The notes under the pieces: model-generated
What the model saw: the letters and a program-made list of their open reading frames with translations, nothing else
Told to the model about the DNA's origin: nothing
The model's database searches: none
Origin: Rheinheimera sp. SA_1
Lineage (GTDB): Bacteria; Pseudomonadota; Gammaproteobacteria; Enterobacterales; Alteromonadaceae
Assembly (NCBI RefSeq): GCF_001669775.1
Contig: NZ_LXWK01000015.1
Location: 744,001-808,000, forward strand
DNA: 64,000 nucleotides
Reading direction: 5' to 3'
Translations under genes and position numbers: made by a program
Part shown: positions 1 to 64,000 of the stretch, in pieces
How the letters are laid out: each line of letters begins with the position of its first letter
Position numbering within the stretch: position 1 is the first letter of the stretch

Positions 1-1339
1 TGCAAGGGCTAGCGACTGCCACCGCCAACACGCCGGTAAAAAACGAACCACGGTGGCCGCTTTGTTGCGTTAGCTGTTGACCGCTATTCATCAGCCCCAG
101 CCCAAACTGCAATAAACCGGACAAACTTAAGCCCAGCGCAAACAGTAAAAATGCCAACAACGCCACTAACAATGGGTTTTGCAACTGAAAACCCCAGCCC
201 AGACTTTCGCCACCGGCACGCAGCAATAACAACAGCGCCGCCAGTGCCACAAAACTGACCACCACGCCCAAGCTGTACCACAAAGCTTCAGCGCGCTGCG
301 CGGCCAGTTGTTGACCGGCGCGCGACAGGCTCAGTGCTTTGAGCGACAATACCGGAAAGACGCAAGGCATCAGATTCAGGATCAGCCCGCCTGCGAGCGC
401 AAACAGCAGCATCGACGCAAATTCAGTCAACGCAAATGTTTGAGGTGGTGGATTTTTGGGGTTCTTCGCAGCAAAGGCTGGCGATGTCGTAGTTTGATGG
501 TGCAACAGCAGTTGTTTGGCACCGCTAGCGGTGATCAGTACCAGCGGCAACGCTGCCGGAGCCTGACTAAAATAAGTATTTTGTGGTTGTCGCAGCGTCA
601 GCTGTCCAGGTTCGCCTTGCACTGCCTGATAGTGCATTTGTTGATTGGCGGCATGGTCAACAATTTCACCGCTCCCCACAAAAAATGCGCTGACTTGAAG
701 GTCTTGCGGCAGCTCAATCACCGCAGAAAACGACTGATCCTGCATTTGATATCGCCCTACCAAGGTCAATGCCTGCGGCAACGCTTGCCGGGCTTTCGCA
801 AACAAAGCGCTGGCGGCAGTAGAAACTTCAGCAGTGGCTGCGACTGGCAACGTCAGACGAAAGCTGGCGGTTGCCGGAATACAAATTTCCTGACACACCA
901 ACCAATCGACGGTGGCGACAATATCCAGACTTTCGTCAGTAAAATCAGCTGGGATCTTAAGATCGGTCAGTAAAACACTTTGACCTTCATAACCATAATT
1001 AACCAGCGGCGGAACTTTGATCACTTTTGGTGTTGGCCACTGGATAGCTCCAGCGCTAACGCCAGCTGGCAACTGCCAGTTTATTGTGGTGGCAAGCCCC
1101 GAATCGCCAGGGTTTAACCAGTAGCTATGCCAATGCGGCTCGTGTTGAGTATTGAGCGCCAGCGTCACGGTCTGGCCCGGTTGCAGCTGACGATATTCGC
1201 TGACCAGCTCGGCTTTTAAGTGGGTACTTTGCACCCAGCCACTACTTGCGGCATAGGCGGCCGGGCACCATAGCAAATACAGCCAGGTCAACAGCCGGAT
1301 CCATCGGAAATGAGCAAACAGCGCCAGTTTTGTACTCAA
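1..1339 (-). CDS. Protein-disulfide reductase, DsbD/ScsB family (3' part cut by window edge)
   Basis: This inner-membrane protein would carry reducing equivalents from cytoplasmic thioredoxin to periplasmic partners. Reading leftwards, a hydrophobic signal-like start is followed by a periplasmic domain of about 270 residues with HWHSYW and LVCQEICIP motifs, typical of the ScsB-like branch. The membrane domain follows, with the first conserved cysteine in LNLMPCVFP and, at the very edge of the window, the second in VASPC. The rest of the membrane domain and any C-terminal thioredoxin domain lie outside the window. No ATG is in frame near the start. TTG at 1339 (LSTKLALF) gives the best signal peptide and TTG at 1354 is an alternative; neither has a strong ribosome binding site, so the start is uncertain. 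Confidence 0.85.
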   Translation of the reverse strand, partial: MSTKLALFAHFRWIRLLTWLYLLWCPAAYAASSGWVQSTHLKAELVSEYRQLQPGQTVTLALNTQHEPHWHSYWLNPGDSGLATTINWQLPAGVSAGAIQWPTPKVIKVPPLVNYGYEGQSVLLTDLKIPADFTDESLDIVATVDWLVCQEICIPATASFRLTLPVAATAEVSTAASALFAKARQALPQALTLVGRYQMQDQSFSAVIELPQDLQVSAFFVGSGEIVDHAANQQMHYQAVQGEPGQLTLRQPQNTYFSQAPAALPLVLITASGAKQLLLHHQTTTSPAFAAKNPKNPPPQTFALTEFASMLLFALAGGLILNLMPCVFPVLSLKALSLSRAGQQLAAQRAEALWYSLGVVVSFVALAALLLLLRAGGESLGWGFQLQNPLLVALLAFLLFALGLSLSGLLQFGLGLMNSGQQLTQQSGHRGSFFTGVLAVAVASPC

Positions 1340-1436
1340 ACCAAGCTTATGCAAACCAAGCCAACCTGTATCGTCACTATCGGATAAGTTAGTGTACGAA
1401 ATTCCGCCACATCCGATCGGCTATACAATTGCCATC

Positions 1437-1472
1437 AACCGCACCAGAGCAGCATTCTGCCTCAGTGCGGTT
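1437..1472. repeat. Inverted repeat downstream of the MBL gene
   Basis: Perfect 8-bp arms AACCGCAC and GTGCGGTT enclose a 20-nt loop between the 3' end of the MBL gene and the start of the DsbD-like gene. No T-tract follows on either strand, so it is not a classical terminator. It could be a processed 3' end or a protein-binding site. Nothing else is visible in the gap 1340-1486. Confidence 0.4.
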
Positions 1473-1486
1473 CAAGGTAACGGCTA

Positions 1487-2662
1487 TTACAAGCTTTGTG
1501 GCAACAGGATCTCAGCCGCCTTAACTTCGGCTGGCAATAACTGCCGCCACCACTGCTCAGTTGCGGCCTCAAATACGGCCTCATTCTGATTGATGCTGGC
1601 AGACTCCGCCAACAACACCGTCTGCCCAAACATCGGCGTTAATAATGGCACCTGATATGCAGCCGCCGCAGTGCTCAAGCGCAGCAGCGGCTCATACCAG
1701 GGGTGCATCGCCAAATCAAAGCTGCTGTTATGCACCGGGATCATCACTTTGCCGAGTAAATCCAAATGCGCGCGCAGCGATTGTTCCGGCTGCATATGAA
1801 TATCAGACCACATATCGTCATAAGCACCGGTTTCAATCAACGTCAGATCAAAAGGTCCTAATCTGCGGCCAATTTCGGCAAAACCCGGGAAATAACCAGA
1901 ATCGCCGCTGAAGTATAAATTCAGCTTTTCAGTTTTAATCGCCCAGGATGCCCACAAGGTTTGGTTTTTATCAAACAAACCACGGCCGGAAAAATGCTGA
2001 GTCGGCGTGGCGGTAAAAGTCACACCTTTGCTTTGATGCTGCTGCCACCAATCCAGCGCGACAATTTTCGCAGCCGGTACGCCCCAGTCGCGCAGATGTT
2101 GGTCCACACCTAGCGGGACGATAAACAAAGCGGTGCGCTCTGCAAGCGCCTGAATACTGGCTTTATCTAAATGATCGTAGTGATCATGTGAAATAATAAT
2201 ACCTGCGAGTTCAGGTACTTCGGCAAGTTCAAGCGGTAACGAATGAAACCGCGCCGGCCCCACCAGTTGGCTTGGTGAAGCGCGTTTTGAGAACACCGGA
2301 TCAAGCAGCCAATAATGACTGTTCAGCTGCAGCAACACAGTGGAATGGCTGATTTTATACAGCAGATCGTTTGCGCCCGCTTGCGCCGGTAATTGCATCC
2401 GTTGTACTGGTAACGCCTGCGCCGGCGTTTTATCGGCCACGGTTTCGGTCAGATAGCGCCATAAAATCGCACCAATTTTGCCATCGCCGCTGTCGACTTT
2501 GGCAGCCTGGTTTTTAAATGGCCCGCGCACTGCCTGCGCCATTTCAGCATTTTGTTGCCAACACACAGATTTGATCATGATTGCGCCTCCAAGGCTTAAT
2601 CCGAGCCAGAACCACAGCTTTGATTTGTTGATTGAACGGATCTTAAACTTGCTTTTTTGCAC
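1487..2662 (-). CDS. MBL-fold metallo-hydrolase (NAPE-PLD/UlaG-like), membrane-anchored
   Basis: A 391-residue metallo-beta-lactamase-fold hydrolase. One hydrophobic segment near residues 16-33 (FWLGLSLGGAIMI) suggests a membrane anchor. The metal-binding motif is HDHYDHLD, followed by a conserved histidine in TQHFSGRG, an aspartate in YFSGDSGYF, and a late histidine in PVHNSSFDL. The pattern and the HPWYEPLLRL ending fit the NAPE-PLD-like subgroup, whose bacterial members have varied or unknown substrates. The gene diverges from a TetR regulator and its upstream region holds the regulator's likely operator, so it is probably the regulator's target. Confidence 0.85.
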   Translation of the reverse strand: MQKSKFKIRSINKSKLWFWLGLSLGGAIMIKSVCWQQNAEMAQAVRGPFKNQAAKVDSGDGKIGAILWRYLTETVADKTPAQALPVQRMQLPAQAGANDLLYKISHSTVLLQLNSHYWLLDPVFSKRASPSQLVGPARFHSLPLELAEVPELAGIIISHDHYDHLDKASIQALAERTALFIVPLGVDQHLRDWGVPAAKIVALDWWQQHQSKGVTFTATPTQHFSGRGLFDKNQTLWASWAIKTEKLNLYFSGDSGYFPGFAEIGRRLGPFDLTLIETGAYDDMWSDIHMQPEQSLRAHLDLLGKVMIPVHNSSFDLAMHPWYEPLLRLSTAAAAYQVPLLTPMFGQTVLLAESASINQNEAVFEAATEQWWRQLLPAEVKAAEILLPQSL

Positions 2663-2684
2663 GGTGGAATTTCCACAACTAAAA

Positions 2685-2707
2685 GTAAACTACACAGTGT
2701 AGTTTAC
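2685..2707. promoter_or_regulatory. Palindromic operator, probable TetR site
   Basis: Perfect 11-bp arms (GTAAACTACAC and its complement) around one central base, lying 22 bp upstream of the MBL start and 95 bp upstream of the TetR start. Size and symmetry are those expected for a TetR-family dimer. Binding by the adjacent regulator is inferred from position. Confidence 0.75.
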
Positions 2708-2723
2708 ACATAGAAATGCAAAA

Positions 2724-2741
2724 GTAAACTCATTAGTGTAC
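2724..2741. promoter_or_regulatory. Second, imperfect copy of the TetR-type operator
   Basis: GTAAACTcattAGTGTAC repeats the outer bases of the stronger palindrome, 16 bp further towards the TetR gene. It may give autoregulation with lower affinity. The candidate is based on sequence similarity only. Confidence 0.5.
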
Positions 2742-2801
2742 AATTTTCAAAGTACTTATTCAGTGTGCTCATTCGCATTGATCAAATAGATCGGGGACAT
2801 C

Positions 2802-3419
2802 ATGGTGCAAGTTGTTGTGACACAAAGTCGTTCTGAACAAAAACGTCAGGCAGTGCTCGATGCCGCAGTGGCGGAATTCCAGCGTTGTGGTTTTAGCGGC
2901 GCCAGTATGGATGCGATCGCTGAACTGGCACAGGTGTCCAAGCGCACTGTGTACAACCACTTCGCCAGTAAAGAAATTTTGTTTGAGCAAGCCACGGTGT
3001 TGTTGTGGTCACGCAGCAAATCCGCAGCGACTGTGCCTTTTGATGCCAAAAGACCGCTCGCTGATCAACTGGCGCAAATTGCCCGCCAAAGCTGGGCTTA
3101 TTATCAGCAGGACGATTTTATTGAACTGGCCCGGGTGGTGATGGCCGAATATATCCGCCAGCCGGAACGCGCCGTGGCTGCCATGACGCAACTGGAGCAA
3201 CAGGAAGGTGGTTTAGAAAGCTGGCTTAAAGCCGCCACGGCCGCAGGACTGTTGCACATTCCTGATTTAAAACTGGCCGCTTCGCAATTCTGGGGTCTGT
3301 TTAAAACCTTTTCGTTTTGGCCCAAAGTGTTTCAGCTCGGCAGTTACGATGGGCAACAACAACAGATTATCGACAGCAATGTAGCGATGTTTTTGGCGCT
3401 GTATACCCGTCATCCTTGA
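2802..3419 (+). CDS. TetR/AcrR family transcriptional regulator
   Basis: A 205-residue one-component repressor. The N-terminal helix-turn-helix (about residues 12-60) contains the family motif AELAQVSKRTVYNHFASKE. The C-terminal part is an all-helical ligand-binding domain of the AefR-like kind (QFWGLFKTFSFWP near residue 165-175). The ATG at 2802 has a GGGGA ribosome binding site. It diverges from the MBL-fold hydrolase across a region with two related palindromes, so it probably represses that gene and itself. The ligand is unknown. Confidence 0.9.
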   Translation: MVQVVVTQSRSEQKRQAVLDAAVAEFQRCGFSGASMDAIAELAQVSKRTVYNHFASKEILFEQATVLLWSRSKSAATVPFDAKRPLADQLAQIARQSWAYYQQDDFIELARVVMAEYIRQPERAVAAMTQLEQQEGGLESWLKAATAAGLLHIPDLKLAASQFWGLFKTFSFWPKVFQLGSYDGQQQQIIDSNVAMFLALYTRHP

Positions 3420-3429
3420 AGTTGCAGGC

Positions 3430-3456
3430 AAAAAAAAGCCGCAGACCAGCTGCGGC
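3430..3456 (-). terminator. Rho-independent terminator after ahpF
   Basis: On the minus strand a 7-bp GC-rich stem (GCCGCAG/CTGCGGC) is followed by eight T residues. It lies 30 bp past the ahpF stop codon. Confidence 0.85.
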
Positions 3457-3486
3457 AAGATGGAGTGCTACGGAAATCGAACGGTA

Positions 3487-5028
3487 CTAATTACGAATTA
3501 AATAATCAAAAGCGCCTAAAGATGCAGTTGCGCCTGAACCCATCGCAATAATAATTTGTTTAAATGGCGTGTTGGTGGCGTCGCCTGCCGCAAATACCCC
3601 CTTAAGTGATGTCTGACCATGACTGTCGACAATAATTTCACCCCGTGGTGTTAATTCCACCACGCCACGTAACCATTCAGTGTTTGGCACCAAACCGATT
3701 TGCACAAAAATACCGGCCAGGGCGACATGTTTGGCTTCGCCACTCACGCGGTCAGTAAAGTTAATACCGGTCACTTTGTTGCCATCGCCTAAAACTTCAG
3801 TGCTTTGCGCGTTCAGAATGATGTCGATATTGCCCATCGAATTGGCTTTTTTCACCAGTACGGCGTCGGCGCGTAATTTGCTGTCAAATTCCAGAACTGT
3901 GACGTGTTCAACGATCCCAGCTAAGTCGATGGCCGCTTCAATACCAGAGTTACCACCACCAATCACCGCTACACGTTTGCCTTTAAATAAAGGGCCATCA
4001 CAGTGCGGGCAATACGCCACACCACGACCACGGTATTCTTTTTCGCCAGGAACATTCATTTCTCTCCAGCGCGCGCCGGTCGAAAGAATGACAGTTTTTG
4101 ATTTCAGTACTGCGCCATTGGCCAGTTCCACTTCAAACAGTTCATGCTGTGACAATTTCACGGCTTTTTGGCTATTCATGATGTCGACTTCATACTGCCG
4201 GACATGTGCTTCTAAATTGGCCACCAGTTTTGGACCTTCGGTTTCTTTTACCGAAATAAAGTTCTCGATACCTACAGTATCTGCCACCTGGCCACCAAAC
4301 CGTTCAGCCAGTACGCCGGTGTTTAAACCTTTACGGGCGGAGTAAATGGCTGCAGCCGCGCCGGCTGGACCACCGCCGATCACTAACACATCAAAATTGT
4401 CTTTTTGCGCCAGTGCTTCGGCTTGGCGACTAGCAGCAGAGCTGTCGACTTTGTTCAGAATATTGGTCAGCGTAATAGCGCCTTGCGAGAACTGCTCGCC
4501 GTTTAAAAATACTGTTGGCACCGCCATTATATTGCGTTCAGCCACTTCGTTGCCAAACACCGCACCATCAATCATATTGGTTTTGATCTTTGGGTTCACT
4601 GCCGCCATCAAATTCAGCGCCTGCACCACTTCCGGACAAGTCTGGCAGCTCAGCGAAATGTACATATCAAACTGGAATTCACCTTCAAGCTGGGCAATTT
4701 GCTGCAGCACCGCAGTTTCTTCTTTAATTGGATGACCGCCGGAGTGCAACAAGGCCAGCACTAAAGAGGTAAATTCGTGACCCATCGGCACACCGGCAAA
4801 AGTAATTTCGGTGCCTTTAGCTTGCGAGCTCACCAGCATCGAAGGTACACGTTTGGCGGTAGGGTTGTCGGTCACCAGGATCAGATCAGATAAGGTCGCA
4901 ATATCCAGCGCGAGTGCCTTCAGTTCCTGACCTTTTTCGCTTTGGTCAACTGCTAACGACAGCTCGACCGGCGTTTTTAAATTCTGCAGGTAGCTACGCA
5001 AAGTGTTTTTCAGGTTGGCATCTAACAT
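3487..5028 (-). CDS. ahpF: Alkyl hydroperoxide reductase subunit F
   Basis: A flavoprotein that passes electrons from NADH to AhpC for the reduction of hydrogen peroxide and organic hydroperoxides in the cytoplasm. At 513 residues it is close to the usual 520. Visible parts: an N-terminal tandem thioredoxin-fold domain with CQTCP near residue 129, an FAD-binding [10 protein letters not shown] motif near 218, the redox-active CPHC with [18 protein letters not shown] (NADH site) near 345-365, and the C-terminal FAD contact [10 protein letters not shown]. It lies 230 bp downstream of ahpC with a terminator between, and has its own upstream element in common with ahpC, so it can probably be transcribed separately. 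Confidence 0.97.
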
Positions 5029-5107
5029 GGGGTGATTCCTCTAAATTTGGCTGTTCAATTTTTTCTGAATTCGATAAAGCCATCATAACCAAAACCATCA
5101 AACATAA

Positions 5108-5150
5108 ATAACGAATAAAACAAATGAAACCAATCATTATATTCGATTAA
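5108..5150. promoter_or_regulatory. Promoter element upstream of ahpF, shared with ahpC
   Basis: Contains ATAACGAATAAAA followed by a CAAAT and, after a gap, CGATTAAA. The same 13-nt block and the same flanking words occur upstream of ahpC at about 6034-6067. It sits about 80 bp ahead of the ahpF start. A common peroxide-responsive regulator (OxyR would be the expected one) is an inference; I could not fit a clean OxyR consensus. Confidence 0.55.
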
Positions 5151-5178
5151 ACAGCAATAACGGACCTTTGTTAAATGC

Positions 5179-5206
5179 AAAAAGGCCGGACAATGTCCGA
5201 CCTTTT
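5179..5206 (-). terminator. Terminator between ahpC and ahpF
   Basis: Minus-strand hairpin AAAAGGTCGGACAttGTCCGGCCTTTTT, just after the ahpC stop. A strong stem with a T-tract would end most ahpC transcripts, or let a fraction read through into ahpF. Confidence 0.85.
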
Positions 5207-5258
5207 CAGTTTCCGCGTTTTGATTCAAAACGCTTGATTCAAAGCCTGCTGAAGCAGC

Positions 5259-5822
5259 TTAGATTTTACCAACCAGATCCAGTGATGGCGCCAGAGTTTT
5301 TTCACCCGGAGTCCATTTAGCCGGGCAAACTTCGCCGTCGTGGTTTGCAACATATTGAGCAGCCTGAACTTTACGGAACAGTTCTGCAGCGCTACGGCCA
5401 ATACCCAGGTCATGGATTTCAGCAACTTTGATTTCGCCTTGTGGGTTAATCACGAAAGTACCACGCAGCGCCAAACCTTCTTCTTCAATCATCACGTCGA
5501 AGTTACGAGTGATGGTGCCTGTTGGGTCAGCAACCATTGGGTAGTTGATTTTTTTGATGGTTTCAGAAGCATCGTGCCAAGCTTTGTGGGTGAAATGAGT
5601 GTCAGTAGAGACTGAGTACACTTCAACGCCGATTTCCTGGAATTTAGGATAGAAGTCAGCCAGGTCGCCTAATTCAGTTGGACATACAAAAGTGAAGTCA
5701 GCTGGGTAGAACACAACTACTGACCATTTGCCGGCTAAGTCTTTGTCAGATACAGAAACAAATTTACCCTGATGGAAAGCCTGAGCGTTAAAAGGTTTTA
5801 CTTTGCTGTTGATGATAGACAT
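5259..5822 (-). CDS. ahpC: Alkyl hydroperoxide reductase subunit C (2-Cys peroxiredoxin)
   Basis: A cytoplasmic peroxiredoxin that reduces hydrogen peroxide and organic peroxides and is recycled by AhpF. The chosen start MSIINSKVK at 5822 has a GGAGA ribosome binding site (an in-frame extension to 5918 runs into a repeat element and is not real) and gives 187 residues, the family length. The peroxidatic cysteine is C47 in FTFVCPTE and the resolving cysteine lies in EVCPAKW near residue 167. The GGLG-like and YF-type C-terminal features of sensitive peroxiredoxins were not checked in detail. Its leader contains a palindromic interspersed element only 28 bp upstream of the start codon. Confidence 0.97.
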
Positions 5823-5850
5823 TTGTCTTCTCCATGTTGTGGTTAATTGG

Positions 5851-5975
5851 TATCCCCTTCGCCCTTGAAACTGTAGCTTTGTTGGCAGGTTCTCTCGCCC
5901 ATTCACATAGGACAACAATGCTCATGGGTCTCGCTTACCTGCCGTCGCGCTACAACTTCAATGACTTTGGGGATA
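5851..5975 (+). repeat. Interspersed palindromic element, copy A (ahpC leader)
   Basis: About 125 bp with terminal inverted repeats starting TATCCCC and ending GGGGATA, inner arms GGCAGGT/ACCTGCC and CCCAT/ATGGG, and a core CACATAGGACAACAATGCTC. The core matches copies at 29331 and 32678. The arm sequence differs from those copies, yet the two arms still complement each other. It lies between the ahpC start and the probable ahpC promoter, so it should be transcribed as part of the leader. Confidence 0.8.
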
Positions 5976-6026
5976 AATACAAGCCAGAAAGCCGTCGCGT
6001 TGAAAGCATAGTAGCCCAGCATGACA

Positions 6027-6067
6027 ATTCGTCATAACGAATAAAATCAATGCAGCTAATCGATTAA
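6027..6067. promoter_or_regulatory. Candidate operator upstream of ahpC
   Basis: ATTCGT-cata-ACGAAT is a perfect 6-bp-arm inverted repeat. It overlaps the block ATAACGAATAAAA that is also found upstream of ahpF at 5108-5120. It sits about 210 bp ahead of ahpC and a similar distance ahead of the divergent response regulator gene. The regulator is unknown. Confidence 0.5.
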
Positions 6068-6275
6068 ATAAATTAAAAAGACAACTTTTAACCAATGCTT
6101 ATGATGCAGCGTTACTTTACCTTGGTTTGCGCCTGATTCATAGTATCAGCGCTGATGGGAGCAACAGTGCATTTTGCACTGTTTCAGATTTAGTTCTAAG
6201 CTAGGTTACAATTACTCACTGAATTTGGTAGCTTTTTTTGACAAACTACCGATTTTTCCATTTTGGGGATTTCGC

Positions 6276-7829
6276 TTGAGTCAGCTGAAGTTAGATTTGG
6301 CAAAATTGTTTGATCTGCAGGTGCTGGTGATAGAATCAGACCAGGATTTGCTGCACCTGTTCAAACAGATGTTGTTGAGTCTTGGGATTAAAAAACTGAC
6401 CAGTAAATCGAATATTGAAGAATTGCTCAGCAGCAAGGAAAAACTCAGTTACGATGTAATTTTCCTTGATTACCAGATTGAAGAACACCGCACTGGCGCG
6501 GAAATTGTTGAAGAGTTAATCTTGGCCGGTATTTTACCGAATCGTACCCGCCTGGTGTTATTGGCGGTTGAAAATGACCGCGCCCGCTATGCCATAGAAT
6601 ACCCTTATCATCAAATTGAGTACTTGCCCCGGCCTTTTAACATCAAACAGTTAGATTATGAACTGAAACAGCATGTGATGTTTGGTGCCTGGTTAAAACC
6701 TATTCTGAGTCTGGCTGGACTTGGCCGCTACAACGACGCACTTAAATTACTGCTGCATACCCAACAACAACCTATATCTGACGAATTACAGCAACTGTTG
6801 CTGAAACTGAAAATTCAACTGTTGCTGGATATGGACAAACATGAAGCTGTAGTCCCTTTGTTAAAAGCACCTGTGGCCGAGATGCAAGGCTGGGCATTAT
6901 GGGCGTTGTTTCGGATCCGGTATGAACGGGGTGATATTGCCGCTTGTGAAGCATTTTTGCAGGATGGCTCAGAGGAACTGGCTAAATATGCAGAGCGCCG
7001 CGAAATCTGGCAAATCTATCTGGCCATCCAACAATTAGATTACGACAAAGCGCTGCGGGTGGCGGTAAAAATTCCGAATGTCGGGATGTCGATGAAAATG
7101 GTGCGGCTGGTGCACCTGGTGCTTATTCTGGCCGGAAAAACAGAACAGGCGATCGAATTTATTGAACGAAAACGCCGCCTTGCCGGTAGAGGACCGTTAT
7201 TTTTACAGCTTTCTATTGCGCATGCACGTTCATTATTGTTATTGCTTACTCTCAATCTGGATCCACCGAAAAAACCGGTATTGCTGATCCAGCTCAAGCA
7301 GTTATTACAACAAATCGAAGATGATAAAGATGCCCGGCAAATTGCGGCAGGCTTGTTATTGGTCAGAACCCATTTATTGAAATTTGAACAAGGTGCCGAC
7401 AGCGCGCGGCATTATCTGACGCAGCAGCAACAACTGCTTGTGGTCAACGATATGTCGGTGTCGTTGTTATGTCATGCCGCTGTGGTCTATGCCGGACTGG
7501 AGCAACCGGAACGTGCCTTCGACTATTTATTTGAAGCCAATAAAGTATTTGATCAGATGCTGGATAACAGTGCCCGGGTTTTCGCCGGCTGTTTACATCA
7601 ACACGCTTTTGATTTTATTATTTCACCGGCACAACGCGGCGCTGCATATGCTGCGATGGCAAAGCGGCACCTGCAACAGCAGGATTTTAAACTGGCAGCA
7701 AAAATGTATCTGGCAGCTGCAAAAAAGGCGCCGGATCAGCCGGAATATCTGCAGCAAGTACATCAGTTGATGCGTCAGTTAGGACTGAGTAAATTCCGTG
7801 GCATTACACTGCCGCCCACCGAGCATTAA
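6276..7829 (+). CDS. Atypical response regulator: degenerate receiver plus helical-repeat (TPR-like) domain
   Basis: TTG at 6276, preceded by GGGGAT, is the likely start (an ATG at 6174 in frame would add 34 poorly conserved residues). It gives 517 residues. Residues of about 13-130 form a receiver domain with the phosphate-accepting aspartate kept in VIFLDYQIEE. The conserved Thr/Ser is replaced by Ala in LLAVEND, and the conserved Lys of the KPF loop is Arg in YLPRPFN. The remaining 380 residues are a helical, leucine- and alanine-rich repeat region resembling tetratricopeptide repeats, with no DNA-binding or enzymatic output domain. Such proteins (for example VieB of Vibrio) act through protein contacts. 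The partner here is unknown, and no kinase is adjacent. Confidence 0.75.
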   Translation: MSQLKLDLAKLFDLQVLVIESDQDLLHLFKQMLLSLGIKKLTSKSNIEELLSSKEKLSYDVIFLDYQIEEHRTGAEIVEELILAGILPNRTRLVLLAVENDRARYAIEYPYHQIEYLPRPFNIKQLDYELKQHVMFGAWLKPILSLAGLGRYNDALKLLLHTQQQPISDELQQLLLKLKIQLLLDMDKHEAVVPLLKAPVAEMQGWALWALFRIRYERGDIAACEAFLQDGSEELAKYAERREIWQIYLAIQQLDYDKALRVAVKIPNVGMSMKMVRLVHLVLILAGKTEQAIEFIERKRRLAGRGPLFLQLSIAHARSLLLLLTLNLDPPKKPVLLIQLKQLLQQIEDDKDARQIAAGLLLVRTHLLKFEQGADSARHYLTQQQQLLVVNDMSVSLLCHAAVVYAGLEQPERAFDYLFEANKVFDQMLDNSARVFAGCLHQHAFDFIISPAQRGAAYAAMAKRHLQQQDFKLAAKMYLAAAKKAPDQPEYLQQVHQLMRQLGLSKFRGITLPPTEH

Positions 7830-7854
7830 TCCGGATAATCCGCACAGGCCAGGT

Positions 7855-8547
7855 TCATTCCAGGAGTTCAACGTCAGGCAACAATACATCTTCATAAAAT
7901 GCACCGATGGCCAAAGTCGGATGTTTGATCTGAATTTCCAGCACCCAGACACCTGCTCTTGGCGTGCCACTAAAATCGCCCAAATTACCGCCAGCATAAA
8001 GTTTATGGGGATAATCACATAGCCGGTGGCCTTTGATCGCCAGATTCAGCTCATAACCCAGATCCGCCGCTTGTCGCGCCGCAAACTGATATAAAGCACT
8101 ACCGGAGCATCGCTGCGTCAACCATTGACGACGGACACGCTCGAATAATTCCTGCGCTGCTGCGGCACAATGTTGCTGCTCCGCATTGTTTCCGACCACA
8201 AAAGTAGCGCCGACATCACCTTCATGCCCACCATAGACCGGGCCTAAATCGATGAAAAAGATATCGTTCTCCTGCAGGACCGTGTCTTTCTCCGAAGGCT
8301 CACTGTAAATTTTGCAGGTGTTCACCCCAAACCGGATAATCACCGGATGCCACAACCGCTCAACACCGGATTGTTGTAATAAATCTTTGGCAAGCTGACG
8401 TGCCATTGCTTCAGTCATACCGGGTTTAATGGCAGCCGCTATTTGCGCCAGTGCCGCCCAGGAATGTTGCTGCGCCATGCGCATTAAATCGACAGAAAAG
8501 ACCGGCCCGACTTGCTCCGGCGCTGGATAATTGTGGGCTAATTCCAT
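7855..8547 (-). CDS. M24 family metallopeptidase (Xaa-Pro/methionine aminopeptidase-like)
   Basis: A 230-residue 'pita-bread' fold protein. All five metal ligands can be seen in order: Asp in FIDLGP, Asp in EGDVGAT, His in IKGHRL, Glu in VLEIQI and Glu in FYEDVLL. It is shorter than methionine aminopeptidase 1 and lacks the N-terminal domain of aminopeptidase P. The substrate is therefore unclear; a creatinase-like or dipeptidase role is also possible. It is convergent with the response regulator gene. Confidence 0.8.
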   Translation of the reverse strand: MELAHNYPAPEQVGPVFSVDLMRMAQQHSWAALAQIAAAIKPGMTEAMARQLAKDLLQQSGVERLWHPVIIRFGVNTCKIYSEPSEKDTVLQENDIFFIDLGPVYGGHEGDVGATFVVGNNAEQQHCAAAAQELFERVRRQWLTQRCSGSALYQFAARQAADLGYELNLAIKGHRLCDYPHKLYAGGNLGDFSGTPRAGVWVLEIQIKHPTLAIGAFYEDVLLPDVELLE

Positions 8548-8791
8548 AATAAAATCCTGAAATATAGTTTTATTTCAAATTGTTGTCGTTATGGTAACGG
8601 TAACTAACAGCTTTCATCAATGCATCTTTGGTTGCATTAAAGTCAGCGCTGCCATGACTGTCGTTTTTTTCAACCTGAAAGCGAATTTGGTGTTAAAAAA
8701 ACTCACTCATTTAGCACTTGTTTGCTTTTAACAAATTTACTTATACTCAAGCACTCATAATTATATTTCCAGGAAAAAAGGGAACACCAAC

Positions 8792-9358
8792 ATGTCACTG
8801 TCCATCACTTTTGAATTACAGGAACCTGATTTAGATTATTTCCGTCAAATCATGGCCAAAACCCAAGGCGCTGTATCAACCTTAAATCAACAGCAGATTT
8901 TAGCAGCCGCCAAAAAGCTAGCGCAGGACGTGGATGGTAAGGTGCCAGAATTTATGGCCAGCCGGATCCTGAAATTGCAACAGCTCGTCGCGCTGGTTGA
9001 AGATAAAGAATGGGATCTGACGGACGAAGAAACTACAGAAGTGCTGAGTGCGCTGGCCTATTTTGCCAAACCAGAAGACTTGATTTCTGACCATGTGCCG
9101 GTACTGGGTTTTCTTGATGACGCCATCATGATTGAATTAGTCGCTCAGTCGCTGGCTGACGATATTCAAGCATATGACGAATTTTGCAAATTCCGCACTG
9201 CTGAAATTGCCCGCCGTGGCGCAGAAACCAGCCCAACCAAAGCTGACTGGCTGGAAACCAAAAAACAGGAATTATTCCTGTGGATGCGCCGTCGTCGCGC
9301 TGAACGTCGCAGTGGCGGCGGTGGTGGTTTCCGTTCTATTTTCAGACCAGGTGGTTAA
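8792..9358 (+). CDS. YkvA-like protein with DUF1232 domain
   Basis: A 188-residue protein of unknown function. The motif FAKPEDLISDHVPVLGFLDDA (about residues 91-111) is the signature of the YkvA/DUF1232 family, usually a short membrane-associated segment. The C-terminus is basic and then glycine-rich (RRRRAERRSGGGGGF), suggesting contact with nucleic acid or membrane. The start has AAGGGAA upstream. A terminator follows directly, so it is a single-gene unit. Confidence 0.75.
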   Translation: MSLSITFELQEPDLDYFRQIMAKTQGAVSTLNQQQILAAAKKLAQDVDGKVPEFMASRILKLQQLVALVEDKEWDLTDEETTEVLSALAYFAKPEDLISDHVPVLGFLDDAIMIELVAQSLADDIQAYDEFCKFRTAEIARRGAETSPTKADWLETKKQELFLWMRRRRAERRSGGGGGFRSIFRPGG

Positions 9359-9374
9359 TCTTTCTGGCAGACAG

Positions 9375-9406
9375 ACAGGAACTCTTAGCGGTTCCTGTTT
9401 TTATTT
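9375..9406 (+). terminator. Rho-independent terminator after the YkvA-like gene
   Basis: ACAGGAAC and GTTCCTGT form an 8-bp stem, followed by TTTTATTT, 16 bp past the stop codon. Confidence 0.85.
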
Positions 9407-9463
9407 GGCCGATCCGCTAATCTCGATGTTGAGGCATCACCTGTTATTGGCTGAAAATCTGTT

Positions 9464-10123
9464 ATGAGCCGTCACTTTTTTTCTTGGACATCCTGGGTTT
9501 CCCCTTTCGTCACTGTCATTGTACTGGCGTGGATGAGCACGGAACCTGTGCTTGCAGCAGACAAAGTCTATCAATATACCCAGACCAACGGCGTGGTGGC
9601 TTTTTCAGATCGACAACCACTTAACCGGCCGTACCGGTTATTAAAATTCGATTGTTACGCCTGTAATCCAACATCGACCGTGAATTGGTCCAATACCCGG
9701 CTATTTTTAGCCGAATATCAGCACAGTATCAGCCTGGCGGCAGCGGCGCATCAGTTGGAGCCAGCATTGATCCGGGCGGTGATCCATGCCGAGTCCGGCT
9801 TTAAAGCCGACGCCGTATCCAGACAAGGCGCACGAGGCCTGATGCAGCTGATGCCCAAGACCGCCAAAGATTTAGGCGTAAAAAACAGTTTTGACAGTCA
9901 CGCTAATATTCTCGGCGGCAGTGCCTATTTAGCGAAATTACTGCAAAGTTATCAGGGCGATATTGCCCTGGCGAGTGCTGCTTATAACGCCGGACCTGGC
10001 ACTGTCAGTAAGTACGCCGGTATTCCGCCTTATGCCGAAACCAAAGCCTATGTCAAACGGGTACAAATTCTGCTGCAGCGGTATCGTCGTCAGCTGGCAG
10101 CCACCGCACAAAGCACCGGCTGA
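9464..10123 (+). CDS. Lytic transglycosylase with N-terminal DUF4124-like region
   Basis: A secreted 219-residue murein-cleaving enzyme. A signal peptide ends near AAD at residue 32-33. A short DUF4124-like part follows (KVYQYTQTNGVVAFSDRQP), then an SLT domain (about 85-200). The catalytic Glu is in IHAESGF, with the family motifs GLMQLMP and AAYNAGPG. Sequences of this layout are usual in Alteromonadales and act in peptidoglycan remodelling in the periplasm. Confidence 0.9.
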   Translation: MSRHFFSWTSWVSPFVTVIVLAWMSTEPVLAADKVYQYTQTNGVVAFSDRQPLNRPYRLLKFDCYACNPTSTVNWSNTRLFLAEYQHSISLAAAAHQLEPALIRAVIHAESGFKADAVSRQGARGLMQLMPKTAKDLGVKNSFDSHANILGGSAYLAKLLQSYQGDIALASAAYNAGPGTVSKYAGIPPYAETKAYVKRVQILLQRYRRQLAATAQSTG

Positions 10124-10307
10124 TGTGAAAAGCTAGGTTTATCAGTAAGTAAATTGTTGGTCAAATCTAGCAACTTTTTGGCCAAAACGACTACAAAACT
10201 TCAGCGTTAAAAATTAAAGCATTGAAATATATAAATAATTCTCGTGGCATTATTATTGCCAAGATAGACAGCAATCTGGCATTTTCCCACTTTTCAGGAC
10301 ATTTTCG

Positions 10308-11009
10308 ATGAAAACAACTTTATTAGCTTTTTGTACTGCGGCCATCTTAAGCGGTTGTGTTATTCATATCGGTGGTGGCAATAACAGCCCTGACCAACAC
10401 AGTACCAAACGTTTTGAACTAGACGCATCAACACTGACGCAATTGGTCGCTACAACCGGCGCCGGTTCTTTGCTCATTCAGGGCGAAGCTGGCAGAACGA
10501 CCGTTGAAGTGGTTGCTGAAATTCACAGCTACGAAGGCATGAACGCCGATATCAGTTTGCAGGCACAAGGCAACAACGCCCAGTTGCACGCAAGTTTGCC
10601 GAGCAGCTTTGTCAACGGCAACAGCCCTTATATCGATCTGATTGTAAAAGTGCCCACCAATTTTGGTCTGGTGCTGGACGATGGCTCCGGCGATACTGTG
10701 ATTGAAGGCTTGACCGGTGCTTTACAAGTCACCGATGGCTCCGGCGAGCTGCGTGTTAGCGGTGGCAACTCGCTGCGACTCGATGATGGTTCCGGTGATG
10801 TGTTTGTCCGCAGTATTCAAGGTGCAGTCACCGTTGATGACGGCTCTGGTGACCTTGAAATAGAACAGATTGCCGGTGTGGTCACTGTCACTGATGGTTC
10901 TGGCGATATCCGGGTACATCAAAGCGCTGGTTTAACCATCACCGATGGCGGCTCTGGCGAACTCGATATCGATCAGATCAATGGCCCGGTATCGATAGCC
11001 AAAGATTAA
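10308..11009 (+). CDS. DUF4097-type lipoprotein with DDGSGD beta-repeat ladder
   Basis: A 233-residue protein with a lipoprotein signal (ILSGC, lipidated Cys17), so probably anchored in the outer membrane facing the periplasm. From about residue 120 the sequence is a ladder of six to seven units of 18-20 residues, each containing DGSGD or DGSGE. This fits the right-handed beta-solenoid of DUF4097/adhesin-like families. The repeated acidic loops line up in register and could bind cations, which is inference. The start has an AGGA site. The product's role is unknown; it precedes the Yip1 protein and efflux operon. Confidence 0.8.
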   Translation: MKTTLLAFCTAAILSGCVIHIGGGNNSPDQHSTKRFELDASTLTQLVATTGAGSLLIQGEAGRTTVEVVAEIHSYEGMNADISLQAQGNNAQLHASLPSSFVNGNSPYIDLIVKVPTNFGLVLDDGSGDTVIEGLTGALQVTDGSGELRVSGGNSLRLDDGSGDVFVRSIQGAVTVDDGSGDLEIEQIAGVVTVTDGSGDIRVHQSAGLTITDGGSGELDIDQINGPVSIAKD

Positions 11010-11032
11010 TACGCCGAGCTAAGCAAAATCGC

Positions 11033-11077
11033 TTCTTCACAGTGAGCACGCAATCAGTTGCCGCTTACTGCGAAGAA
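11033..11077 (+). repeat. Long imperfect hairpin after the lipoprotein gene
   Basis: CTTCTTCACAGTGAG (11032-11046) pairs with CTTACTGCGAAGAAC (11064-11078) with one mismatch and one G-T pair. It starts 24 bp past the stop codon and has no T-tract. It may stabilise the 3' end of the transcript. Confidence 0.4.
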
Positions 11078-11202
11078 CCTCTGCAAACAGCCTCAGCAAA
11101 CAATTCCACAACTAAAATTCACCACATCCGCTATTACAACCATTTATCCGCTTTTTTTACCGTTATTCACTTTTATGCACCTCCAGCGTTACCGGGTCTT
11201 TA

Positions 11203-11230
11203 CAGTGTTGGTTATCAACCGTAAACACTG
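11203..11230 (+). promoter_or_regulatory. Hairpin/operator just upstream of the Yip1 gene
   Basis: CAGTGTTGGTT-atc-AACC-gta-AACACTG: outer arms of 7 bp and inner arms of 4 bp with a 3-nt bulge, ending 3 bp before the AAGGA ribosome binding site of the next gene. It could be an operator or an RNA hairpin affecting translation. Both readings are inference. Confidence 0.45.
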
Positions 11231-11245
11231 AATAAGGACATAACG

Positions 11246-11938
11246 ATGACAACTGCAACCATCCGTACTTCCCTGCTCGACATTTTTATTGCACCAAAGC
11301 AAGCCTTTGCCAATCTGCGTGGCAGCGGCGGTAATCTGCTATTGCTGATTGGCCAGATACTATTAACCGCACTGGCGTTTTACCTGTTTTATCAGGGCAT
11401 GTCGCCAGAGTGGCTGGTTGAGCAACAAATGCTGACTGCTGGCGATTTAACACCAGCAGAGGCGGAACAAGCCCGTGCCATGATGGCCCAATCGGCACCT
11501 TACACCGCCATCATTTCTACAGTCTTCGGATCTATTATGTTGGTGGTGGTCAATGCCATCCTGGCCGGTTACTTTCATTTAGTCGCCAAGATGAGCGGCG
11601 ATTTTCGTTATCAGGATTGGTTTGGCTTTAGCGTCTGGAGTCAAATGCCGATGCAGCTCAACACTATCGGACTCATTTTATTGGTGTTATTCGCCGATAC
11701 CCCGAATTTGCCGCTTGCCACCGCCACCTACGCCTCGCTGAATCAGTTACTGCTGCAATTACCGATTGGCGCACCTTTTTACACTTGGGCCGAGTCCTTT
11801 AGCCTGTTTATGTTGTGGCAAATTGCCGTGACGGCCATCGGTCTAAAACAATGGTGCAACTTCAGCACGGTCAAAGCAATCATCGTTGCCGCGCTGCCAA
11901 CATTTTTAATCTTCGGAATTTGGGCGCTGTTGGTGTAA
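11246..11938 (+). CDS. Yip1-family inner-membrane protein
   Basis: A 230-residue protein with an N-terminal IFIAPKQAFANL motif typical of the Yip1 domain and five hydrophobic segments (about residues 30-50, 85-110, 130-155, 180-198 and 208-229). Bacterial Yip1 proteins are often encoded next to MacA/MacB-like exporters, as here; their function is not known. The start has AAGGA upstream. A terminator separates it from the exporter genes, so the link is partial. Confidence 0.8.
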   Translation: MTTATIRTSLLDIFIAPKQAFANLRGSGGNLLLLIGQILLTALAFYLFYQGMSPEWLVEQQMLTAGDLTPAEAEQARAMMAQSAPYTAIISTVFGSIMLVVVNAILAGYFHLVAKMSGDFRYQDWFGFSVWSQMPMQLNTIGLILLVLFADTPNLPLATATYASLNQLLLQLPIGAPFYTWAESFSLFMLWQIAVTAIGLKQWCNFSTVKAIIVAALPTFLIFGIWALLV

Positions 11939-11950
11939 TCAACAACGCCA

Positions 11951-11983
11951 GCCCTGTCGCTTTACCGCACAGGGCTTTGTTTT
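11951..11983 (+). terminator. Terminator between Yip1 gene and efflux operon
   Basis: GCCCTGT and ACAGGGC form a 7-bp stem with an 11-nt loop, followed by TTTGTTTT. Only 48 bp separate it from the next start codon. Either the efflux operon has a promoter overlapping this site or it depends on read-through. Confidence 0.8.
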
Positions 11984-12031
11984 CGAATTCACCAAAGACA
12001 CCCCGCCCAGATTTGTACAAGGATAGGCGCT

Positions 12032-13183
12032 ATGCATAAATTTATTAAATTAGGACTGATCGTGGCAGGTTTAGCTGGCCTTGTCGTGTTTTCGCAATAC
12101 CGCGCCGGCAAACAACAACTGGAAGTGAACATCGCCAAAGCCAGTATTGGCCAACTGGATGACAGTATCCTGGCGTCTGGTAATCTGGTGTACAACACGC
12201 AAATTCAAATTCGCTCGGAACTCACCGGCCGGGTGGCCGAAGTGCTGGTAGAAGAAGGCCAGCAGGTCGCAAAAGACCAGTTGTTGTTGCGCCTCGACCC
12301 TACCGCATATCAGGCAGAAGTAACCAAAGCGCAGGCGATGGTCAATCGTTCCAACATTGAAATTCAAAGCACAGAAGCTGCGTTGGCTAATTTACAACGG
12401 CAACTGGACCGGCAGCAGCAATTACTGCGCAAAAAGCTGGTACAGGTAGAAACAGTCGATTTACTGAAAAGCGAAGTGAAGATTGCGCAGATTGCCATTA
12501 CTGCCGCCAAGTCCCAACTCACCCAAAGTGTTGCCAGTTTATTGATGGCAGAAGATGCACTGAAAAAAACCGAATTCCGGGCGCCGATTGCCGGTTTATT
12601 AGTATCAGTGGACGTTAAACCCGGCGAAACGGTGATCCCTGGCACTACCAATATTATTGGCTCGGATTTGATGACTCTGGCCGACCCCAGCGCCATTCTG
12701 GCCGAATTACGGGTTGATGAAGCCGATATCAATGCAATTTCGCTTGGACAATCGGCAACCGTTTTTGCAGCATCCAATACCGAGCAAGCGATTAGTGGCA
12801 AAGTGATCGCCATTGGCAGCTCTGCGCGCTTGCTTGGACAAAGTCAGGCGCTGTCGTTTCGGGTGAAAGTGCTTTTAGATCAAACTATTGCCGGATTACA
12901 CCCTGGGATCAGCTGCCGTGCTGAGTTACTTACAGCGCGGCTGGAAAACACCTTGTCAGTGCCGCTAGCCGCAGTGCAGAAAAAGGACAAGCAGAGTTTC
13001 GTCTGGACCATCAAAGACGGTGTCGCCAATAAAACAGCAGTGAAAACCGGCTTGGCTACGGACACCGCTCAAGCCATTATCGAAGGTTTAGCTGAAGGCC
13101 AGAATGTCGTCACCGGCCCTGCCCGCATGATCAGCGGCTTGACCGACGGCAGTAAAGTGAAGGTCACGGAGCTGACATTATGA
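12032..13183 (+). CDS. MacA-like periplasmic adaptor of an ABC efflux pump
   Basis: A 383-residue membrane-fusion protein. An N-terminal membrane anchor (residues 5-24) is followed by a split lipoyl/barrel-sandwich domain ([15 protein letters not shown] to [10 protein letters not shown], and later [19 protein letters not shown]), an alpha-helical coiled coil between them (about 95-170), then beta-barrel and membrane-proximal domains. It would connect the inner-membrane ABC transporter to an outer-membrane TolC-type channel, which is not in this window. An AAGGA site precedes the ATG. Its end overlaps the next gene by 4 bp. Confidence 0.9.
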
Positions 13184-13914
13184 TGGCCGCTGCAACATTC
13201 GAACAACCGGTGGTGATTGACCTTTGTGACATCGGCAAAAGTTACCAGATGGCCGATGAGACTTTTTACGCCTTACGCGACCTCAGCCTGCAGATCCGGC
13301 AAAACGAATACGTGGCGATCATTGGTCCCAGTGGCTCCGGTAAATCGACGTTATTGAATGTGCTGGGTTGCCTTGATATGCCAAGCCAGGGCCACTATCA
13401 GCTTGCCGGGCACAAGGTTGCAGAACTCGATGAAACTCAGCTGGCAATCCTGAGAAATCGCCAGGTGGGCTTTATTTTTCAGAGCTTTAACTTACTACCA
13501 AGAATGACTGCGCTGCAAAACGTGATGCAACCGCTGGTGTACCGGCTAATGCCGTGGCGTGAACGCGAAGCCAAAGCCAAAGCGGCGCTGGCGAAAGTTG
13601 GCTTGAGCGATAAAGCTGGCCATTTGCCCAATCAGTTGTCCGGTGGCCAACGGCAGCGGGTGGCGATTGCCCGCGCTTTAGTGACTGAGCCAGCAATCTT
13701 GCTCGGTGACGAACCGACCGGTAATTTAGACAGCAAAACTACCAGCGATATCATGCAGTTATTTGATGATTTACACGCACAGGGCCACACCATCATTCTG
13801 GTGACCCACGAGCAGGATATTGCCGACCATTGCCAACGCGTGGTGCGGCTGATGGATGGAAAACTAGCCGCTGATAGCAGCAACAGCCAGCACACCGATA
13901 AGCTGAGGGTTTGA
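13180..13914 (+). CDS. MacB-type ABC transporter ATP-binding protein
   Basis: A 244-residue nucleotide-binding domain protein. It shows Walker [10 protein letters not shown] near residue 47-55, the Q-loop [13 protein letters not shown], signature [15 protein letters not shown], Walker [15 protein letters not shown] and H-loop LVTHE. It belongs to the LolD/MacB/FtsE class that pairs with FtsX-fold permeases. The ATG overlaps the adaptor stop codon (ATGA), showing translational coupling; ATG at 13183 is an equal alternative. Confidence 0.93.
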
Positions 13915-13915
13915 T

Positions 13916-15151
13916 ATGCAGCACTTTTTGCACGCTTTACTTGAAGGCAGCCGCGCGGCGTTGCAGTCGATCCGCGCTCATGCCCTGCGCAGTTCTCTTA
14001 CCACCCTCGGCATTATTATTGGCGTAGCGTCGGTGATTACCGTAGTTGCGGTGATGAACGGTTTAAGCTCGAGTATCCGCGGCCAGCTGGACGATTTGGG
14101 CAGTGACATGGTGACAATTCGCGCCTACACCACACCGGAGCAGGAGTTGTTAGGTTTTCGCAACAAGCTGCGCGACGAAGATTATCAGCTGTTAAAGTCC
14201 AGGGTAAAAAATGTCGAAGACATTACGGCGACGATGCCAGCCTTTAGCATGGGGCTGAGTGTCGGTTATGGTCGCAACAGCACCCAAACCCAGCTGGTTG
14301 GCGCCGACAGCAGCTATCAGAATGTGGTACGGGTCTATCCGCAACAAGGGCGGTTTTTATCGGAAGAAGACGATAGTAAACGCCGTCGGGTGGCTTTTAT
14401 TGGCGCGACTGTGGCGAAAAAACTGCAAATGCCGGTCAATCCAATTGGTCAGTATATTAATTTATCCGGCGACTGGTTTCGGGTGATTGGTATGGCAGAA
14501 AAGCGTGGCAGCCTGTTTGGCTTTGATCAGGACAACTACATCATCACCCCCTTTAGCACCGCCAAAGCGTTGAACGGTCCGGATAATTTAATGGTGGAAA
14601 TAAGCTACCGCCCGAAAGCCGATGCCGACCCAAAACTTATCGAACAGCAAATTCGTCAGTTGCTACGCCACCGCGCCAAATTGGCCAGCGACGCGCCGGA
14701 TCATTTTGAATTTGTCAGCGCCGAAAAAACCAAACAACAGCTGGATACCGTGTTTAATTCAATTACTGCAGTCGCCGCTGGTGTGGTGAGTATCAGCTTG
14801 CTGGTGGGTGGCATTGGTGTGATGAATATCATGTTGGTGTCGGTGACCGAGCGCACCCGCGAAATTGGCATTGTGAAGGCTCTGGGTGCAACGCCACAGT
14901 TTATTCTGCTGCAGTTTTTAGTTGAAGCCTTGGTGTTATCGTTGTTTGGCGGCGTGCTGGGGTTAATGCTTGGATATTTATTTGCGGCAATTATCGCTTT
15001 TTCGCTGCCTTCAATGCCGGGCGCTCTGGTGCCGCTATGGGCAATTGGGTTATCGTTTGGCTTTACTAGCTTGATTGGATTGGTATTTGGCTTAGCTCCG
15101 GCGGTCAAAGCGGCCCGATTACAACCGATAGACGCCTTACGTTATGAATAA
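13916..15151 (+). CDS. MacB/FtsX-type ABC transporter permease
   Basis: A 411-residue permease. It has one transmembrane helix near residues 25-48 (SSLTTLGIIIGVASVITVVAV), a large periplasmic MacB-like domain (about 50-285), and three C-terminal helices (about 285-310, 335-365 and 375-400) carrying the ERTREIGIVKALGAT coupling motif. Here the ATPase and the permease are separate proteins, unlike E. coli MacB. It starts 1 bp after the ATPase stop and overlaps the kinase gene by 8 bp. Confidence 0.93.
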   Translation: MQHFLHALLEGSRAALQSIRAHALRSSLTTLGIIIGVASVITVVAVMNGLSSSIRGQLDDLGSDMVTIRAYTTPEQELLGFRNKLRDEDYQLLKSRVKNVEDITATMPAFSMGLSVGYGRNSTQTQLVGADSSYQNVVRVYPQQGRFLSEEDDSKRRRVAFIGATVAKKLQMPVNPIGQYINLSGDWFRVIGMAEKRGSLFGFDQDNYIITPFSTAKALNGPDNLMVEISYRPKADADPKLIEQQIRQLLRHRAKLASDAPDHFEFVSAEKTKQQLDTVFNSITAVAAGVVSISLLVGGIGVMNIMLVSVTERTREIGIVKALGATPQFILLQFLVEALVLSLFGGVLGLMLGYLFAAIIAFSLPSMPGALVPLWAIGLSFGFTSLIGLVFGLAPAVKAARLQPIDALRYE

Positions 15152-16295
15152 CAATGCAGCACAAAAACTCACGTTCTGGCAGCAATTCCGACCTTTTTGG
15201 CAAGTGAGTCTGCAGACCAGCCGTGAATATAAAATGGTCACTGTGGTGACCTTTGTGCTGGCCTTTGCCGTCTATTACAGTGTGATGCAGGCGATGTTTG
15301 TCGACACCAGTTTTCGTACCCAACTGGCGGTGCTCATTCGTGGTGTGCTTGATACCACCACTTTAATCCTGTGTTGTCATTTTTTGTTGCGTCCCTACCT
15401 GAAGCTGACTTTTATTCCGCAAGGCCGCTTTGGCTGGGAACTGGTGCAACTTGCCGCCTGGCTCTATGTGCTGGGTGTGTTGAGCATGCTGCTTTCTTAC
15501 GGCTACGGCAAAATTCCGCTGCTAAAACTGACTGACTTTAGCAGTATGGTGTTTACCTCGGCCGAAGGTGAACACCAGATGCGGCTCGACACCAGCACCA
15601 CCTTGCTGATTGGCGGCTTCAACCAGGCCGTGGTATTTGCCACCTGGGCGATGGCTTACGTGATGTGGCAAAGCATTAAAAGTAAAAAACAAATGCAAAT
15701 TCAGATGCAACAAACCCAGTTGCAACAGCTGACCAATCAATTAAGCCCGCACTTTTTATTTAATGCGTTTAACAGCATCCGCGCTTTGATTTATGAAGAC
15801 CGCGATAAAGCCGCCGAAACCGTCACCCAGCTGTCCGAATTGTTCCGCACTCACCTACAAGCCCATTTGCGACCGATGTCGAGCCTGGCGGAAGAATGGC
15901 AAATCGCCCAGCGTTATCTGGCGATTGAACAGGTGCGGTTAGAGCAGCGGCTCCAGGTACAACTCGACTTTGCCGAGCAGCTATGGCAACAACAAATTCC
16001 TACTTTAAGTTTGTTAACACTGGTTGAAAACGCCATTAAACATGGCATCAGCCCGAATCAACAGCCTGGTGTACTTCGGATCAGCAGTTTGCAACTATCA
16101 GCCACCCGCTGGCGCTTAGAAGTGCAAAACAGTTACCGTCACCAAAGCCAACAAGGCGGTACTCAAACTGGCCTGACGAATTTACGACAACGACTGGCGC
16201 TGATGCCGGGAGAAAATACTTTAACCACCAATATTACGGAGCCGAAACAAGGTTTAGGACAGTTTCTGGTGACGCTGGAGCTGCAGTATGATTAA
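15144..16295 (+). CDS. LytS-type sensor histidine kinase
   Basis: A 383-residue kinase with four hydrophobic segments in the first 180 residues (about 35-52, 65-85, 98-118 and 158-175) and then a coiled stretch (QMQIQMQQTQLQQLTNQ). The His_kinase domain has the phosphorylated histidine in LSPHFLFNAFNSI and the ATP-binding N box in LVENAIKHG. There is almost no periplasmic loop, which suggests sensing within the membrane. Overlaps with both neighbours mean it is made together with the efflux pump and the LytTR regulator. Confidence 0.92.
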   Translation: MNNNAAQKLTFWQQFRPFWQVSLQTSREYKMVTVVTFVLAFAVYYSVMQAMFVDTSFRTQLAVLIRGVLDTTTLILCCHFLLRPYLKLTFIPQGRFGWELVQLAAWLYVLGVLSMLLSYGYGKIPLLKLTDFSSMVFTSAEGEHQMRLDTSTTLLIGGFNQAVVFATWAMAYVMWQSIKSKKQMQIQMQQTQLQQLTNQLSPHFLFNAFNSIRALIYEDRDKAAETVTQLSELFRTHLQAHLRPMSSLAEEWQIAQRYLAIEQVRLEQRLQVQLDFAEQLWQQQIPTLSLLTLVENAIKHGISPNQQPGVLRISSLQLSATRWRLEVQNSYRHQSQQGGTQTGLTNLRQRLALMPGENTLTTNITEPKQGLGQFLVTLELQYD

Positions 16296-17049
16296 GACTT
16301 TAATCGTGGATGACGAACGACTGGCGCGTGCCGAATTAAAACGGCTGCTCAGCGTTCATCCAAATATTGACATTGTTGGCGAAGCCGCCAGCGCGGCTGA
16401 AGCCCGCGACCTGCTGGATAGGCTGGAAGTCGACTTAGTTTTTCTGGATATTCAGATGCCGGAAGTGTCTGGCCTGGAACTCGCCGCCAGCCTGAGTAGT
16501 TCACTACAGTTTGTGTTTTGCACCGCTTTTAACAGTTTCGCGCTGGACGCTTTTGCCCTGAACGCACTGGATTATTTGGTTAAACCTTTGGATCCGGTCC
16601 GCTTAGCAAAAACCTTACAGCGTTACCGGCCGCTGGAATTACCTGAGCAAAACCAGCTGCAACTAGCTTCAGCGGCACCCCAGCCTGCTGCGATCCCGGA
16701 GAATTATTTACCGGACCAACATGGTTTATTACTCAAATTCGGCGAACTCAACCGCATCGTGCGGCTTTATGAAATCAGCCGTTTTGAAAGCATCGGCAAC
16801 CACACCGCCGTTTACACCAGTTTTGGAAAAACTTACTTACATAGCTCGCTGTCAAAAATCGAAAGCCGGCTCGATCCGCAATTTTTCTTCAAAGCCAGCC
16901 GCGCCGACATCGTCCGCCTCGACGCCATCAAACAACTCGAACCCGGCATCGGCAGCGGCACCATGCTTGCCATCCTGCAAGACGGATCGGAAATAGAAGT
17001 CAGCCGTAGGCAAATGCAGTCGCTAAAGCAGACGTTTGGGACTTTTTAG
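16288..17049 (+). CDS. LytTR-type response regulator
   Basis: A 253-residue regulator. The receiver domain is intact: acidic DDE at 8-10, phosphorylated Asp in LVFLDIQMPE, Thr in FCTAF, Lys in YLVKPLD. The C-terminal LytTR DNA-binding domain (about 150-250) shows YEISRFESIGNHTAVYT and KASRADIVRLDAI. LytTR regulators usually bind paired direct repeats upstream of membrane or export genes; the operon itself is the natural candidate target. It overlaps the kinase gene by 8 bp and is the last gene of the operon. Confidence 0.93.
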   Translation: MIKTLIVDDERLARAELKRLLSVHPNIDIVGEAASAAEARDLLDRLEVDLVFLDIQMPEVSGLELAASLSSSLQFVFCTAFNSFALDAFALNALDYLVKPLDPVRLAKTLQRYRPLELPEQNQLQLASAAPQPAAIPENYLPDQHGLLLKFGELNRIVRLYEISRFESIGNHTAVYTSFGKTYLHSSLSKIESRLDPQFFFKASRADIVRLDAIKQLEPGIGSGTMLAILQDGSEIEVSRRQMQSLKQTFGTF

Positions 17050-17091
17050 TGGGTTGGTTGGCGATTTGAAATACGCCTTGAGTAACCAACT

Positions 17092-17200
17092 GTAGGGCGC
17101 GACTCAGCCGAAGGCTAGTCCGCCGGATGGTGCATTCCACACAAAAATCCATAACAACAGGTCCGGCGCACTACCGCTAACGCGGTGAGTGACGCCCTAC
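17092..17200. repeat. Pair of inverted REP-like units (BIME-like)
   Basis: Unit 1 (17092-17127) begins GTAGGGCGCGACTCAGCCG and unit 2 (17162-17200), on the opposite strand, begins GTAGGGCGTCACTCACCGC. Both end in CGCCGGA. The two units flank 34 bp. Structure and position after the last gene of an operon are those of bacterial interspersed mosaic elements. No REP-associated transposase is encoded here. The rest of the 17050-17387 gap shows only an imperfect GTTGGTT/AACCAAC repeat and the leader of the next gene. Confidence 0.75.
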
Positions 17201-17387
17201 TGCGGGGAGAGTATTGTGTATGCAACTTGTGCAACCAACCGTTCCTTCCCCCACACGTTGTGATGGCAAAACCAACCGTTTAACCCCTATTTTCACCAAA
17301 TATCACTTTTTTAACTGTCAAAACCCCGCATAGCCTTAATCTAACCCCAACAGCAAGCCTTCTCAAAACACAACAAGGATCATCGCT

Positions 17388-17642
17388 ATGCAAGACATCA
17401 TCAACACATTGCAACAACAAGGACTCGGATTTTGGTTATGGTTTTTACCATTAATGTTGGTGGTGTGGTTTTTACCGACTATTCTGGCGGCGTTTTTTAA
17501 TCGTAAACAGTTGAAGTATATTGCGATTGCCAACGTACCGGCGGGTATGTCGTTTATTGCCTGGGGTGGTTGTATCGTCTGGGCGGTGACCGGCAAACTG
17601 TGGCAGAAAAAAACTGCCACGCCGGTTGAACCTCAGGTATAA
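17388..17642 (+). CDS. Small membrane protein, superinfection immunity (Imm_superinfect) family
   Basis: 84 residues with two transmembrane helices (about 15-36 and 48-68) and the family pattern WFLPTILAAFFNRKQ followed by an asparagine-containing loop and FIAWGGCIVWAV. The family is named after the phage T4 Imm protein, which blocks DNA injection by a second phage. Chromosomal members are common and mostly uncharacterised. AAGGA lies upstream of the ATG. No phage genes are nearby, so a defence role is only a possibility. Confidence 0.75.
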   Translation: MQDIINTLQQQGLGFWLWFLPLMLVVWFLPTILAAFFNRKQLKYIAIANVPAGMSFIAWGGCIVWAVTGKLWQKKTATPVEPQV

Positions 17643-17660
17643 ACGCCAGGTTTTGCAGAG

Positions 17661-18818
17661 TTAACCAGAGCGGCTCAGTTGCGCCGCTTTGGCTTGTAAA
17701 TCCTCATCGGAATCGGCGTACTTTAATGCGATCTCCACAAACTGCGACTCCACCACCAAATAAGCATCGACGATATCCGGATCAAAATGGCTGCCGCGAC
17801 CGTCGAGAATAATCAGCCGGGCTTTTTCGTGGGGCATGCCCTCTTTGTAGACCCGGCGGCTGATTAGCGCATCATAAACATCGGCCAGCGCCATCAACCG
17901 TGCCGACAGTGGAATTGCCTCACCCGCCAGACCTTCCGGGTAACCACTGCCGTCCCATTTTTCCTGATGGTACAACGCAATTTCTTTGGCCAGCCTTAAA
18001 AAAGCGACCGGCGCGCCTAAGGCTTTTTCCGCATATTCAATAGCGTTCCAACCCAAAGTGGTATGGGTTTTCATAATTTCAAACTCGTTCCCGACAAAAC
18101 GGCCAGGTTTTAATAAAATACTGTCGGGAATACCCACTTTGCCAATGTCGTGCAAAGGTGCTGATTTATATAGTAAATTAATCATGTCATCATCCAGCAC
18201 CGCTGCATACTTCGGATGATGCCGTAACTGTTGCGCCAGCACTTTGACGTAATATTGAGTACGGCGAATATGGTTGCCGGTATCGGAATCGCGGGTTTCG
18301 GCCAACGACGCCATCGCCAGAATGGTCACGTCCTGGATGGCTAAAACATCCTGCGTGCGTTTTTCTACTTCGGCCTGTAAAAATGCATTGTTGTCGCGTA
18401 GGAAATCGACGTGGCTTTTCATCGCTAACTGGGTTTTCACCCGCGCCAACAACACTGGCGGGCTAATAGGTTTACTGATAAAATCGACTGCGCCGAGCGA
18501 AAAACCAAGCTCTTCGTCTTCCACCGCCACTTTGGCGGTCAGGAAAATCACCGGAATAGTGGCCAGTTGTGGGTCGGCTTTTAACCGGCGACAAACTTCA
18601 AAACCATCCAGCTCCGGCATCATAATATCTAACAAAATCAAATCTGGTTTGTCGGCAGCGGCGACTATCTGCAACGCCTTTTGGCCGCCGTTTGCCACTT
18701 TAACCCGGTACAAATCTTTTAATAACGCATTCATTAACATCAGGTTGTCGGTTGTATCATCCACCACCAGAATGGTTGGTTTGGGCTTTACTGGTACGTC
18801 CATCTGACATTGCTCCAT
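17661..18818 (-). CDS. HD-GYP domain response regulator (cyclic-di-GMP phosphodiesterase)
   Basis: A 385-residue regulator. The N-terminal receiver (about 15-130) has Asp64 in LILLDIMMPE and Lys116 in FISKPISP. A coiled linker leads to an HD-GYP domain (about 165-360) with HDIGKVGIP at 223-231, HTTLGW near 252, HQEKWDGSGYP at 284-294 and ADVYDAL. All the catalytic residues of the active RpfG-like class are present, so hydrolysis of cyclic di-GMP is expected. ATG at 18803 has a better GGAG site than 18818 and may be the true start. It lies 27 bp downstream of the large hybrid kinase and is probably phosphorylated by it. Confidence 0.92.
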   Translation of the reverse strand: MEQCQMDVPVKPKPTILVVDDTTDNLMLMNALLKDLYRVKVANGGQKALQIVAAADKPDLILLDIMMPELDGFEVCRRLKADPQLATIPVIFLTAKVAVEDEELGFSLGAVDFISKPISPPVLLARVKTQLAMKSHVDFLRDNNAFLQAEVEKRTQDVLAIQDVTILAMASLAETRDSDTGNHIRRTQYYVKVLAQQLRHHPKYAAVLDDDMINLLYKSAPLHDIGKVGIPDSILLKPGRFVGNEFEIMKTHTTLGWNAIEYAEKALGAPVAFLRLAKEIALYHQEKWDGSGYPEGLAGEAIPLSARLMALADVYDALISRRVYKEGMPHEKARLIILDGRGSHFDPDIVDAYLVVESQFVEIALKYADSDEDLQAKAAQLSRSG

Positions 18819-18845
18819 GGCTTCATTGTTGGTCCGGCGTACCGG

Positions 18846-23354
<4,509 letters not shown>

Positions 23355-23488
23355 ACCGCCATGCCCATCCCTGGAACCGGAAAATTTTCTGTTCCTCTGA
23401 GCCTAGCACAGGGTCAAATAATGACCAATTATCAGCGGGATAAAAGCAGTAGCACGGTGAATGATCTTACAGTTCTGTCACTGATAGT

Positions 23489-24019
23489 TTATGAAAACAA
23501 TGCCGCAAACTTCTGCTGTAAATAGGGTTTTAAGGCGAAGGTAATCAGTTTACCTGCTTGTTCCAAAAAGGCTTTTTGCGCACTGTTCCATTGCATCACT
23601 TCGCCAACCTGCTCACAACAAAACACCCCGACTAATTGGCCGTTGTAACAAATACCAACGTCCAGCAGCGAATAAATGTCATTCGGTTCAAAATAAAGTT
23701 CGTTAAAACATGAAGTTGCCGGATGTTCGGCCGCGACAGACGCATCAATCCCACCTTCATCACGCATTGCTGCAAAATAGGGCGCGAAATCATCTTCATG
23801 TAGCGCAATACCCTGATAATGTTCATTTTGCAGCGAATCATATAAATCGATGGCAACAATTTCACTGAGTAAAGTGTCGGAATACAACCACAGGCTGGCG
23901 CGACTGCATTTAAGCTGAAGGGTAATAGTTTCAGTCAGTTGCCGATAAAATTGTTCAGCGTTGATTTGTCCGTCTTTTAACGATTTGATCAGCAGCAATA
24001 AGCCGGTCTGGTCGAGCAT
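23489..24019 (-). CDS. Stand-alone GAF domain protein
   Basis: 176 residues forming a single GAF domain (about 25-165: SRASLWLYS, YNGQLVGVFCCEQ and a closing long helix). It has no output domain. The fold matches the GAF part that precedes kinase or cyclase domains in other proteins, so it may be a small-molecule sensor acting on a partner. AAAGGAG precedes the ATG. It is transcribed towards the hybrid kinase across a 134-bp gap in the same direction as that gene, but it lies upstream of it; co-transcription is possible. Confidence 0.7.
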   Translation of the reverse strand: MLDQTGLLLLIKSLKDGQINAEQFYRQLTETITLQLKCSRASLWLYSDTLLSEIVAIDLYDSLQNEHYQGIALHEDDFAPYFAAMRDEGGIDASVAAEHPATSCFNELYFEPNDIYSLLDVGICYNGQLVGVFCCEQVGEVMQWNSAQKAFLEQAGKLITFALKPYLQQKFAALFS

Positions 24020-24088
24020 AACAACTCCTTTGTTGGATCAATTGTTGGATCAATGACTCAAAAAATTGCAAATCAGGTGACAACACTT

Positions 24089-25153
24089 TTAGCGCTGCTG
24101 CTGACGATACCATTCACCCAGAATCAGACTGGCCGCGACGCTGACATTCAGCGATTCAACCTGGCCCGAACCCGGGATTTGTAACGCGACATCGGTGCTG
24201 CTGGCGACTTGTTTCGAGACACCATCCATCTCCTCACCAAACACCACCACCACTTTGCTGCCGAGCTGACTTTGGTACAACGACACCCCAGCATGGCTGG
24301 ATGTGGTGACCAAACTATAACCGGCTTGTTTACACAGCTGCAGCGCCAGCGGTAAATGTTCACAGCTTAAACCGTCAACAAACTCAACCCCACCTTCAGC
24401 GGTGCGTGCTGCGGCGCCAGATTGCAGCAAATAAGGCTGGGTCATAATCACGCCCTTCACGCCAAAATGAGCACAACTGCGCACAATAGCGCCCAAATTA
24501 TGCGGGTTACCTACGCCATCCAGCGCCAATAAACAGTCTTGTTTCAGATGTTTATTCGCCGCCAGATAAGCGGCTAACGATAACTCCGGTTTGCGTTTTA
24601 CTATCAGCACCACACCACCGTGATGCTGACTGCCAGCAACTTTTTCCAGTTCGCTGCTGTCGACAATATGGTAAGCATGTTTATTCGCTGCCAGATATTT
24701 CATCACGTCGGCAAATTTGCTGGCCATACTGGCTTCAAGGTACATTTTGACCACCGATTGTGGTCTTTTGGTGAAACAAACCCGGCAAGCGTTTTCGCCC
24801 TGCACTTTGGTTTCTTCCAGCCGGTGTTGTTTTAATGTGGCGGCATTTACTTTATTGACTGCAGCTTTGTTGACCGCCGCTTTGTTGTCCGTGTTTGCGT
24901 CAGTTCCGGCATGATGTCTGGCGTCCGCTCTTGTATTTGCGCTGTGCTCTTTGCCTGACTTTTGGCCTGGTTTTACCGCAGCTTTATAACCAGCTTTCGC
25001 CCAAGGCTTTTGTAATGCATCTTCAGCTTTGGTGGAGTTCGTTTGAGGAGTGCGGCTGTTCCGCTCCTGACCCTGCTTGCGCGGATTGCCCGGCGCAGCA
25101 ATAGAAGAAGATGGTTTGCCGTGCTGGCGGCGTGGTTTGGTATCTGCGGACAC
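24089..25153 (-). CDS. TrmH/SpoU-family RNA methyltransferase (YfiF-like)
   Basis: A 354-residue 2'-O-ribose methyltransferase of the SPOUT class. The first 110 residues are basic, low-complexity and probably disordered. An RNA-binding substrate domain follows (CRVCFTKRPQSV), then the catalytic domain with the three family motifs NPHNLGAIVRSC, VVVFGEEMDGVS and IPGSGQVESLNVSVAASL. It starts at GTG (25153), which has an AAAGGAAAA site. The extended N-terminus matches E. coli YfiF rather than RlmB. The RNA target is not established. Confidence 0.85.
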   Translation of the reverse strand: MSADTKPRRQHGKPSSSIAAPGNPRKQGQERNSRTPQTNSTKAEDALQKPWAKAGYKAAVKPGQKSGKEHSANTRADARHHAGTDANTDNKAAVNKAAVNKVNAATLKQHRLEETKVQGENACRVCFTKRPQSVVKMYLEASMASKFADVMKYLAANKHAYHIVDSSELEKVAGSQHHGGVVLIVKRKPELSLAAYLAANKHLKQDCLLALDGVGNPHNLGAIVRSCAHFGVKGVIMTQPYLLQSGAAARTAEGGVEFVDGLSCEHLPLALQLCKQAGYSLVTTSSHAGVSLYQSQLGSKVVVVFGEEMDGVSKQVASSTDVALQIPGSGQVESLNVSVAASLILGEWYRQQQR

Positions 25154-25417
25154 GAACTTTTCCTTTGGGGCTGCGCCTGCATCACAGGCATCAATAATCA
25201 GTTATTCTAACCTAATTGCCGCGCACGGCGAAGATTAGACTTGAGTTTGTCCGCGCGCGCAGTATGCTGGCGCGCAATTTTTGGTACTTTTACCAACACC
25301 CAGTGGCGTCCTCCAGTCTGGATAAGCCAGCTGTCAGGTACTTTTTGGACCACTTTAAGTCCATTGATTGAGTGTTTTACTTCCAAACAGGCGCAGGTTG
25401 GCGCGGAGAACAGATTT

Positions 25418-26257
25418 ATGCTGAGTTATCGTCATAGTTATCATGCCGGCAATCACGCTGATGTGATTAAACATCTGGTGGAAGTTGCGATCCTGTTGTA
25501 TCTGAAGAAAAAAGATAAACCTTTTTGCTATCACGACAGCCACGCCGGTGCTGGCTTATATAGCCTGAATTCAGAGCAAGCGCTGAAGACCGGCGAATTT
25601 GGCACAGGTATTGGTCGGTTGATGCAGTACCAGCCACACAGCGAAGCGCTGGCGGCTTATCTGCAATTAATCCGCGATCTAAACCCAAACGGTCAGCTGC
25701 AATTTTATCCGGGCTCCCCTGCCATCGCCAAAATGCTGCTGCGCCGCGACGACAGTATTCAGGCCACCGAATTACACCCAAGTGACTTTCCGCTGCTGCA
25801 GGCACAGTTTTTAAACCGTCGTCATTGCCGTATCGAACAAATGGATGCTTATGCCGGTTTTCGCGCCATGTTACCGCCGCTTTCCAAACGCGGTCTGGTG
25901 CTGATAGACCCGCCCTATGAGCTAAAAACCGAATATCAGGATCTGGTCAAAGGTTTACAGCAGGCTTATCAGCGCTTCCCACAAGCCGTGTACGCTATCT
26001 GGTATCCGGTGATTGAACGGGACAGCATTGAAGCGGTGATCCAGGCGATAGTCGATACCGGTATTCGCAATCAACTGCGAATTGAATTCAGTCCGAAAGC
26101 CGACAGCGAAGGTTTTGGCATGACCGGCTCCGGCATGCTGGTGATTAACCCTCCCTATACGCTGGCTGCCGAGATGAAAGCCGCGCTGCAGGAATTGTCT
26201 CCGTTGCTGGCCGATGGCACGGCGCAATGGCAAGTGACCCAATTGGTTGGCGAATAA
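25418..26257 (+). CDS. rlmJ: 23S rRNA (adenine2030-N6)-methyltransferase
   Basis: Methylates A2030 of 23S rRNA. The start MLSYRHSYHAGNHADV at 25418, with a GGAG site, is the conserved N-terminus of RlmJ and gives 279 residues (E. coli 280). The reading frame is open 59 codons further upstream, but that part is not RlmJ-like. The catalytic motif is DPPY in LVLIDPPYELKTEY, and the SAM-binding region includes DSHAGAGLY. The next gene starts 8 bp after the stop. Confidence 0.95.
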   Translation: MLSYRHSYHAGNHADVIKHLVEVAILLYLKKKDKPFCYHDSHAGAGLYSLNSEQALKTGEFGTGIGRLMQYQPHSEALAAYLQLIRDLNPNGQLQFYPGSPAIAKMLLRRDDSIQATELHPSDFPLLQAQFLNRRHCRIEQMDAYAGFRAMLPPLSKRGLVLIDPPYELKTEYQDLVKGLQQAYQRFPQAVYAIWYPVIERDSIEAVIQAIVDTGIRNQLRIEFSPKADSEGFGMTGSGMLVINPPYTLAAEMKAALQELSPLLADGTAQWQVTQLVGE

Positions 26258-26265
26258 GGTTTTTT

Positions 26266-27075
26266 ATGACAAAGCTCATCTCTATCAAATCGTTACTGCT
26301 GCTGTGTTGTTTGTTTGGCGCGTCGCAGGCTAGCGCTTTTAGCCGCACCGGTCATCAGCAAGTTTGCCAGGCGGCTTATCAGTTATTGTCTGATGACACT
26401 CAGCAACAAGTCGATGCGCTGTTGGCCCTTAAACCCGGCCAAAGTTTTGCCGACGGTTGTGTCTGGCCGGACGAAGCACGTGGAGAAGCGGCTTATCGAT
26501 ATACCGCGCCGCACCATTTTATCAATGTGGCACGCAAGGCACGTGAAGTTAAAGCGCGCGATTGCGCCACTGTCGGTTGTTTGTTGTCGGCGATTCAACA
26601 CCATGGCAATTTGCTGAAAAAGTTGCCGTTAAATGAGCCAAAACGCCAGTCGCTGTTATTTTTCAGTCATTTTATCGCCGACTTACATCAACCGCTGCAT
26701 GTAAGTTATGCTGCTGATCAAGGCGGTAATAAAACCGCGGTGTATTTTTTAAAACAACCGTCAAATTTGCACGGCGTCTGGGATCGGGCTTTGTTAACCG
26801 AACTGGGATATGAGCAAAACGAGAATTTACTCACTGAAAAGTTAGCCAAAGTGTCAGCCAAAGAACAACAACTGTGGCGTCAGGGCAATGCGTTGAGCTG
26901 GGCCAATGAATCGCTGGCGCAAACCATCAACATTTATCAGCATTACCGCCCTGGCATGTTACTGGACGAATCCGCAGTGAAGCGGGATGGTCCAATCGCC
27001 GAACGACGTTTACAACAAGCGGCCGTGCGGCTGGCTGCATTGTTAGAACAGCAGCTGAAAACTAACGCTCGATAG
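26266..27075 (+). CDS. Secreted S1/P1-type nuclease
   Basis: A 269-residue zinc-dependent nuclease that cleaves single-stranded nucleic acids and can remove 3' phosphates. The ATG at 26266 has AAGG upstream and gives a signal peptide ending ASA at about residue 24. Zinc ligands can be followed: His in RTGHQQV, Asp in DGCVWPDE, His in APHHFINV, His-x3-Asp-x5-His in HFIADLHQPLHV and His-x3-Asp in LHGVWDRAL. The mature N-terminus is Phe-Ser-Arg, where the family usually has Trp as a backbone zinc ligand. Secretion to the periplasm or medium suggests nucleotide scavenging. Confidence 0.92.
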   Translation: MTKLISIKSLLLLCCLFGASQASAFSRTGHQQVCQAAYQLLSDDTQQQVDALLALKPGQSFADGCVWPDEARGEAAYRYTAPHHFINVARKAREVKARDCATVGCLLSAIQHHGNLLKKLPLNEPKRQSLLFFSHFIADLHQPLHVSYAADQGGNKTAVYFLKQPSNLHGVWDRALLTELGYEQNENLLTEKLAKVSAKEQQLWRQGNALSWANESLAQTINIYQHYRPGMLLDESAVKRDGPIAERRLQQAAVRLAALLEQQLKTNAR

Positions 27076-27083
27076 TTTTCAGC
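27054..27083. terminator. Perfect hairpin spanning the convergent gene ends
   Basis: GCTGAAAACTA and TAGTTTTCAGC form an 11-bp perfect stem with an 8-nt loop. It includes the nuclease stop codon and ends 8 bp before the stop of the opposing hydrolase gene. There is no long T-tract outside the stem, so function as a terminator is probable only from position. Confidence 0.5.
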
Positions 27084-27090
27084 TCGATGG

Positions 27091-28251
27091 TCATCGCAGC
27101 GGCGGGTCGCATGTTGCGGTGACGCTCTGCAGCTGTAACCAGTGCAGTACTTGCTGCTGCATCTGGGCATCAAAAATATGACCTTTCTCTGGCCAGAATT
27201 TCAATTGCAGCCCAGCCGATGCAGTGGCGCTGCACTGCTGATACCACTGTTGTAGCTTTTGAAAACCCTGCTGCACACCGCTTGCCGGCATCAGCGGATC
27301 TTTGCCGCCCATCACCAGAAGCAAAGGTTTAGGCGCCGCCAGCGCCGCGATATCCGGTAAATCCAGCTGCGCCAGTAAGCCAGGGTGCAATAAATAAAAC
27401 GAACTTTGACCTTTACTGAAATTGCCAGCCGGAGTGGTTAAATTGGCAAACTGATTAAACCAACCAATGCCAACACCGGCACTGATATGCTCTGATAACG
27501 CGGCCAGTTGCCATACCCGATAAGCGCCCATCGAAAAGCCCAATGCGCTGATTTGCCCAGTTTTGACCACCGGCTGCGCGGCTAAAAAAGCCGCCAGCTG
27601 CAGATCTTCAAGCGCAGTAAAACCCGCCAGCGAACGGCCGCGCGCCAGAAAATTCGCAGCTAATTGTTGTTGCTGCGCATAAGCCACCGGGCCACGTTCG
27701 CCAAAACCTAAGGTATCTGCCGCCAACACCACAAAACCTTGTTCTGCCAACTGTTCGCCAACAAAGTTGCCGGAAAAATATTGATCAGCCCATTGCTGCG
27801 CCAATGGCAACTTGGTTTGATCCAAAGGTCGGATCCACTTGTCTTTGCCAAGCCGAAATTCGGCGCCATGATCATGCAAAAGCAGAACCGCTGGTTTCGG
27901 CTGTGCTGGATTTGCTGTTTTGGGGATTAATAACCAGACCTGCTGCCACACCGGCGTTAACAGTTGCAGCTGCCAGTGCTCGCGCCAATAAGCACCCTCG
28001 TCGCTGCGACTGAGTCGCTGTGCTGTGATTTGCGGCAGCGGCTCTGGCCATAAATAGGACTGACGCAGGCGTTGGCGGTTTTGTTGCTGCCATTGGTGAA
28101 AATCTGTTTTTTGGCGTTGGAGCTGTTTTTCGCTGGTTTGTGGCGTTAAAGCTTCTAACTCAACTGGCCAGAATGACGCTGGTTGCTCAGCGGCGATGGA
28201 TCCAGTCGCGAACCCAAGAACGCAGATCAAGCCAAAGCGCCAACTTCTCAT
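27091..28251 (-). CDS. Secreted alpha/beta hydrolase (acetyl-xylan-esterase/dienelactone-hydrolase-like)
   Basis: 386 residues from the ATG at 28251, which begins a signal peptide (MRSWRFGLICVLGFATGSIAA). The catalytic triad can be read as Ser in ALGFSMGAYRVW, Asp in MGGKDPLMP and His in EKGHIFD. An early LLHDHGAEFRLGKDKW stretch fits the oxyanion region of the acetyl-xylan-esterase-like subgroup. Its start codon overlaps the stop of the HutD-like gene (ATGA), so it is translationally coupled to it. The substrate is unknown. Confidence 0.8.
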   Translation of the reverse strand: MRSWRFGLICVLGFATGSIAAEQPASFWPVELEALTPQTSEKQLQRQKTDFHQWQQQNRQRLRQSYLWPEPLPQITAQRLSRSDEGAYWREHWQLQLLTPVWQQVWLLIPKTANPAQPKPAVLLLHDHGAEFRLGKDKWIRPLDQTKLPLAQQWADQYFSGNFVGEQLAEQGFVVLAADTLGFGERGPVAYAQQQQLAANFLARGRSLAGFTALEDLQLAAFLAAQPVVKTGQISALGFSMGAYRVWQLAALSEHISAGVGIGWFNQFANLTTPAGNFSKGQSSFYLLHPGLLAQLDLPDIAALAAPKPLLLVMGGKDPLMPASGVQQGFQKLQQWYQQCSATASAGLQLKFWPEKGHIFDAQMQQQVLHWLQLQSVTATCDPPLR

Positions 28252-28934
28252 AATGGTGCCAGCCAGGCAAACACTGCAGTACAAGGCGCATTGGCAGCGC
28301 GAACTAGACAAGGCTGTTGTGGCGACTGTAGTTGCAACACATCGCCAAGTGCCAATAACAGCGGAGGTGCGCCAGGCTCAAGACATATTTGCAGCGGCGC
28401 TTGATCGGCGTAGATCAATAAGATTGCGCCTGGAAGTATTGGCCCAGGCCAAGGCTGGAACTCAGTTGTACAGGGTGCCGACCACAAATTTGCTTGCATC
28501 GAAGCATCAACCATCAGGTTAATATCAACAATAGCACCGGCGATTAACGTTGCACTGCTTTGGGCACTTCCGGCAAAGCGTAACATCTGTAACGGCGAAC
28601 TGACCTGCTGCTGATGGGCATCCACCTGCAAAGTAAAGCCAGCGCCTTGGCGCAGCGCTAATAGCCGTTGATATTTTGGAAATTGAGTAAAAGCGCCATC
28701 TTGCAGCACGGTCGCCGAGCTAAAACGCCACTGAAAATCCTGGGCTGCAACTGTGCCGCTCGGCGGTGAAATCGCCAATTGCCGGGTTTCGCCGCCGGTC
28801 CATTTGCTGACGGGCATCGAAGCTGCCGGGATGATTTTTGCTTCCACGCAGCTACTATTCACCTGGTTACTGCCCTCGCAGCTATTGTCCAAGCCACTAT
28901 TGTCCAAGCCGCTATTGACCACGCCATTGGGCAT
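28248..28934 (-). CDS. HutD-family cupin-like protein
   Basis: 228 residues from the ATG at 28934. The first 35 residues contain a short tandem repeat (NSGLD twice). The remainder matches HutD: KWTGGETRQLAISPP, FQWRFSSATVLQDGAFTQFP and a second cupin-like half. HutD of Pseudomonas is thought to limit histidine-utilisation gene expression, but no hut genes are here. The gene overlaps the yciU end by 23 bp and the hydrolase start by 4 bp. The start is uncertain because no good ribosome binding site is visible. Confidence 0.75.
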   Translation of the reverse strand: MPNGVVNSGLDNSGLDNSCEGSNQVNSSCVEAKIIPAASMPVSKWTGGETRQLAISPPSGTVAAQDFQWRFSSATVLQDGAFTQFPKYQRLLALRQGAGFTLQVDAHQQQVSSPLQMLRFAGSAQSSATLIAGAIVDINLMVDASMQANLWSAPCTTEFQPWPGPILPGAILLIYADQAPLQICLEPGAPPLLLALGDVLQLQSPQQPCLVRAANAPCTAVFAWLAPL

Positions 28935-29271
28935 GGCATAACGAATCGTGTTTTTCGAGGCTGAGTAAAATACGCGCCAGTACCAGATCGGCACCCCCCT
29001 GTTCACCACTTAAGCCAATTAATGCTTCAAAATGCAGTTCTGGCTCCAGTTCTGCCTGGATCAGTTCGACCCAGTCGGCCGCTGGTGGCACCAGATCAAC
29101 ATAAGCACGGCTTTCATAATGTTGTTGGTACAACTGATAATCTTCGGCAGATAAATTTTCGGACGCCAGCTCTTCAAAAATGCTGAATGCGTGGTCGCAC
29201 AGCTCGTCCATGGTCCACAGTTCTAATTCAGATAATTGTGTTGGCGAATCGCCGGGTGAGTCAAGTGACAT
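28912..29271 (-). CDS. yciU: DUF440 / YciU family protein (putative dsDNA mimic)
   Basis: 119 residues, strongly acidic. The run DELCDHAFSIFEELASENL and the later pattern DWVELIQAELEPE...EALIGLSGEQ follow YciU/HI1450, an acidic protein proposed to imitate double-stranded DNA and bind HU-like proteins. The start at 29271 follows a hairpin and a palindromic repeat. The C-terminus is longer than in E. coli by a few residues because the frame runs into the hutD-like gene. Confidence 0.75.
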   Translation of the reverse strand: MSLDSPGDSPTQLSELELWTMDELCDHAFSIFEELASENLSAEDYQLYQQHYESRAYVDLVPPAADWVELIQAELEPELHFEALIGLSGEQGGADLVLARILLSLEKHDSLCHAQWRGQ

Positions 29272-29293
29272 AAAAGCCTCGTGGCTGAAGGAA

Positions 29294-29320
29294 AACCGCA
29301 GTATAACAATAACTGCGGTT
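29294..29320 (-). terminator. Hairpin upstream of yciU, possible terminator
   Basis: AACCGCAGT and ACTGCGGTT give 9-bp arms. On the minus strand the stem is followed by a short T-run (TTTTCC), so it may end transcripts of the upstream membrane-protein gene and insulate yciU. TATACT within the loop and arm could alternatively be a -10 box for yciU. Confidence 0.5.
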
Positions 29321-29330
29321 GGGTCTCCAG

Positions 29331-29485
29331 TACCCATCATCCTTGAAGATTCGGGGTTGTTGTCTTCAGTCGCTCGCTGAAGCGTCAGTCCGACCCAGTC
29401 ACATAGGACTACTATGCTCCGGGCCGGGCTGGCGCTCCAGTCTCGTTCCTTCGTAGCCTACCCGAATCTTCAATGATTTTGGGTA
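29331..29485 (+). repeat. Interspersed palindromic element, copy B
   Basis: 155 bp with terminal inverted repeats TACCCATCATCCTTGAAGAT and (right end, read on the opposite strand) TACCCAAAATCATTGAAGAT. The core is CAGTCACATAGGACTACTATG, with an arm GGGCCGGGCTGGCGCTCCAG. It is almost the same as copy C in opposite orientation, and shares its core with copy A. It fills the gap between the DUF2306-like gene and yciU. Confidence 0.85.
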
Positions 29486-29492
29486 TAGAAAG

Positions 29493-30242
29493 TCACGCCT
29501 GCTGCGCAGTCACCATAGCTTTAGGCTTATCCTGGTAACGTCGGTTGTACCAAACAATAAAACCAACACCAACCACTGACGGCAACAACCAGCTGACCAG
29601 TTGTCCATTCGCCGACAACCCCAGTAAATTACGGCCACCAAAGGCGGCGAAAGCAGTGTAAATCGCAATGGCTGAAGCCAGCATATTGCCGATATGTTCG
29701 CGCAGCACCATCATTTTGCTGACTTCGGCGCGGAAAATAAACTGTAAGGCCCCGACAGCAGATGCCATGGCAATCAGGCTAAAGACGATAAACAATGGCT
29801 GCGAACGAGCAATCCCCAACCACAACACATAAGCGCCCCACGGCACTAACGTCGTTATGGCCAGCAAATGCAGCGGCTGTTTTAGCAAACTGCGTTCAAC
29901 CCCTGCTTTGAGCACCTGCACCGCCTGGCGAATAGACACCCAGCTCAATAAACTGAGTAACCCCAAAAAGTGCCAGAACGCCCGGATATTCTCGGCCAGC
30001 AGCACTGGGTCAACGCCGTGTTTTAACATTTTGGCTTTAAAATACAACGGCGCCACAATCACCAGCGCACAGCTAACAATGCCCGACATCGACACGCCAT
30101 AGAGTAAATACGCATAATAACGTCCACTTTGCCGATGGATCGGGCTCCCCTTTTTCGCCAGCATTGGCAGCCAGAACAACGCCAGTGCCAGACTGCCCGC
30201 GACAATATGTGCCCAAACTAACCATTGATGGATCAATAACAT
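29493..30242 (-). CDS. DUF2306-like integral membrane protein
   Basis: 249 residues with about seven hydrophobic segments. The start WAHIVAGSLALALFWLPMLAKKG and IHRQSGRYYAY resemble DUF2306, a membrane family with conserved histidines of unknown function, sometimes compared to b-type cytochromes. Preserved histidines are at about residues 12 and 35. No operon partner is adjacent on the same strand within 200 bp apart from yciU across a repeat element. Confidence 0.6.
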   Translation of the reverse strand: MLLIHQWLVWAHIVAGSLALALFWLPMLAKKGSPIHRQSGRYYAYLLYGVSMSGIVSCALVIVAPLYFKAKMLKHGVDPVLLAENIRAFWHFLGLLSLLSWVSIRQAVQVLKAGVERSLLKQPLHLLAITTLVPWGAYVLWLGIARSQPLFIVFSLIAMASAVGALQFIFRAEVSKMMVLREHIGNMLASAIAIYTAFAAFGGRNLLGLSANGQLVSWLLPSVVGVGFIVWYNRRYQDKPKAMVTAQQA

Positions 30243-30397
30243 GAGATTCTCCCGGTCAAGCTGACCAGCATTAAAGTACCGTCAGATTAAGCGGCAATCA
30301 AAGTGCGCTGTAGTGCCGGAAGTCATATTCGTCACAATGACTTACGGCCTATTGCCGCGCAGAGAGTGAGACGGCATACTTCGCAGAACTTCAGCAG

Positions 30398-31573
30398 ATG
30401 GTCTTTGCCAGAATGGAAATTGTGTTAAAACATCAGGGCAGAGCCCAAGATCCGGAGCGCCGCTCCTGGTTTGCCAAAGAAAACTGGGCCGCCATTATTA
30501 CCTGGGCTGCTTTTAGTTATATTCAGGTCACTGCCGTAATCAGAAATGATGGCATGGCAAGCTGGCAAACGGCAGTGATTGCGCTGAGTATGCTGCTGTT
30601 TATCGTGCTGTTTTTAAAGTCACAATCTGATTTAACCCGCCGCCAGCAATGGCTGCAACTGGGCTCAATGTGGCTGATCCTGGCACTGAATTCTGCTTTG
30701 GTCAGCGATGGTTTTACGCCGGGTCTGGCGGTACTGTGGGTGGCACTACTGCCGTGGTTTGTACCGGAGCGCTGGTTGTACTGGATGGTGGTTCCGGCTT
30801 TGGCACCGCATGCGCTGGTTTCGTTATTGGATCAGCCGCATATCGGCGACTTTATCATGCTGCTGACCTGCGGCACCTTTCAGTTTTTTGCCATTTTTGC
30901 CATGAGTAAAGCGCGCTCGGAATCATTGGCCCGGGAAGCTCTGGCGTTGACCCATCAGCAATTATTGGATGCACAGGGCAAACTAGCCGAACAAGCTGCC
31001 GACACCGAACGGCTACGCATCGCCCGAGATTTACATGACAGCTTAGGTCATCACCTGACAGCGTTGGTGATCCAGCTGCAAGTGGCGGAATATCAAGCTG
31101 ATGCGGCGCACCAACCGCAGTTACAACACTGCCACCAATTAGCAAAACAGCTGCTGCAGGATATCCGGCACAGTGTGTCGCAATTGCGTGAGCCGCAAAA
31201 ACCACATCTGGCCAGTCAGTGCCGTGCTTTAGCACAGAATTTCCCGCAGTTAAAACTACAGTGTCAGATCAGTGCCGATCTGGCGATTGATCCACTGTCA
31301 ACGGCCTTGTTATTCCGGGTTTGTCAGGAAGCCCTCACCAACAGTATTCGCCATGCCGGCGCCACTGAAGCCTCAGTTGAAGTATGGCGGCATCGTTCAA
31401 CCATTCATTTACGCTTTCAGGATAACGGTCAATGTCCACAGTGGCCGCTGCTGGAAGGTAATGGTTTACAGGGGATGCGCGAGCGCATTGAAGAAGCCGG
31501 TGGCAAATTGTTGCTCAGCCGTCCAGAGCAATCGCTGCAGATTGATGTTGAATTAACGGAGGCCACAGCATGA
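30398..31573 (+). CDS. NarL-family sensor histidine kinase (DesK-like)
   Basis: 391 residues. The N-terminal half has six hydrophobic segments (about 30-48, 55-75, 87-103, 108-125, 130-148 and 155-172). The HisKA_3 domain carries the phospho-His in RLRIARDLHDSLGHH near residue 215, and the HATPase region contains CQEALTNSIRHA and GNGLQGMRERIEEAGG. The exact start is uncertain (ATG 30398 or 30413; neither has a clear ribosome binding site). It is coupled by a 4-bp overlap to the regulator. Confidence 0.9.
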   Translation: MVFARMEIVLKHQGRAQDPERRSWFAKENWAAIITWAAFSYIQVTAVIRNDGMASWQTAVIALSMLLFIVLFLKSQSDLTRRQQWLQLGSMWLILALNSALVSDGFTPGLAVLWVALLPWFVPERWLYWMVVPALAPHALVSLLDQPHIGDFIMLLTCGTFQFFAIFAMSKARSESLAREALALTHQQLLDAQGKLAEQAADTERLRIARDLHDSLGHHLTALVIQLQVAEYQADAAHQPQLQHCHQLAKQLLQDIRHSVSQLREPQKPHLASQCRALAQNFPQLKLQCQISADLAIDPLSTALLFRVCQEALTNSIRHAGATEASVEVWRHRSTIHLRFQDNGQCPQWPLLEGNGLQGMRERIEEAGGKLLLSRPEQSLQIDVELTEATA

Positions 31574-32220
31574 TCCGCATCGCAGTAATTGACGACCAAA
31601 CGTTAGTGCGTCAGGGCATTGTCAGCTTGCTTAGTTTGGCCGCAGATTTAACAGTGGTAGTGCAAGCGGCCAATGGTGCCGGTATTGTTGAACTGGTGCA
31701 ACAGCATCAGGTCGATGTAATACTGATGGATATCCAGATGCCGCAAGTCAGCGGTATTGATGCGCTGCATTTACTCAATCAGGCACACCTTAAAGTGCCG
31801 GTGATTATCCTGACCACCTTCGATGATAACGACCGGGTGCTACAAGCCATGCAAGCTGGCGCCCGTGGTTATTTACTAAAAGATGTGGCGCTGGAATTGC
31901 TGGTCGATGCGATTCATACCGTGCACCGTGGTGGCAGCTTGTTGCAACCAGCCATTACCGATAAAATTCTGGCGTCGTTTTTACAACGAAAAACCGATGA
32001 GCCGTCAGCCGAAGATCAGCATGCCGAAGCTTTATCCGGCAAAGAGCTGGAAATACTGCGGTTGCTCGCCACTGGTTTTAGCAACCGCGAAATTGCCGCA
32101 GCGGTGTTTAAATCAGAAGGCACGGTGAAAAATCAGGTGTCGGCGATTTTAGGTAAACTCGGCGTGCGGGATCGCACCAAAGCCGTGCTCAAAGCCATTG
32201 ATTTGGGGTTGCTGGGTTAA
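31570..32220 (+). CDS. NarL/LuxR-type response regulator
   Basis: 216 residues. The receiver domain has the acidic pair in VIDDQ, Asp in VILMDIQMPQ, Thr in ILTTFDD and Lys in YLLKDV. The LuxR-type helix-turn-helix (about 153-210) has LSGKELEILRLLATGFSNREIA and GTVKNQVSAI. The start has GGAGG and overlaps the kinase stop as ATGA. No efflux or lipid gene is next to the pair, so its regulon is unknown; the DesK/NarL class often responds to envelope stress. Confidence 0.93.
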   Translation: MIRIAVIDDQTLVRQGIVSLLSLAADLTVVVQAANGAGIVELVQQHQVDVILMDIQMPQVSGIDALHLLNQAHLKVPVIILTTFDDNDRVLQAMQAGARGYLLKDVALELLVDAIHTVHRGGSLLQPAITDKILASFLQRKTDEPSAEDQHAEALSGKELEILRLLATGFSNREIAAAVFKSEGTVKNQVSAILGKLGVRDRTKAVLKAIDLGLLG

Positions 32221-32293
32221 CCCGCCAAGATCGCGGTATTGTTGCTGCCGCTTAATTTAACGCTGAATTAATTTAATTTCTTTTGGAAACCTT

Positions 32294-32695
32294 ATGTCAC
32301 AACTACTCAGTCTGGTCAGCATTCTGGTCGATGACTACGACCATGCAATTGAATTTTACACACAAAAACTTGGTTTTGACCTGAAAGAAGATACCCCGCA
32401 AGGTGACAAACGCTGGGTGGTGGTGGCACCGCATGGCAGTCACGAAAGTGCCATTCTGCTTGCAAAAGCCAGTAAACCGGAGCAACAGGCGCTTGTCGGC
32501 GGCCAGGGCGCTGGCCGGGTTTGGTTATTTCTACAAACCGATGATTTCTGGAAAGATTATCAACGCATGCTCGACGCTGGCGTGCAATTTCTGGAGCAAC
32601 CACGCGCAGAAAGTTACGCCACTGTGGTGGTTTTTCAGGATCTGTATGGCAACAAATGGGATCTGTTGCAAAGAACATATACCCAAAATCATTAA
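32294..32695 (+). CDS. VOC-superfamily (glyoxalase/dioxygenase-like) protein
   Basis: 133 residues with two beta-alpha-beta-beta-beta modules. The first module carries VDDYDHAIEFYTQKLGF and the second ends in FQDLYGNKWDLLQ, where Asp/Glu-type metal ligands would sit. Substrate unknown. The final codons (YTQNH and stop) are encoded by the terminal inverted repeat of interspersed element copy C, so the natural C-terminus may have been altered by insertion of the element. Confidence 0.8.
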   Translation: MSQLLSLVSILVDDYDHAIEFYTQKLGFDLKEDTPQGDKRWVVVAPHGSHESAILLAKASKPEQQALVGGQGAGRVWLFLQTDDFWKDYQRMLDAGVQFLEQPRAESYATVVVFQDLYGNKWDLLQRTYTQNH

Positions 32696-32837
32696 AGATT
32701 TCGGGTAGGCGGCAAGTGAGCGAATCTGGAACGCCAGCCCGGCCCGGAGCATAGTTGTCATATGTGACTGGGTCGGACTGGCGCTCCAGTGAGCTAAAGC
32801 GGCCAACAACCCCGAATCGTTAAGGATGACGGGTATA
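32678..32837 (-). repeat. Interspersed palindromic element, copy C
   Basis: 160 bp in opposite orientation to copy B. Ends TATACCCAAAATCATTAAAG and, on the complementary strand, TATACCCGTCATCCTTAACG are inverted repeats. The core CATAGTTGTCATATGTGACTG is the complement of the copy B core with a few changes. It overlaps the last 18 bp of the VOC gene, including its stop codon. The remaining gap to 32990 contains only an upstream region for the next gene. Confidence 0.85.
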
Positions 32838-32990
32838 ATCACACAATCTTCACACTTAGCATCCATACTGACACATAATTGTAGTGATATTGACTACACT
32901 TGAGCTGCGGCTGGTGGATTTTGCCAGCGAAAAAACGACTTTTTCCGCGTTTTACTCCGCGCCTTTACACACAGTCAGAAGGGATCTGCA

Positions 32991-33452
32991 ATGCCACATC
33001 AAACCATATTACTGGAAGTCAGCCACTGTTTTGAGTTTGATGCCGGAATTGTGTTTGATTGTTGGCTGGATGAACACCGCGCCGGCCGCTGGATGTTCGC
33101 CACACCAACGGGCAAGTTGCAGCAAATCGACATCGACGCCAGAGTCGGCGGTCGTTACAAAATGATCGAACATCGCAATGGCGTTGATGTGCTGCACACC
33201 GGCGAATACCATTTGATCGACCGGCCACAACAATTATTATTTAGCTTTAGTACCGAAAGCGACTCACCGGAGCCGGATCTGGTCAGGATCCTGATCACAC
33301 CAATGCCCTTTGGCTGCGAACTGACGTTACGGCATCAGATGTCCGCACAGTGGCAACCACATCAACAAAAAATTGTTGAAGGCTGGACCAACGTGCTGGT
33401 TGGCTTGTCGGCGGAGCTAAATCGTAGCGGCGGTGCCAATAGTCTGGATTAG
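32991..33452 (+). CDS. SRPBCC/AHSA1-like domain protein
   Basis: 153 residues with the pattern of activator-of-Hsp90-like START-superfamily proteins: WLDEHRAGRWMFATPTGK, DARVGGRYKMIEHRNG and QQKIVEGWTNVLVGL. Such proteins have a hydrophobic cavity for lipids or small aromatics. Function unknown. AGAAGGGA lies upstream of the ATG. Confidence 0.8.
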   Translation: MPHQTILLEVSHCFEFDAGIVFDCWLDEHRAGRWMFATPTGKLQQIDIDARVGGRYKMIEHRNGVDVLHTGEYHLIDRPQQLLFSFSTESDSPEPDLVRILITPMPFGCELTLRHQMSAQWQPHQQKIVEGWTNVLVGLSAELNRSGGANSLD

Positions 33453-33506
33453 CCATTCGCGTAGTTCAGGGTATAATCGCTGGCCTTCATTCTCCATGGA
33501 TTTGTT

Positions 33507-34349
33507 ATGTACCGCTGCCCGCTTTGTCAGCTTGCGCTTGTAAGCTCCCCTTCCGGCTATCAATGTGCCAATCGCCATCAGTTTGATCGGGCAAAAGAGG
33601 GGTATGTCAATTTGCTGCCGGTCCAACAGAAAAAGTCCTTGGATCCGGGTGACAGCGCCGACATGATCCAGGCCAGGCGCAATTTCCTGGAAGCTGGTTT
33701 TTATCAGCCGTTGTCAGATGCAGTAAATGACATGCTGGCAAGGGTATTGGAGCAAACAGCAGCGCCAACCTTGCTGGATATCGGTTGTGGCGAAGGTTAT
33801 TACAGCCAGCGTTTACAGAATTTTATTCAAACTCAGCAAGTTGTGGATTTAAATGGGCCTGCACCAGCAGTATCTTTATACGGCATCGATATTTCCAAAG
33901 CTGCCATCAAAGCGGCGGCGAAAAAGTACCGGCAACTGCAGTTTGCGGTCGCCAGCAGCTACCATTTACCCTTTGCTGATCAGAGTTTTGCTGCGTTACT
34001 ACGAATTTATGCGCCGTCACAAAGCAGTGAGCTGGCAAGAGTCTGTAAAGCAGGTGGCTGGTTATGCACCGTCACCCCTGCCCCAGAGCATTTAATTGAA
34101 TTAAAACAAAAAATCTATCAAGAGCCGCGATTACATCGTGCTGAAATCGCTGAAGAAGCAGGTTTTAACCATCAGCAGCGACAACAGTTAAGCTGGAACT
34201 GGCAGCCACAATCGGCAACCCAGCTTGAACAACTGCTACAAATGATCCCGTTGGGCTATCGCTTAATTGCTGAAGTACGGCAGCAACTTATCGTTGAACT
34301 GCCGGCCATCACGCTGGATTTTTATCTGGATCTATACCAGCGCCAATAA
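33507..34349 (+). CDS. rlmA: 23S rRNA (guanine745-N1)-methyltransferase
   Basis: 280 residues. An N-terminal zinc finger (CPLCQ at 4-8, then CANRH near residue 21-25) precedes the family motif EGYVNLLPVQQK, followed by DPGDSADMIQARRNFLEAG. The SAM-binding motif I is LLDIGCGEGYY near residue 90-100. It methylates G745 in helix 35 of 23S rRNA. The family length (about 270) and N-terminal motif are diagnostic. Confidence 0.93.
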   Translation: MYRCPLCQLALVSSPSGYQCANRHQFDRAKEGYVNLLPVQQKKSLDPGDSADMIQARRNFLEAGFYQPLSDAVNDMLARVLEQTAAPTLLDIGCGEGYYSQRLQNFIQTQQVVDLNGPAPAVSLYGIDISKAAIKAAAKKYRQLQFAVASSYHLPFADQSFAALLRIYAPSQSSELARVCKAGGWLCTVTPAPEHLIELKQKIYQEPRLHRAEIAEEAGFNHQQRQQLSWNWQPQSATQLEQLLQMIPLGYRLIAEVRQQLIVELPAITLDFYLDLYQRQ

Positions 34350-34384
34350 GCAACAAGACAAAACATCACAAAGCCAGAGCAGCT

Positions 34385-35692
34385 TTAAGGCGCTGATTGT
34401 TCCCAATCCTCAGCCGACCACAATGCTAATTGACTGTCGTCAACGACGGGAAGCTGCATCGGCACCAACCAAGGTGCCGATTCATCCAGCTCATCTGGTG
34501 TAAACAACGGTTCCAGCTGCTGTGCCACTTTGCGTACTTTCTTTTTGCGTTTAGCCGGCGGTGTGACCTGGGGCTGGGTATCGAGCATTGTCGCCCAGAA
34601 ATAACTGGAAAGCTCTGCCACCAGATTGCTTTGTGCATTCAGCAATACCACTAATCCCAGGCCTTTCTCGCTGGAATACGAAAGGTCGGTCCGATAACCG
34701 CGCACCAACCCGCCGTGGTAATAAAGTTTATGTTTACCAAACTGATAAATACGCGTACCCAGCCCATAATGCGCCTGGGTAACATAAGGACCGAAGGTGC
34801 GGCCGGACAAATTGTCTGACGTTTTCACCCGCGGTTTATGAATATCCTGCAGCACCGCCGGTGATTGCACCGTTGGCTGATGACCAAGCCTGGCGATCAG
34901 CCACTTGCCCATATCCATGGCACTGGCATTCACCCCTGCTGCCGGATTCACCCGATAATAGGTAGGGACCACTTTGGCTTCGCCCCAGCCACTGCGAATT
35001 TTTACGTGCGGCATGGCGCGGTTTTTACTGGCGAGGAACGCTGAATAGCCCACTGACGCATTATGCATTTGCAGTGGTTTAAAAATACGTTGTTCGATCA
35101 GCCGCTCATAAGGCGTGTTGGTGGTTTTCAACAGTACAGTTTCAATTAAACTGAACAACACATTTTGATAGCCATAACATTTGCCCGGCTGGCAGCGCGG
35201 GTTGATATTGCCGAATTTCGGTAGAATTTGTGCCGGTGTCATATTGGCTTCAATTAAATCATCAAACGCATTCGGGCTGACGCCTGAGTTTTGTGCCAGC
35301 AAGTGTTCAATCTTTAATTGCGAGGTCATATTTGGGCTACGAAATTTAAAACCCGGCACATATTTGGTGACTTTATCCTGAAAGCTGAAACGGCCTTCAT
35401 GGGCGACCTGAGCGGCCAAACCACCGGCGAAGGTTTTAGAAACTGATGCCAACCGGAATACAGTGTTGGCGTCAATTTTGGCCTTGGCACTGCGGGAACG
35501 GACGCCATAAGCGCCAACCCGGACAATTTTGTCATCTTTTACAATGACGTAAACGCCACCTGGGATTTTATTTTTTGCCATCTTCCGACTGAATTCCTGG
35601 TGGAATTCATTGGCAAATTCATTGATTGATGGCGCAGCGGCGGCCGAAGCCGACCACCACAAAAGACTCGCCAACATTGTTAATCTGAGCAT
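34385..35692 (-). CDS. Secreted class C beta-lactamase-like serine hydrolase
   Basis: 435 residues with a signal peptide (about 1-20). Active-site motifs: S-x-x-K in LASVSKTFAGG, Y-x-N in YGYQNVLF and HGG in YYHGGLVRG, as in class C beta-lactamases, D-aminopeptidases and carboxylesterases of family S12. The C-terminal extension contains a basic stretch (KRKKKVRK). A typical AmpC is shorter (about 380) and has KTG instead of HGG, so a peptidase or esterase is more likely than antibiotic resistance. GGAAGG precedes the ATG. Confidence 0.87.
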   Translation of the reverse strand: MLRLTMLASLLWWSASAAAAPSINEFANEFHQEFSRKMAKNKIPGGVYVIVKDDKIVRVGAYGVRSRSAKAKIDANTVFRLASVSKTFAGGLAAQVAHEGRFSFQDKVTKYVPGFKFRSPNMTSQLKIEHLLAQNSGVSPNAFDDLIEANMTPAQILPKFGNINPRCQPGKCYGYQNVLFSLIETVLLKTTNTPYERLIEQRIFKPLQMHNASVGYSAFLASKNRAMPHVKIRSGWGEAKVVPTYYRVNPAAGVNASAMDMGKWLIARLGHQPTVQSPAVLQDIHKPRVKTSDNLSGRTFGPYVTQAHYGLGTRIYQFGKHKLYYHGGLVRGYRTDLSYSSEKGLGLVVLLNAQSNLVAELSSYFWATMLDTQPQVTPPAKRKKKVRKVAQQLEPLFTPDELDESAPWLVPMQLPVVDDSQLALWSAEDWEQSAP

Positions 35693-35786
35693 TTTACCTT
35701 CCGGGATCCCAACATTTGGGGCAACGTCTTCAAGAAATGCAGCACAAGCCTGCTGAATCGACGTATTAATCCGGAGCGATATAATT

Positions 35787-36254
35787 TCACGAAGCCGGAT
35801 CAGTTATTGCCACTAACATCTGTGGGATCAATCTGTTAATTAAATCGGCTTTTGCCGCCGCCGAAACCAATTCCGGCTGCCAGTCACCCGTGGCATAGGG
35901 TGCCAATGCCGGGCCTGCGCTATAACAAAAGGCCTCAAACCATTGGCCATTTGCCTCGACCCGTACTCGCGTTTTGACATAATGCCCGGAGTCCAGATCT
36001 TCAAAAAAATCTAATTTTGCGACCGAAGCCGCATCAACATCTAACAACAACTGGCCCGACTGACGATAACCGCATTGCTCCAGCAACACCGGTACCGCAG
36101 TTTCAAGCGGACTTTGCGACAATCCAAATCGGCGGTAGCCAGGTAACACTGCCGGTATCATGTCAAAGTGATGACCGGTAATTGCTGTGACTATCTCAGG
36201 AAAGGTCAATAAACCGTAGACAAAAATATGCATTGGTTCAGAAGGTTCCGCCAC
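35787..36254 (-). CDS. Gamma-glutamylcyclotransferase (AIG2-like) family protein
   Basis: 155 residues starting at GTG 36254, with GGAG in the end of the preceding gene (ygjP stop 1 bp before). The family signature is IFVYGLLTFPEIV near residue 10-22, a central glycine-rich substrate loop, and the catalytic Glu in LDFFEDLDSGHY. It could act on gamma-glutamyl amines or peptides in the cytoplasm. Very tight spacing shows translation coupled to ygjP. Confidence 0.8.
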   Translation of the reverse strand: MAEPSEPMHIFVYGLLTFPEIVTAITGHHFDMIPAVLPGYRRFGLSQSPLETAVPVLLEQCGYRQSGQLLLDVDAASVAKLDFFEDLDSGHYVKTRVRVEANGQWFEAFCYSAGPALAPYATGDWQPELVSAAAKADLINRLIPQMLVAITDPAS

Positions 36255-36255
36255 T

Positions 36256-36759
36256 TCATACTCCTTCAGCGCTGTCGCGCCACGTCAGGAACAGTCGTAA
36301 GTCCAGTTCCAGTTGATGATACTGGGGTTCCATGTACTGGCACAATTGATAAAACGCTTTGTTGTGATCTTTTTCCCGCAAATGCGCTAGTTCATGCACC
36401 ACCACCATCTGCAGTATTGGCAATGGCAGTTGTTTTAACAAGCTGGCGACACGGATTTCATTTTTACTTTTCAGTTTGCCGCCCTGCACCCGGCTAACCT
36501 GGGTATGGGTGCCCAGTGCATTGTTGATGACATGAATTTTTGGATCAAACTGTACTTTGCTGATCGGATCGCTGCTTTTCATAAACTGCTGTTTCAAATT
36601 CAGCGTTAACTCGTACAAAGCTTTATCGGTTTGAATCGCGTGTTGCTGTTCTGGGTAGCGTTTTTGCAAGGTACTGCCCAGTTTGCCTTGCTGCAATAAT
36701 TGCGAAACTTGTTGCTGAATAGAATCGGGGTAGGAACGCAGGTAAATCAATTCTTGCAT
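36256..36759 (-). CDS. ygjP: YgjP-like metallopeptidase domain protein
   Basis: 167 residues closely following E. coli YgjP: LGSTLQKRYPEQQHA, DKALYELTLNLKQQF, NALGTHTQVSRVQGGKLK and the zinc motif HELAH with HNKAFYQLCQYMEPQYHQLE. The family is SprT/WLM-like and its substrate is unproven. It stands in one run of minus-strand genes between the putative anti-sigma factor and the cyclotransferase-like gene. Confidence 0.88.
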   Translation of the reverse strand: MQELIYLRSYPDSIQQQVSQLLQQGKLGSTLQKRYPEQQHAIQTDKALYELTLNLKQQFMKSSDPISKVQFDPKIHVINNALGTHTQVSRVQGGKLKSKNEIRVASLLKQLPLPILQMVVVHELAHLREKDHNKAFYQLCQYMEPQYHQLELDLRLFLTWRDSAEGV

Positions 36760-36833
36760 GGCGGATCGTTTTTCCGGGCTGAACTATCAAACGGTGTTCA
36801 GTTTACCGGTATCCGCCATCCAACAACAGCATT

Positions 36834-37499
36834 TTACGGTGCACAGGCCGGTGGTTGGTCGCTACGCTGCAGAGCCAGAATTTGTCCTTCTGCCCCGGTC
36901 GTTATCTGTAACCAATCACTTTGCTGTAATTGTTGCCACTGCGGCTCAGTCCAATGTTGTTGTAATTTAAATTGTGCCAGCCACTCGCTGGTCAGCTGTA
37001 ACTGCATTTGCTGACAAACATCCAAATGCCAGCCGTCTTCACTGAACTGCCGCGAGACAATCAACTGCCGTCGTATCTGACTGTTTTTACTGGCTTGAAG
37101 ATAATCCTGATACTTTTGTGTATAAAGCGCCTGACGTTGCCCGGAACTGTTATTCGGTGTATCGGGTGGCGTTGCTGGCGTTTGCTGCGGTGTGAATTGG
37201 TGCACCTGCACCGGATATACGTCATTACTCTGACTGATTTGATAATAACTTTGTTCTTGCTGCAGCAACTGCCAGCCGATGCCAAGCGCCAGCACTGCCG
37301 TAAGCGCCTGAATATTCCGCCAGCTAAAGAGTTGCAATATCCCAAGCATCATCCGCTGCCAGCCAAATGTTGGTTGGGAAGTTGCGGCGATCTGTGCTGC
37401 CAGCTGTTTTTTAACTGCCACTGGCAGACCGTTTTGCTGCCGCGATTGCCGATACCATTGCTGTAACTGTTGCTCCAGCTCTTCGTCCGAACGCTTCAT
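36834..37499 (-). CDS. Putative membrane anti-sigma factor
   Basis: 221 residues: a cytoplasmic glutamine-rich N-terminus (EELEQQLQQWYRQS), a single hydrophobic segment near 58-78 (IQALTAVLALGIGWQLL), and a periplasmic part rich in glutamine. I recognise no domain family. The ATG overlaps the stop of the ECF sigma gene by 4 bp, which is the usual arrangement of a sigma/anti-sigma pair; the role is inferred from that. Confidence 0.6.
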   Translation of the reverse strand: MKRSDEELEQQLQQWYRQSRQQNGLPVAVKKQLAAQIAATSQPTFGWQRMMLGILQLFSWRNIQALTAVLALGIGWQLLQQEQSYYQISQSNDVYPVQVHQFTPQQTPATPPDTPNNSSGQRQALYTQKYQDYLQASKNSQIRRQLIVSRQFSEDGWHLDVCQQMQLQLTSEWLAQFKLQQHWTEPQWQQLQQSDWLQITTGAEGQILALQRSDQPPACAP

Positions 37500-38083
37500 G
37501 GCTTGTCCTCCATTAAACTGACCAATCTAGTTCTGGCATGGCGCAACCGACTTTTGACGGTTTCGGTGTTACTGTTTGAAATTAAAGCGATTTCTGCCAG
37601 TGAAAAGCCTTCTAGCTGCAGTAACAATGATTCTTGCTGTAACACCGGCAATTGTTGGATCGCCGATTCAAGTTGCTGTTGTTGTTGCATCTGCGATAGT
37701 TGTTGCTCAGCTGAGTTCGGTTCGGCCTCTGAAAATAACGTTGTTTCGGTAATGTCAGAAATTTCCGAAAGCCCCCAGCGTTGCTGCCGGCGAAACTCAT
37801 CCAGCAAAGCGTTACGCGCCAGACAAAACAACCAGGTTTTAAAGCTGCAGCCGCCCTGAAATTGCTGGCGTTGTTCGAGCAATTTCAGCCAGCTTTGCTG
37901 ACTGATATCCGCTGCGAGTTCAGCATTACTTTGCCGCAGTAAAAAGAAATACAGTGCATCGGCATGCAACATAAACAGTTTCGCTAAAAGCGCCTGATCA
38001 CCCGTTTGCTGATAGTCCGTCATCCACTGTTGGCTCTGTGCTTTGGCTAAGCCTAATCGACCACTGATTTGTTTCCATCCCAT
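37496..38083 (-). CDS. ECF-type RNA polymerase sigma factor
   Basis: 195 residues from the ATG at 38083, which has GGAGG upstream (the open frame to 38131 has none). Region 2 is visible in LFMLHADALYFFLLRQSNAELAADISQQSW and CSFKTWLFCLARNALLDEFRR; region 4 in LPVLQQESLLLQLEGFSLAEIA and NTETVKSRLRHARTRL. Regulation is probably through the membrane protein of the next gene. The preceding gene encodes a TonB-type protein 82 bp upstream. Confidence 0.88.
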   Translation of the reverse strand: MGWKQISGRLGLAKAQSQQWMTDYQQTGDQALLAKLFMLHADALYFFLLRQSNAELAADISQQSWLKLLEQRQQFQGGCSFKTWLFCLARNALLDEFRRQQRWGLSEISDITETTLFSEAEPNSAEQQLSQMQQQQQLESAIQQLPVLQQESLLLQLEGFSLAEIALISNSNTETVKSRLRHARTRLVSLMEDKP

Positions 38084-38165
38084 AGACGCCTCCGGCATAA
38101 CAGGTACAACTGATACAACAAGCCGAGTCACATGACTTCGTTATTCCGCCCAGCACATCGAATCA

Positions 38166-38849
38166 TTACTCCGCGGCATCCAGATTAAAATCCAGTTGCA
38201 CTTGCAAGCCACTGCGAGCTGCTGCAGCACCATCCAGCGTTGATGGCTGATATTTCCAGCGTTTTAACGCACGGATCGCTTCTTGTTCAAACACCCGCTG
38301 TGGTTTCGCTGCAATCACTTCAATATCAGTCACTGCACCGGTAGCGTCAACACTAAACCGCAGCTGCACCCAACCTTCGATGCCATCTCGTGCCGCAACC
38401 ACCGGATATTTTGGATTGATCCGGACTATCGGCGATGGCTCACTATTGGGCTGTTGCTGTAGAACCGGCAACCCGGTGCCGGTGTTGATCTGGATTTCTG
38501 GCATCGGCCCCTCAGTTGGCAACAATTCGCCTGCACTAGGTTCGGATAACACTGTTGTTTTTGGCGCAGCGGTGACCTTGGGTGGCGGCGGCTGCAATTT
38601 TGGTTTTGTCTCAGCCGGGCGCTCTTTTTTTGGATCAGCCCAGGCTACATCAATAACGGTCGTTGGCCTTGTTGACTGATAGGGTTCAGATGTCACTAAA
38701 GTCGCCATCAATTGAAACAACGCCAAAGTTATCACTGTAGCCGTGCAGGCTGCTGCGGCAAAACGAGGTTGAAAAAATTGCGGCAAGCTGTTTGCTGCTG
38801 TCATGTTTGCTGGAGTCATGTTTACTGCTGTCATGTTTACTGCTGTCAT
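38166..38849 (-). CDS. TonB-family energy transducer
   Basis: 227 residues from the ATG at 38849 with an AAGGA site. One membrane anchor (about 36-55), a proline- and lysine-rich periplasmic linker (KLQPPPPKVTAAPK), and the TonB C-terminal domain (about 145-225: NPKYPVVAARDGIEGWVQLRF and ALKRWKYQPS). It would drive an outer-membrane receptor using the proton gradient, but no exbB/exbD or receptor is next to it. The first 20 residues come from a 15-bp repeat with an ATG in every unit. It precedes the ECF sigma gene by 82 bp. Confidence 0.88.
   Translation of the reverse strand: MTAVNMTAVNMTPANMTAANSLPQFFQPRFAAAACTATVITLALFQLMATLVTSEPYQSTRPTTVIDVAWADPKKERPAETKPKLQPPPPKVTAAPKTTVLSEPSAGELLPTEGPMPEIQINTGTGLPVLQQQPNSEPSPIVRINPKYPVVAARDGIEGWVQLRFSVDATGAVTDIEVIAAKPQRVFEQEAIRALKRWKYQPSTLDGAAAARSGLQVQLDFNLDAAE
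38790..38849. repeat. 15-bp tandem repeat at the start of the TonB gene
   Basis: Four units (two identical, two with changes) coding on the minus strand for Met-Thr-Ala-Val-Asn and variants. Every unit begins with ATG, giving four in-frame potential starts. Only the first has a ribosome binding site at the right distance. Confidence 0.85.
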
Positions 38850-39110
38850 AGTACAGATCCTTTCCTTCAAGTAAGAGTCTGACCTTTGACGTTTGAGCTT
38901 AAAAAAAGGGGCAATAATTTTTCTATTTTTTTGCCTCTCGCTATTCATTTAACTGAAATCCAGCAAAAATGCTCCATTACCGTGAACCACAACCACGAAC
39001 CCAGTTAAGCACGGTACGGGCATTTTTATTTGCCCGGCGCTGCATCCGCGTTTATGGTATCGCCACCAACACAAAGACATTCACAGAGTGTCTGTTCAGG
39101 GAATTGTCAG

Positions 39111-39632
39111 ATGAAAAAAATTATCAAGCAGTTGATCAAAGTCGGCAGTATCGCCGGTTTGTTATGTAGCACCCAGGCGCTGGCTAACCATTATCAATTG
39201 TTTTTAGTGCGTCACGCCGAAAAAGCCGCCACTTCGGCCGACCCAGAGTTATCCGAATGCGGAAAACTTCAGGCCCAAGCCTTAGCAACATTGTTAAAAG
39301 AGCTGCCATTGCCCCAGATTTATCACACCCCTTATCAGCGAACAACCATGACAGCCCAGGCGCTGTTGCAGCCTGGCCGTGCTTTGCAGTCTTATGATCC
39401 AGCCAAATTAGCCGAATTTTCCAAGCAGTTGCAGCAACAGCAACAATCCGCCGTTGTGGTTGGTCACAGCAATACCACACCGCAGCTTGCTGCTTTATTG
39501 TCAGGAAAAGACATCGCCCCGCTGTCAGAACTGACATATGGCGTGATTTATCAGCTTAGCTTCAATAACAGCCAGTTACAGTCAATCAATCAGCTGCAAT
39601 TGCCACAACCAGAAGCCTGTCTGAAAAAATAA
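39111..39632 (+). CDS. Periplasmic histidine phosphatase (phosphoglycerate mutase-like)
   Basis: 173 residues from the ATG at 39111 (AGGGA upstream) with a signal peptide ending near ALA. The catalytic histidine lies in LVRHAEKAA and the second in VVVGHSNTTPQ. It is shorter than glycolytic phosphoglycerate mutases and similar to SixA-like or periplasmic phosphatases. Substrate unknown. Confidence 0.85.
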   Translation: MKKIIKQLIKVGSIAGLLCSTQALANHYQLFLVRHAEKAATSADPELSECGKLQAQALATLLKELPLPQIYHTPYQRTTMTAQALLQPGRALQSYDPAKLAEFSKQLQQQQQSAVVVGHSNTTPQLAALLSGKDIAPLSELTYGVIYQLSFNNSQLQSINQLQLPQPEACLKK

Positions 39633-39821
39633 TGCTGTGGACTGCTGCCTTTGCTGTTTCACGTATCCTTACAGCCACAATGAAAAAACCGTCCGGTGAT
39701 GCGCCATAAAGTTGCAACTGCCGGCGGTGCGCCAATTTTTTTATCGCTGTGCATTAAATTGGCGCAGATCAGACTTTGGCAGCAAGCCTGTCGCACTTTT
39801 ATAGACAAGGTGCCAAGCAAA

Positions 39822-40964
39822 TTAATCAATGGCAGGAGGAGAAAGTTCTAGTAAACAGAGGACTTCAGCATGGGTGGTATGTGGAAACAAATCAAACAAT
39901 TGTACTTTTCGAAGTTGATATTCCGTAAGCAAGGCTAAATCGGTACTTAAGGTTTGCGGGTTGCAACTGGAATAGAGTAACCAACCAGGTTTAAGCCTTG
40001 CAACCGTGGCGCATAATTCCGGACCTAACCCTCGTCTTGGCGGATTGACGACTAATAAATCCGGTCGATGCTGCTGGGCTTTGGCAAAAGCAGCTGCATC
40101 CAGTGCCTGAAAATGAAAATTATCCAGACCAAGCTTGGTTGCAGACAGGCTGGCACAGGCGATGGCAGAATCAGAGATTTCGATACCGGTCAGCGCCCGG
40201 CCCGGCGCCGCCAGATGCAAGGCAAAACCGCCAACGCCACAAAACAAATCCCAAATTTGCACCAAAGGTAAATCTGCTGTCCATTCTCTGGCCGTCTGAT
40301 ACAACTTTGCCGCCAATACCGGGTTGGTCTGGAAGAAACTTTGCGGCTGAATATACATCGGTACATCGTTCAGCATTTCCGGCAACATACCTTGACTGGT
40401 CAGCAGGATTTCAACGTCGCCTTCAAGCACGGCTTTATGCTCAGGCTGCAGATTGACCGAGCAAACCCAAAGCTGTGGCCATTGTTGCAACAAGGACGGC
40501 AAGTGCTTGCGCATCGCCGCCACGCAATTTTGCGATCGCATCACAAAACGTAGCATCCACTGACCGGTGGCACTACTTCGGGTGAGCAGCACAAACTTGA
40601 GCTCACCTTTCTTTGTTTCGACATTATAAGGTTGTAATCTGGCCCGCCGGATAAAAGCGCTGATATGCGCAAATGCGTCGCGAAATTCTTTGGGATAAAG
40701 CGGACAACCGGTTAAATCTATCGATTGTTGCTGATGATTCACAATCCCAAGCACCGGTTCGTCAGCTGTGCCCATCACCACCATTTTAGCTTTATTGCGA
40801 AAATGCATTTCAGCACTTGGCTCGGGCGGTAGCACCACGGCACCTTGCACCGATGGAAGTAATCTCAGCAATTGCTGCTGTTTCTCATCAAGCTGCGCGC
40901 TGTAGGGAGTAGCAAGAAACTGACAGGAGCGGCATTGATCGACAGCAAAGTATTGACACAGCAT
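39822..40964 (-). CDS. rlmC: 23S rRNA (uracil747-C5)-methyltransferase
   Basis: 380 residues from MLCQYFAVDQCRSCQ at 40964 (E. coli RlmC 375). The four cysteines of the iron-sulfur site are in CQYF, CRSC and CPLY. Family motifs GFRNKAK-like (HFRNKAKMVV), QSFFQTNP, DLFCGVGGFALHLA, the catalytic VNPPRRGLG and YSSCNPQT follow E. coli RlmC closely. It methylates U747 of 23S rRNA; rlmA, modifying nearby G745, lies 5.5 kb away. Confidence 0.95.
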   Translation of the reverse strand: MLCQYFAVDQCRSCQFLATPYSAQLDEKQQQLLRLLPSVQGAVVLPPEPSAEMHFRNKAKMVVMGTADEPVLGIVNHQQQSIDLTGCPLYPKEFRDAFAHISAFIRRARLQPYNVETKKGELKFVLLTRSSATGQWMLRFVMRSQNCVAAMRKHLPSLLQQWPQLWVCSVNLQPEHKAVLEGDVEILLTSQGMLPEMLNDVPMYIQPQSFFQTNPVLAAKLYQTAREWTADLPLVQIWDLFCGVGGFALHLAAPGRALTGIEISDSAIACASLSATKLGLDNFHFQALDAAAFAKAQQHRPDLLVVNPPRRGLGPELCATVARLKPGWLLYSSCNPQTLSTDLALLTEYQLRKVQLFDLFPHTTHAEVLCLLELSPPAID

Positions 40965-41085
40965 CGGATATCCAGATTTGTAATAGCTACGCTTAGATTC
41001 TAGCAAATAGCGATGTCCCGGCGTAAGAGTTCCGCGAGGTTGGCCTCATCAGCATGTCCTGTAAGCATACGCTGCCGCCTGAAAC

Positions 41086-41118
41086 AACAAAGCCCCACAC
41101 TTTCGTGCGGGGCTTTGT
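41086..41118 (-). terminator. Terminator downstream of tRNA-Ser
   Basis: AAAGCCCC and GGGGCTTT with inner CGCAC/GTG bases form a strong stem; on the minus strand it is followed by a T-rich stretch. It lies 10 bp after the tRNA 3' end. The A/T flanks would also permit activity in the other direction. Confidence 0.8.
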
Positions 41119-41127
41119 TCATGTATA

Positions 41128-41217
41128 TGGCGGAGAGAGAGGGATTCGAACCCTCGTTAGGGATTAACCTAAACACACTTTCCAGGCGTGCGCCTTCAGC
41201 CGCTCAGCCATCTCTCC
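41128..41217 (-). tRNA. tRNA-Ser (GGA)
   Basis: 90 nt with encoded CCA. Acceptor stem GGAGAGA/TCTCTCC with G discriminator, long variable arm typical of class II tRNAs, anticodon GGA within CTGGAAA, and T-arm with TTCGAAT. It reads UCC/UCU serine codons. Confidence 0.96.
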
Positions 41218-41242
41218 GGAACTTGCTTGCGCAAGCGCGGCT

Positions 41243-41271
41243 ATACTAGGTAAATTCACCGCACCGCGCAA
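41243..41271 (-). promoter_or_regulatory. Promoter of tRNA-Ser
   Basis: Minus-strand TTGCGC, 17-bp spacer, TAGTAT, followed by a GC-rich discriminator (GCCGCGC) of the stringent-control type. A perfect palindrome GCTTGCGCAAGC lies between the -10 box and the tRNA. Confidence 0.65.
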
Positions 41272-41332
41272 CAACAAATTGCAATAACCAGGCTTTTCGC
41301 TGCTATTTTCAGCAAAGCCGCCATTTTTACAA

Positions 41333-42391
41333 TTAAGCGTTACCTTTGACCGCGACTCTATTGGTTTTGGCGAAACTTAACATCCGATCCAGCGGCAGTA
41401 ACGCCTTCTCACGCATTGCGTCGTCGACAAAAATTTCGTGGCCGCTGGCATCCGTTAACGCCTCTTCAATCGCCTTCAGGCCATTCATCGCCATCCAAGG
41501 GCAATGTGCACAGCTACGGCAAGTTGCGCCGTTACCGCCGGTTGGAGCTTCGATAAAGGTCTTGTCAGGCATCGCCTGTTGCATCTTATAGAAAATGCCT
41601 TTGTCGGTGGCCACAATAAAGGTATCGTTAGGCATCGTCTGACTGGCTTTGATCAACTGGCTGGTCGAACCGACCGCATCAGCTAAATCAACAACCGCAG
41701 CCGGAGACTCCGGGTGCACCAACACTGCGGCATTTGGATACTGCTTTTTAAGCTCAACCAACGCATTGGCTTTAAATTCATCGTGCACAATACAAGCGCC
41801 TTGCCACAACAACATATCGGCACCGGTCTGCTTTTGCACGTAAGCACCTAAGTGTTTGTCAGGCCCCCATAAAATCTTCTTGCCTTCACTGTCCAGATGC
41901 TCAATCACATCCAGCGCAATCGATGATGTCACCACCCAGTCGGCACGAGCCTTTACTGCTGCTGAAGTATTGGCATAGACCACCACAACGCGGTCAGGAT
42001 GAGCGTCACAGAACGCGGAAAATTCAGCTGCCGGGCAACCTAAATCCAGCGAACAGGTTGCGTCCAGCGTTGGCATTAGCACAGTTTTTTCTGGAGTAAG
42101 GATTTTTGCGGTTTCGCCCATAAATTTCACACCGGCGACAATCAGCGTCTTTGCGGCGTGCTGATTACCAAAACGGGCCATTTCGAGCGAATCAGATACG
42201 CAGCCACCGGTTTCCTCAGCTAACGCCTGGATTTCCGGATCGGTATAGTAGTGCGCAACTAAGACTGCATCTTGCTGTTTTAATAATTGTTTAATACGAA
42301 TTTTATAGGCTTGTTTGTCGTCAGCGCTTAATGGCAACGGCTTTTTCGGGAAGACATACTCAAGTTCATTAAACTGCAGTGCTTGATTCAT
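41333..42391 (-). CDS. nadA: Quinolinate synthase A
   Basis: 352 residues (E. coli 347). Joins iminoaspartate with dihydroxyacetone phosphate to form quinolinate in NAD synthesis. Diagnostic motifs: [18 protein letters not shown] near residue 40-58, [19 protein letters not shown] and the C-terminal [13 protein letters not shown], which together give the three ligands of the [4Fe-4S] cluster. The start at 42391 has GGATGG upstream. A TATAAT box at 42422-42427 (minus strand), between the tRNA-Lys array and the gene, suggests a separate promoter. nadB is not in this window. Confidence 0.97.
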
Positions 42392-42421
42392 GCTGACCAT
42401 CCAACAATCTAGGGGAGGCGC

Positions 42422-42427
42422 ATTATA
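42422..42427 (-). promoter_or_regulatory. -10 box of a nadA promoter
   Basis: TATAAT on the minus strand, 31 bp upstream of the nadA start codon, in the spacer after the last tRNA-Lys. The -35 region is poor (AT-rich, TTTTAT-like). Confidence 0.5.
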
Positions 42428-42463
42428 CACGGGTTTTATGACGATAAAAACTATCGGAGGAAG

Positions 42464-42539
42464 TGGTGGGTCATGATGGATTTGAACCATCGACCAACGG
42501 ATTAAAAGTCCGCTGCTCTACCAGCTGAGCTAATGACCC
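42464..42539 (-). tRNA. tRNA-Lys (UUU), copy 4 of array (nearest nadA)
   Basis: 76 nt, CCA encoded, anticodon TTT in CTTTTAA. Acceptor GGGTCAT/ATGACCC; T-arm GATGG-TTCAAAT-CCATC with the normal G53-C61 pair. Identical to the next copy. Confidence 0.97.
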
Positions 42540-42559
42540 CAAACGGGATTTTGAGAAAG

Positions 42560-42635
42560 TGGTGGGTCATGATGGATTTGAACCATCGACCAACGGATTA
42601 AAAGTCCGCTGCTCTACCAGCTGAGCTAATGACCC
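42560..42635 (-). tRNA. tRNA-Lys (UUU), copy 3 of array
   Basis: 76 nt, identical to the copy at 42464 in the mature sequence. The spacer is 20 bp. Confidence 0.97.
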
Positions 42636-42652
42636 AAACGAAAGGACTGAAC

Positions 42653-42728
42653 TGGTGGGTCATGATGAATTCGAATCATCGACCAACGGATTAAAAGTCC
42701 GCTGCTCTACCAGCTGAGCTAATGACCC
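42653..42728 (-). tRNA. tRNA-Lys (UUU), copy 2 of array, variant T-arm
   Basis: 76 nt. T-arm is GATGA-TTCGAAT-TCATC: the closing pair of the T-stem is A53-U61 instead of the almost universal G53-C61, and the loop has G57. The rest of the body matches the standard copies. Confidence 0.95.
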
Positions 42729-42754
42729 AGTTCAATCTATTGTTTGCGCGAAAG

Positions 42755-42830
42755 TGGTGGGCCATGATGAATTCGAATCATCGACCAACGGATTAAAAGT
42801 CCGCTGCTCTACCAGCTGAGCTAATGGCCC
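42755..42830 (-). tRNA. tRNA-Lys (UUU), copy 1 of array (promoter-proximal), variant T-arm and acceptor
   Basis: 76 nt. It carries the same A53-U61 T-arm as copy 2, and its acceptor stem is GGGCCAT/ATGGCCC: position 4-69 changed from U-A to C-G with both sides altered, so pairing is kept. Confidence 0.95.
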
Positions 42831-42845
42831 CTGTCGCGGAGGCAT

Positions 42846-42873
42846 ATCTTACTTATTTACGCGCCCAGTGCAA
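42846..42873 (-). promoter_or_regulatory. Promoter of the tRNA-Lys array
   Basis: Minus-strand TTGCAC, 16-bp spacer, TAAGAT, then GCCTCCGCG-like discriminator before the first tRNA. The rest of the 312-bp gap up to cpoB (42874-43100) shows nothing I can identify. Confidence 0.7.
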
Positions 42874-43100
42874 CCAAAATCTGCCAAAAACAGTATTTTG
42901 GGCTGCTGACTGCTTAAAATGCCAGCAGAAAAAACCAAGCTGTTGCTTAATCGAACAAATATACGCTGTTATGAGGTCGAATTAACCAAGCCCGCAAGCT
43001 TTCCTAATATTGAGAATTGCGACAAATATCCAGACATACTTTGCATTTCTTAAGTGCAAGGTGACTACAACCAACCAAATGTGGTTTATAAAAAACAGGC

Positions 43101-43129
43101 AAAAAAAAACCACCTTGCGGCGGTTTTTT
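43101..43129 (-). terminator. Terminator after cpoB
   Basis: AAAAAACCGCC-gcaa-GGTGGTTTTTT on the minus strand, followed by further T residues; one G-T pair in the stem. It lies 15 bp past the cpoB stop and ends the tol-pal transcript. Confidence 0.85.
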
Positions 43130-43143
43130 CTAAAAACAACAAA

Positions 43144-44016
43144 TTACATTGTTTCCAGCTTTTTGCGGGCTTTTGCAGCTGGCTTTGATTTAGGGAAGCT
43201 TTTAATTAATTGATTGTAAAAGCGCTTCGCCGCAACTAAATCGTTTTGTTTTTCAGCAACCATACCGAGCTTTTCTAAAGCATCTGGTACACGTGATGAA
43301 TTTGGATACTGTTTGACGACACGTTCAAAATGAGTTTTTGCTTTTGGGAAATCAGACTTTTGATAATAAAGCTGACCCAACCAATAGTGCGAATTTGACG
43401 TGTATTCTGAATTTGGGTAATTTTCGATAAAACTTTCAAATGCAGGAATTGCTGCCGCATAGTTATTATCTTTAATCACAAAGTTGATTGCTTGCTCATA
43501 AGCCTGACCTTCGCTCATCGTCGATGTCGAAGAAGCACTAGCTTGAGTAGCAGCCGCTTCCGAAGCTGCAACCTGATCGGCTGCAACTACGGCGGCGGGA
43601 TTGCCCGCTGGAACAGAAGTCTGAGGCTCAACTGTTGTGGGCACATTTGACTGTACTGCCACACCTGCTGAACCTTGGCCACCTAACCGACGGTCAATTT
43701 CCTGATAGATATCACGTTGTTGCTGTAATATCTCTTCTAATTTGTGATTGTGCACTTCGGTGGTACCGCGCAATTCGCTGACTTCATCAAGTAAAGTCTG
43801 CAATTGCTGCTGCATTTCAAGCTGAGCAGATGCTCTAGCTTCCACCACACGCTCCAGTGCAGCAAGCCGTTCTTCAACAGAACCAGCCCGCGCACTGTTT
43901 TGTGCACCGAAAGTTTTATTGCTACTACGGCTTAAATCGGCGACAGGCGCCGGGTTAGCCAATACTGCAATGCTGATCAGCGATAACGCTGTAATCAGAG
44001 ACTTCTTAACGTCCAT
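43144..44016 (-). CDS. cpoB: Cell division coordinator CpoB (YbgF)
   Basis: 290 residues from the ATG at 44016 (a GTG two codons earlier is possible). Signal peptide, then a coiled coil for trimerisation (about 45-105: RLAALERVVEARASAQLEMQQ and LEEILQQQRDIYQEI), a linker rich in Ala/Ser/Thr, and three tetratricopeptide repeats (about 165-285: AYEQAINFVIKDNNYAAAIPAFE, SHYWLGQLYYQKSDFPKAKTHFE, ALEKLGMVAEKQNDLVAAKRFYNQL). It links peptidoglycan synthesis with outer-membrane constriction through TolA. Last gene of the tol-pal run. Confidence 0.95.
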   Translation of the reverse strand: MDVKKSLITALSLISIAVLANPAPVADLSRSSNKTFGAQNSARAGSVEERLAALERVVEARASAQLEMQQQLQTLLDEVSELRGTTEVHNHKLEEILQQQRDIYQEIDRRLGGQGSAGVAVQSNVPTTVEPQTSVPAGNPAAVVAADQVAASEAAATQASASSTSTMSEGQAYEQAINFVIKDNNYAAAIPAFESFIENYPNSEYTSNSHYWLGQLYYQKSDFPKAKTHFERVVKQYPNSSRVPDALEKLGMVAEKQNDLVAAKRFYNQLIKSFPKSKPAAKARKKLETM

Positions 44017-44035
44017 GCACACTCACAAAATCAGA

Positions 44036-44545
44036 TTAGTATACTAAAACTGCACGACGGTTTTTAGCAAACGCATCTTCAGTGTTACCAGCGTCAACTG
44101 GTTTTTCTTCGCCGTAGCTAACTACAGACAGCTGACCAGCAGCAACACCCAGGTTTGCCAGGTAGCTTTGAACTGACTGAGCACGACGCTCGCCCAGTGC
44201 AATGTTGTACTCTGGAGTACCGCGAGCGTCAGTGTGACCTTCAACAGTTACAGAGATAGTGGTGCGAGCACGCAGGAAAGCAGCGTGAGCATCCAGAACT
44301 GAAGCGAATTCAGAACGGATAGTTGACTTGTCGAAGTCGAAGTAAATAGTGTTTTGCTGACGCAGGGCTTCTAATTGCTGACGCAGTTGTTCTGCATCGC
44401 TCATACCTTGATCAACAGCTTGAACTGGCTGGTTTACTACTTCGTTAGAAGCACCGGCATCAGTGTCATTGTTAGAGCTACATGCAGCTAAAGTCAGCAC
44501 TGGCACTGCTACTAACAAACCTTTTAAAACTTTATTTAAGTTCAT
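44036..44545 (-). CDS. pal: Peptidoglycan-associated lipoprotein Pal
   Basis: 169 residues. Lipobox LTLAACSS (lipid-bearing Cys22), then a linker and an OmpA-like peptidoglycan-binding domain (about 60-165) with YFDFDKSTIRSEF, VEGHTDARGTPEYNIALGERRA and VVSYGEEKP. It anchors the outer membrane to murein and binds TolB and TolA at the septum. Confidence 0.97.
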   Translation of the reverse strand: MNLNKVLKGLLVAVPVLTLAACSSNNDTDAGASNEVVNQPVQAVDQGMSDAEQLRQQLEALRQQNTIYFDFDKSTIRSEFASVLDAHAAFLRARTTISVTVEGHTDARGTPEYNIALGERRAQSVQSYLANLGVAAGQLSVVSYGEEKPVDAGNTEDAFAKNRRAVLVY

Positions 44546-44585
44546 GATTTTTCCTTAGTAAAACGATTAACCAAATTTTTGTATT

Positions 44586-45944
44586 TTATAAAAACGGCGA
44601 CCAGGCTGGCGATTTTACCCGACCATTCACTGCTGGTAACCTAGCTTTAAAGCGACCATCCATGGACACCAGTGCCAGTACTTGTGACGAACCGTGCAAA
44701 GTACTATAAATTATCATTGAGCCGTTAGGCGCAATGCTTGGTGACTCATCCAAATAAGTGCGAGTCAGCACTTGCATTTGACGGGTAGTCCTATCCATGC
44801 GCGCAATATTATACTGACCGTTTGTCCGGTTTACCATAACAATTGCTTGCCCGTTAGGTGTAAATTTACCCGCTAAATTCTGTTCACCGTCAAAAGTAAC
44901 ACGAGTTGTTGCTTTTGTGTTGATATCTACAGTATAAAGTTGCGGATTTCCGCCACGTTCAGATGTAAAAAGTACCGTCTGACTATCAGGTGCCCAATTC
45001 GGTTCTGTATCAATCGCGCGATGATTCGTCAGTTTATTTAGTGATTTTGACGCAATATCCATCACGTAAATTTCAGTATTGCCATCTTTTGACAAAGTCA
45101 TCGCCATTTTCCGGCCATCTGGCGACCACACTGGCGCGCTGTTAATCCCTTTAAACGATGTCAGGATACTACGGCGAGCTGTATAAACATCCTGAATATA
45201 AATCTGAGATTGTTTACGTTCAAAAGTTACATAAGCCAATTTGGTGCCATCAGGTGACCAGGTTGGCGACATTAACGGTTCTTTCGAGCGCAATAATACC
45301 TGCTCATTTTCACCATCATAATCGGCCACAACTAACTGATAACGATACTCTTGTTTATCTCTTACTAATACATAAGCTATTTTGGTCGAAAAAGCACCAC
45401 GTTCGCCAGTTAATTTTTCATAGATAACATCACTGACCCGGTGGGCATATTGTCTGAATAATTTTCCGGCGATGGTAATTTCGCTGGAATGCAATATATG
45501 ATTTGAGCCTGCAACCATACGACCAGCTGCATTCATCATTGGCTGACCAACACCGCCATTGGCTTTTACCACGTCGACCAGCTCATAATTAATAGTATAA
45601 CGGTCAAGACCGACTTCTTTCACGGTGCCCATCACCACAGCTTCAATACCGGTTTTCGCCCAGGCAGCAGCATTAAACTGGCTGCTGTTTTGAGGCTGTT
45701 GCGGCATCCGCATAACATTTACCGGATTAAATTTACCGCTACGCATTAAGTCGGCAGCGACAATCTGGCTTATGTTTTGTGTCGGTTGATTCTGACCGAC
45801 AAAAGTAAATGGAACAATTGCGATCGGCCGCGCCGAATCCACACCTTCTGTAATTACAATTTCGAGCGAGGCTTTTGCTTGTAAAGCGACCACTGCCAAC
45901 GCAAAAATTGCTGTTTTTCCAATCCACTTCAATATCATTGTCAT
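44586..45944 (-). CDS. tolB: Tol-Pal system protein TolB
   Basis: 452 residues. Signal peptide, N-terminal alpha/beta domain (about 28-165), then a six-bladed beta-propeller with the repeated word [24 protein letters not shown] and related motifs. This periplasmic protein binds Pal and TolA. It is 11 bp downstream of tolA and 40 bp upstream of pal. Confidence 0.97.
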
Positions 45945-45955
45945 CAGGTCTCTGT

Positions 45956-46876
45956 TTATTTTTTAAATGGTAACGTCAATTGTCTGAATTCGGCGTTTAA
46001 ATCCGGATCTTCAGGCATTGGAAAACGGCCTACCCTGTTGATTGCGTTGACTGCGGCATTACAAACACCAGCATCGCCACCTACAACATTCATATTAATT
46101 ACAAACCCATTGCTAGCCAGACTCAGCGAAATGACACACTCTTTACCGTTCATTGTGTCATCAGTAAACCAGTTTTGGCGAACACGTTCAACAATCATGG
46201 CAACATGTCGCTGCTTTTCAGTTAGCTGTTGCCCTTGTCGTGCCGCCCGGCGTGCCTCGTCAGCTTCTTCAGCCAACTCGTCTTCCATCAACTGTTCTTC
46301 AGCCTGGCGCTCTAGTTCCTGCTGCCGCTTTTTATCTTCAGCTTTCTTTTTCTTTAATTCGTCGGCTTTTTTCTTTTTAAGCTCATCCGCTTTTTTCTTC
46401 TTTAACTCGTCAGCTTTTTTCTTTTTAGCCAATTCGTCTTTCTTTTTCTTTTCTTGTTTGGCTTTGTCGTCAGCCTTTTTCTTCTCTAATTCTTTCTTCT
46501 TTTCAGTTTCTTTTTTCTTTTTCAGCGCGACATCTGCTTCACGCTTCTTTTTCACTTCCGCTTCTTTTTCAGCCTGAAGTTTTTTTACTTCTTCCTGCTT
46601 TTTCTGAAGATCTTCTTTTGGTTCTTCCTTTTCAGGTGGCTCTTTCACCGGTTCTTCTTTTTTCGGCTCAGGTTTTTTCTTGGTGGCTTTTTCCGCTTCT
46701 TTTAACTCTGGATTTTCAACCACACTGGCCATCAATGGGGCATTGCTGGCCGAGTATAGCGGAACAATAATAACTTCATTGTCGTCAAAGAAACTGAAAT
46801 TGACTAACATCGCTACAATCAGCAGTACATGCGCACCACCGGATAATTGCAGCGCTTTTTTAAACGCTGGATCCAT
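45956..46876 (-). CDS. tolA: Tol-Pal system protein TolA
   Basis: 306 residues. Inner-membrane anchor near 13-30 ([18 protein letters not shown]), a long lysine/glutamate-rich helical domain (about 60-220) with three copies of ADELKKKK, and a C-terminal globular domain (about 222-306: [29 protein letters not shown]). It spans the periplasm and couples TolQR to TolB/Pal. The start adjoins the tolR stop directly. Confidence 0.95.
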
Positions 46877-47308
46877 TTATTTGGACTCCACGTCTTCTGT
46901 CATCAGACCAACCGCCGGCGCTCCGGCTTCTTTTAATAAATTTAGCAATAAGATGATGGACTCATAAGTCACCCGCCCATCCCCTTTAATGATCACCTGG
47001 GTACCGGGTTCAATGGTCAGCGAATCAGTGACTTCCGCCTGTAATTGCTCGGCATTAAACGGGCCTTTATTGACGCCGTCTTTTTCAAAATAATACAAAC
47101 CTGCTTCGTCGACGGTCGCTACGATCGGCGTTTTACCGTCTTTGACTTGCTCAATCGGTTCAGCTTTAGATTTAGGCAACTCGACTTTAACACCCTGAGT
47201 AATGATCGGCGTGGTCACCATAAAGATAATTAACAGTACCAACATAACGTCGATATAAGGTACGACGTTAATTTCAGCGACCATCCGGCGTTTTTTGCGC
47301 ACGTACAT
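46877..47308 (-). CDS. tolR: Tol-Pal system protein TolR
   Basis: 143 residues of the ExbD/TolR family: cytoplasmic start RKKRRMVAEINVVPYIDVMLVLLIIFMV with the conserved proton-pathway aspartate in YIDVML, then a periplasmic domain with DGRVTYESIILLLNLLKEAG. Stator component with TolQ. It overlaps the tolQ stop by one base. Confidence 0.97.
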   Translation of the reverse strand: MYVRKKRRMVAEINVVPYIDVMLVLLIIFMVTTPIITQGVKVELPKSKAEPIEQVKDGKTPIVATVDEAGLYYFEKDGVNKGPFNAEQLQAEVTDSLTIEPGTQVIIKGDGRVTYESIILLLNLLKEAGAPAVGLMTEDVESK

Positions 47309-48000
47309 TATTGACCGTCTCCACCGCTAACTGCCTGACGATGCAGAATATTCGAAAACTCTTCGACAAAGTTGGCATAAGCATTTTCGAGTTGTTCAAC
47401 CCGGTGCGAAAATCTGTTGTAGGCAATAACAGCTGGAATAGCTGCGAATAAACCAATAGCGGTGGCGATCAGAGCTTCAGCAATACCAGGTGCAACCATT
47501 GCAAGAGTGGCTTGTTGCACCGCGCCCAGTGCAATAAATGAGGTCATGATGCCCCAGACGGTGCCGAACAAGCCGATGTATGGGCTAATTGACCCAACAG
47601 TTGCCAGAAAAGGTAAATGCATTTCAAGACGTTCAACTTCACGCGACAGGCACACGCGCATTGCTCTTTGGGTGCCTTCCATTACAGCGCTTGGCTGACG
47701 GGCGTTGGTTTTGTGCAGGCGTGCGAATTCTTTAAAACCGGCTTTAAATAATGATTCCATGCCGTTGACATTGGCACGGGCGCTGACTTCATTGTACAGC
47801 TTAGATAAATCAACACCGGACCAAAAGCGGTCCTCAAATTTGCGGGTATCTTCTGTAGCTTCTTTTAAGGCTTTACTGCGCTGAATAATCATTGCCCATG
47901 AAACGATGGATGCGGCGCTGAGGATGAGCATCACGCACATCACCGGAATACTGGCGCCAAGAATAAGGTGTAAAATTGAAAGTTGACCAGTCACCTGCAC
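47308..48000 (-). CDS. tolQ: Tol-Pal system protein TolQ
   Basis: 230 residues of the ExbB/MotA/TolQ family with three transmembrane helices (about 16-38, 138-160 and 172-195). The motifs [24 protein letters not shown] and [24 protein letters not shown] are diagnostic. Proton channel with TolR that energises TolA. First gene of the tol-pal operon here, since ybgC is absent. Confidence 0.97.
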
Positions 48001-48044
48001 GTACCTCTGAAAAAAGCTGAAATAAAACTACCGATTTGGGCGCT

Positions 48045-48073
48045 ATGATATTGGAGCAGGCTGACTAACTCAA
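48045..48073 (-). promoter_or_regulatory. Promoter of the tolQ operon
   Basis: Minus-strand TTGAGT, 17-bp spacer, TATCAT, placing the start of transcription about 38 bp ahead of the tolQ ATG. AGAGG lies before the start codon. Confidence 0.6.
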
Positions 48074-48389
48074 CAGCGCAACATCGGCAATTGCAAAAAT
48101 AGTTCCAAATGTGCGCGGATCTGGTGCCAAACCCTATGAATGGAGACCTGCACTTGGTAAAAGTTCACTTTTTACGATGAATCCCCGAGATTCAACGATA
48201 AAGAGTCAAAAGCCGCACTTGCGCATGTTAATCATGAAAAAAATAATCTCAAATATTCATGATATGTTCATCTTACCAAGCTAAGAGCCTTTAGAATATT
48301 GACCTGCATTATGGCATCACTTGATATTCACTAATCATGCATTAATATTCGCATTACTTTTTTTAATGAATTTAGTCAATTTTTCTCGT

Positions 48390-48418
48390 TTGAAGTAAAT
48401 AGTCTAATTACCTAGAAT
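48390..48418 (+). promoter_or_regulatory. Sigma-70 promoter of the candidate small RNA
   Basis: TTGAAG, exact 17-bp spacer, TAGAAT, then a GC-rich discriminator GCCTCCG, as at stable-RNA promoters. No protein-coding gene follows on this strand. Confidence 0.75.
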
Positions 48419-48424
48419 GCCTCC

Positions 48425-48597
48425 GTGTTCTGAGCTAGCGCAACGGTGTGACCCGAGGGTGTTTCACTGTAGTAAAGATCACAGATTAGTTGGATTTGTC
48501 TTCGGATTGAATCGGGCTAGTCAAACATGTTCCCTGGATTTTTGAAGTTCTACTTCAACTTGTTGCATTCGCCCGCTGCTTAAGCGGGCTTTTTTTT
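48425..48597 (+). ncRNA. Candidate small RNA between tolQ and ruvB
   Basis: About 173 nt between a good sigma-70 promoter and a terminator, antiparallel to both flanking genes. A long-range stem can be drawn between GTGTTctgaGCTAGC near the 5' end and GGCTAGtCAAACATG at 48514-48529, extended inward by CCCGA/TCGGG. Then come a perfect 7-bp hairpin TTGAAGT-tct-ACTTCAA (48542-48558) and the terminator stem. Three TGGA/CGGA motifs occur in the body. It does not match 6S, Spot 42, GlmZ, tmRNA or RNase P as I know them. No open frame of useful length is present. The AT-rich stretch 48080-48389 before it holds no gene I can support. Confidence 0.65.
48571..48597 (+). terminator. Rho-independent terminator of the candidate small RNA
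   Basis: GCCCGC-tgcttaa-GCGGGC followed by eight or more T residues. The T-tract is only on the + strand, which shows the direction of transcription; it cannot be the ruvB terminator. Confidence 0.85.
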
Positions 48598-48666
48598 GCC
48601 TGTAATAAACTGAAATACAACAAAAAGGCAGCATTAGCTGCCATTCAAATTCACAGATGTTGTTGT

Positions 48667-49683
48667 TTACTCAGCTTTGGCGGCAGGTAAATCAAAACCA
48701 AAGTGTTTATAAGCATGAGGCGAGGCAATCCGCCCTCTTGGCGTACGCTGAATAAAACCTTGTTGGATCAAAAACGGTTCAATCACATCTTCGATGGTAT
48801 CTTTTTCTTCACCGATTGCGGCTGCCAGATTATCGAGACCAACAGGGCCCCCCATAAATTTTTCGATAATGGTCAGCAATAACTTGCGATCCATATAATC
48901 AAAACCCTGCGCATCCACATCTACCATCAACAACGCCTGATTGGCGACGTCCATCGACACTTCGCCATTGGATTTGACCTGGGCATAATCGCGCACCCGA
49001 CGCAACAACCGATTCGCGATCCGTGGTGTACCACGAGAACGGCGGGCAATTTCTGTCGCAGCTGGTAATTCAAGTTGTAAATTGAGGAAATGAGCGGAAC
49101 GCAGAATGATTTGCGCCAATTCTTCTACTTTATAGAATTCCAGCCGCTGCACGATGCCAAACCGATCACGCAATGGCGACGTTAAGGCTCCAGCGCGTGT
49201 AGTCGCACCAACTAAGGTAAATGGTGGTAAATCAAGTTTAATTGAACGCGCAGCCGGGCCTTCGCCAATCATGATATCCAGCTGATAGTCTTCCATCGCC
49301 GGATACAGGATTTCTTCAACGACCGGACTAAGCCTATGTATTTCATCAATAAAAAGTACATCATTAGGTTCCAGATTGGTCAAAAGCGCGGCTAAATCAC
49401 CGGCTTTTTCCAGTACAGGCCCAGACGTTTGTTTGATATTGACGCCCATTTCATTGGCCACAATCATCGCCAACGTGGTTTTACCCAGACCAGGCGGACC
49501 GAAGATCAATAAATGATCCAGCGGCTCACCCCGCCCCCGCGCGGCTTCAATAAAAATAGCCATTTGCTCGCGGACATGAGTCTGCCCGGTGTAATCGGCC
49601 AATGATTTTGGCCGGATCGCCCTGTCGATCACTTCATCTTCACGGCTGGCGCCGGGGGCAATTAAACGATCCGCTTCAATCAT
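48667..49683 (-). CDS. ruvB: Holliday junction branch migration ATPase RuvB
   Basis: 338 residues. AAA+ motor with Walker [13 protein letters not shown], Walker [10 protein letters not shown], sensor 1 GATTRAG and a C-terminal winged helix (about 255-335: [18 protein letters not shown]). It drives branch migration with RuvA. Last of the ruvC-ruvA-ruvB genes. Confidence 0.98.
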
Positions 49684-49785
49684 GGGCTACTCTCTGGAGT
49701 CGATGCTCTGAAAACTAAATGCTAAACACTATCAGGCTGGTGCTGCCAAGCCATCTCTTGATTAAATCGTCGATTAAATTACTGA

Positions 49786-50409
49786 TTAAATCATTGATTT
49801 TAATGAAGCTTTAATAAGCTGCTCGCTGGTTAAGCCAGCATGATACACCTTTTTTACTGCCAAAGCGGCTTGCGCCTGGCTATATCCAAGCGAAACCAAT
49901 GCACTGGTTGCATCGGCTTGCGGGCTTTCTTTCAGCTGAAAGCTCTCCACTTCGTCATCACCTAACACCAAATGATCAGTAACAGGCGTGGCGATAGAAA
50001 GACCCCAGTCTTTTAATCGGTCACGCATTTCAACTAACAACCGCTCGGCAGTTTTTTTACCAACACCAGGTAACTTCACCAAGGTACTGATGTCGTCGTG
50101 TTGCACACAACGCACAAACTGACTGGCCGTTAAACCGGATAAAATCGTCAGCGCCATTTTCGGGCCAATGCCGTTGGCCTTTATCAGTTGACGAAACAAA
50201 CTGCGTTCAGTTGGATTGGCAAAACCATAGAGTAATTGTGCATCTTCGCGCACGACAAAATGGGTATAGAGAGTAGTTTCCTGACCGACTGCCGGTAAAG
50301 TATAAAAACTAGTCAGCGGTAATTGCACTTCATAACCCACCCCACCTACTTCAATCAGCAGATCTGGTGCTTGTTTTTCGGCAATAATGCCACGGAGTCG
50401 ACCTATCAT
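49786..50409 (-). CDS. ruvA: Holliday junction DNA-binding protein RuvA
   Basis: 207 residues: OB-fold start [12 protein letters not shown], helix-hairpin-helix motifs [16 protein letters not shown] and [17 protein letters not shown], flexible acidic linker, and domain III that binds RuvB ([20 protein letters not shown]). It binds the four-way junction as a tetramer. A 102-bp gap separates it from ruvB. Confidence 0.98.
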
Positions 50410-50481
50410 TGTTTTATTACCTGCATATTCATGCGAATTAGTTGCATTTGGGTTGTCATGGTGCAGCAGTTCAAACCAGCA

Positions 50482-51003
50482 TTACCTTAAACGGCCACGC
50501 ACAGTTTTACTGGCCTGCCCGGCCATGCTGATCAAACTTTGTTGGGTATGACCATGACACAAAGCAACGGCCAATGCATCCGCGGCATCAGCCTGCGGGT
50601 TGGCCTGTAGTTTCAGCAAGGTACGCACCATATGCTGCACCTGTGCTTTATCTGCAGCGCCGGTGCCGACCACCGATTGCTTCACCTGACGGGCAGAATA
50701 TTCGTACACGTTCAGCCCACCGACTTTTGCCGCAACGATCGCCGCGCCTCGCGCCTGACCGAGCTTCAGCGCTGAATCAGGATTGCGCGCCATAAATACT
50801 TGCTCAATCGCAAATACCGTTGGCTGCGTTTGCTCGATGATCTGACTGATGCCATCAAAAATTTGCTTCAGTCGGTCCGGCATTTCGCCAAGGGTCATCC
50901 GGATACAGCCGCTAGCGACATATTCAAACTTCGAACCCTGCTGGCGGATCACACCATAACCGGTTAGCCGGCTACCTGGGTCAATACCAAGAATAATGTT
51001 CAA
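50482..51003 (-). CDS. ruvC: Crossover junction endodeoxyribonuclease RuvC
   Basis: 173 residues. The catalytic acidic residues are visible: Asp in [14 protein letters not shown], Glu in [11 protein letters not shown], and Asp pair in [14 protein letters not shown]. It resolves Holliday junctions. It starts 3 bp after the yebC stop. Confidence 0.98.
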
Positions 51004-51006
51004 CAG

Positions 51007-51750
51007 TTATTCAACCAGAGCCATAACATCGTCTGCGATGTCAGCATTGTGATAGACGTTTTGTACATCGTCAAAATCTTCTAACATATCAATGAGTTTA
51101 AAGAATTTAACCACGGTATCAGCGCCGATTTCAGCTTTGGTCGCAGGGACTAAACTGACTTCGGCATGTTCGGCCTGTAACCCTGCCCGAGCCAATGCCT
51201 CCTGTACATCAACAAAAGCTTCAGGCGTAGTTATCACTTCAAAAGAGCCATCCTCATGCGTGACGACATCATCGGCACCTGCTTCCAATGCTTGCTCCAT
51301 CAGCAAATCTTCGTTGATCCCCGGTGCAAAACTCAATAATCCCTGGCGGGCGAACATATAGGATACCGAGCCATTGGTGCCTAAATTGCCACCATATTTA
51401 GTAAAGGCGCTGCGGACATCGGCAACGGTACGTTTATGGTTGTCAGTCAGGGTTTCGACAATAATTGCCACACCATTCGGGCCATAACCTTCGTACACCA
51501 GCTCTTCGAAATTCTCACCGCCGCTATCACCAGCACCACGTTTTACTGCCCGTTCAATCACATCACGCGACAAGTTATTCAGCAATGCTTTGGCAATTGC
51601 CGTACGTAAACGCGGGTTACCATCCGGATCCGGCCCTTGCTTAGCGGCAACGGTTAATTCACGAATAAGCTTGGTGAACATCTTCACCTTTTTGGCATCC
51701 TGACGCGCCTTGCGGTGCTTCATATTGGCCCATTTGCTATGACCTGCCAT
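51007..51750 (-). CDS. yebC: YebC/PmpR-family protein
   Basis: 247 residues with the family opening [21 protein letters not shown] and motifs [14 protein letters not shown] and [12 protein letters not shown]. Usually described as a transcriptional regulator; recent work on the family also points to a role in relieving ribosome stalling. Its position between aspS and ruvC is the conserved gammaproteobacterial order. Confidence 0.96.
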
Positions 51751-51813
51751 GTCGATACTCCATCAAAATTTCGAAAAACTGTCGTTACGGATGCAATGCC
51801 CAAAACCTACAGA

Positions 51814-51840
51814 TAAAAACGGCGACTCAGTTGTCGCCGC
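51814..51840 (-). terminator. Terminator after aspS
   Basis: GGCGAC-aactga-GTCGCC followed by GTTTTT on the minus strand, 70 bp beyond the aspS stop and 64 bp ahead of yebC, so yebC-ruvCAB needs its own promoter. Confidence 0.8.
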
Positions 51841-51909
51841 TTTGAAGCTAAATAGCTGCACACTTCAGCGCGCTGCCGGATCTATCGGTGCGGCGGACTG
51901 CACGCGACC

Positions 51910-53697
51910 TTATTGCGCAGCGTCAGCTTTCACCACGACCGCAATGCCTAAATCCGCTAATTGCTGTGGATTTGCAAAACCAGGAGCATCAGTCAGCGGG
52001 CAAGCGGCAGTCGCCGTTTTTGGAAACGCCATCACGTCACGAATTGAGGTTGCACCGGTCATCAGCATCACTAAACGGTCTAAACCAAAGGCTAAACCAG
52101 CATGCGGTGGCGCACCGTAACGCAAGGCCTCTAATAAGAAACCAAATTTTTCAGCAGCTTCTTCGTCGCTGATCCCCAGCAACTGGAACACTTTGGCCTG
52201 TACATCCGGCGTGTGGATACGCACCGAACCGCCGCCTAATTCAGTACCGTTCAGCACCATATCGTAGGCATTGGATAATAACGAGCCCAATTCCAGCGCT
52301 CCGGTTTCAGTGGCTAAAAACGCCGAGGTATCCAGAGGTGAAGTAAACGGATGGTGTACAGCAGAAAAACTGCCATCATCGTTTTCTTCGAACATAGGGA
52401 AATCTACCACCCACAGCGGTTTCCAGCCTGGCTGGGTAATGCCTAAATCTTCACCCAGTTTTAAGCGCAGTGCGCCCATGGCTTCACATACCACTTTGGC
52501 ACGATCGGCACCGAAGAAAATCAGGTCGCCATTTTGCGCGCTGGTACGGCTTAAAATTTCGCTGACGATATCTGCAGTTAAGAACTTAGCGACCGGTGAT
52601 TGAATACCTTCCAGGCCTTGTGCCACATCGTTTACTTTCAACCAAGCCAAGCCTTTGGCACCGTAAATGCCAACAAAAGCGGTGTAAGTGTCGATGTCTT
52701 TACGCGACACTTTCTCGGCAGCGCCTGGCACTTTCAGCGCAACTACACGACCTTTTGGATCGTTGGCTGGGCCTGAAAATACTTTAAAGTCGACTTCTTT
52801 TAATAAATCAGCCACATCAACAAACTGCATCGGGTTACGTAAATCCGGTTTGTCTGAGCCATATAAGCGCATGGCTTCCAAATAAGTCATTTGTGGCAAG
52901 GTGCCCAAATCGACGTCCAGCATCGACTTAAACATCGACACCACCATCTCTTCGGTGACTTGCATCACCTGAGCAGCGGTCATAAAGCTGGTTTCGATAT
53001 CGATTTGGGTGAATTCTGGCTGACGGTCGGCGCGTAAGTCTTCGTCACGGAAACATTTAACGATCTGATAATAACGGTCCATGCCGCCCATCATCAGCAG
53101 CTGCTTAAACAACTGTGGTGATTGTGGTAAAGCAAAGAACTGGCCTTTGTGCGTGCGGCTTGGTACTAAATAATCACGGGCGCCTTCTGGCGTTGCTTTG
53201 GTCAGGATCGGCGTTTCGATATCTAAAAAGCCGTTGCTGTCCATAAAGTTACGGACAAAGCTGGTGACTTTGGCGCGGAATTTTAAGCGATCGCTCATCA
53301 GCGGACGGCGGATATCTAAATAGCGGTATTTTAAGCGCTGTTCTTCGCTGTTGTTCTGATTAAAATCAAGCGGTAACGCTGGCGCTTTGTTCAGAATGGT
53401 CAAAGCTGAAGCGTAAATTTCCACTTCACCGGTTGCCATATCTTTATTAATTTGTGAGTCAGGACGGGCCCGCACTTCGCCTTTGATTTGTACGCAAAAT
53501 TCGTTACGAAGTTCTGCGGCAGCAGCAAACATGTCGGTTAAATCTGGATCAAAAAACACCTGCACCAGACCTTCACGGTCGCGCAGATCCACAAAAATCA
53601 GACCTCCGAGGTCACGACGACGGTTGATCCAACCGCACAGAGAAACTTGTTGCCCGACGTGTTGTGCGTTCAACAAACCGCAATAATGACTACGCAT
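51910..53697 (-). CDS. aspS: Aspartyl-tRNA synthetase
   Basis: 595 residues (E. coli 590) from [15 protein letters not shown] at 53697, with AAGGA upstream. An anticodon-binding OB domain (about 1-105) is followed by the class II catalytic core with motif 2 [18 protein letters not shown], the bacterial-type insertion domain (about 280-420), and motif 3 [13 protein letters not shown]. Charges tRNA-Asp. Confidence 0.98.
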
Positions 53698-53788
53698 GCA
53701 CTGATCCTTTCTACCGGTACTGAAACTTGACACTGAAAATGAGCGCCAATTATATAGAAAAGATGGTTAAAGTCACTGCCCTTGATCA

Positions 53789-56632
53789 TCAAAGCCCGGT
53801 TGTTGCGCCCTGACTAAACCGATAACAGCCTTTACCCTGCTGTTTTGCCTGATACATCAGACTGTCAGCAGCTTTCATCATTTGTTGACTATCAATGCCG
53901 TTGTCTGGATACAAGGCGATGCCGATACTGGCGCCAACCTGCGCGGAGCACGCCGACAACTGCAGTGGTGTTGATAAGTGCAGCAAAATTTTCTCGGCGA
54001 CAATTGCCGCATCGTCCCTATCCAGCATGGCAGTAAGCAATATCACAAACTCATCGCCGCCAAACCGCGCCACGGTGTCACTTTTACGCACACAGTGGTT
54101 CAGCACATCGGCGACTTTGATCAGTAACTCATCACCAACATGATGACCAAAGCGGTCGTTCACTTCTTTAAAACCATCCAAATCTAAAAACAATAACGCC
54201 AGTTTTTCATGATGCCGTGCATGTTGATGCAGCGCCTGCGTTAAGCGCTCTTCCAGTAAATTTCGGTTGGCCAGTTTGGTTAAATCATCATGCGTGGCCA
54301 TAAACCGCATTTTTTGCTCCATATCGCGACGCAAGCCTATTTCCCGGCGCAGTGACATATTCCAGAAAAACACCAGTGCTAGCAAAAACACCCCAATGCC
54401 GACAATTTGTAGAATTAAATCAGCCACTTTGCCTTCATCGACCCCTTGACGGATTTCAACGGTAAACCAGCGGTCGAGAATTTCCGAGCGATCGGCTTCA
54501 GTCAGGGTTTTTAGCCCTTTGTCCATAATACGCAATAATTCAGGCCAGTCTTTGCGCACGGCAAATAACGATGGGTAGGTCGGCATATCGGTCGGCAGAT
54601 GCATCCGCAGATTGCGGTTTTCGGTCTGACGTAAGGCCCGGCCAGAGGAAACTACAGTGTCCACCACAAAATCGGCTTCGCCTCTTTGCAGCGCTTTTAT
54701 GCCTTCATCGAGACTTTCAACATGCAACAAGGCAATAGTCGGGAAATTAACTTCGAAATATTTAACGATTTGATACTCTTTCATCACAGCAATTTTTTTT
54801 CCCTGCAGTTGCTGCAGCTGACTGATTTCTGCAGTGCTGTTGTGGCTAATCAGCGTCCATTGTAACGGCCAGAAATTAAAGCTGAATGCGGCATATTGGC
54901 GTCGCTCTGGCAGATCTGACATATTGGCAACGACATCCAGCTGCCCCGCACTAAATGCTTGCTCCAGGTCATCCCATTGCTGAAAAGGCACCGCCACAAA
55001 ATTGGTCCCCAGCCGCTGATTTAACTTATGCAGCACGTCTTGCGTGACGCCGCTGAACTGGCCGTCCTCGTCAATAAATTCCATCGGCGCCCAATCGGCG
55101 AGTACCCCCACTTTTAATTGCGGGTGCTGGCTTAACCAATCTTTTTCGGCGGTGGTTAAAGGAACTTGCTGCCGAAACTTGGCAAAATAGGCAAAGTCAC
55201 TTTGGTTAATCCAGCGTTTTTCGATGGTTTCCAACTGGTCCTGGGTCAAAGCGGCAAAACCTTGGGCAATTTTATTGGCCAGCATGGTGTTACCTTCACG
55301 CACCAGGGCATACAACGGGCTATTAAACCTTGGATAATCAAGCGCTTTATAGGTATCACTCTGCGTAAGCAACAACCGGTGTTGCATTACTAAATCAGAG
55401 CCAAAAAAGCCGGCAATTTGCCGGCGTTCAACGGCAAACAACATTTCATCTAACGTATTCACCCGTTGCAATTCCAGATTGGGGAAATCTTTGCGCAGTT
55501 GCTGGTAATAACCAGCTGAAGCAAAAATCCCCACCGGCAATTTGACATCGGCCAGACTGGCGACCGGCATATTCTTCGGATAATAAAACGACGAGCTGAA
55601 ATTATAAACCTGATAGGCCGATTGCAAATCGGTGCCAGACGAAGGCTGCAATGGATAGCCCATATGAATATCGACCCGCCCCTGACTGAGGCTTTTAATC
55701 CCGGCACTGCTGATATCCGGCACTATCGCAATCGGCGTCGCGGTTTTTTCTGACCATAAGGTCCACAAATCGACTAACAACCCTTGTGGCTGACCACTTG
55801 GGGACACGCCCATTAACGGCTGATTCCCAACCGATAACGACAGCAACAAGGAATCATCGGTGCTGGCGCCACTGAGCCAGCGTCGTTGCAATTTATCGGT
55901 TAAATCAGCAGGTAACTGCGTTGCCCACTGCGCCAGTTTTGATGCAAGTTGCACGTCGGATTTGCGCAAACCGTAGGTTAATTCGAGTTTATGCAACGGC
56001 AGTTTTTTAAACACCGGATACAGCTGATTCAGCCGTTCGAACTCCGGATATCGTGGTGTGAGACGGTCCATGGTGACAAAAGCTTTGATCTGACCTGCCA
56101 GCGCAGCATCAAACATTGCGCTGGTATTTTCGAACGTTTTTAGCGTTAATCCAGGCTGTTTGCTGTTAATGGCTGCAATATTGCCGGAGTTTTTCACCAC
56201 ACCAATAATGTGTGGTGTAAGTTGCTCCAGCGTGTTGACCTGTACTAAGTCCCGATGTAAAAACACATTGCTGTGCACATCGCTTACCACGCCTCCCATC
56301 AGGTATTTTTGTTGCCGCTCGGCAGTCACCGCCATGCCACCGATAATATCAACCTGGCCGGAATCCAGTAATTCCATAATATTCGCCCAGTCAACGGCCT
56401 GAAATTCAATGTCGAGATGTTGTGCTTTGGCCAGGGTCCGCCACCAATCGACGACCAATCCACCGGGCTGATCCTGTTTGTCCAGATACATGTATGGGTA
56501 AGTGTCATTGCTGATAGCAATTTTCAAAGTTACCGGAGCTTGTTGCTGCCCGGCGGCCAATGCAGGACACGTAGCGCTGAGAAAAGTACAGCCCACCACA
56601 AACCAGGTCATCCACACACGCCATAACTTCAT
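53789..56632 (-). CDS. Diguanylate cyclase with three tandem solute-binding sensor domains
   Basis: 947 residues. Signal peptide, then three successive SBP_bac_3-type domains in the periplasm (about 33-255, 262-478 and 504-725), a transmembrane helix near 738-757, a short coiled linker, and a GGDEF domain (about 775-940). The active-site motif GGDEF is at 858-862 and the inhibitory RxxD (RKSD) at 849-852, so synthesis of cyclic di-GMP with product feedback is expected. The second domain is more diverged than the first and third. Amino acids or similar polar ligands are the usual signals of this class. Confidence 0.92.
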   Translation of the reverse strand: MKLWRVWMTWFVVGCTFLSATCPALAAGQQQAPVTLKIAISNDTYPYMYLDKQDQPGGLVVDWWRTLAKAQHLDIEFQAVDWANIMELLDSGQVDIIGGMAVTAERQQKYLMGGVVSDVHSNVFLHRDLVQVNTLEQLTPHIIGVVKNSGNIAAINSKQPGLTLKTFENTSAMFDAALAGQIKAFVTMDRLTPRYPEFERLNQLYPVFKKLPLHKLELTYGLRKSDVQLASKLAQWATQLPADLTDKLQRRWLSGASTDDSLLLSLSVGNQPLMGVSPSGQPQGLLVDLWTLWSEKTATPIAIVPDISSAGIKSLSQGRVDIHMGYPLQPSSGTDLQSAYQVYNFSSSFYYPKNMPVASLADVKLPVGIFASAGYYQQLRKDFPNLELQRVNTLDEMLFAVERRQIAGFFGSDLVMQHRLLLTQSDTYKALDYPRFNSPLYALVREGNTMLANKIAQGFAALTQDQLETIEKRWINQSDFAYFAKFRQQVPLTTAEKDWLSQHPQLKVGVLADWAPMEFIDEDGQFSGVTQDVLHKLNQRLGTNFVAVPFQQWDDLEQAFSAGQLDVVANMSDLPERRQYAAFSFNFWPLQWTLISHNSTAEISQLQQLQGKKIAVMKEYQIVKYFEVNFPTIALLHVESLDEGIKALQRGEADFVVDTVVSSGRALRQTENRNLRMHLPTDMPTYPSLFAVRKDWPELLRIMDKGLKTLTEADRSEILDRWFTVEIRQGVDEGKVADLILQIVGIGVFLLALVFFWNMSLRREIGLRRDMEQKMRFMATHDDLTKLANRNLLEERLTQALHQHARHHEKLALLFLDLDGFKEVNDRFGHHVGDELLIKVADVLNHCVRKSDTVARFGGDEFVILLTAMLDRDDAAIVAEKILLHLSTPLQLSACSAQVGASIGIALYPDNGIDSQQMMKAADSLMYQAKQQGKGCYRFSQGATTGL

Positions 56633-56716
56633 TGTGATATTCTTTCCTCACTGGCTCAAAGCCAGCAGTGATAACAATTTGCCACCTGCCAATCAATAAC
56701 TTTTCAGGGAACAACG

Positions 56717-57577
56717 ATGTACTATCTCGGCTGCCCAATGTGGGCGAATCCACGCTGGCGCGACAGCCTTTTTAGCAACGACAGTCAGCCTGCCACTTTT
56801 TTATCCCAGTATGGTAGGTTTTTCAATGCTGTTGAAGGAAACACCACATTTTATGCATCACCTTCGGCTGAAATGATTACACGCTGGGATGAGCAGAGCC
56901 CTGATACATTCCGGTTTAACTTTAAAGTCCCAAAGTCGATCAGCCATCAAGTTGCGACAGTCGCAGACTTGAACGCCTGGCTTACATTGCTGAGGCCACT
57001 TCAGCGCAAAATTGGTTTTATTCATCTACAGCTGCCGGCGAGTTTTGGCCCGGAACAATTACCTTATATATCGTTGTTACTGGAGCAAATTCGGGCCGAA
57101 CATCCCTGTGCGCTGGAAGTGCGTCATCCGGCGTTTTTTGACAAAGCGCAGCAACAACAGGCATTACATCAGCTACTCAGAGCCACTCACACCGAGCGGT
57201 TATGTCTCGACAGCAGGGCATTGTTTTCTGTGCCAGCTGACACCGCCGCAATGATCGATGCACAGCAGAAAAAGCCGCGGCTGCCGGTACATGCAATCGC
57301 ACTTACTTCTCAGCCAGTGTTTCGTTTTATCGGTCTGGACGATTTGGCCGCAAACCGGCCATTTTATCAGCCTTGGTTACAAAAAATGCAGCAGTGGTGT
57401 AGCCAAGGTTTTACCCCTTACGCCTTTTTTCACACCCCGGACAATGCGCAGGCGCCTTTGTTGGCAAGGCAATTTGCGGTTGATTTTTTACAACTATCCG
57501 GCATATCCCATCCAGTCTTAGCACCATGGCCTGTCTCGACGATTGCATCACCAAAACCACAGCTGCAGCTGTTTTAA
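56717..57577 (+). CDS. DUF72 family protein (YecE-like)
   Basis: 286 residues with the TIM-barrel-like DUF72 pattern: start YYLGCPMWANPRWRDSLF, NAVEGNTTFYASPS, FRFNFKVPKSISH and a later ALEVRHPAFF. Function not known. AGGGA precedes the ATG. It is divergent from the cyclase gene. Confidence 0.87.
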   Translation: MYYLGCPMWANPRWRDSLFSNDSQPATFLSQYGRFFNAVEGNTTFYASPSAEMITRWDEQSPDTFRFNFKVPKSISHQVATVADLNAWLTLLRPLQRKIGFIHLQLPASFGPEQLPYISLLLEQIRAEHPCALEVRHPAFFDKAQQQQALHQLLRATHTERLCLDSRALFSVPADTAAMIDAQQKKPRLPVHAIALTSQPVFRFIGLDDLAANRPFYQPWLQKMQQWCSQGFTPYAFFHTPDNAQAPLLARQFAVDFLQLSGISHPVLAPWPVSTIASPKPQLQLF

Positions 57578-57679
57578 CTTTAGGTTGGTAGCCCAGCGGA
57601 TAATCAGGTGACAGGGTTACGATGCGGCGGTGAAATCGGTTAAACTAATGCATTATTGCCGCTCAGCCCTGATTTTATT

Positions 57680-58456
57680 ATGCAAAAAGATTTTATTTAC
57701 GCCGAGCCTTTGGCTCAGATCCAGGATTTTTGCTTTGACGCTACGGTCGCTGAAGTATTTCCGGACATGATCCAGCGCTCGGTGCCGGGTTATCAGACCA
57801 TTATCCAAACCATCGGCAAACTGACACAAAAGTATCAACAGCCGGACAGCCGTTATTATGACTTAGGCTGTTCGTTAGGTGCAGCCAGTCTCGCCATGCG
57901 CCGCCAACTGACTGATGCCGGTAGCCGGATTATCGCGATTGACAACAGCCCGGCGATGGTCGAGCGTTGTCAGCGACACCTGCAATCATTCCGCTCGGAA
58001 GTGCCGCTCGACGTGCTGCTTGCCGATATCCGCGATGTCGAAATTTCCAATGCCGCCATCGTCGTCAGCAATTTCACCCTGCAGTTTTTGCCCAAACAAC
58101 ATCGCGATGAGCTGGTCGCCAGGATTTTTCAGGGGTTAAAACCCGGCGGGATTTTTATTTTGTCGGAAAAAATTGTACTGCAAAACCAACAAACTCATGA
58201 ATTACTAATTGATTTGCATCATGACTTTAAGCGCGCTAATGGCTACAGCGAATTGGAAATCAGCCAAAAACGCAGTGCATTGGAAAATGTGATGTTGCCT
58301 GACACTATCGATGAGCATCAGCAACGTTTTCAACAAGCTGGCTTTGACAGCAGTGTGGTTTGGTTTCAGTGTTTTAATTTTTGCTCAATGGTCGCAATCA
58401 AAAATCCGGCCAGTACAAATCCTGCAATGACAGATCCGGAGCCAGCCAATGCTTGA
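57680..58456 (+). CDS. cmoA: Carboxy-S-adenosyl-L-methionine synthase
   Basis: 258 residues from [10 protein letters not shown] at 57680 (an in-frame TTG at 57656 is less likely). Converts SAM and prephenate to carboxy-SAM for tRNA wobble modification. Motifs: [32 protein letters not shown] (SAM site), [13 protein letters not shown] and [19 protein letters not shown], all as in E. coli CmoA. Overlaps cmoB by 8 bp. Confidence 0.96.
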
Positions 58457-59414
58457 ATTTAATAAGTTCTATGGCGAAATAGCCCAAAACGCTTTGCATA
58501 AATGGTTAGAAGTGTTGCCAGCACAATTGGCTAGCTGGCGCAAAGAAGCACTGCATGGCGATTTTAAGCAATGGCAAAAAGTACTGGCCAACTTACCTAA
58601 AACCACGACTACTGCAATTGAACTTGCCACAGAAGTCAGCTTTGGCAGCGCAGATGAACTGTCTGCTGGCGCCAAACAACAGTTAGAAGTATTACTGAAA
58701 CAACTGATGCCATGGCGCAAAGGGCCTTTTACGCTGCACGGCTTGCAGATTGATACCGAGTGGCGCTCTGATTGGAAGTGGGATCGGGTGTTACCTCATT
58801 TGGCGCCGCTGCAACATCGGCTGGTGTTAGACGTCGGTTGTGGTAGCGGTTATCACCTATGGCGGATGCGCGGCGCCGGTGCCGAATTTGTGGTTGGTAT
58901 CGACCCAAGCCAGTTGTTTTATGCGCAGTTTGAAGCGATTAAACATTTTAATCCGGATCCAAAGGTACATTTAATTCCGATTGGTATCGACGAGATGCCG
59001 GTATTAAAAGCCTTTGATACCGTGTTTTCGATGGGCGTGTTATATCACCGCAAATCGCCAATCGATTTTCTACAGCAGTTAAAGAATCAGTTGCGTCCGG
59101 GTGGCCAATTAGTACTGGAAACACTGGTGGTCGAAGGTGATGCCAGCACAGTGCTGGTGCCGGGTGAACGTTACGCCAAGATGCGCAATGTCTGGTTTAT
59201 TCCAAGTTGCGAAGCATTGCTTGGTTGGTTACAGCGGGTTGGTTTTAATGATGCCAAAGTGGTTGATTTAAATCAGACTTCATTGGAAGAGCAGCGTAAA
59301 ACCAGCTGGATGGAAAATGAAAGTCTGGTTGATTTTCTTGACCCGACTGATCATAGTAAAACCATCGAAGGTTATCCGGCTCCACTGCGAGCAGTCATTA
59401 TTGCAACTGCCTGA
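58449..59414 (+). CDS. cmoB: tRNA U34 carboxymethyltransferase
   Basis: 321 residues (E. coli 323). Uses carboxy-SAM to turn 5-hydroxyuridine at position 34 into 5-oxyacetyluridine. Motifs: [46 protein letters not shown] and [15 protein letters not shown]. Translationally coupled to cmoA. Confidence 0.97.
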
Positions 59415-59431
59415 TTGGCAAAAGGAGAATT

Positions 59432-60343
59432 ATGCCGTACCGGCCAAAATCGACTTTGGAACAATGGCGCATTTTGCAGGCCGTAGTCGATGCCGGCGGT
59501 TATTCTCAGGCTGCTGATCTATTAAATAAAAGCCAATCCAGTCTCAATCATGCGGTGGCAAAACTACAAAACCAGCTCGGTGTCGAATTGCTGCAGGTGA
59601 TTGGCCGCAAAGCTTTTTTAACCGAGGCCGGTGATGTGATGCTGCGCCGCTCAAGGATTCTGACGCAGCAAATTGAAGACTTAGAACTGCTCGCCGCCAG
59701 TATTGATATGGGTTGGGAGCCGGAAATTCGTATCGCGGTAGAGCTGGTTTACCCAAAAGAATATTTATATCAGGCGCTGGCGCTGTTTCACCCGCAGAGT
59801 CGCGGCAGTCGGATCCAAATTATTGATACGGTGATCACCGGCACCACCGAAGTCATTCTGGAAGGGAAAGCCGATTTAGTCATAGCTGCAACAGGAGTGA
59901 TCCCTCGCGGCTATTTGGGCGAACCGATTTATGTTGCCCACTTAATTCCGGTGATTGGTGCAGCGCATTTATTAGCTCAGCATAAGCAACTGGATTTAGA
60001 TGAACTTAGCCAACATCTGCAAATTGTGATCCGGGATACCGCCAGCAAACCAATGGAAGGCCCGGGCGGCTGGCTCAAAGCCGAACAGCGCTGGACCGTC
60101 AGTAATTTTTATGAAGCCATTGAAATCATTAAAAGTGGCATCGGCTTTTGTTGGTTGCCGGAGCATCTGGTAAAAAACCTGATTGCCGAAGGCGTGTTAT
60201 ACCGGTTGCCACTGACACAAAGTTCAGAGCGATTGGCCCCAATGTCACTATTAACACCTAAAGAAGAAAAATTAGGGCCGGGCAGCCGGCAACTCCGTCA
60301 ATTGATCCTTGCCATTCATGGCAAAACAGGAAGTCCGCTATGA
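59432..60343 (+). CDS. LysR-family transcriptional regulator
   Basis: 303 residues. N-terminal winged helix (about 10-68) with LQAVVDAGGYSQAADLLNKSQSSLNHAVAKLQ, then a substrate-binding effector domain (about 95-295). AAAGGAG precedes the ATG. It lies 17 bp after cmoB and overlaps the small gene that follows by 4 bp. Target genes unknown. Confidence 0.92.
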   Translation: MPYRPKSTLEQWRILQAVVDAGGYSQAADLLNKSQSSLNHAVAKLQNQLGVELLQVIGRKAFLTEAGDVMLRRSRILTQQIEDLELLAASIDMGWEPEIRIAVELVYPKEYLYQALALFHPQSRGSRIQIIDTVITGTTEVILEGKADLVIAATGVIPRGYLGEPIYVAHLIPVIGAAHLLAQHKQLDLDELSQHLQIVIRDTASKPMEGPGGWLKAEQRWTVSNFYEAIEIIKSGIGFCWLPEHLVKNLIAEGVLYRLPLTQSSERLAPMSLLTPKEEKLGPGSRQLRQLILAIHGKTGSPL

Positions 60344-60750
60344 GCACTCAACCAGAACTTGATACATTAATGCAGCAATGTGCCGCCGATGCGGTGCAAT
60401 TCGCCGCGGAAGAATACCAAATCAACCTTGATTTCAGTCTGGAAAGCCTACTACTGGTCGACAGCCTGTTGTCGCGGTTACATGAAGTGAATCGTCTGCA
60501 ACGCTTCAGTGACGAGCACATGTTTACCCTGTGTAATATTTTTGCCGCTTATGTCGGGCAAATATTTATCAACGTCGTTGGTGGGGAATGGATCCATCAA
60601 AAAGCCGATGAAACAGCACCTTACGTCAGTTTGAACTACAACAACCGCGAGTTTCCATTGGCATCACTGTGTTATCACAAAATCAGCAAAGATCATAACC
60701 TGAGCGTGCGGGATTACATCAGCAAGGCGATGAGCAATGTAATGCAATAA
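60340..60750 (+). CDS. Conserved hypothetical protein, possibly DUF3806-like
   Basis: 136 residues, acidic and helical, without signal or membrane segment. NIFAAYVGQIFINVVGGEW near the middle resembles DUF3806-type proteins, but I am not certain of the family. Its start overlaps the LysR stop as ATGA, so it is co-translated with that regulator. Function unknown. Confidence 0.6.
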   Translation: MSTQPELDTLMQQCAADAVQFAAEEYQINLDFSLESLLLVDSLLSRLHEVNRLQRFSDEHMFTLCNIFAAYVGQIFINVVGGEWIHQKADETAPYVSLNYNNREFPLASLCYHKISKDHNLSVRDYISKAMSNVMQ

Positions 60751-60761
60751 CCTTTTGATAA

Positions 60762-60810
60762 CAGGGGCTTGAATCTGTCTATGGTGAGTGGGATTCATCT
60801 GGTGCCCCTG
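60762..60810 (+). repeat. Two-part hairpin between the LysR unit and purM
   Basis: CAGGGGC (60762-60768) pairs with GCCCCTG (60804-60810), and TGAATC (60770-60775) with GATTCA (60792-60797), leaving a 16-nt loop and a 6-nt bulge. No T-tract follows. It could be an upstream transcript end or a leader structure; the purM promoter (TAAAAT near 60885) is probably downstream of it. Confidence 0.45.
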
Positions 60811-60938
60811 GTGTTGAGGTCAATAGCTACAAAGATAAACTGCGCCAGCCGAGCCTTAATCCTTTTGTCTGACGGCAGAACAGGGTAAAATGCGGCGGAT
60901 TTTTTGACCCGTATTCATTTTTGCCATCGAGGATTACC

Positions 60939-61991
60939 GTGAGCGAACAAAAAACTTCGTTAAGTTACAAAGATGCAGGCGTAGATATTGATGCTGGTGA
61001 GGCTTTAGTCGACCGGATCAAAGGTGCAGTTAAACGTACGACCCGCAAAGAAGTAATTGGTGGCCTCGGTGGTTTTGGCGCTATGTGTCAAATCCCAGCC
61101 GGTTATAAAGAGCCAGTCCTGGTATCGGGCACTGACGGTGTAGGTACCAAGTTACGACTGGCCATCGACCTCAACCGTCATGACAGCGTTGGTATCGACT
61201 TAGTCGCCATGTGCGTTAACGATATCGTGGTTCAAGGCGCTGAACCGTTGTTTTTCCTCGATTACTACGCCACCGGTAAATTAGATGTTGATGTAGCGGC
61301 CAGTGTGGTCAATGGTATCGCCGATGGTTGTGAACAATCAGGTTGTGCCCTGGTTGGCGGTGAAACTGCTGAAATGCCAGGCATGTACCATACAGGCGAT
61401 TACGACATCGCCGGTTTCTGTGTTGGCGTGGTCGAAAAAGCCGACATCATTGATGGTTCTAAGGTCAAAGCCGGTGACCAAATCATCGCTCTCGCCTCTT
61501 CTGGCCCACATTCCAATGGGTTTTCACTCATTCGTAAAATTATCGAAGTCAGCGGTCAAACGCCGGATGTTATGCTGGAAGGCAAAACCCTGGCCGACCA
61601 TTTAATGGCGCCGACCCGCATTTATGTGAAAAACTTGCTGGCACTGATTAAAGCCGTTCCGGTACATGCACTGTGCCACATCACCGGTGGCGGTTTCTGG
61701 GAAAATATTCCACGGGTATTACCAGAACAGACCAAAGCAGTTTGTAACGAGCAAAGTTATCAATGGCCGGCAGTTTTTGACTGGTTGCAACAACAAGGCA
61801 ATGTCACCCGTCATGAAATGTACCGCACCTTTAATTGTGGTGTGGGCATGATCGTGGTGGTAAGTGCCGACAATCTGGCTCCGGCACTGCAATTCCTGCA
61901 AGATGCGGGCGAAACTGCCTGGCACTTAGGTGAAATTCAAACTGCGGCTGAAGGTGAAGCGCAGGTTGTGATCCCTGGCGTAAATGCATAA
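60939..61991 (+). CDS. purM: Phosphoribosylformylglycinamidine cyclo-ligase
   Basis: 350 residues from a GTG start at 60939, which has GAGGA at the proper distance. Makes aminoimidazole ribonucleotide from FGAM with ATP in purine synthesis. Motifs: [50 protein letters not shown] and [12 protein letters not shown]. It lies 6 bp ahead of purN. Confidence 0.97.
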
Positions 61992-61997
61992 ACCATT

Positions 61998-62654
61998 ATG
62001 AAATCAATTGTTGTACTGATTTCAGGTAGTGGTTCAAACCTGCAGGCCATTATCGATGCTTGTGCGGCTGGCTTTATTGCCGGTCGCATCAGCGCCGTCA
62101 TTTCGAACAAGGCCGGGGTTTTTGGGCTACAACGCGCTTTAGAAGCGGACATTCCAACTGTGGTGCTGGACCATAAAACCTTTCCTGATCGGCAAAGTTA
62201 TGATGCGGCATTACTACAGAGCATCGATAGTTTTCAGCCTGATTTAGTGGTGCTGGCCGGTTTTATGCGTATTTTAACACCTGAATTTGTCGGGCATTAT
62301 CAAGGGCGATTATTAAATATTCACCCTTCGTTATTGCCAAAATATCAGGGTTTGCATACGCATCAGCGTGCATTGGACGCCGGTGATACGCAGCATGGTT
62401 GCAGCGTGCATTTTGTCACGGCGGAACTCGATGGTGGACCTGTGGTATTACAGGCTAAAGTCCCTATTTTTACCGGGGATGATGCGACGATAATTGCCGA
62501 GCGTGTACACGAACAGGAACACCAAATTTACCCACTTGTGGTCCGTTGGTTTTGTCAGGGACGTTTACAACAGCAGGCAGATAAGGCATTGTTGGATGGC
62601 CAGATTTTATCAGACCATGGATATGCCGACGATGATGATCACGACAATTCATAA
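61998..62654 (+). CDS. purN: Phosphoribosylglycinamide formyltransferase
   Basis: 218 residues. Transfers a formyl group from 10-formyl-tetrahydrofolate to GAR. Start VVLISGSGSNLQAIID, catalytic residues Asn/His in NIHPSLLPKYQGLHTH and Asp in DGGPVVLQAKVP. The C-terminal acidic tail (DDDDHD) overlaps the start of the next gene. Confidence 0.97.
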   Translation: MKSIVVLISGSGSNLQAIIDACAAGFIAGRISAVISNKAGVFGLQRALEADIPTVVLDHKTFPDRQSYDAALLQSIDSFQPDLVVLAGFMRILTPEFVGHYQGRLLNIHPSLLPKYQGLHTHQRALDAGDTQHGCSVHFVTAELDGGPVVLQAKVPIFTGDDATIIAERVHEQEHQIYPLVVRWFCQGRLQQQADKALLDGQILSDHGYADDDDHDNS

Positions 62655-63426
62655 ATGGCGCCTGATGGCGTCATTTTTTTGCCTCGCCATTCCACAAGTG
62701 TTTGCCGCACAAAATACTGCGGTTGCCACAGAAGCAACAGCGAAGCCTGCCGCTCAGGTTCCGGTGGCGGTCAGTACCGATGCAGCCATTGGCTTTAAGC
62801 CCTTTGAAGCCAGTTATCAGATTTTACGTTCAGGTAAAAAGCATGGCGAAGCATCGCGTTATTTAAAACGGGATGGTGTCGGCTATGAACTTGGTTATAA
62901 CAGCAAAATCAGCTGGTTGGTCTTCAAAGATGAACGTAAAGAACGCTCACGTTTTGTGATTGAACAAGGCCGGCTCAAACCAAGCCATTATTTAATGCAA
63001 CGTTCTGGCACTGGCCCCAGCCGTCATTATGAACTGAGTCTTGATTGGGCGCAGAAGCAGTTAAAAACGGAAAAAAAGCAAGTCGTCAAACAAATTCCAT
63101 GGAATGACCAATGGCTGGATATGTTGAGTTTCCATGGCCAGATTGTGTTGGATATTCAACAAGGCAAAACTGATTTTGTTTACGACGTACTTAACCGCCA
63201 TGGTGAAAACCGCACTTATAAATACAAAGTGGCTACCGAAGAATGGCTGTCTTTGCCTTATGGCAAGGTCAAAGCAATCCGCATCGAACGGTATGGCCAA
63301 GGCCCTGATAAACAGGTGTATGCCTGGCTGGCACCAGAGCTGGATTATCTGTTGGTTCGATTGTGGCAATCAGAAGATGATGTTGAGCAATTTGATGTGC
63401 AGCTGAGTCAGTATCAGCCGCAGTAG
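62632..63426 (+). CDS. DUF3108 family periplasmic protein
   Basis: 264 residues counted from ATG 62632 (ATG at 62617, 62623 and 62635 are also in frame). Signal peptide with core LMASFFCLAIPQVFAAQ. The domain (about 50-255) begins FEASYQILRSGKKHGEAS and includes WQKQLKTEKK-like strands and LPYGKVKAIRIER, a beta-rich fold. Function unknown. The overlap with the end of purN suggests co-transcription, as seen in related genomes. Confidence 0.8.
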   Translation: MMITTIHKWRLMASFFCLAIPQVFAAQNTAVATEATAKPAAQVPVAVSTDAAIGFKPFEASYQILRSGKKHGEASRYLKRDGVGYELGYNSKISWLVFKDERKERSRFVIEQGRLKPSHYLMQRSGTGPSRHYELSLDWAQKQLKTEKKQVVKQIPWNDQWLDMLSFHGQIVLDIQQGKTDFVYDVLNRHGENRTYKYKVATEEWLSLPYGKVKAIRIERYGQGPDKQVYAWLAPELDYLLVRLWQSEDDVEQFDVQLSQYQPQ

Positions 63427-63477
63427 TTTTGCATTTGATACCGTTCAAAACCCAATTCAGACAACAATAGGTTGAAC

Positions 63478-64000
63478 TTACAGCAGTTCAACCTGTTCTC
63501 CTGCTCTAAACAAACAAGCTTCGCCAGGTGCCATCGCCTGCCATTGCTCGTTGGTGGTTAAAGGCAAGGTTGCGACTATCGTTACCACATCGTTAGGTGT
63601 GGTTTCCTGACTGAAATCAATATCCACATCCACATCTGATAATTTCGCTGTGCCAAATGGTGCGCGGCGGGTGATCCAATGCAATTTGGTACTGCAATAA
63701 CAAAACAAATATTCGCCATCAGATAACAACAAGTTAAATACACCTTGCTGCTTTAACTGGTCAGAGAGCTTTTTAATCAGGCGGAACAGCTGCTTACGTG
63801 CAGGTGGTTTATCAGGATAGCGCGCTGCCAGCTCCGATAGGATAAAGCAAAATGCCGATTCACTATCCGTGGTGCCAACCGCTTTAAAGCGCCCCTGCGC
63901 CAGCGATTTGTAGTCTTTCAGCTGACCATTATGGGCGTAAGTCCAATAACGTCCCCACAATTCGCGGGTAAACGGGTGAGTGTTCTCAAGTGCGACCCGA
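63478..64000 (-). CDS. Class II glutamine amidotransferase, YafJ-like (5' part cut by window edge)
   Basis: The frame stays open to the window end (ENTHPFTRELWGRYW). The N-terminal nucleophile cysteine and first strands lie outside. Visible features: NTHPF and TYAHNGQL of the glutamine-binding pocket, GTTDSESAFCFIL, and a late LFCYCSTKLHWITR. The family (YafJ/EgtC-like) hydrolyses amide bonds of glutamine-like substrates; function in this organism unknown. Confidence 0.88.
   Translation of the reverse strand, partial: RVALENTHPFTRELWGRYWTYAHNGQLKDYKSLAQGRFKAVGTTDSESAFCFILSELAARYPDKPPARKQLFRLIKKLSDQLKQQGVFNLLLSDGEYLFCYCSTKLHWITRRAPFGTAKLSDVDVDIDFSQETTPNDVVTIVATLPLTTNEQWQAMAPGEACLFRAGEQVELL

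Follow-up and report, generated by a model that had tools for sequence, protein, structure and literature searches.

The Locus and Its Features

The window, which is the whole analysed stretch of DNA of 64,000 nucleotides, carries on its plus strand a gene for a small RNA (sRNA) lying between two reading frames of the opposite strand, tolQ and ruvB (Table 1). The gene extends over 48353–48597 and begins further upstream than was first described, at a dyad that was overlooked in the first reading and that points to the regulator. The promoter TTGAAG-17 bp-TAGAAT and the terminator with T8, which an earlier note made from the sequence had assigned to this strand, are both present where that note placed them, and the spacing of 17 bp is found in the window sequence.

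Table 1: Coordinates of the sRNA gene, its parts, and its neighbours in the window
Feature	Position	Strand	Basis or remark
tolQ (flank)	47308..48000	-	Reading frame
GcvA-type dyad ATTA-N7-TAAT (ATTACTTTTTTTAAT)	48353..48367	+	Centre 48360 = -65 from predicted start 48425
Conserved box CAATTTTTCTCGTTTGAAG including -35 TTGAAG (48390-48395)	48377..48395	+	Alignment of promoters
-10 element TAGAAT	48413..48418	+	TAAAAT or TATAAT in many relatives
Predicted sRNA transcript, ~173 nt	48425..48597	+	Start inferred from -10 spacing and conserved 5' boundary; end = terminator
Conserved 5' end GTGTTCTGAGCTAGCGCAA	48425..48443	+	CTGAGC at 48430-48435, 70 nt past dyad centre; E. coli gcvB has the same spacing
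Variable middle with covarying local hairpins (helices 2 and 4)	48444..48523	+	Consensus fold
GTTCCCTGGATTT, unpaired and strongly conserved; proposed seed for mRNA pairing	48529..48541	+	Alignment and consensus folds
TTGAAG..CTTCAA hairpin and ACTTGTTGC element	48542..48569	+	Alignment, covariation analysis
Intrinsic terminator GCCCGCTGCTTAAGCGGGC-T8, 7-bp stem	48571..48597	+	Sequence, folding
ruvB (flank)	48667..49683	-	Reading frame

In a single copy these signals are weak, since the promoter is a 9-of-12 match with 8 such sites in the region versus 2.3 expected, terminators number 2 versus 1.1 expected, and the fold of the sequence taken alone has no more than a modest advantage over those of shuffled sequences (z -1.99; 6 of 200 shuffles); it is the conservation that lifts the gene far above chance. 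The covariance-model search against Rfam that the earlier note had proposed brought no family to its gathering score for the sRNA of the window or for the loci of 15 relatives, GcvB (42 bits) included. Across the 64-kb window the only matches at gathering score are five tRNAs; four consecutive tRNA-Lys(ttt) genes (42464-42830) and one tRNA-Ser(gga) gene (41128-41217) lie on the minus strand. A description of this RNA was not found in the literature searched, with most subscription journals outside the reach of the search; the sRNA candidates that a Pseudoalteromonas fuliginea paper names by number could include it (PMC11882849).

Conservation and Distribution

A DNA search over 60 genomes found the element in 25, that is, in all 22 genomes of the window's genus (its own included) and partially in three further genera. 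Every one of the 22 copies matches across promoter, body, and terminator, in agreement with the conservation in close relatives on which the earlier note had let its claim depend. The aligned copies are built of the conserved promoter, the 5' end GTGTTCTGAGCTAGCGCAA, a variable middle, the block CATGTTCCCTGGA-TTTTGAAG..CTTCAACTTGTTGCATT, and the terminator. Of 295 Alteromonadaceae genomes, sampled evenly from a larger group, 197 are matched at E<=0.01 by a covariance model of the 3' block (model R1, unrelated to the GcvB arm called R1); by genus the count is 39 of 52. In an order-wide sample the same model matches 17 of 247 genomes at E<=0.001, with 15 of these matches among the 19 Alteromonadaceae; two matches in other bacterial families (G374 and G378) also agree with the promoter profile R2 introduced below (33.2 and 31.6 bits), and neither belongs to its training set.

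For comparison 39 contexts were picked from the 197 matching genomes so as to cover genera, with one locus whose place was guessed (L095, genome G022) left out, and together with the 22 loci of the window's genus they make 61 loci in 30 genera. A second piece in one genome (L026, G026) was kept out of the alignments, and near duplicates were omitted (L006 from one alignment, L002 from the window-subclade fold, and L015 and L016 from the second-subclade fold). Over the 61 loci TTCCCTGGA occurs in 45, TTYYYTGGA in 52, and TTGTTG in 53. In a short-pattern scan of named genomes many of the at least 80 loci listed fall in unrelated taxa and represent chance matches.

The place of the gene is conserved as well: RuvB and YbgC or TolQ flank the RNA on both sides in 33 of the 39 family contexts, in four only the YbgC/TolQ side lies inside the fetched stretch, and in two, both of genus g63, neither does. 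A GcvA match occurs in none of the 39 fetched contexts, most of which span 9 kb. The proposal of the earlier note that the sRNA stands in place of ybgC had to be given up, because relatives carry ybgC and the sRNA side by side; in G014, which belongs to the window's genus, and in G140 ybgC lies near the RNA and both are present. A ybgC match is missing at E<=1e-8 in G000, G003, and G012, and some species are simply without ybgC.

RNA Structure and Covariation

In the window subclade (9 sequences, 8 distinct) the consensus structure comprises 50 pairs in 7 helices. The paired cells amount to 92.9% (86.6% for shuffled alignments), both partners have changed in 11 pairs versus 6.8 (a value reached by 1 of 500 shuffles), and the covariation score is 0.241 versus 0.138 (reached by none of 500). 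For four of five covariation measures no shuffle reached the observed value and for the fifth 1 of 500 did, the shuffles being of a kind that does not keep the relatedness among the sequences; slid versions all came out far lower. The compensatory changes that had been suggested as a check are thereby found in relatives. The second subclade (10 sequences) likewise folds into consecutive hairpins, but since a double change is seen just once it adds little to the covariation case.

Local hairpins in a row make up the conserved fold, and TTCCCTGGATTT is unpaired in both consensus folds except for its first base or two. The long-range pairings GCTAGC/GGCTAG and CCCGA/TCGGG that the earlier note had pointed out are not part of this fold, since both partners are present only in L001 and L002 of the 22 genus members. 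The hairpin preceding the terminator sits in a helix that never varies, which speaks neither for nor against it.

The stretch had also been described as about 150 nt without an open frame, which has to be corrected, as in the window copy one frame is open for 42 codons (48417-48545). The idea that the locus encodes a short peptide, or is an untranslated leader, instead of a regulatory RNA could appeal to this frame, which 8 of 22 genus members keep intact (ATG and 40 open codons); its ATG, however, overlaps the -10 element, the frame is lost in 14 of the 22, the helices covary, and both neighbour genes lie on the opposite strand. The peptide gene was rejected on account of the start codon and the lost frame, and the whole explanation is scarcely credible.

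A negligible chance is likewise left to a CsrA-sequestering RNA of Csr type or a 6S RNA. The three GGA words of the window copy, from which the earlier note had derived possible CsrA binding, are reduced to a single one in 13 of the 22 genus members; the only GGA common to all 22 is that inside CCCTGGA, which is unpaired in both folds and does not form a hairpin loop. Csr/Rsm RNAs carry repeated GGA in hairpin loops, whereas a member of the present family has one to three GGA, and 6S RNA has a long closing stem with a central bulge in contrast to the row of local hairpins. 6S RNA gave no match at gathering or relaxed threshold, and CsrB is also missing from the relaxed Rfam matches. The relaxed matches mostly end on the terminator hairpin; isrD, Trp_leader, rseX, suhB, and anti-hemB, all far below cut-off, were taken as chance.

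The undescribed small RNA gene proposed by the earlier note is upheld by its conserved promoter and terminator, its covarying helices, and the lack of an Rfam match at gathering score, and that the gene is real can be regarded as practically certain.

The Promoter Dyad and the Probable Regulator GcvA

In 55 of the 61 loci, representing 27 of the 30 genera, the promoter has a perfect ATTA-N7-TAAT dyad, the centre of which precedes the TTG of the -35 element by 30-31 nt. According to a study of LysR-type sites the GcvA site reads ATTAG-n5-CTAAT, contains ATTA-n7-TAAT, and is centred at -65 and -43 of E. coli gcvB (PMC5002191). The E. coli gcvB record carries ATTAGTTTTTTTAAT at -65, and the predicted site of the present sRNA agrees in motif and in position (-65) with the published one. 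The conserved box CAATTTTTCTCGTTTGAAG is possibly a second GcvA site, which by analogy would be equated with the published -43 repeat of E. coli gcvB. What is new here is the occurrence of a predicted GcvA site of gcvB type, at the same place, in the promoter of an uncatalogued sRNA beside ruvB.

A sequence profile (R2) built from 24 promoters of the sRNA was searched in 18 genomes, and 11 further loci were read, with many weaker matches besides. Six of the 11 fall in the gap that separates gcvA from a small gene divergent from it (G064, G226, G061, G149, G106, and G088), two before a gene for a ThrE-like exporter, and three before a gene for a small membrane protein. In the single copy tested, that of G064, the regulator is GcvA by NF008352 (440 bits, cut-off 288); GcvA of G000 is 62% identical to the query, and gcvA is present in all genomes examined for it (nine in one search and six in the R2 loci). 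Seven of 15 gcvB loci are likewise picked up by the profile at E<=0.02, and its training set includes none of these. Twelve of these 15 loci are over the Rfam cut-off or annotated, while L282, L283, and L289 are below it, yet have a GcvA match next to them and contain the GcvB R1 core GTTGTGTTT.

Altogether control of the sRNA promoter by GcvA is very likely, judging from the sequence of the site. It could be supposed instead that a real sRNA with an unrelated function has its promoter bound by another LysR-type regulator of similar site preference, for T-N11-A is common to LysR sites, weaker GcvA-like proteins occur in 6 of 9 genomes searched, and upstream of gcvA itself a perfect dyad was found in only three of nine genomes (G067, G140, and G014) and none in the other six, G000 among them. 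Against this quite improbable case stand the full motif, the -65 position as published for GcvA at gcvB, and the motif upstream of gcvA in six genomes.

Other genes behind the same motif were seen in the course of this reading. Divergent from gcvA in L123, L124, L126, L128, L131, and L133 is a frame for a secreted-looking protein of about 90 aa, which starts about 170-185 nt downstream of the dyad (near 1500 of those loci); neither of two copies tested has an NCBIfam match, and the gene may be another GcvA target. In other bacterial families this position is the seat of gcvB. According to a 2022 paper gcvB and gcvA always occur as a divergent pair (PMC9409037). The ThrE-like exporter gene follows the R2 match in L129 and L132 (weak NCBIfam match, 40.8 bits against a cut-off of 550), and the small membrane protein gene in L116, L125, and L127. 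In L125 and L127 the next gene is Smr-like. The second R2 match of G148 (L116, C4:85479) scores 33.6 bits, which is higher than the 31.3 bits of the sRNA promoter of that genome.

Relation to GcvB

A 2006 search for gcvB by its gcvA neighbourhood names ten genera (PMC1557403). In the order-wide sample GcvB exceeds its cut-off in 57 of 247 genomes and in none of the 19 Alteromonadaceae among them, and a separate search of 24 Alteromonadaceae genomes likewise gave none above cut-off, with 39 genomes of the family examined in all. None of the ten genera of the 2006 search is known to belong to Alteromonadaceae. The distributions of GcvB and of the present sRNA are complementary.

The highest GcvB score of any member is 29.7 bits (E 3.8e-5) at L088 of genus g52, where GcvB is the best Rfam family; the alignment runs the full length of the model, and the stretch holding the GcvB R1 arm is for the most part deleted in it. 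In G072, of the same genus, a GcvB match of 28.8 bits overlaps the match of model R1. For 20 other short loci GcvB is listed in eight, at 19.6-23 bits, which is no better than several unrelated terminator-bearing families. Five sub-threshold GcvB matches were recorded in Alteromonadaceae (G012, G022, G072, G075, and G143), and only that of G072 is placed on the sRNA; those of G012, G075, and G143 lie away from it and were rejected as support, as was that of G022, which overlaps an apparent coding-gene end with its terminator, in a fetched stretch that model R1 does not match.

A second line of comparison, our own and not part of a published GcvB definition, concerns CTGAGC in the conserved 5' end, which the window copy carries. 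Counted from 30 nt before the -35 TTG, 31 of 61 loci, in 13 of 30 genera, have CTGAGC 69-70 nt further on, versus 0.44 in shuffled segments; it is absent in the other 30, and the 31 are not independent, because 18 of them belong to the window's genus. Counted from the dyad centre itself it stands at 69-71 nt in 28 of 56 perfect-dyad loci (11 genera). Among the nine gcvB loci scanned four have it at that place, three of these being identical in the stretch.

These observations suggest that the sRNA is, by descent, a strongly diverged GcvB, which on sequence grounds we consider somewhat better than an even chance. The opposite explanation, an independent sRNA family under GcvA control that has replaced GcvB in Alteromonadaceae as an analogue and not an orthologue, is less likely. 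It would fit the lack of any GcvB match above cut-off, the missing R1 core, the different genomic site, and the GcvB scores that are mostly level with unrelated families, and it is opposed by the spacing between dyad and CTGAGC, which is almost that of E. coli gcvB, and by the full-length GcvB alignment in genus g52. Plain membership in the Rfam family was rejected, as the score was below cut-off in every test. The RNA is most suitably described as an sRNA with a GcvA-type promoter, probably GcvB-like in action and GcvB-derived, which is not called a member of RF00022 because it reaches no cut-off score, lacks GTTGTGTTT, and does not lie beside gcvA. Outside Alteromonadaceae, the copy L272 (G374, reverse strand, about 2349-2428) holds a G/U-rich GGTTGTGTTG directly before the terminator, which recalls the GcvB R1 arm at another place and could possibly be an intermediate.

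Proposed Mode of Action

From the observed conservation, covariation, GcvA-type site at the gcvB position, shared CTGAGC, and lack of a GcvB above the Rfam cut-off in 39 genomes we infer expression of the RNA, its control by GcvA and glycine, use of Hfq, function of the seed, targets, and descent. Ancestral GcvB would have moved into the gap between ruvB and ybgC/tolQ and lost its G/U-rich R1 arm. The LysR-type regulator GcvA would bind the dyad at -65, and perhaps also the box beside the -35 element, and activate the promoter in the presence of ample glycine, in the manner of E. coli gcvB; activation of gcvB by GcvA at high glycine is described in a published paper (PMC3658693). The transcript of about 173 nt is predicted to fold into local hairpins and to end in a T8 terminator of the Hfq-bound kind; the hfq gene was found in 8 of 8 genomes searched. 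The exposed GUUCCCUGGAUUU would then lower the translation of mRNAs from amino-acid or peptide metabolism by pairing with their ribosome-binding regions, and Hfq may aid the pairing of GUUCCCUGGA with such regions. Taken as a whole, we lean towards a relocated and diverged GcvB, now a stand-alone sRNA that is activated by GcvA and pairs with mRNAs through UUCCCUGGA.

The search for targets was as follows. The exact complement of ten seed bases has 3, 1, and 1 matches outside the sRNA in three genomes, none of them at the start of a frame of at least 80 codons. A pairing test on 31 transporter starts (from 32 loci, with L321 dropped for an internal stop) gave nothing consistent and is weak, since many of the chosen starts look internal. 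The best pairing, equalled by 0 of 100 shuffles, was that of a Na/alanine symporter in G000, which was not accepted as a target, as the symporter matches L310 (G003) and L317 (G014) gave 45 and 6 of 100.

GcvB serves as a model for the global control of amino-acid uptake by an sRNA; its known action is the Hfq-dependent repression of dppA, oppA, and mRNAs for amino-acid transport. That an unrecognised GcvA-dependent family holds its role in Alteromonadaceae from another site, with the R1 arm lost and UUCCCUGGA as the main seed, appears to us slightly favoured over its negation. If true, a master amino-acid sRNA is able to change its chromosomal place and give up its main seed and yet survive by way of its promoter and 5' end. 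GcvB is unrecognisable in the 39 Alteromonadaceae genomes examined, although gcvA was present in every genome in which it was looked for. In 197 of 295 sampled genomes the sRNA is a candidate for the GcvA-driven RNA that seemed to be missing, and it offers a natural experiment in which the pairing arms of an sRNA may have changed while its regulator stayed the same.

Comparison with Known Regulatory RNAs

A seed of the UUCCCUGG type is shared with ArcZ and SdsR. These two RNAs have other regulators and gene neighbourhoods, and neither name occurs in the Rfam listings for the sRNA loci.

The closest known system is characterized by both differences and likenesses. Unlike gcvB, the present sRNA gene lies between ruvB and ybgC/tolQ and not beside gcvA, its predicted product measures about 173 nt versus 206 nt for E. 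coli gcvB, and the G/U-rich R1 core GTTGTGTTT is present in none of its 61 loci versus 15 of 15 gcvB loci. Shared with GcvB are the GcvA-type dyad with its centre 65 nt ahead of the start (which is predicted in the present sRNA), CTGAGC about 70 nt past the dyad centre (4 of the 9 gcvB loci scanned), a stretch of TTCC type within the 3' half (10 of 15 gcvB loci), and the terminator with a U-run.
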